From positions 1 to 21,718 of IMG/VR virus record IMGVR_UViG_3300050821_001115: a stretch of 21,718 bases of DNA, one strand, 5' to 3'. Shown one piece after another: positions 1 to 21,718 of the stretch. The position numbers were made by a program, and so were the translations under genes. Each line of letters opens with the position of its first letter. The first letter of the stretch is position 1. Origin of the DNA: a virus. Under the pieces are notes generated by a model. It had not been told where the DNA came from, did no database searches, and was given only the letters and a program-made list of their open reading frames with translations.

Positions 1-323
1 AGGCTGCAACCTTGGCGGAGGAGTCCGGTGCCACTCCAGAGCAGGTCAAGGCCATCATCGAGGCTCCTGCCGTCGTCGTGGCACCGCCAGTGCAGCCTAC
101 CTACAATAAGGCTTCAGGGGTATCGTCTCGGGAAAACTGGAAGTGTCGCGTCACGAACATGAAAGCACTGTGCAAAGCGATTGGTGCTGGCAAGGTTCCG
201 ATAACCTACGTCCTGCCGGCTGAGTCGGTGCTGAATGCGCGCGCCAAGGCTGACCTTCAAACCCTCAACATTCCAGGCTGCGTAGCCTACAACGATCCGA
301 TCATCTCCGGGAGGTCCAAATGA
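1..323 (+). CDS. Phage protein, C-terminal part (5' end outside window)
   Basis: The reading frame is open to the left edge (first complete codon at base 3), so this is the C-terminal part of a longer gene; the TTG at 12 is probably not its start. The first ~35 residues are an Ala/Val/Pro-rich linker. The rest (from about SSRENW to NIPG) is a compact domain that I recognise from phage proteins encoded beside recombination genes, with the pattern SSRE-x-W ... V-x-N/D ... ALC-x-A ... GKVP ... LN-x-x-A+A ... L-x-IPG. Its function is not known to me. It ends in an ATGA overlap with the next gene, so the two are translationally coupled and probably work in the same recombination/replication module. 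Partial; product class moderately sure, function unknown. Confidence 0.7.
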   Translation, partial: AATLAEESGATPEQVKAIIEAPAVVVAPPVQPTYNKASGVSSRENWKCRVTNMKALCKAIGAGKVPITYVLPAESVLNARAKADLQTLNIPGCVAYNDPIISGRSK

Positions 324-1567
324 GCACTCAGTCTCTAGCAGTGAAAGCGCCAGTAGAAATCCAGTCATGGAAGTCCCCAGGCGCAATCAAGATGCGGATT
401 CAGGCGATCCAGCAACTTATGTCTGAGGTTCTTAAACCAGGGACCAAGGAGAATGATTTTTCGGGAGACTATGGAATCATCCCCGGAACCGGGAGCAAGC
501 CAAGTCTCTGGAAGGCTGGTAGCGAGCAGATCCTTGCCATGTTTGAGATTGCAGTGGACCCCGTGGTCGAGGATCTATCCACGGATGACTGTTTCCGCTA
601 CCGCGTAACCACCCGCCTCACGCACGCGCCTACCGGGAACTTCCTTGGAGCTGGCATCGGAGAGGCGTCCAGCGATGAAACCAAGTACAAATGGCGCCGT
701 ACCTACAACCAGAAAGAATTCGACTCCACTCCTGTGGACCGGCGCCGAATAAAGTACTCGCAGTACAAAGACGCTTCTGGTTGGGTGGATAAAGAAGAGA
801 TGCAGGTTCGACAGGAGCCAGCAGACCTAGCCAACACGATCCTCAAGATGGCCAAGAAGCGTTCGCAGATTGATGCTACGCTAACCGTCACGGGAGCCTC
901 CAGTATGTTTGACCAAGATTTAGAGGACCTGACGGACGAGCAGAAACAGGCAATGCAGGAGCAGCGCGGTAAGGTCGGTAAGAAGAAGTCCAAGGAGACA
1001 CCACAAGTGAAGTGCTCCGTGAAGTGCTCCGAGTGTAACGCGGTCGGAGGTCATCTTCCGACCTGCCCTAAGCGCCAACAGGGCGTTCCCGTGACCGCTG
1101 CAAAGACCGAGAATGTAATCTGTGGCGACTGTGGAAAGACAAACGGGCACGAACCGAGTTGCAAGTACGCCAGGTCCTCCCCCGCACAACCAGAGGCAGC
1201 GTCGTCCTCTCCCGATACTGCCTCTGGTCTCACCAAAGTAGCAGCCCTCATCCTGGCGATTGACCGGCTTAAGAAGAAGCCGAACTCCAAGGGAGTCGAG
1301 GAACCGTATATTCGTCTCACGATTGTGGACGCAGCCAACCACGAAGACACGTTCTACGTCTGGCACAAGACGCCGCAGGAGTATCTGACGGATGCCGCCA
1401 TTGATAAGCCTATCCTGTGCGAAGTTTCTGGACCAAAGAAGCGAGGCGATGGTAGTACGTATCTGTCACTCGAAAATATCCTTGAACTTGCCGGCGTGCC
1501 CTTCGTAAACAACATGCCAGCCAAGCAGGGAGAGTTGATACCACCCGCTACGGAAGAAGATTTCTAG
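320..1567 (+). CDS. Phage protein, possible single-strand annealing/ssDNA-binding protein with two zinc knuckles and a C-terminal OB-like domain
   Basis: 415 residues in three parts. Residues ~20-205 form a widespread phage/plasmid domain with the landmarks DYG-x-IPG-x-G-x-KPSLWK-x-G (49-67), EDLSTDD (84-90), GIGEASSDE-x-KYKWR (112-126) and ANTILKMAKKRSQIDATL (171-188). The last block resembles the basic helix of Rad52/ERF-type annealing proteins, but I cannot prove the fold. Residues 236-249 and 268-281 are two knuckles with identical spacing, C-x2-C-x5-H-x3-C, which should each bind zinc. Residues ~304-395 look like a small beta-barrel (OB-like) domain. Seen together with the preceding coupled gene, a role in handling single-stranded DNA during phage recombination is the best inference. 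The start is fixed by the ATGA overlap and a GGGAGG just upstream. It ends with TAG. Alternative: a DNA-binding protein of unrelated function. Confidence 0.75.
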   Translation: MSTQSLAVKAPVEIQSWKSPGAIKMRIQAIQQLMSEVLKPGTKENDFSGDYGIIPGTGSKPSLWKAGSEQILAMFEIAVDPVVEDLSTDDCFRYRVTTRLTHAPTGNFLGAGIGEASSDETKYKWRRTYNQKEFDSTPVDRRRIKYSQYKDASGWVDKEEMQVRQEPADLANTILKMAKKRSQIDATLTVTGASSMFDQDLEDLTDEQKQAMQEQRGKVGKKKSKETPQVKCSVKCSECNAVGGHLPTCPKRQQGVPVTAAKTENVICGDCGKTNGHEPSCKYARSSPAQPEAASSSPDTASGLTKVAALILAIDRLKKKPNSKGVEEPYIRLTIVDAANHEDTFYVWHKTPQEYLTDAAIDKPILCEVSGPKKRGDGSTYLSLENILELAGVPFVNNMPAKQGELIPPATEEDF

Positions 1568-1619
1568 CGAGTGTTTGAGCAATGAGCGTACAGCCCACAC
1601 ACGGATCACTCAGGATGCT

Positions 1620-2147
1620 ATGAAAATACGCTGCCCTCAATGTCGAAAGTGGTCTGAGGTTGATCGCAGTGCGGTTATTAGGGCCAAGAAGGATGGCTAC
1701 CGGAAGTTCTGTGGGCGGAAATGCTCAGGGCTAGCGCGGCGGAAATATATTCCTCCAGAGGTAAAGAAGGCTCGCAAGCGTGATTACGACGTTCTGTACC
1801 GGGCAAAGAACTTAGCGCGAATCAAGGCAAATAAAGCCGCCTACTATCAGCGCACTAGAGACCCGGAGAAAGAAAGGATTGAGCGAAAGAAGCGGATGCC
1901 GAATCATGTTGAGTATTGCCGCCGTCCGCAGTACAGGCAATGGAAGCAAGGGTATGACTTGAAATACCGGGCCAAGAGACTATTCGGCCCGTTCGCAGAA
2001 GCCGCCTTAGTTTTACGTGACGTGGAAATGGAAATAGATCGCCGGATGACTTGGGTTGAGCGCCACCAAGCCAACGGAACGCTCAACAAGAGCACGCAAA
2101 GGAAAAGGGACTATGCAATCCAGACAGGCCGGCCGTATCCCCGCTAA
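1620..2147 (+). CDS. Basic phage protein with N-terminal four-cysteine zinc finger
   Basis: I place the start at ATG 1620 (175 residues). The frame extends up to TTG 1575, but the protein family as I know it begins at this MK-x-x-CPQC. Residues 5-8 (CPQC) and the pair in FCGRKCSG (near 32-36) make a CxxC...CxxxC zinc finger, followed by a long Lys/Arg-rich helical stretch (RAKNLARIKANKAAYYQ...), the block HVEYCRRPQYRQWK, and a C-terminal FAEAALVLRDVEMEI ... NGTLNKSTQ+RDY segment that recurs in phage homologs. This composition suggests nucleic-acid binding, but no catalytic residues (for example HNH) are visible. It follows the annealing-like gene by about 50 bases and overlaps the start of the next gene, so it belongs to the same operon. 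Function unknown. Confidence 0.8.
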   Translation: MKIRCPQCRKWSEVDRSAVIRAKKDGYRKFCGRKCSGLARRKYIPPEVKKARKRDYDVLYRAKNLARIKANKAAYYQRTRDPEKERIERKKRMPNHVEYCRRPQYRQWKQGYDLKYRAKRLFGPFAEAALVLRDVEMEIDRRMTWVERHQANGTLNKSTQRKRDYAIQTGRPYPR

Positions 2148-2346
2148 ACTCAGCGCATCCTCACTCAAGGATGTTCTCTGGTCAACGTTGAATGAAATCA
2201 AGACTGACAAGATGCTCCCGGCGCAAGGGGATGCTATTGCAGCTCAGGCCCGAGAAATCCTGCGAACCGTAAAAGTTCAACTGCACATCGTTGGGCAATC
2301 GAAACGCAGTGTTCCAATTGATGTCATCCAATTTGCAGAAGAATAG
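2113..2346 (+). CDS. Small conserved phage protein, function unknown
   Basis: 77 residues from ATG 2113, which has an AAGGGA site 3 bases upstream and lies inside the end of the preceding gene (overlap to 2147). The longer frame from 2056 has no ribosome site and is not needed. The core pattern LKDVLWSTLNEIKTDKMLPAQGDAIAAQAREILRTVK is spread over residues ~18-55 and is typical of small phage proteins found near replication/recombination genes: a helix, a short turn rich in Asp/Gln, then an amphipathic helix with A-x-AIA-x-QA+EI. A coiled or helical bundle is likely, but no activity can be assigned. Ends with TAG. Confidence 0.75.
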   Translation: MQSRQAGRIPAKLSASSLKDVLWSTLNEIKTDKMLPAQGDAIAAQAREILRTVKVQLHIVGQSKRSVPIDVIQFAEE

Positions 2347-2404
2347 CAAGACGTTTGTACCCGCTTCTCAAAAGTGACTTTTTAGGGTGGAAAGTTTGGC
2401 TACG

Positions 2405-2620
2405 ATGACTAAGTGCGAAGTTGGCGGCGATTGCAATGGAGAAATGTTCTTTTGTGGCTTGGAAATGCAACCGATGCTTTCATTCTGCCGCAAGCACTAT
2501 GTAGAGCATGTCGTAGCGGCTCACGGATATCCATTGAGTGCGGCCCTTAAGTTTGTCCGCGCTGTCAAAAAGTACAGAAAGTCGCAGGAGCCGGGAATCG
2601 CGGAGACAAAAAGGGGTTGA
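2405..2620 (+). CDS. Small Cys/His-rich protein, putative zinc-binding
   Basis: 71 residues from ATG 2405; the frame is open to GTG 2387 and TTG 2396, and the AGGGTGG at 2384-2390 could serve TTG 2396 or the ATG. The N-terminal half carries C4, C9, C16 and C27 followed by H30 and H34, arranged as C-x4-C-x6-C-x10-C-x2-H-x3-H, which could bind one or two zinc ions. The C-terminal half (GYPLSAALKFVRAVKKYRKSQ) is a basic amphipathic helix, suggesting nucleic-acid or protein contact. I do not recognise the family. It ends 28 bases before the adenine methyltransferase gene. Confidence 0.6.
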   Translation: MTKCEVGGDCNGEMFFCGLEMQPMLSFCRKHYVEHVVAAHGYPLSAALKFVRAVKKYRKSQEPGIAETKRG

Positions 2621-2623
2621 TTG

Positions 2624-2641
2624 ACCCTTTGGGGGAGTAAG
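2624..2641 (+). repeat. Direct repeat copy 1 before the methyltransferase gene
   Basis: ACCCTTTGGGG at 2624-2634 followed by GGAGTAAG at 2634-2641. The same two blocks, in the same order but with a 4-base longer spacer, recur at 3049-3071 at the other end of the methyltransferase gene. The second block overlaps the ribosome-binding region of each following gene, so part of the similarity may come from translation-initiation constraint. Confidence 0.6.
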
Positions 2642-2648
2642 GAAACGG

Positions 2649-3062
2649 ATGTCATATGTCAGCCATTACGAGGGGAAGCGGAAACAGGATCGGAGGACGC
2701 CGAGGGATTTCTTTGCGGAGCTACATGCCGAGTTCAATTTCACGATGGATGGCGCGGCTACGGCCAAGAATGCTCTGCTCCAAAGGTTCTCATCCCGTCG
2801 TGCCCGGATGTTTTGGGACGGGGAGCGAGTGTTCTGCAATCCGCCGTGGGCTGAAATCCCGCCATTCTTGGAGCTTGCGGCCAGCGCGGATCTTGCTGTC
2901 CTGCTTGTTCCGGCGCGGGTCAATGCGAAGTGGTTTCATCGTGCGCTGGCACTCGGAGCAAAGCCGCGATATTGGCAGGGGAAGCTGTCTTTCGATGGGC
3001 CGTGGAATTCGCCGGTGGATTGCCTGCTGCTAATTTTTGAGAAGTCCTACCCTTTGGGGTAA
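2649..3062 (+). CDS. Phage DNA N6-adenine methyltransferase (Dam-like)
   Basis: 137 residues from ATG 2649, with GGAA at the right distance. The N-terminus QDRRTPRDFFAELHAEFNF, then D34-x-AA-x-x-x-NA, is the signature opening of the phage N-6-adenine-methyltransferase family; FCNPPW (62-67) is the catalytic (D/N)PP(Y/F/W) motif, and the following PPFLELA ... LLVPAR segment is the expected strand-helix unit. Such enzymes transfer methyl from S-adenosylmethionine to the adenine N6, usually protecting phage DNA from host restriction. At 137 residues it is a little shorter than relatives I know (about 150-180), mainly at the C-terminus, yet the ORF is intact. Target sequence cannot be read off. 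Larger overlapping frames at 2621-2854 and 2656-3033 are shadows. Bracketed by short direct repeats (2624-2641, 3049-3071). Confidence 0.9.
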   Translation: MSYVSHYEGKRKQDRRTPRDFFAELHAEFNFTMDGAATAKNALLQRFSSRRARMFWDGERVFCNPPWAEIPPFLELAASADLAVLLVPARVNAKWFHRALALGAKPRYWQGKLSFDGPWNSPVDCLLLIFEKSYPLG

Positions 3063-3071
3063 CGGAGTAAG
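3049..3071 (+). repeat. Direct repeat copy 2 after the methyltransferase gene
   Basis: ACCCTTTGGGG at 3049-3059 and GGAGTAAG at 3064-3071, matching the blocks at 2624-2641. This copy overlaps the last codons and stop of the methyltransferase gene and supplies the ribosome site of the next gene. Confidence 0.6.
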
Positions 3072-3075
3072 CAAA

Positions 3076-3276
3076 ATGAACGATCCCGGACTTTTAGAAT
3101 CGCTGCGAGTAGCGGTCAAAGTGTTGAACGTGAATCGCCATTTTAGTGTAGGCAGTAAGTATTGCCGGAAAGTTGCGGCACGCTTAGAGCAGGAAATTGC
3201 CACGCGGGAACTGGCGAACTACAACTGGAGCGCAAAGAAATGGCAAGAGCAGAAACAGGCCAAGACTCCAGATTAG
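3076..3276 (+). CDS. Small hypothetical protein
   Basis: 66 residues from ATG 3076, preceded by CGGAG at 3063-3067; the longer frame from 3037 would run inside the methyltransferase gene and lacks its own site. The protein is mostly helical: an N-terminal LLESLRVAVKVLN helix, a short NRHFSVGSKYCRK turn, a second helix (VAARLEQEIATRELA) and a basic Gln/Lys-rich tail ending KWQEQKQAK. One Cys, no membrane segment, no signal peptide. I do not recognise a family. It is co-directional and 13 bases after the methyltransferase gene. Ends with TAG. Confidence 0.65.
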   Translation: MNDPGLLESLRVAVKVLNVNRHFSVGSKYCRKVAARLEQEIATRELANYNWSAKKWQEQKQAKTPD

Positions 3277-3324
3277 GACGTAGCGATGGCGCAAGGGCCT
3301 GACCCCTTATAGGAGCCACACACA

Positions 3325-3522
3325 ATGACCTGTGAGCATGTTTGGAAAACGGTCGAGCGTCAGGGGCGGTGGCTTTCCGCCTGCGAAAAGTGTGAGAAAT
3401 TACGGTGCCCTGCGTGCGGCGAACCTTGTGATGCGCTGATTAGTTGTGGCGAATTCGGAGACAAAGAGCGGTGCATTGAGTGTGAAGGTCGAGCGGTTGA
3501 AGCAGTTCTAGCAATTTTGTAA
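3325..3522 (+). CDS. Small cysteine-rich zinc-finger-like protein
   Basis: 65 residues from ATG 3325, with TAGGAG at 3310-3315. Ten cysteines: C3, then CEKC, CPAC, C, C, C and CIEC, i.e. several CxxC pairs characteristic of treble-clef or zinc-ribbon domains that bind two or more zinc ions. Only a short Glu/Ala helix follows. No catalytic residues are visible. Small zinc-ribbon proteins of this kind are common in phage early regions and may bind nucleic acid or host proteins, but the role here is unknown. The 48-base gap before it holds only the ribosome site. Confidence 0.7.
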   Translation: MTCEHVWKTVERQGRWLSACEKCEKLRCPACGEPCDALISCGEFGDKERCIECEGRAVEAVLAIL

Positions 3523-3536
3523 TTCCAGGGGCGGCA

Positions 3537-3815
3537 ATGACAAAGGAAAATGAATCAATTCGCGTTTTTCAAATCGGGCCGGATGGCACTGAGTATTTCG
3601 CAGCGCACTCCGAAGAAGAGATGCGGGCCTATTACCGTTTAAATTCCGACCCGGATACCTGCGAAAGTGACTTAGCAGACGAGTTTCAGGAGGTCACCAA
3701 CCTTGATGAGGAGTTTGATTTTGATGATGACGGCGAAAAGGTACGAACTACTTGGCGGAAGCTCGCAGAATCCGCCTCTAAATACCCATGTCAAATCAGT
3801 ACCGGATACAACTAG
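3537..3815 (+). CDS. Small acidic hypothetical protein
   Basis: 92 residues from ATG 3537, with GGGGCGG just upstream, 14 bases after the preceding stop. The N-terminal half (IRVFQIGPDGTEYFAAHSEEEMRAYY) looks like a short beta hairpin followed by a helix. The middle is strongly acidic (LDEEFDFDDDGE). The C-terminal part contains TTWRKLAESASKYP. The acidity could indicate a DNA mimic or a protein-interaction module, though this is only a guess from charge; many phage genomes carry similar small acidic proteins without assigned function. No membrane segment or signal. Ends with TAG. Confidence 0.65.
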   Translation: MTKENESIRVFQIGPDGTEYFAAHSEEEMRAYYRLNSDPDTCESDLADEFQEVTNLDEEFDFDDDGEKVRTTWRKLAESASKYPCQISTGYN

Positions 3816-3843
3816 CTAGGCCCTGCAAAGAAGAAAGGGGAAA

Positions 3844-4239
3844 ATGATGAAACTCGCAATTCCACCAGATTCAGGCATTCGTGACCATCCTTCCAATTGG
3901 ACACATGCGCCCGAGAAGGCAAAGACGCACTGCTTCTACTGCGGGGAACCCATTTCCAAGCATAAGGATGATTGCGTTGTGCCGCAACGAACCGTCATCG
4001 TTGAGTTCAAAACTCAAATGGTTATATCCATGCCAGCCAGTTGGTCTGAGGAAGATATCAACTTTGGCATGAATGATTCTTGCGCCTGCATGTCCCGATA
4101 TGTTGAGCAACTGGCGAAAGAGACCGAGCAAGAAGAGGGCGTATGTCATATCTGTTCGCGCTCGGAAATGAGATTTATCCGTGAGGCCACGGAGGAAGAT
4201 CATCATAGTTTGTCGTACATTTTACCGAAAGAAGGTTGA
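3844..4239 (+). CDS. Hypothetical protein with N-terminal zinc knuckle
   Basis: 131 residues from ATG 3844 (or ATG 3847), with AAGGGG upstream. Residues ~30-44 form C-x2-C-x6-H-x3-C, close to the C-x2-C-x5-H-x3-C knuckles of the large protein at 320-1567. Near residue 99, CHIC gives a second, partial metal site. The middle (RTVIVEFKTQMVISMPASWSEEDINF) reads as beta strands followed by a helix, and the end is acidic/His-rich. I do not recognise a family; the recurrent knuckle suggests nucleic-acid or protein binding. It is in the same direction as its neighbours, with a 28-base gap before it. Confidence 0.65.
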   Translation: MMKLAIPPDSGIRDHPSNWTHAPEKAKTHCFYCGEPISKHKDDCVVPQRTVIVEFKTQMVISMPASWSEEDINFGMNDSCACMSRYVEQLAKETEQEEGVCHICSRSEMRFIREATEEDHHSLSYILPKEG

Positions 4240-4247
4240 CTTTGCCT

Positions 4248-4259
4248 GGGCTTCGGCCC
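4248..4259 (+). promoter_or_regulatory. GGGC-UUCG-GCCC tetraloop hairpin between genes
   Basis: A four-pair GGGC/GCCC stem closed by UUCG, one of the most stable RNA tetraloops, lies in the 37-base gap before the next gene, whose ribosome site follows 7 bases later. There is no U-run, so it is not a standard terminator; it may stabilise or segment the transcript. Confidence 0.45.
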
Positions 4260-4276
4260 GAGCAGAAAGGAGAAAT

Positions 4277-4468
4277 ATGCAACCACATCAGGAAAGAGTA
4301 ATAGCTGAGAAGTCGGAACTGGATGCGAAGATTGAGAAGCTGGACACCTTCCGGCATGGTGACATCTACTACACACTTTCGGTCGCAGAGCGTGACCGTC
4401 TGACGCGGCAATATGCTCACATGAAGGACTATTCCAACGTCCTCGCAGAGCGTATCGAAGCGTATTGA
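4277..4468 (+). CDS. crAss001_48-like small helical phage protein
   Basis: 63 residues from ATG 4277, with AAAGGAGA at 4266-4273; a longer frame from 4181 overlaps the preceding gene and lacks support. The pattern QERV-x-x-EK-x-ELD-x-KI-x-KLDTF ... LS-x-x-E+-x-L-x-x-QY-x-HM-x-x-Y-x-x-VL-x-ERI matches the small, very widespread phage family named after crAssphage gene crAss001_48. It is two or three helices, probably a coiled coil. Its function in phages is not established as far as I know. An 11-base repeat CGGCCCGAGCA lies on each side (4254-4264, 4485-4495). Confidence 0.75.
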   Translation: MQPHQERVIAEKSELDAKIEKLDTFRHGDIYYTLSVAERDRLTRQYAHMKDYSNVLAERIEAY

Positions 4469-4474
4469 GTTTGT

Positions 4475-4492
4475 TCGGGTCAAGCGGCCCGA
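4475..4492 (+). promoter_or_regulatory. Short hairpin downstream of the crAss001_48-like gene
   Basis: TCGGG at 4475-4479 pairs with CCCGA at 4488-4492 over an 8-base loop. It sits just after a stop codon, but no U-run follows. The rest of 4469-4649 holds only short open frames (for example GTG 4512 to TAG 4622, other frames shorter) without a ribosome site; I see no convincing gene there. Confidence 0.3.
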
Positions 4493-4649
4493 GCAATGGC
4501 TGTGCGGCGGCGTGGAAGGACACCCCGGAGCTATAACGTCACAAGAGCATGACCGAGTCAAAACAGGAAGCTCCGAAAATCCTGAGCCGGAATCAAGCCC
4601 GGCCCGCACAGCAGAGTTTTAGAGTAGACACGCGGGAAGGGAGACAATA

Positions 4650-4829
4650 ATGGATAAGTTTTTCAAAGTAGTGGGTGTGCCAGTAGTAGCAATCGGCGGT
4701 ATTTGTCTCATCGCAGTGTTGATGGCGTATCCGACGAAGTGGGTAGTGAACTATCTTTTCACGCCCAGCGTCCTGATGAATCTATTCGGTATTCCGCAGC
4801 TCACCGCAACGAAAGCAATCTGGCCTTAA
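4650..4829 (+). CDS. Small membrane protein (59 residues)
   Basis: ATG 4650 follows a GGGAAGGGAG site at 4633-4642. The first ~30 residues, FFKVVGVPVVAIGGICLIAVLMAYP, form one strongly hydrophobic helix after a short charged start, and the second half (YLFTPSVLMNLFGIPQLTATKAIW) is a hydrophobic, aromatic segment that could be a second membrane or interfacial helix. The pattern AYP-x-x-W-x-x-NYL-x-x-x-x-x-x-x-x-LFG-x-P-x-x-x-x-x-x-A resembles small inner-membrane proteins seen in many phages. These have no agreed function; membrane remodelling or superinfection exclusion are possible. It overlaps a longer shadow frame on the same strand. Intact; gene call fairly sure, role unknown. Confidence 0.7.
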   Translation: MDKFFKVVGVPVVAIGGICLIAVLMAYPTKWVVNYLFTPSVLMNLFGIPQLTATKAIWP

Positions 4830-4903
4830 TTTCATCTGCGGAAGTTTGTTCAAAGGTTCGTGTAGCACTAGCAAGGGCTGATTCCCTGGAGGTAGGAGAC
4901 ACT

Positions 4904-5005
4904 ATGACAGAGATTGCAAGTGCGCTGCGCGACATCTCCGACGCGCTGTGTTTATGCTTCCTTGCTTTGCTCTTGCGTGCATTCGTAGCAATGTGGAAGA
5001 AATAA
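4904..5005 (+). CDS. Very small membrane protein (33 residues)
   Basis: ATG 4904 has a strong TAGGAG site at 4893-4898. The peptide starts with an amphipathic stretch (TEIASALRDISDAL), continues with one hydrophobic helix (CLCFLALLLRAFVAM) and ends WKK. One membrane helix with a basic tail is characteristic of phage microproteins. The same frame is open back to 4703, but that longer version overlaps the membrane protein at 4650-4829 and has no ribosome site. The 75 bases between 4829 and 4904 contain no gene. Confidence 0.55.
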   Translation: MTEIASALRDISDALCLCFLALLLRAFVAMWKK

Positions 5006-5024
5006 ATGAGTGGAGGCAGGAGAC

Positions 5025-5402
5025 ATGGCAAATGAAGCCAGCGCAGAGTTTATCTTACGGGTATTGAAGGTATTTTCTTTTGGCGAGAACAGCAGTTTGT
5101 GGTGGCGCATGGACGGCGAGTACGCTCCGATTACTTTTATGGCGGATTGCAGCGATTGCTTCTGGTGGGCAACTGCCGACTGCGAAACGATCACGCCAGA
5201 GAACATCGAGATTCTTGAGGCAGCCTATCGAGATGCAAAAGCTGCTGATGATGTTATAGGCACCGTGTACGCCACGGAATTATTTGCCGCTAGAGTCCGA
5301 AAGATGCGGCCCCAACAACCGAGTTACAAGCAATACGGGGAGAAACTGAAACCGCTATTCGATGCTTGCGGCCCAGAACGAGATCGAGCAAGCGAAGGTT
5401 GA
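5025..5402 (+). CDS. Conserved phage hypothetical protein
   Basis: 125 residues from ATG 5025, with GGAGGCAGGAG just upstream; GTG 5010 lies before the ribosome site and is rejected. The landmarks SLWWRMDGEYAPITF (24-38), CSDCFWWATADCE-x-ITPEN (42-60), LFAARVRKMRPQ (86-97) and LFDACGPER (111-119) match a phage protein that I have seen in many tailed phages and prophages, always short and without assigned function. The dense Trp/Cys/Asp cluster in the middle suggests a compact globular domain. The preserved C-terminal CGPER is typical. It precedes the next gene by 12 bases, with GGTTGAGGAG as ribosome site. Confidence 0.8.
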   Translation: MANEASAEFILRVLKVFSFGENSSLWWRMDGEYAPITFMADCSDCFWWATADCETITPENIEILEAAYRDAKAADDVIGTVYATELFAARVRKMRPQQPSYKQYGEKLKPLFDACGPERDRASEG

Positions 5403-5414
5403 GGAGAACCGCTA

Positions 5415-5885
5415 ATGGCTAATTTTACCGGTCACGATGGCTGCGAGCTATGTCAAGACAATCTCAAGCAAGCTGAGTCCGTACCCAGCGGGAAGCTGGA
5501 GGAGCGAGCGCGGGCGACAATCATCGTTCAAGACGGGGCAGTGCGACCACGAGGTAGCGTGTTTGAGCAATCATTTGAAACAGAAACAGAAGCCACGGAA
5601 TTCGCCGGCTTCCTCGCATCTTGGATGGCCGATTTTGCCCGCGAAGTCGAGCGGGAGACCGCAGAGGAGTGCGGGGAAATTGCGTTTGAGTCCGACACGA
5701 ATTGGAGTGCTCGTGATGGCATCCGTTTCAAATTCGGCTTGAAAGGCCGCGCTTACTTCACTTCCATTAACAACAACCGAAAGAACCGCCAGCGAAAAGT
5801 TCCTCTTGGAATACGCATCAGACGACCTACGACAATCGAAGTCAGCTTGGCATTCTCTAGAGCTTCTCGCCGCCATCCAAAATAA
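5415..5885 (+). CDS. Hypothetical protein, C-terminus possibly frameshifted
   Basis: 156 residues from ATG 5415. The N-terminal CELCQDNL may be half a zinc site. Residues ~55-120 are an acidic, helix-rich domain (ETETEATEFAGFLASWMADFAREVERETAEEC...) ending with beta-like RFKFGLKGRAYFTSINNN. After about residue 125 the frame becomes Arg-rich and less protein-like (KVPLGIRIRRPTTIEVSLAFSRASRRHPK), while the +1 frame over the same DNA reads as a normal protein (5806-6192). The switch coincides with an AAAA run at 5795-5798. Either the two genes overlap by 80 bases, or one base is in excess in the run (mutation or assembly error), or a +1 shift joins them. Function unknown. Confidence 0.6.
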   Translation: MANFTGHDGCELCQDNLKQAESVPSGKLEERARATIIVQDGAVRPRGSVFEQSFETETEATEFAGFLASWMADFAREVERETAEECGEIAFESDTNWSARDGIRFKFGLKGRAYFTSINNNRKNRQRKVPLGIRIRRPTTIEVSLAFSRASRRHPK

Positions 5886-6192
5886 GTATCAGAACGTAGG
5901 GAGCTTTGCGCTGAAGGACATTGTGTATGACATGCAAGTATCGGTAATCGGGCTAAAGGGTAGCGTGATGGCCGTCAAAGAGATTCCGATGAGAACCACC
6001 ATCCTTCATCCCGCGCTTGAGAAAGTGACGGAGGTTCCGTCGCTACCAAACGATCTAATGGACGACATTTGTACTGAGTTTTCTCTTACGGTAGATGATC
6101 TCGATCCAGACAACCCGTCAAACGTGCAGACCGCGAGAGAGGTACTTGCTCGCGCGGAACTATCTTCGTACTTTACATTCTACCTTGTTTAG
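5806..6192 (+). CDS. Hypothetical protein, start uncertain (TTG, or joined to preceding frame)
   Basis: 128 residues if started at TTG 5806. There is no ATG or GTG earlier in the frame, which opens at 5743, and no convincing ribosome site. The sequence is well balanced and protein-like: an amphipathic N-terminal helix (YASDDLRQSKSAWHSLELLAAI), a beta-rich middle (VGSFALKDIVYDMQVSVIGLKGSVMAVKEIPMRTTI), and a helical, acidic C-terminus (DDICTEFSLTVDDLDPDNP ... AREVLARAEL). I do not recognise it. The weak start and the 80-base overlap with the preceding gene suggest that it may be the true C-terminal half of that gene. It ends with TAG four bases before the stop of the opposing late operon. Confidence 0.5.
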   Translation: MEYASDDLRQSKSAWHSLELLAAIQNKYQNVGSFALKDIVYDMQVSVIGLKGSVMAVKEIPMRTTILHPALEKVTEVPSLPNDLMDDICTEFSLTVDDLDPDNPSNVQTAREVLARAELSSYFTFYLV

Positions 6193-6196
6193 TCTA

Positions 6197-6388
6197 TCAC
6201 TTTCCGATTTCCTTGTTTGCCGTCGCAATCACATTGGCCCAAATGCCGTCAGCCTGAGCTAGAAACTGGTCTCCCGTCATACCCTGCGAGTTGCCCATGA
6301 GTGTCATAATCATTTGCAGGACGGCGGGTTCCAAGCCTGCAGCCAAGGTCAAAATATTCAAAGCAGTTATCAATTGAGTGTCCGCCAT
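6197..6388 (-). CDS. Small hypothetical phage protein
   Basis: 63 residues from ATG 6388, one base after the TAG of the upstream gene, with AGGAGGAC as ribosome site at 6394-6401. It is hydrophobic and helical (ITALNILTLAAGLEPAVLQMIMTLMG), followed by GMTGDQFLAQADGIWANVIATANKEIGK. The helix is amphipathic rather than a clear membrane span. Last gene of the late operon. Phages with similar lysis regions carry a like-sized gene beside the endolysin, but I cannot name a function. Confidence 0.7.
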   Translation of the reverse strand: MADTQLITALNILTLAAGLEPAVLQMIMTLMGNSQGMTGDQFLAQADGIWANVIATANKEIGK

Positions 6389-6389
6389 T

Positions 6390-6824
6390 CTAGTGTCCTC
6401 CTAGTGCGAGAATAGAACCCAAGATAGCTTTTAGCGTCACCAATGAAGTTTGCAGTGCCGCCTTGGACTCCTCATTCTTGACGCCCAAGACACCTGAGTT
6501 GAGCAATCCCGTTGTCGCATCTATGGCCGCATTCACCGCCGCCTGCGCGTCCTTGGCATTGTGGGTTGTGTTGATGGCCGCATCTAATTGCTGGCCGGTC
6601 ATAGCCACGCGGAGAACCCAGGTTTGTATGACGGCGTGCTCGCTATCACTGACCTTGCCTGCACTGTGAAAGACGATCTCGGATGACTGAAATGCTTGTA
6701 TACCAGCCGCGAAGTCTCTGGAAAGTTCCCCCGCCTTGGCATAGCCGTTGCAGATAAATTCAGAGCTAGTGAAAGCCAAAATCATCACCAGTCCTATGAG
6801 TTGTAGCTTGGTACGGTTTTTCAA
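6390..6824 (-). CDS. Secreted or membrane-anchored Ala-rich protein of the lysis cassette
   Basis: 144 residues. I set the start at TTG 6824 because AAAGGAG at 6830-6836 lies 5 bases upstream; the longer frame to 6920 would overlap the lysozyme gene and has no site. The start MKNRTKLQLIGLVMILAFTSSEF ... NGYAKA|GE is a typical Sec signal peptide (basic n-region, hydrophobic core, AKA cleavage site). The mature part is helical and rich in Ala, Asp and Thr (DAAINTTHNAKDAQAAVNAAIDATTGLL...), possibly a periplasmic coiled coil. Directly after the lysozyme, a spanin-like or other envelope role is conceivable but not shown. Ends with TAG, immediately followed by the next gene's ATG. Confidence 0.65.
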   Translation of the reverse strand: MKNRTKLQLIGLVMILAFTSSEFICNGYAKAGELSRDFAAGIQAFQSSEIVFHSAGKVSDSEHAVIQTWVLRVAMTGQQLDAAINTTHNAKDAQAAVNAAIDATTGLLNSGVLGVKNEESKAALQTSLVTLKAILGSILALGGH

Positions 6825-6829
6825 ATGGT

Positions 6830-6836
6830 CTCCTTT
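6830..6836 (-). promoter_or_regulatory. Ribosome-binding site that fixes a TTG start
   Basis: AAAGGAG on the minus strand, 5 bases before TTG 6824. It decides the start of the signal-peptide protein against the longer frame that reaches 6920. Confidence 0.6.
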
Positions 6837-6850
6837 GTCCAAAATTGGAA

Positions 6851-7279
6851 TCACGTCCACACACCACTTTCCATCTGGATCGCAAGTCTGTGCGCACGGT
6901 CGCCTACTTGTGTTGCCCATTTTGATTGCAGCATCCCTTTAGCAGCACCAGTGTAGTCCCCAGTCTGAATCTTAGCTAAGGTATCATGAAACTCAAGCAG
7001 CCCAGAAATCCCCATATTAAAGGCCATATTCAGGAGAACGCCAAATCTAGCATCATCGAGATCAGAAGTCCATGGCAATGCTTTCTTTAACTAGAATCTG
7101 GCCCTCGTAACATCATTGTAGAGCAGTAAGAATACTTCATCTTGCGAAATGCCTACATCAGTGAGATTACGACCACACCCTATCGTGGCTTTATCTACAG
7201 TATCAATGTACAACTTAAGACGAATGCCCTCATCTCTCTTAATTTGCTCATAGATGTCCACTAGTCCACGCCCTTCCAT
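6851..7279 (-). CDS. GH24 (T4-type) endolysin/lysozyme interrupted by one in-frame TAG codon
   Basis: Reading from ATG 7279 (or GTG 7261, which would give the more usual start VDIYEQIKRDEG), residues 1-62 are the N-terminal half of a phage lysozyme with the whole catalytic triad: E17, D26 and T32, spaced 9 and 6 as in T4 lysozyme E11-D20-T26, in DEGIRLKLYID and TIGCGRNLTDVGIS. Codon 63 (7091-7093) is TAG. The frame then continues without shift as LKKALPWTSDLDDARFGVLLNMAFNMG ... WATQVGDRAHRLAIQM to TGA at 6851, the normal C-terminal half. Aligned with homologs from memory, the TAG sits at a position that usually holds Gln or Glu, one base from CAG/GAG. The enzyme hydrolyses peptidoglycan at lysis. 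A recent nonsense mutation, readthrough or suppression, or a sequence error are all possible. No signal peptide is visible, so a holin should release it. Confidence 0.85.
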
Positions 7280-7300
7280 CGAATCATATTTTGTAGCGCA

Positions 7301-7510
7301 TCATCGTAAAGCCGGAATCAAGCGTATGACTACACCAAGAATAGTGCCTGCCACGCCACCCCAAATGCCTGCTTTTATTTTGAGTGAAAGCACATCCCGA
7401 TCTACTTTCTGTAAATCACCACGCAGCCCAGCAATTTCATTACTCAGTCTCTCTAATTCATGCACTACCAGTTTACGGTACTCACCCCAACCATTGGCTT
7501 CTGGATTCAT
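7301..7510 (-). CDS. Small coiled-coil protein with C-terminal membrane helix (XhlA-like)
   Basis: 69 residues from ATG 7510, which overlaps the preceding stop (ATGA) and has AAGGAG at 7519-7524. An N-terminal coiled coil (YRKLVVHELERLSNEIAGLRGDLQKVDRDVLSLKIK) is followed by one membrane helix (AGIWGGVAGTILGVVIRLIPAL). This architecture is typical of phage haemolysin XhlA-like or holin-associated proteins encoded directly before the endolysin. It probably sits in the inner membrane with the coiled coil in the cytoplasm or periplasm and helps membrane permeabilisation at lysis, which is inferred from architecture and position. Confidence 0.75.
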   Translation of the reverse strand: MNPEANGWGEYRKLVVHELERLSNEIAGLRGDLQKVDRDVLSLKIKAGIWGGVAGTILGVVIRLIPALR

Positions 7511-7929
7511 CGCGTCATCTCCTTAAGACGAGTGAGATTGGCACTCTCAACTGCCTGATGTGCGTCAAATCTCTGCTCATTGTCTAAGCGGGAAAGGAGT
7601 TTGATGGAAATAGGTATTATGGCAGCCGCCGTGATGATGGACAGTACTGCCGTGATTTGCGTAATCACCAATTGTGCAATGTAACTCGGGAACCACAATG
7701 TCACTACATCCATGAGATGCGTAGTTCCACAGAAGAAAATGAAGGCGGCAAACATTAGGAACACATTCCTTCCGATCACCGCCCCCACAGTCTTATGTTG
7801 CACCAAAGCGATCAGGCTGACCGGAATGGAATAGTATGCCAACATGATCGTTAGATTGCCAATGACACCAAGGACGATAAGCCAAGGCTCATTGTTGATA
7901 CAGAAACGGTGCGGCATCCAAAGGTTCAT
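7507..7929 (-). CDS. Stand-alone ethylene-receptor-like membrane sensor domain
   Basis: 140 residues from ATG 7929, seven bases after the preceding stop and without a strong ribosome site, so translation is probably coupled. Three or four membrane helices (about 17-45, 55-75, 83-112). The motifs LAYYSIPVSLI (30-40) and FIFFCGTTHLMDVVTLW (63-79) match the N-terminal ethylene-binding domain of plant ETR1 and of cyanobacterial and other bacterial hybrid histidine kinases (LAYYSIP; FI-x-x-CG-x-TH). The copper-ligand pair C65/H69 of ETR1 corresponds to C67/H71, and Y32, I35 and P36 are retained; ETR1 D25 corresponds to N25. Even the MPH start resembles bacterial members. No PAS, GAF, kinase or receiver domain follows; only a ~30-residue charged tail. 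In a lysis cassette it might act as a holin-like or sensory membrane protein. Family match good, role unknown. Confidence 0.8.
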   Translation of the reverse strand: MNLWMPHRFCINNEPWLIVLGVIGNLTIMLAYYSIPVSLIALVQHKTVGAVIGRNVFLMFAAFIFFCGTTHLMDVVTLWFPSYIAQLVITQITAVLSIITAAAIIPISIKLLSRLDNEQRFDAHQAVESANLTRLKEMTR

Positions 7930-7935
7930 AGGTGG

Positions 7936-8109
7936 TCAGTCACCATAACCCTTGGTGAACACGGCGAAGGCGTCTCCATGGTTCGTGAAATAATCCACCG
8001 TATTTCCCGGAACGCTGACAAACGATTCAATCATTGCCGCGTCTCTTACTGGATCGCCCGTTAGTGGAACAATCTTTACTCCTGGGTGGTCCGGAGGTCC
8101 GTCTGACAT
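7936..8109 (-). CDS. Small hypothetical protein (57 residues)
   Basis: ATG 8109 follows the stop of the HicB-like gene by one base (TAA-c-ATG), and the AAGGAG near the end of that gene is its ribosome site. The sequence begins SDGPPDHPGVKIVPLTGDP and ends with an aromatic stretch (VDYFTNHGDAFAVFTKGYGD). No membrane segment. It occupies the position where a HicA toxin might be expected beside HicB, but it lacks the HicA dsRNA-binding fold pattern (no G-x-H catalytic site, few basic residues), so it is not HicA. I do not recognise it; it stops 6 bases before the ethylene-receptor-like gene. Confidence 0.6.
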   Translation of the reverse strand: MSDGPPDHPGVKIVPLTGDPVRDAAMIESFVSVPGNTVDYFTNHGDAFAVFTKGYGD

Positions 8110-8110
8110 G

Positions 8111-8275
8111 TTATTGCTCCTTTTTTATTTTCTGAATCATTTCGATTGCGTCGCGTAGATTCTCGCGGGCTTCTTCCAATGTATCGCCCTCGGAGATTGC
8201 GCCGGGGAGTTCCTCGGTGTAGGCGGTGAAACCACCGCCATCAGACTCGGGTACTTGCTCATATACATTAGACAT
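8111..8275 (-). CDS. Orphan HicB-like antitoxin domain protein
   Basis: 54 residues from ATG 8275. Residues ~9-43 read PESDGGGFTAYTEELPG then AISEGDTLEEARENLRDAIE, the HicB partial RNase-H-like fold as in HicB-type antitoxins (GG-x-x-A-x-x-x-ELPG ... S-x-G-x-T-x-EEA-x-x-N-x-x-EA). Full HicB antitoxins usually also have a C-terminal DNA-binding domain (HTH or ribbon-helix-helix), which is absent here, and no HicA toxin gene is next to it. It may therefore be a free regulatory fold or an antitoxin neutralising a host HicA. In series with the next gene (one-base gap) within the late operon, so its expression late in infection is expected. Confidence 0.75.
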   Translation of the reverse strand: MSNVYEQVPESDGGGFTAYTEELPGAISEGDTLEEARENLRDAIEMIQKIKKEQ

Positions 8276-8701
8276 TCAATTATCCTTTAGGAATCTTTCT
8301 CCTTTGATATTTACCACGTTTCGCGCTGAATCCCGCAAGTAATCTACCTTGCAGGTTTCGTCAATCGCCATACAGACTGTATGGTCGTAATACTCGAACT
8401 TCGTCAGTACCATCCCGACCTTGAGTGGCAAGCGGGACTTTGGATCTGGGCAGAGCTTAATGGTCTCCAGCCTATCGGAACCGGGCCATAGAGCGTCGAA
8501 AGACCGATCCCCTAGGTCGCTCTTAATTTCAATCCCGCATTTGCAATCCACGGGGTATGAGAAGCTGATCTTGGGATAGCCGTAAATCTCCTTACGGAAA
8601 CCGTACATCACGCCACACGATGCTATGATGAATAGCAGCCCAGCCCTTCGCAAATCACGCGGGAGGTTGCGGCGGAGCGTGGAAATAGCCTCTTCCCGCA
8701 T
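8276..8701 (-). CDS. Single-pass membrane protein with Cys-rich external domain
   Basis: 141 residues from ATG 8701, with GGAAAG 4 bases upstream; the frame is open to 8968 but the longer part is antisense-like noise overlapping two membrane-protein genes. Residues 1-19 are basic (RRNLPRDLRR), 20-35 a membrane helix (AGLLFIIASCGVMYGF), and 36-141 an external domain with five cysteines (C53, C55, C84, C110, C117), perhaps with disulfides. The gene overlaps the end of the preceding one by 47 bases and ends immediately before the HicB-like gene. An N-in inner-membrane protein facing the periplasm; the size and topology fit an inner-membrane spanin only loosely, because no long coiled coil is visible. 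Function unknown. Confidence 0.6.
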   Translation of the reverse strand: MREEAISTLRRNLPRDLRRAGLLFIIASCGVMYGFRKEIYGYPKISFSYPVDCKCGIEIKSDLGDRSFDALWPGSDRLETIKLCPDPKSRLPLKVGMVLTKFEYYDHTVCMAIDETCKVDYLRDSARNVVNIKGERFLKDN

Positions 8702-8900
8702 CAAACTTTCCGACAACCCACTCGTTAAATCGCCCTTGGTATTCCCGGTAATGCGTAAGAGCAAGAATATGTTTAAGGTGGCCACGTAGCACGAGGCCAA
8801 AGAGAAACATAGTGACACTGCCGCAAGCAGCAAGAGCCATGAGGAGAAGCTGAAGGTAAAAAGCAAGATTGCCCTCGGGTATATCGCTCCAAGTAGCCAC
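8655..8900 (-). CDS. Small membrane protein
   Basis: 81 residues from GTG 8900, with GGGAGG at 8908-8913 directly after the TAG of the upstream gene. Residues ~12-38 (LAFYLQLLLMALAACGSVTMFLFGLVL) form one or two hydrophobic helices, followed by a basic amphipathic region (RGHLKHILALTHYREYQGRF) and a Pro-rich end. Together with its neighbours it adds to a series of at least five small membrane proteins between the fibre genes and the lysozyme, among which the holin should be. I do not recognise a specific family. Confidence 0.6.
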   Translation of the reverse strand: MATWSDIPEGNLAFYLQLLLMALAACGSVTMFLFGLVLRGHLKHILALTHYREYQGRFNEWVVGKFDAGRGYFHAPPQPPA

Positions 8901-8912
8901 ACAAGTGCCTCC

Positions 8913-9116
8913 CTACGAAGTGGGTTGCTGGCTTCCTTTATCATTGCCCTTGAATGCCCACTGTGCAAATGCCCCGCACAGGGTAGCCAGAGAACCTAAG
9001 ACGATCTGAAGTCCATAACTCGTTGCCTCGCTGACGTGGCCTAATGCGATTACTACCGCGATCCATGCGACCGCGAGGAGTAGGCAGAAGCCGAAGATCA
9101 TTCTTGGATCTTTCAC
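8913..9116 (-). CDS. Small two-helix membrane protein, holin candidate
   Basis: 67 residues from GTG 9116, which overlaps the TGA of the preceding gene (GTGA). Two hydrophobic helices: MIFGFCLLLAVAWIAVVIALG and YGLQIVLGSLATLCGAFAQWAF, joined by HVSEATS, then a charged tail KGNDKGSQQ. Short proteins of this pattern (SYGL-x-I-x-LG-x-L-x-x-x-x-G-x-FAQWAF) occur beside holin/endolysin genes in other phages. Two helices with a charged C-terminus fit a class II holin, a role given here by architecture and position only. The longer frame up to 9296 overlaps the neighbouring gene and is not needed. TAG stop. Confidence 0.65.
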   Translation of the reverse strand: MKDPRMIFGFCLLLAVAWIAVVIALGHVSEATSYGLQIVLGSLATLCGAFAQWAFKGNDKGSQQPTS

Positions 9117-9478
9117 GCAACTGTCACCGGAGGCAAAGTCTTTACGTCTGGAGACGGCGTTGACGGACTGATAATCTGCCCAAATCCGTGCTGAATAGCA
9201 AACTGACCAAACCAGTGATAACAGGCAATCGCAATCACCGATAACGGCGGGATGGTCAAGGTCAATGTTCCTCCGCCCCCAGTAGCTGGAGCCCAAACAT
9301 GAGCAATACCAATGGTTGCGGCACCGGACATAATCAGCTTCGCCGCTAAGTTAATCTTGGTCGTGTGTGCGGAAATCCACGTAAAGTAACGGCTCTTGTT
9401 TTTCTGTGCGAAGTCCAGAGCCATCGAACATGCCGCCGCTGCCGTCAGTGAAGATAAAACTGGATCTGTAGGTATCAT
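9113..9478 (-). CDS. Membrane protein, putative holin-like
   Basis: 121 residues from ATG 9478 (ATG 9481 sits too close to GGGAGG at 9483-9488). Three hydrophobic stretches: [40 protein letters not shown], and [27 protein letters not shown], then a Pro/Ser/Thr-rich tail. The topology and its location between fibre and lysis genes suggest a holin or membrane-anchoring role. It ends by overlapping the start of the next small membrane protein (GTGA). I do not recognise the family by sequence. Confidence 0.65.
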
Positions 9479-9488
9479 CATTCCTCCC

Positions 9489-9917
9489 TTATTTACACGC
9501 CGATCCGAACGTCAATCCCGACGTACCCGAAAGAACTGCGTTCGGACAAGAAGTCAATATTGGCCCTGGTGATCCGATTGGCCCTTGCGCTCCCGTCGCC
9601 CCTATCGGCCCTTGTACTCCAGCCGGTCCCGGAGGGCCCGCGACTCCCTGTGGCCCCGGAGGGCCTTGCGCGCCCAAAGGTATATAGGCTCCGCCGTTGA
9701 AGGACACGTAGAACTGATACGATGTGCCTGAGCCTACCGGACAGATCAGGGCGAAGCTAGGAAGCCCCGCAGGACACTGAGCGACCGTCGGCGCAATCGG
9801 GCCAATGCCGGACACCCCGAAAGACTGAGCGGATACTGGAGTGAGATGGTAATTGACCAATGTAAATACTGTGCATATGATGCAAGCCACAATCGTGACT
9901 ATGTGTAACTTTCTCAT
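9489..9917 (-). CDS. Secreted collagen-like protein
   Basis: 142 residues from ATG 9917, overlapping the preceding stop (ATGA), with GGAG 8 bases upstream. Residues 1-30 are a signal peptide (basic start, [16 protein letters not shown] core, PVSA|Q cleavage site). A short beta region follows ([17 protein letters not shown]), a module often preceding collagen repeats in phage and bacterial proteins, and then 13 uninterrupted G-x-y triplets at residues 82-120 ([16 protein letters not shown] ...), which should form a collagen-type triple helix. The last ~20 residues ([22 protein letters not shown]) carry a Cys pair and may trimerise or cap it. Collagen-like stalks are common in tail fibres, but the signal peptide is unusual for a virion protein. 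Confidence 0.8.
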
Positions 9918-12175
9918 GGTCCGACTCCAATATTGATCCCGATTCCGATTGAAGTACCAAATCCTTCACTGCCCAAGGTAATTGTATAAGCCGCCGACCC
10001 TACCGCACTGTCCGTCCACCCGCCGTTCATCGCAATCGCCTTGAGAGTCTCGCTCACGCTCACCGAGACCGTTCCCGAGACCAAGCTGCCATTGGAACAT
10101 GTACCGCTTCCATTGGATGTCGGTGTGGTGCCGTTCGTAGTAAAGCACATCGCCAGGCTCTCGGCAGAGGAAATCGTTACCGTCTGAGTCGAGGCATACG
10201 TCCCTCCTACCGGACTGAAAGTCGGAGCCGATCCTTGCAAGGTATAGACGTGGGAGACCAAGGCGCTGTCGGTTAAGGTACTCGTGCCGGCAATGATCTT
10301 GATGGTCTCGCTCACCGTGACTGAGATTGCCACGGTGTACGCCGTCCCCGTCGTGCATCCCGTCCCCAGACCATTCGTAGCCGGCGTCGTGCCGTTGGTC
10401 GTGAAGCACATGACCGTCGTGCCGCTGTTCGGGTTCGTGCAGCGCGCAGACTGGGTAGCGTTGTAGGTTCCCGTACCCGGCGAGCAACTTGGGCTTGACG
10501 CCTGTGATGTCGAGAATTGATCTCCGCCCACGTTCCAGTTTCCAGCTCCAGGGCGAGCTACTGAGGGCTGGTTTGGGCAAGTTGGCTTGTGGTTTGTCGA
10601 GTCATAAGTACAGGCATTCGTCGTGCCAGCCTTGCAAGCGTTGACCGCGTTGGTGTCTCCCAGAACTGCGAAGGTACAGTAAACCAAGGTCTCGTTAGCA
10701 CCAGCGGCAGTCACGGTCGGACTGGAGGATGACGTAGGAGAGAAATCGTTGCCTGACGTATAGCCGTTGGCATTAGCAACCGTCGTGGTCTCGTAGAGAG
10801 CCGTGGTCTCTGTCAGGTTTGCGGTCTTGCACCACACGTCAGCCTGTGTTCCCACATCCGACACCCAGAAATTATTGGCTGAGACTTGAGTGCCGTTCGC
10901 TCCCGGCCCAACGATACAGGACGCCGAACCGCCCGAAGTATGCTTCGACCCCGTGTTATTGAAGTACAGCGTCACGCCATCGCAAGATGCTCCGCAACCG
11001 TTGTCGTCGGTGACCATCGAGCCATTTCCGCCGCCCGGCTGGTTGTCATGCGTCTTGTTGTTGAAGACGTAGTCGGTCTGGAGGTGCGGGGTGTCATTGG
11101 CAAGTACGTAGGAAACAGATTGGCCGAAATCAGTTCCGATGAATCGGTACTCATTGTTGTAGAACAGGTTCGGTGCGCTCGACCCCCCTGTAAACTCCGA
11201 GAAACAAAAGTCCACATCCGTATGCGTCGAACCATCATTGGAATTGTTGTAGTGCTCGTAAAGATTGTCGTGGTGAATGTGGCATACGTTGAAAACCGTC
11301 GTCCCGCCCACGTTTCGGACGATGTTGTACTGAACAATGTAACCATCTCCACCTTCCGAGAAAGGGTCCATCGTCAATGGATCAGAATCCGCGCCGTCAA
11401 TCACGTTAAACTGAATCTGGCTGCCTGGAGAACCGTTGTGTCCGGCGAGTGCCGAGCCACCAGATTGTTTCCCAGCCGCGGTACGCGTCCAACCATGCAC
11501 ATAATTGTTCTCAATGATCTGCGGTTGAACGCTGGAACTTGGCCCGAACCACTTGATGACGATGTTGTTTCCGAAAGTCTTGGAGTTCCAGCAGAATCCC
11601 GTCCACTCGAAGTTATCGAGTATGAAGTAGGCGCGGGAACCAGCCTGCCACATCACGTTGTTTGCGCCGGTCGAGAAGCTGCAACTCCCTACCGTACTGG
11701 TACTAGTCGCGTTGTCTTGCGTCATTAAGGGACGAGTCCACGACCCACCCGTGAACCACGTTTGATCTACGCCAACGTAGGTATAATTTCCTGCCGTTCC
11801 GCTGGTCTTAAGGGCCCACGTACCCCCTGTATATGGAGTCAATCCAGAGTTTCCGAAGTGATACGTGTCACCCCCACGGACGATCACTCCAATACCCGCT
11901 CCACTCGAAGCCGTGGCGCAGTTACCCGTGCAGTTCGGCATCCCCGGAGCATGAAGAAACGGATGCCCCGCTACTTCCGAGAGACCATCATTGGAGTCCA
12001 AACCATTTGCCGCTACATAGTAGCAACTCGTTACGCCAAGAGTCGCCAGCGTGACTAATGGCCCTCCGGGGTTTGTGTCGCTGAGATAGTTCGCTCCGGT
12101 AGGACAGGAACCGCCCACAGCGAAAGCACTTGTTGCAAGCATCAGTAAACCGACGATGAGAAACAGTTTTCGCAT
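9914..12175 (-). CDS. Secreted beta-helix protein with two chitobiase-C-terminal-like repeats
   Basis: 753 residues from ATG 12175, one base after the preceding stop (TGA-g-ATG). Signal peptide [20 protein letters not shown]. Residues ~25-540 have the look of a right-handed parallel beta helix: repeated short strands with Asn/Gly turns ([44 protein letters not shown]), as in polysaccharide lyases and phage depolymerases. Residues ~555-645 and ~650-733 are two immunoglobulin-like repeats of the CHB_HEX_C_1 type (F/S-P-x-x-GTY-x-x-x-Q ... CFTTNGTTP ... VSETLKAIA ... DS-x-V-x-x-x-YTI). The end [14 protein letters not shown] is Gly/Ile-rich. No catalytic residues can be named. A surface-glycan-binding or -degrading protein is likely. 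Large + strand frames such as 10886-11728 are shadows of this gene. Confidence 0.8.
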
Positions 12176-12176
12176 C

Positions 12177-15100
12177 TCAGTACACGAAGAAGGCATGGTT
12201 ACCATTGTTCCCGTCATTGACGATGCCAGCCGCAGGAATAGCAATCGTTGCCCCTACCGCACCTAAGTCTCCCGCCGTGGCCGCAGTCGCACTCACCAGA
12301 GAGGTTACCGGGAAATAAATGCTGCTGGTCTGGAGACAAGAAAACTTAGCCACGTTCGTCGCGCTGGCATTATTTCCCGCGACCACAAACCAGTAATCGC
12401 CAGGAGGAAGATAGGTCGTCGCTGTAAGCGCAATGCTGATCGTGGTTCCCGTGGTCTGCGTTAATCCCTGTGCTCCGATGTGGGCCATGAGCACGCCGTT
12501 AGTTCCGGGAGCGCCATAGACAAGTCCCATGTCGTAATGGTTCGTTCCTGTGGGATCGTTGGTATTCAGGAAGAAGCGGATGTTGGAGACCTTGGCGCCG
12601 TTTGGTCCAACGTGGAGTATATTATCAATCTGAATCTGGTTCGCAGTGGCAGTTCCTACCGCAAAGCATGAACTGCTAGCTCCGCCGTTAAGGGCTGGAA
12701 TACTGCCTGTGCTGAAATCTGGAGGAAATATCCTCGATCCATCAGCAAGGATATAGTTCGATCCATCTGAGCAAATCTTGACTCCCTGTCCCGGCCAGAT
12801 GGGTTGAGCCGTGTAAGCCGTCCCATCAAGAGTTAGGGAGTTCGTGTTTAGCAATAGCGGATAAGGAATCGAGTTGATCGAATTCTCGATGATCTCGCAC
12901 GGCATGTTTCCGCTAACGAGTGCTGGAGCAGAAGCCAGCATGGTATGCGTTACGCTGGTTGATGAAGAAATCGTGTAAGTGACTTCCGTTGGAGGAGTGG
13001 TCGCGTTCGAGAAGTCTCCAGTGACCGTAGTGTAGTTCGCGGTCTTGGCTAGTTTGGTGACGGTTGCGGGAGCCCCTGACCCCGCCGCTGGAGCCACGTC
13101 CACCTTCGACAATTCCAAGTTAGTACCGTCGTAACACAGAACCACTTCCTGATTCGCCTTAACATAATTAGCGGCCAGAGTCGTAGAACCCTGCCATGAA
13201 ACGCTCTTGGCTCCCAGCGAGTTTGGATTGACCGTCAATCCCGTGCCCGTGTTAGCGGTCGTAGTCGTATAGGTAAAACAGCTTCCCGCAACAACCGTGA
13301 AAGTTGGAGTCGTGTTACAGACTTGAGCCGAACCGGAGCCGGAGGAATCAGGGCAAGTGTTGTACGTCGGGCTAGTAATCGGCTTGTTGAAGCTGACGTT
13401 GTTCGTTCCGAACAGCACTGTCGGCGTCCCGGTATCGGCGCTTTGCAACGAACCGCCAGCAGGGAAAGTGATTACCCCGGCAGCGGGAACAGTTGCCGTG
13501 CCTGTCGCTAGGCCACCTGTGAAGAATCCGTTTCCACCCTTGTCAATGATGACCTGCGGGGTATTACCTACGCGAAGATTGAGTAGGTCAGCGGTCGCGG
13601 CTGAAGCCGTATTCGTCACGTTTCCAAAGATCAAGTGCCCGACTAGCGCTGCATTGTTCCACGTAGTCTGAAACTGTGCAGCGGGAGGCCCGGTAGCACC
13701 AGTTACGCTTCCCTGTAAAACCCCAAAAGGAGAGGCAGTAGAACCGGCTAGTGTAGTGTGATTACATACCACTTGATTAGCCAGCGCGTTCGTCAAAGTC
13801 CCGTTCGTCGCCGCCGCCGTTTCCCCACAGGTTAAAGCGTTGGTTGCATCGGTAGTCAGAGTCCAATTCAGAACCAGCGGATTGTTGCCGTTGGCGATCG
13901 TTGCTGAATTGAGCGCAGAAGTCAGGTCCGATATGGCAGGATAGGACCATGACGCCTGCTGAGGGTTATTCCCATCCGTGGACCACATCTGACGCGCCGT
14001 TCCGGTCACCGTAGGAAAATTGATTTTGTTCGGCGTACCCGCTACCGCAGCCACGCCAAGAATAGAACTACCACTAGTTGCTCCATTAAGCGTAATACTC
14101 CCAAGCTGAGTGTTGCCCAACCCGCAAGATGACTCGACGGCTGGAGGAGGCCCTGAACCTATACGATAAAAGGCGATGTTTTTATCCGCGCAAGTTATCC
14201 CCGTTACATTGTCTTTTATGGTATTTACCGTACCCCCAATCCGATTAAGACTTTCTAGGTTTATATTTTGTGATCCCGCCCCAATATCCACCATGGCGGA
14301 AGGCGTGCTCGCATTACAGCACCCATTCAGCGTGCGAAAACTGACTCCATCGGTCTTTACTAAGGCTGGAGTAGCGCCCACGTTGATGCCAGGAAACGCA
14401 GCATTTAAGGATGCATTGCCACCGATCTCTGCCTCAGTAGGAGCGAATTGAAAAGAAAAATCATGGAACGAACCTTGCGCGCCGTACCAAACAATACCGA
14501 TAGGGGTGGAAGCGCTCGTATAGGGCGTTCCGCATGTTGCTGTACTCATATTCACAGGCACTCCGCCTGCTTGGGAAGGAGTGCCAAAAAGCAGAGTGCC
14601 GTTAGATATTTCTCCGATGTGACTGTTTGTTACGGTGCCGCCTCCAATTTTAGGGCCATCCACCAAAATGCCAAGTGTATTGCAATTAAGAGGATCCAGG
14701 TTGGCGAAGTTTACTCCTGTGCTCACCGCCCTGGAATAAGTTGCACCAGAGTTTGATCCCGTAGGAGCGGAGACCTGAATCAATGTGGGACTGATAACAG
14801 AAGTAATTGTGCAAGGGCTGCACGTTGCTCCTGTGATCGTGACCGTGCCTGTCCAATTCGAGCCGAACTTAGACCCCGAAACCCAACTCACGCAGTTAGA
14901 TGAGCATCCTCCAATTCCTGAATTTTGTGTATTTACTGTTCCTGTTAGAGTGTCCCCAGTGTTGGAATAAGTCTCATAAACTGAGTTACCGGTACCGACT
15001 GAAGTTGCTCCATTGCAGCCAGAGTTGGATGTCACTTCGCAAGTCTCGGCTAAGTACTGACCGATTATGTTAGTCATCCATCCAGATTGCGAGTCTCCTC

Positions 15101-16352
15101 CGCCAGTGGCTAGACCATCTCCGCTGCCAGCTGTTGCGAATTCAGACAGACGCATGAACTCTCCGCCTGTATTAAAAAAACTTACCCGGTAAACTCCGGA
15201 TTGTTCTTCCGCATCATCATTGAGATATGGAATACAACCAACGACCCACGAACAACTTACTCCCATGTCAGTAATAAAAGAGTTGTACTGGGCATTTCCT
15301 CCAGGATTTCCGTTACGAAGTAATGAAGTACCCTCATAGATCGTTCCGCAATTCGCGGTGCAGGCCGTTGTTCCCGAAGGAACAGCAATTTGAAAACTGG
15401 TAGAGACTGTTCCCGCCCCGCAAGCAATATTCACGGCGATAAAATGATTTGCAATATTGTAATAAGCTGGCAGACCACCACTTGACCCTACTGGATAGAT
15501 GAATACATCTTGTCCATTATTTCCACTACCTCCTGTACACATCGTTCCGTTCGGAGACGATGTAGTGACTGTGGCCAACGATGGACTACCTGATGCTGCG
15601 GAGATCGTGAATCCGGTTACGCTAGGCACCGAAAAACCAGAACCGCCAGTATTATAAAGACTGAGATTATTGGCCCGTAAAATCGTGCCCGAGGTAGATG
15701 CCCCAAATGCTTGGTGGGGAGTCGCCACGCCAGCTCCGATCAACTTTACACTAGGCGGGACAGCCCATGTTACATCCGTGCGTATATCTAAAGCAGCAGC
15801 TCCTTTAAAATCTAACGCACCGGCATTTGTCCAACCACTAAATGGCGAGGAAGTGCAAAGCTGTTTACCAATAAATGGAGCACGTACATAGCAATAATTG
15901 GAGGCCCCTGAACAAGACGGACTGGCCCGCGCCGCAACAATTTTGGCACACATGTCCGCCCCAGAGAATTGCGTAGCATCTACGAAAATAGCGGAGGTGG
16001 AGTACCCTGTTGAATTGTTGAAATTGATGACTGGATAGCCCTGCGTGCCTGATGGTAAAGAACCCGTTCCACAATCTGCCGCCGTAATCTGTAGATTCCC
16101 GTTTGCATCGGTATCAATGCAGCGAGATGCAGTTGCAGCCCCAGTGAATGTGGGGAATAACGTCGTGTTTCCTGTCTTGGTTCCAACCGCAATATCCGCA
16201 CTATTGTTGCCAATGACGGGAAGACCTAGCGTCAAGCCTCCTAGAGTGTTGGTAACCGTGCCGCTGCCATTAGTCCCTCCTCCGCTTGAAGATTGCGCTA
16301 CTGCCATCGCTGAAAGTAGGATAGCGAAGAATATTGATATCGGGATTCTCAT
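12177..16352 (-). CDS. Giant secreted fibre/adhesin-like protein, pectate-lyase-like fold
   Basis: 1391 residues from ATG 16352, with AGGAGG at 16356-16361; the in-frame ATG 16388 lacks a site. Signal peptide MRIPISIFFAILLSAMAVA|Q. The mature protein is very low in charge and rich in Gly, Ser, Thr, Asn and Ala. Residues ~20-110 hold short repeats of the form GGLTLGLPVIGNN and GTGSLPSGTQ; then VDATQFSGADMCAKI ... YVRAPF ... KLIGAG begins a pectate-lyase-like beta helix of several hundred residues with many Cys. The middle and C-terminal thirds have fibre-like segments (VTGATGPPAAQFQTTWNN; PQVIIDKGGNGFFTGG) and a final jelly-roll-like domain (NIRFFLNTNDPTG ... PPGDYWFVVAGNN). Such architecture fits a tail fibre or surface adhesin. 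The signal peptide implies export by the host. Three cistrons of this type follow one another. Confidence 0.8.
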   Translation of the reverse strand: MRIPISIFFAILLSAMAVAQSSSGGGTNGSGTVTNTLGGLTLGLPVIGNNSADIAVGTKTGNTTLFPTFTGAATASRCIDTDANGNLQITAADCGTGSLPSGTQGYPVINFNNSTGYSTSAIFVDATQFSGADMCAKIVAARASPSCSGASNYCYVRAPFIGKQLCTSSPFSGWTNAGALDFKGAAALDIRTDVTWAVPPSVKLIGAGVATPHQAFGASTSGTILRANNLSLYNTGGSGFSVPSVTGFTISAASGSPSLATVTTSSPNGTMCTGGSGNNGQDVFIYPVGSSGGLPAYYNIANHFIAVNIACGAGTVSTSFQIAVPSGTTACTANCGTIYEGTSLLRNGNPGGNAQYNSFITDMGVSCSWVVGCIPYLNDDAEEQSGVYRVSFFNTGGEFMRLSEFATAGSGDGLATGGGDSQSGWMTNIIGQYLAETCEVTSNSGCNGATSVGTGNSVYETYSNTGDTLTGTVNTQNSGIGGCSSNCVSWVSGSKFGSNWTGTVTITGATCSPCTITSVISPTLIQVSAPTGSNSGATYSRAVSTGVNFANLDPLNCNTLGILVDGPKIGGGTVTNSHIGEISNGTLLFGTPSQAGGVPVNMSTATCGTPYTSASTPIGIVWYGAQGSFHDFSFQFAPTEAEIGGNASLNAAFPGINVGATPALVKTDGVSFRTLNGCCNASTPSAMVDIGAGSQNINLESLNRIGGTVNTIKDNVTGITCADKNIAFYRIGSGPPPAVESSCGLGNTQLGSITLNGATSGSSILGVAAVAGTPNKINFPTVTGTARQMWSTDGNNPQQASWSYPAISDLTSALNSATIANGNNPLVLNWTLTTDATNALTCGETAAATNGTLTNALANQVVCNHTTLAGSTASPFGVLQGSVTGATGPPAAQFQTTWNNAALVGHLIFGNVTNTASAATADLLNLRVGNTPQVIIDKGGNGFFTGGLATGTATVPAAGVITFPAGGSLQSADTGTPTVLFGTNNVSFNKPITSPTYNTCPDSSGSGSAQVCNTTPTFTVVAGSCFTYTTTTANTGTGLTVNPNSLGAKSVSWQGSTTLAANYVKANQEVVLCYDGTNLELSKVDVAPAAGSGAPATVTKLAKTANYTTVTGDFSNATTPPTEVTYTISSSTSVTHTMLASAPALVSGNMPCEIIENSINSIPYPLLLNTNSLTLDGTAYTAQPIWPGQGVKICSDGSNYILADGSRIFPPDFSTGSIPALNGGASSSCFAVGTATANQIQIDNILHVGPNGAKVSNIRFFLNTNDPTGTNHYDMGLVYGAPGTNGVLMAHIGAQGLTQTTGTTISIALTATTYLPPGDYWFVVAGNNASATNVAKFSCLQTSSIYFPVTSLVSATAATAGDLGAVGATIAIPAAGIVNDGNNGNHAFFVY

Positions 16353-16360
16353 GATCCTCC

Positions 16361-16801
16361 TTATGCGATCAGCATAGTTACGAGACAAGCGTCGTTTGCA
16401 TTATCGGCATCAATGTAGTACCGATACGGATTGAACTTATTTCGCTCAAGCGGAGCGGAAGATAGAAACAGATTGGCGCCAGGAGAAAGGCTCCAGATCA
16501 TCGTGCCATAGTCGTCCCGGTTTCCATTACCTGCACCTTTACCCGCAAAACGCACGATGTAGATATTTCCTGTATTGTTCTGTACTCCGTGCGAAGCTCC
16601 AGCCTTGACCGCCTGAAAAAATAGTTGCTGTGCGGTGACCGTGTATTCGTAGGAAGTGGTAGTAGTGGCGGTTGAAGGGTCGTTTACCGATGTTGGATCA
16701 ACCAGCGACATGATGCTCACCGGAGTCCCTGGTGTCGGTACAACAATCATGCCCAGAGGCCAGTCAGGTCCGTAAATGTCTTTCAACACTGTGTTTGCCA
16801 A
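16361..16801 (-). CDS. Probable virion structural protein
   Basis: 146 residues from ATG 16801, with a perfect TAGGAGGTT at 16804-16812. The pattern GNIYIVRFAGKG-x-G-x-NRDD ... I-x-x-L-x-PGA-x-x-x-L ... N-x-F-x-PYRYYIDADNANDACLVT resembles a small phage structural protein that I know from soil-phage late regions: beta-rich, with a middle Thr/Ser stretch (STATTTTSYEYTVTA). No signal peptide or membrane segment, unlike the genes downstream. It is the first gene after the strong terminator at 16819-16849. Head-tail or baseplate decoration is a reasonable inference; the precise role is unknown. Confidence 0.65.
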   Translation of the reverse strand: MANTVLKDIYGPDWPLGMIVVPTPGTPVSIMSLVDPTSVNDPSTATTTTSYEYTVTAQQLFFQAVKAGASHGVQNNTGNIYIVRFAGKGAGNGNRDDYGTMIWSLSPGANLFLSSAPLERNKFNPYRYYIDADNANDACLVTMLIA

Positions 16802-16818
16802 GAAAACCTCCTAAACGT

Positions 16819-16849
16819 AAAAAGCCCCCGATTTGTAATCGGAAGCCTT
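16819..16849 (-). terminator. Strong intrinsic terminator within the late operon
   Basis: On the minus strand GCTTCCGATT (16837-16846) pairs with AATCGGGGGC (16824-16833), a 10-pair stem with two G-U pairs and an ACA loop, immediately followed by TTTTT (16823-16819). The preceding AAG lengthens the stem into the U-run. The terminator lies 55 bases after the stop of the 16904-17185 gene and directly before the ribosome site of the next gene, so it should end or attenuate transcription from the upstream structural genes. Confidence 0.85.
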
Positions 16850-16903
16850 CTGGTCGGTCCACGGAGAACCGCAGCAAGAATCTCTAAGTGGGAGAATACT
16901 ACT

Positions 16904-17185
16904 TTACATGGGAATAAACCAAGTAATATCTCCGCTTTTGATGTCGTAGCCCAACACAGGTATAGCTGAAAGCGATGTCACTGGCGCCCCGGAAGCGGGC
17001 GGAATACCCCTGACATTCAATCCGGCCAACTTGGTCGTGGATGGCCCGCCAGCAGTCGGCGCAACGATCTTGGACTCAGTAGTTTTGCCACTAGTTCCTT
17101 GAGTCCGATACATGTGGTCGTAGAGCAGTCTCAGGTCTTCGTCTAGCCGTGGTCCGTGGCCTTGCGGGTAGTAGCGCTGGGTCAT
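16904..17185 (-). CDS. Small phage protein, probably virion-associated
   Basis: 93 residues from ATG 17185, which overlaps the stop of the upstream gene (ATGA); AGGGGA within that gene's end serves as ribosome site. The N-terminus (RYYPQGHGPRLDEDLRLLYDHMYRTQ) is a helix; the middle is a Gly/Pro/Thr-rich linker; the end (LSAIPVLGYDIKSGDITWFIPM) is beta-like. The last 15 residues resemble the short conserved motifs found at the ends of phage tail or fibre-adaptor proteins, but I cannot name the family. Followed by the terminator at 16819-16849, so this is the last gene of its transcription segment. Confidence 0.6.
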   Translation of the reverse strand: MTQRYYPQGHGPRLDEDLRLLYDHMYRTQGTSGKTTESKIVAPTAGGPSTTKLAGLNVRGIPPASGAPVTSLSAIPVLGYDIKSGDITWFIPM

Positions 17186-18546
17186 TGTCCCCTCATGGGA
17201 TAACTGTCGTCTGGAAGGAAGTACACGTTACCATGCTCATCCCAATGCCCAGGGAGAACACCACCATGAGCGAGTATCTTGAACCCGGAAGCTTTTACTT
17301 TCCGACAGAAATAGATGTCGTCCGTCATCTCGAAGTGAATAGCAGAGGACTCAGGATCGAGCAATCCTAAATCTTTCGCTTCCTGTGGAGTAACCACATC
17401 CTTGAACCACGGCTTTGGGATCTTAGCGAGCGCGGAACAGCGAATCATCATACAGCCGGTGGCGATTGACTGACACTCGAAGATGTCACCTTTTTTCCAG
17501 CGCCAAAAGGGTCCGCTACCTTCATCCTGAAATACTAACGGCGATGGTGGGTTCTCTTTGGTGCAGTAAATACCGGCAACTACGGCCACATCGTCATCTG
17601 CCGAGTCAATGGTTTGAAGCAACTTGTAAACCGCATCTTCTGGAGGTGGGTTATCGTCGTCAATGAACAGTAGATTTCGTGCTCCCAGCTCAATTGCCTG
17701 TTCCGCAATCCCCTCCCGAGCCAAGTCCCGCTTTACGCCTTTTACCGCGATGTGAACGCGGTTCGTGGAAGGCGGGAAGGCCAAGCGACTGAGAGCATAA
17801 GCCATTTCGAACGGGACGTACCGACCTGAAGAGGGGAGACCGAGGGCAACTCCGACGTTCTTTGGGAGCCTGTCACGATTGAGATACTGCCACTCTGGAA
17901 TCTCCGTTGCAGGTTGAATAGATTTCTTGGGTTCCCCTGGTAGACGTAACCCTGTTCTCCGGGACACTTCTCTCAGGTCTAACACTTCCATCCTTTTCTG
18001 GAAGCAATACCAGATCGTGCCGCAGACCTTAGTTCCATGAGGAAATATTTCATCGACTGCCTTGCATACGTCCGGCCACGCAAACGGATCGTAGTCGTGA
18101 CCACAGAGCATTCCACCGGGAGCGATTCGTGATTTCCAGTAGATGATGTCGCGTTTCACATCTTCGTACTCGTGGGAACCGTCGATGAACACCATGTCAG
18201 GCTGTGGGGTCTCTGCTGGTGATTCGTGTGAGCACTTCAGTGGAACGATGTTCTCGAAGTCCCGAGTATTTCGGAGAAATGCTTTGTAGAGAGCCCCTGG
18301 CTCTGGGTTATTCCACGGGCTACCGTACTGATCCATTGTGTCACGAAGACCGTTCCAATCATCCAACGCATACACGGTTCCAGGAGTGTTTGCTGCGAGT
18401 GCTGACGTAGAACGTCCAAGATAAGAACCAAGTTCCACGATACACTGGTGAGACTTTGCTTGCTCCGCCAGCCATTGCAATTCAATCTCAGCCATCCAAC
18501 CATCCACGGTCAGAGCTTTGGAAATGTCCACGGTCGCAGTGCTCAT
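17182..18546 (-). CDS. Fusion of SAM-dependent methyltransferase and GT-A glycosyltransferase
   Basis: 454 residues from ATG 18546, with GAGG 8 bases upstream; ATGs at 18561 and 18615 give an unnatural N-terminus. Residues ~1-180 are a class I methyltransferase (Methyltransf_24-like): motif I CIVELGSYLGRST (35-47), LDDW (61-64), VFIDGSHEYEDVKRDI (119-134) and PGGMLCGHDYD (143-153). Residues ~230-450 are a family-2-like GT-A glycosyltransferase: VGVALGLPSSGRYVPFEMA, NLLFIDDDNPPPEDAVYKLL (291-310, the DDD being the metal/nucleotide-sugar site), VVAGIYCTKE, CQSIATGCMMI and MTDDIYFCRKVKASGF (407-422). The two parts are joined by a short linker, all in one frame. The natural reading is a bifunctional enzyme that adds and methylates a sugar on a phage virion protein, on DNA, or on host surface glycan. 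Acceptor unknown. Confidence 0.85.
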   Translation of the reverse strand: MSTATVDISKALTVDGWMAEIELQWLAEQAKSHQCIVELGSYLGRSTSALAANTPGTVYALDDWNGLRDTMDQYGSPWNNPEPGALYKAFLRNTRDFENIVPLKCSHESPAETPQPDMVFIDGSHEYEDVKRDIIYWKSRIAPGGMLCGHDYDPFAWPDVCKAVDEIFPHGTKVCGTIWYCFQKRMEVLDLREVSRRTGLRLPGEPKKSIQPATEIPEWQYLNRDRLPKNVGVALGLPSSGRYVPFEMAYALSRLAFPPSTNRVHIAVKGVKRDLAREGIAEQAIELGARNLLFIDDDNPPPEDAVYKLLQTIDSADDDVAVVAGIYCTKENPPSPLVFQDEGSGPFWRWKKGDIFECQSIATGCMMIRCSALAKIPKPWFKDVVTPQEAKDLGLLDPESSAIHFEMTDDIYFCRKVKASGFKILAHGGVLPGHWDEHGNVYFLPDDSYPMRGQ

Positions 18547-18644
18547 ACTTGGGCCTCGCATGGTAAGATAACGCGAGCCGAAACAGTGTGCAAGCACCGT
18601 AACGGCTCTAGCCATAACCGATTCCTGGTTAAGAGGAGCCAGCC

Positions 18645-19226
18645 ATGGATGTTCCCGATGATACTACTGAATTGTGGAGACCGCTGCCTGACTGGGAAAC
18701 CATCTACGAGGTTTCCTCGTGCGGTAGGGTGAGAACAATAAAAACCGGAAGGACAAGAAAGCTCTCTTGTGATACTAACGGTTACCATGTCGTCCATCTC
18801 TGCGATAGAGAAAGAAAACGCACAGTCACCGTTCACGTGAAAGTGATGACTGCATTTGGTGGGTCGCGTCCATATGGAATGCAAGTTAACCATAAGAGCG
18901 GAGTGAAAACGGATGACGCATTTTCTAACCTCGAATGGACTACCTGTCTTGAAAATGTAAGGCACGCCAAAAGTCTTGGACTTACGGCATCTGGAGATAG
19001 GAATGGGCATCGTAAACACCCTGAGTCGTGGCCGCATGATTTCAGCAAGGGTGTCAATAATCCCCACAGCAAACTTAACGATAATGAAGTTAGGTACATA
19101 AAGCGTATCTTGTCTGGGACTGTGCGGCGCGGTACTATGACCGCACTGGCGAGACGGTATTCGGTGCGAGTTCAAACCATTTACAAAATCAAGATAGGGG
19201 AATCGTGGACTCATATTTTCGCTTGA
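18645..19226 (+). CDS. HNH homing endonuclease with NUMOD4 domain
   Basis: 193 residues from ATG 18645, with AAGAGGAG at 18631-18638. Residues 11-32 (WRPLPDWETIYEVSSCGRVRT) are a textbook NUMOD4 motif. Residues ~62-110 contain HVKVMTAFGG then VNHKSGVKTDDAFSNLEWTTCLENVRHA, the HNH_3-type core with the catalytic His in NH and the Asn of NLEW. The C-terminus (NNPHSKLNDNEVRYIKRIL ... ALARRYSV+VQTIYKI) is a helix-turn-helix DNA-binding module of the NUMOD/IENR kind. Free-standing mobile endonuclease: it cuts alleles lacking the gene and spreads by repair. It lies antisense in the late operon between the tail gene and the methyltransferase-glycosyltransferase gene, overlapping the tail gene's end by 16 bases. 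Not an intron gene as far as can be seen. Confidence 0.9.
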   Translation: MDVPDDTTELWRPLPDWETIYEVSSCGRVRTIKTGRTRKLSCDTNGYHVVHLCDRERKRTVTVHVKVMTAFGGSRPYGMQVNHKSGVKTDDAFSNLEWTTCLENVRHAKSLGLTASGDRNGHRKHPESWPHDFSKGVNNPHSKLNDNEVRYIKRILSGTVRRGTMTALARRYSVRVQTIYKIKIGESWTHIFA

Positions 19227-21718
19227 TCTCCGACAGGCCCGCCGAGGTTTGTGTATTTTAAATAACCTCCCTGCCTCCCCCACTGACCTACCAAGACTTC
19301 CCAATCTGGAAGATGTAACTGAAATGGTGCCGATGAGTTGGCCTTATAAAAGTATAGAGTGCCCTTGTTGGCCGTTAGTATAAAAGTAACTTTTTGCATT
19401 GCTCCGCCGCTGCTAGGGATAACAATTGGCACTGGAGACTGACCATCGAAACTAGTAATAGTGAGCGTGATTGGAGAGGTGGAAGCGTAAGCTACTGAAA
19501 CCTGCTTGACGTGCATGTAGCCAGTAACATTGTGCGACGATCCCTGCGTCTGCCATGTCTCTGCCGCCTCCGGTGTCGGTTGAGAAATGAACTCTACGTC
19601 GAAGATCCTCCACGGAACCTGGTCGGTAGGCTCGATCCTTACCAGATGTGCGATGAACGGAGTGTTGAACGAGTATGCCTTGGACTGCTCTCCGTTGTGC
19701 TGAACCGCAGGAGTAAATGGGTGAGTCGTCAACGTGTCCGCATCCCGCACAACAATGGCTTTAACCGCATTCGACGTGTCAGCGTGCAGGATGAAGCCTT
19801 GCCACCATGCAGCGGGTGCCGCTTGGTCTCCGTCCGCATTAGAGTACCAGTCGGTAAAGCGGTCGTTCGTGGTCTCAGGCTTTGGAATGAACGAAGGTTG
19901 CCAAATATGTACCTTAGTATGAGTGCTTACCGATGTGAAGTCATCTGTCCAAGTGGTCATCAATCCTAAGAAATCGGATATTACTTCCCCACCCAGAGAC
20001 ACTGGAGTTTGAAGTCGCGTTGCTTGCGGACCGATAGTCACAGGCGGCGATGCTTGTGTTCCAAAGGCCATCGGTGTAGCAGTGATGGCTGATACCGGAG
20101 TCGAGTCTAGCCAGAGGTCTCCCCATTGTTCCCCTGCGCGAACGTCTCCTCCGTCCCATTCGTTCGTTGCCACGGTACACGAGATTGGAGTGTTGATATC
20201 GTTGTGTGCGTCCTGCTGCTGCGCTACTACTCCATTGATTAAACCGTACATAAGCATCTGATAGAGCGTGTTGTTTGTAAGTACGGTCCCTTCCTGCTGC
20301 TCAGGATGGTAAATTACGGAAGCTGGCGTTCCGTAGATATCTAGCGACCATGACTTTCTCTTTCGGTCGTACACGAGCGTGTGATACACGCCGCTGGAAT
20401 CCTGGTAGGTGGCATAAAGAAATCCGTTCCCGGTTTCAAGACGAAACGTTCCAGCGCGTGAATAGTCTGGTGGAAAATACGTGACTGCACCATAGGTCAC
20501 AGACTGCCCAACAACGCCTTCATGGGGAAAGAGATTATAAAGATCGCCATCAGTCAAAGATCCTTCTTCTGTGTCCCAAATACCATCTTTGGCCCACCAT
20601 GAAATCGAAGAACCGTCAGTGCATATTCCACGCGGAGCAGCAAGACCTCGCGGGATTGATTGCTGAACTACCGAATACCGCTCAAGCCCCCCTTCTTGAA
20701 AATACATCCTCCACCATCGCTCGGTTGAAGCGACGTAGGACACGCCATCCATAATCTCTCCACCCATGAGAGGTTCGCTTGGTGGAGTTATTTCTTGGTT
20801 GTAGGTGTCGGGAGCGGAATCTGGCGCGTTCGATTTACACTCGTACACATTTCCAGGGCGTAACGAGTCTCCGACCGCAAATAACGTTCCGTTGGCATCT
20901 GGACCCCACATATAGGGGAGGTACTGCTGCGCGATTGCTGGTTCGAATATGGAAAATGACAGATTGGTTCCAGCGCCAGCATTCTCTACAAAACGGAACA
21001 TATAAGTAGTCCCAGAAATCAGAACTGGACGAGTGTAGAGGGTATAAACATTCGTACCGCCGATCTTAACCAAATTACCAGGAAGGTAGTTGATAACCCC
21101 AGCCCTCGACGGGATGCTTACGATAGCTACCGTTCCAGTTACGGACGATGCTGTGGCGTTGATAGGGAGATCAATCGAGGGCCAAGGCTGATAGTTGTCG
21201 AACTCTAACTCCGCACCACTCGCAGCAGATGCGTCAGAGTAGTTGTCAATGAACGTACCATTGGTAGATGGGGACTGACCAATATACCGCCACGAAGTTA
21301 TCGTGCCGCCATAGCGAAATACATCCCAAGTGTCAACTTGGGGATCGTAAGCTGCGCTTGGCAACTGAACTGTGACCTGCTGGCGACGGGGATTAGTTCC
21401 GTAGCGCGTAACGGGAGAGGGATTTCCTTTTGCTCCCGTAACACTGGAGCGAGGTCGAACACGATATAGATACGGTGCTCCAGCGGCACCCACGTCGGCC
21501 GAGAACCCACCCTTGACATAGATAGAGTTGAACGTTGCATTGAGCGTGCCGCTGGCATTTATCAGTACCCGTATGGCTGTCAGGTTTTGGAGGGTTTTAG
21601 TGTCATCGTTACCCACGCGAGTCAATTCTGTGATCGAGAACTCTATTTCACCCCACTGAGACGTACCTGTTGCCGATTGAGCACTTGACGACGTTGGTCC
21701 TTGATTGTTCGTCTCAGC
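19211..21718 (-). CDS. Large tail-type structural protein (N-terminus outside window)
   Basis: The frame is open across the right window edge, so the N-terminus is missing; 835 residues are visible and TTG 21625 is not a convincing start. The sequence is beta-rich with segments typical of large phage tail/baseplate or beta-propeller proteins: a fibronectin-like APYLYRVRPRSSVTG, DTWDVFRYGGTITSWRYIGQSP, YVASTERWWRMYF, RGICTDGSSISWWAKDGIW, YHTLVYDRKRKSWSLDIYG. No signal peptide can be judged. Position as the first late gene visible, upstream of the glycosyltransferase and fibre genes, fits a central tail or stalk protein. The family name is not clear. The gene stops inside the 3' end of the HNH endonuclease gene on the other strand. 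Confidence 0.7.
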   Translation of the reverse strand, partial: AETNNQGPTSSSAQSATGTSQWGEIEFSITELTRVGNDDTKTLQNLTAIRVLINASGTLNATFNSIYVKGGFSADVGAAGAPYLYRVRPRSSVTGAKGNPSPVTRYGTNPRRQQVTVQLPSAAYDPQVDTWDVFRYGGTITSWRYIGQSPSTNGTFIDNYSDASAASGAELEFDNYQPWPSIDLPINATASSVTGTVAIVSIPSRAGVINYLPGNLVKIGGTNVYTLYTRPVLISGTTYMFRFVENAGAGTNLSFSIFEPAIAQQYLPYMWGPDANGTLFAVGDSLRPGNVYECKSNAPDSAPDTYNQEITPPSEPLMGGEIMDGVSYVASTERWWRMYFQEGGLERYSVVQQSIPRGLAAPRGICTDGSSISWWAKDGIWDTEEGSLTDGDLYNLFPHEGVVGQSVTYGAVTYFPPDYSRAGTFRLETGNGFLYATYQDSSGVYHTLVYDRKRKSWSLDIYGTPASVIYHPEQQEGTVLTNNTLYQMLMYGLINGVVAQQQDAHNDINTPISCTVATNEWDGGDVRAGEQWGDLWLDSTPVSAITATPMAFGTQASPPVTIGPQATRLQTPVSLGGEVISDFLGLMTTWTDDFTSVSTHTKVHIWQPSFIPKPETTNDRFTDWYSNADGDQAAPAAWWQGFILHADTSNAVKAIVVRDADTLTTHPFTPAVQHNGEQSKAYSFNTPFIAHLVRIEPTDQVPWRIFDVEFISQPTPEAAETWQTQGSSHNVTGYMHVKQVSVAYASTSPITLTITSFDGQSPVPIVIPSSGGAMQKVTFILTANKGTLYFYKANSSAPFQLHLPDWEVLVGQWGRQGGYLKYTNLGGPVGDQAKI

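Follow-up and report, generated by a model that had tools for sequence, protein, structure and literature searches.

Signal peptides on fibre-like proteins of a probable acidobacterial phage: candidate adsorption appendages that may be exported before they join the virion

According to the textbook view, the assembly of tailed phages is wholly cytoplasmic. The locus analyzed here raises the question of why a phage should encode consecutive fibre-like proteins that begin with Sec signal peptides (SPs), and whether such proteins could still be parts of the virion. The window, meaning the whole stretch of DNA analyzed (21,718 nucleotides), is the 21.7-kb virus record IMGVR_UViG_3300050821_001115 of a soil phage, classed as linear; the three genes are called F1, F2 and F3. 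Proteins rich in G, S, T and N and of low charge are referred to as fibre-like. The features are listed below in the direction of transcription, all on the minus strand.

19211..21718, minus strand: C-terminal 835 aa of a large virion protein, homologous to the 'virion structural protein' of Tunturi_1/2 and a marker of the virion module
17182..18615, minus strand: methyltransferase/glycosyltransferase-like gene, Methyltransf_24 domain fused to a weakly glycosyltransferase-like part
16904..17185, minus strand: small gene
16361..16789, minus strand: conserved small gene, 8 nt upstream of F1, 72–79% identical in L004–L006
16353..16362, minus strand: ribosome-binding site AAGGAGG of F1, sequence CATAAGGAGGATC
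16296..16352, minus strand: SP of F1, MRIPISIFFAILLSAMAVA, predicted cleavage after residue 19, followed by QSSSGGG
12177..16352, minus strand: F1, fibre-like, 1391 aa, 34 Cys, Gly/Ser/Thr/Asn-rich, low charge, predicted Sec SP (AVA|Q)
12119..12175, minus strand: SP of F2, 19 residues
9914..12175, minus strand: F2, 753 aa, 22 Cys, C-terminal CHB_HEX_C_1/Fn3_assoc-type repeats, predicted Sec SP (AFA|V)
9489..9917, minus strand: F3, collagen-like, 142 aa, SP or N-terminal anchor, possible VSA|Q site
9113..9481, minus strand: small membrane protein, 7 nt past the end of F3, resembling a holin on inspection only
6842..7279, minus strand: lysozyme-like endolysin frame, GH24-type by eye, one in-frame stop

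The genes F1–F3 are on the same strand as, and near, the virion gene 19211–21718, and the lysozyme-like frame (about 6842–7279) comes after them, so that their placement between virion and lysis genes in a preliminary description was correct. From the 16361 gene downstream the spacings are +8, +1, −4 and +7 nt, F2 starting 1 nt past the stop of F1 and the start of F3 overlapping the stop of F2 by 4 nt. Because of this tight spacing F1–F3 and the flanking small genes (16361 to 9113) look like one translational unit. The endolysin frame is interrupted by a stop after about 62 codons and resumes in the same frame beyond it, which may reflect a sequencing error, a recent nonsense mutation or stop recoding.

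The SPs were called with two home-made scorers, first the von Heijne 1986 matrix, which undercounted A|Q sites, and then an explicit n/h/c rule; the n/h/c rule accepted 4 of 581 shuffled N-termini. By sequence inspection and by the scorers, F1 and F2 both have canonical n-h-c SPs with a −3/−1 cleavage site, at the minus-strand reading frames and with the sites (AVA|Q and AFA|V) first described. The ATG of F1 at 16352 has a perfect Shine-Dalgarno sequence, AAGGAGG, just 5' of it, and translation therefore starts at the SP methionine and not at an upstream TTG. The SP attributed to F3 was sustained in part: the N-terminus is hydrophobic and has a VSA|Q site, but an unusually long stretch separates the hydrophobic core from the site. 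Because of this stretch F3 may have a slow SP or an uncleaved anchor. The most hydrophobic 19-residue windows beyond the N-terminus scored 1.53 (F1), 1.26 (F2) and 1.35 (F3) as against 2.0–2.3 at the N-terminus, and by this measure the mature parts are without a further transmembrane segment. No lipobox with Cys at +1, as expected of a bacterial lipoprotein, was found in the F1–F3 sequences.

The folds first suggested for the three bodies fared differently. The collagen-like nature of F3 was borne out by Pfam Collagen above cut-off, and F2 proved Ig-like in substance, with CHB_HEX_C_1/Fn3_assoc repeats. The beta-helix proposed for F1 was not recovered, as there was no Pfam match and AlphaFold gave a pLDDT of 32 (residues ca. 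20–850, single sequence; for F2 a 3-row alignment gave 28). F3 was also considered as an LPXTG collagen-like adhesin (Scl/Lcl) and rejected, with 18–25 bits against cut-offs of 325–500 and no LPXTG. A sequence search of the PDB gave nothing useful, F1 and F2 had no match among annotated phages or in scans of viral contigs, and F2 had none among plasmids. In their SPs, cysteines and Fn3-like and collagen repeats the proteins resemble bacterial secreted surface proteins of the beta-helix, choice-of-anchor and collagen-like types, the choice_anch_Q domain of which is also present above cut-off in gp17 of phage Tunturi_1 (Beta_helix in gp17 was below cut-off). Unlike these, F1–F3 sit in a phage late operon and no cell-wall or outer-membrane anchor was found in them.

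The relationships of the phage were traced with the virion protein 19211–21718, which is 70–73% identical to that of the IMG/VR contigs L004–L006 and 41% identical to that of Tunturi_1 and Tunturi_2, isolated podoviruses of the acidobacterium Tunturiibacter; contigs L010–L016 are also related. Judging from the Tunturi homology, the host is probably a member of Acidobacteriota. A relative of the phage group is also present on a single-cell genome contig (CAJEYI010000005) grouped with genomes mostly of 0.5–1.1 Mb, which points either to hosts beyond Acidobacteriota or to a phage that was attached or a contaminant.

At the F1 position the three closest relatives (L004–L006) have N-termini MKTLRVGLAILMFAAIAAAQSSSGG, MKHLKLFLAALLLSGIAVAQSSSSGG and MRHLKLILALLLLSTMAVGQSSSGGG, and the first 27 residues of F1 and these counterparts show 10–19 identities per pair, while the body of F1 has no BLAST match (E 1e-5) in the other three. 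The four phages thus share only the SP and a QSSSGG linker at this position, next to a gene 72–79% identical, and a conserved N-terminus, here just SP and linker, is joined to an exchangeable C-terminal body. The glycosyltransferase-like part of the 17182–18615 product, the gene of which adjoins the fibre genes, is also kept nearby in L004–L006. SP-bearing large genes occurred in nine of the ten clade genomes, as runs of fibre-like genes, and in G006 there were none. The F2 homologues with visible starts (L071 and L137–L141) each have an SP of their own, that of L071 followed by about 240 extra residues. Among further loci resembling gp17 or F2, every one with its gene start in view carried an SP, often as part of a run of two to four such genes, several loci cut at the 5' end being uninformative on this point. 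In these F2-like and gp17-like homologues the SP is present even though the domains behind it have been reshuffled.

Runs of SP-bearing fibre-like genes in the virion module, like that of the window, were found in three unrelated lineages of Tunturiibacter phages, the host phylum of which is that inferred for the window. In the podovirus Tunturi_1, gp12, gp13, gp14, gp16 and gp17 all begin with an SP, among them all four large fibre-like proteins, and for this reason the receptor binders of the phage are probably among them. The siphovirus Tunturi_4 has SPs on gp111, gp113 and gp114. For gp111 (L023 31076–34171) the SP, MNRISKAIGLCALALSVGSSYG|QTAAVK, lies in frame upstream and matches that of gp113; the true start probably lies upstream of the deposited one (31433). 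Tunturi_4 gp114 and Tunturi_1 gp17 share 49% identity over 667 aa, but in gp17 about 380 extra residues separate the SP from the shared part. The jumbo myovirus Tunturi_5 has SPs on gp337, gp338, gp341 and gp342 (within gp337–342), annotated as tail fibre or virion structural proteins, together with other fibre-like genes that are without SP and low in Cys. Tunturi_3 has no SP-bearing large fibre. The Tunturi SP fibres are annotated by similarity only, and their bodies are unlike those of F1–F3. Neither signal peptides nor virion proteomics figure in the paper on the Tunturi phages (PMC11924767).

Annotations that bear on virion membership came from two marine Cellulophaga phages. Phage phi10:1, chosen as a control before its N-termini had been inspected, has five consecutive SP-bearing genes, gp091–gp095, of which gp091–gp094 carry the GenBank note 'structural protein, experimental MS/MS proteomics' and gp095 is a pectate lyase. 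In phi18:3, gp085–gp087 are all SP-bearing and all annotated in GenBank as MS/MS-identified structural proteins, so that altogether seven SP-bearing proteins of the two phages are annotated as found in virions. Like F1–F3, these are consecutive large fibre- or pectate-lyase-like proteins with SPI-type SPs next to tail genes; they differ in their Bacteroidota host and low Cys content, and are analogues without known homology to F1–F3. Among the Cellulophaga phages (L149–L151) the SP and about 100 aa are 83–95% conserved and the C-terminus is replaced. The proteins gp081 and gp082 of phi46:3 have only the first 38 aa in common (74%), and in phi17:2 gp054 the same 658-aa body (49.5%) follows a 314-aa N-terminus that has no SP. 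The pattern is that of tail-fibre mosaicism, with an SP module and a non-SP module as alternatives. A C-terminal tag, NQ(K/N)LIYWRY, was also seen in SP-bearing Cellulophaga proteins (L144 8252–9592, L145 8252–9592, L146 8072–9322 and L148 8145–9449) and may serve in sorting or docking.

Classical tail fibres and tailspikes (T7 gp17, P22 gp9, crAss001 gp22–gp26) are like F1–F3 in genome position and repetitive composition, and their N-terminal conservation with C-terminal swapping has its likeness in the Cellulophaga parallels. They are, in contrast to F1 and F2, without SP, and fold and assemble in the cytoplasm. By the rule, no SP-bearing genes of at least 300 aa were found in T4 (most of the genome), T7, P22, N4, Flavobacterium 11b, HTVC010P, P-SSP7, VHML or phi1402, and crAss001, Mx8 and FCL-2 had one match each, that of crAss001 being an SPFH membrane protein and none of its tailspikes having an SP. 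The premise of the preliminary description that tail fibres lack SPs is thus true of T4, T7, P22, N4 and crAss001 but not general. Altogether 38 of 343 genes in the acidobacterial-type set were SP-bearing compared to 8 of 230 in the comparators (p 9e-4), five of these eight coming from phi10:1. Among fibre-like proteins the proportions were 35/71 and 2/6, a difference that was not significant (p 0.68) in a subset too small for the purpose. A restriction of SP fibres to Acidobacteriota was considered and dropped because of the five in a row in phi10:1.

Within the acidobacterial-type phages, fibre-like proteins with SP contain 2.20% Cys (n = 35) and those without 0.66% (n = 36; p 1e-8). A site of the form small-x-small|Q follows the core in 41 of 58 cases against 19 expected from shuffling (16 of 17 against 4.9 in Cellulophaga); the sets include relatives and one or two non-fibre proteins, and the counts are not independent events. 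Cysteine is the best-conserved residue between F2 and its L071 homologue (14/19 compared to 231/616 overall), and between Tunturi_4 gp114 and Tunturi_1 gp17 it is kept at 18 of 20 positions compared to 381 of 695 overall. As the Cellulophaga SP fibres are Cys-poor, Cys enrichment was dropped as a general mark of SP fibres.

The SP that is kept while bodies are swapped, the high content of conserved Cys and the retained cleavage motif together support export well, and the earlier suggestion that the proteins are exported late in infection is in this respect upheld by the sequences; F1 and F2 are very probably exported. By analogy, and since other receptor binders are eliminated in Tunturi_1, they are also likely, with less assurance, to be virion proteins. 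F1, F2 and probably F3 would then be adsorption appendages, whether tail fibres, spikes or the tips of fibres. They would be synthesized as Sec precursors late in infection and exported through the host Sec translocon. Signal peptidase I would cleave their SPs, they would fold with disulphides in the periplasm, and they would attach to tails at or after lysis, on meeting the virions from the cytoplasm. Assembly at that point, provided that export and virion membership hold and the SP is cleaved, has odds close to even or slightly lower. To the reading as a whole, in which we infer virion membership, cleavage and place of assembly, we assign a probability of roughly 0.5. Among the roles suggested at first, assembly outside on released virions is the best supported because SP fibres are annotated as MS/MS-detected in two Cellulophaga phages; coating of the host surface, superinfection exclusion and capsule degradation gained no specific support. 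Against the reading it must be said that the virion evidence consists of GenBank notes on Bacteroidota phages and that purified preparations can carry co-purifying proteins, that a Sec-exported fibre must still meet the virions through the envelope, and that the Cys argument is not general and both Tunturi_3 and the clade member G006 are without an SP-bearing large fibre.

The main rival explanation is export without incorporation into the virion, the proteins being secreted accessory proteins that bind or degrade exopolysaccharide, coat surfaces, cause superinfection exclusion or act as public goods in soil. Domains of extracellular type agree with this (CHB_HEX_C_1/Fn3_assoc in F2, choice_anch_Q in Tunturi_1 gp17, the collagen-like F3), as does the pectate lyase adjoining the phi10:1 run, beta-helix pectate lyases being classical secreted enzymes. 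We nevertheless consider it rather unlikely: the genes lie in the virion module ahead of the lysis genes, the annotations of phi10:1 and phi18:3 give comparable proteins as detected in virions by MS, the C-terminal swap behind a conserved N-terminus is fibre-like, and Tunturi_1 would otherwise be without an obvious large fibre.

A reading of the hydrophobic N-terminus as an uncleaved plug or anchor docking the fibre in the virion, instead of as an export signal, is quite improbable. The conserved basic n-region and the small-x-small|Q motif well above shuffling speak against this, the Cys enrichment in acidobacterial-type phages points to real export, and such N-termini would go to Sec by default, even though a plug would account for an N-terminus conserved in annotated virion proteins and for its replacing the usual N-terminal domain of phi17:2 gp054. 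That the SPs are functionless relics of a recent capture of host secreted proteins, which the domain types resembling bacterial surface proteins might suggest, is hardly credible, as the SP persists in unrelated phages and in proteins with reshuffled domains and has been transferred whole to different bodies (phi46:3 gp081/gp082; the matching SPs of Tunturi_4 gp111/gp113).

What appears to be new here is tail fibres or spikes carrying a putative Sec signal. Many unrelated phages encode SP-tagged fibre-like proteins, and the results suggest that some phage fibres pass out of the cytoplasm before they become part of the particle. More tentatively, and at somewhat less than even odds, assembly may be divided between two compartments in the tailed phages of two or more diderm phyla (Acidobacteriota and Bacteroidota), the head and tail being built in the cytoplasm while the receptor-binding fibres are Sec-exported, mature in the periplasm and dock in the course of lysis or afterwards, and the SP may be a mobile module between unrelated morphotypes. 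A search of the open-access literature, of incomplete coverage and without the original Cellulophaga genome paper, found SP-bearing tail fibres nowhere described as a phenomenon and no remark on the SPs of the Cellulophaga fibres. If fibres are exported first, phage morphogenesis draws on the host secretion machinery and disulphide-bonded fibres become possible. The absence of an SP has been taken as support for the phage origin of DGR proteins (PMC6199706). If the exported-fibre reading is true, SP-based filters in virus annotation could wrongly class fibres as host genes, and in little-known phages of soil and sea the host-range proteins could be located by their SP runs. The cultured systems Tunturi_1, 4 and 5, phi10:1 and phi18:3 make the idea of export directly testable.

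Three further genes of the window deserve mention. A NUMOD4/HNH homing endonuclease gene (18645–19226, plus strand) lies opposite to and overlaps the end of the large virion gene, and a Dam-type adenine methylase gene (PF05869, E 6e-13) is located at 2649–3062 on the plus strand. The third, at 7507–7929 on the minus strand, encodes a 140-aa membrane protein matching Pfam ETR1_N, the ethylene-receptor N-terminal domain (E 6.7e-24); a search of 17 related records, run without a positive control, gave no match to it. The product retains the YxxIP and CxxxH (FCGTTHLMD) positions, which we take to be those that bind ethylene via copper in plant ETR1, and is a stand-alone ethylene-receptor-like domain in a phage.
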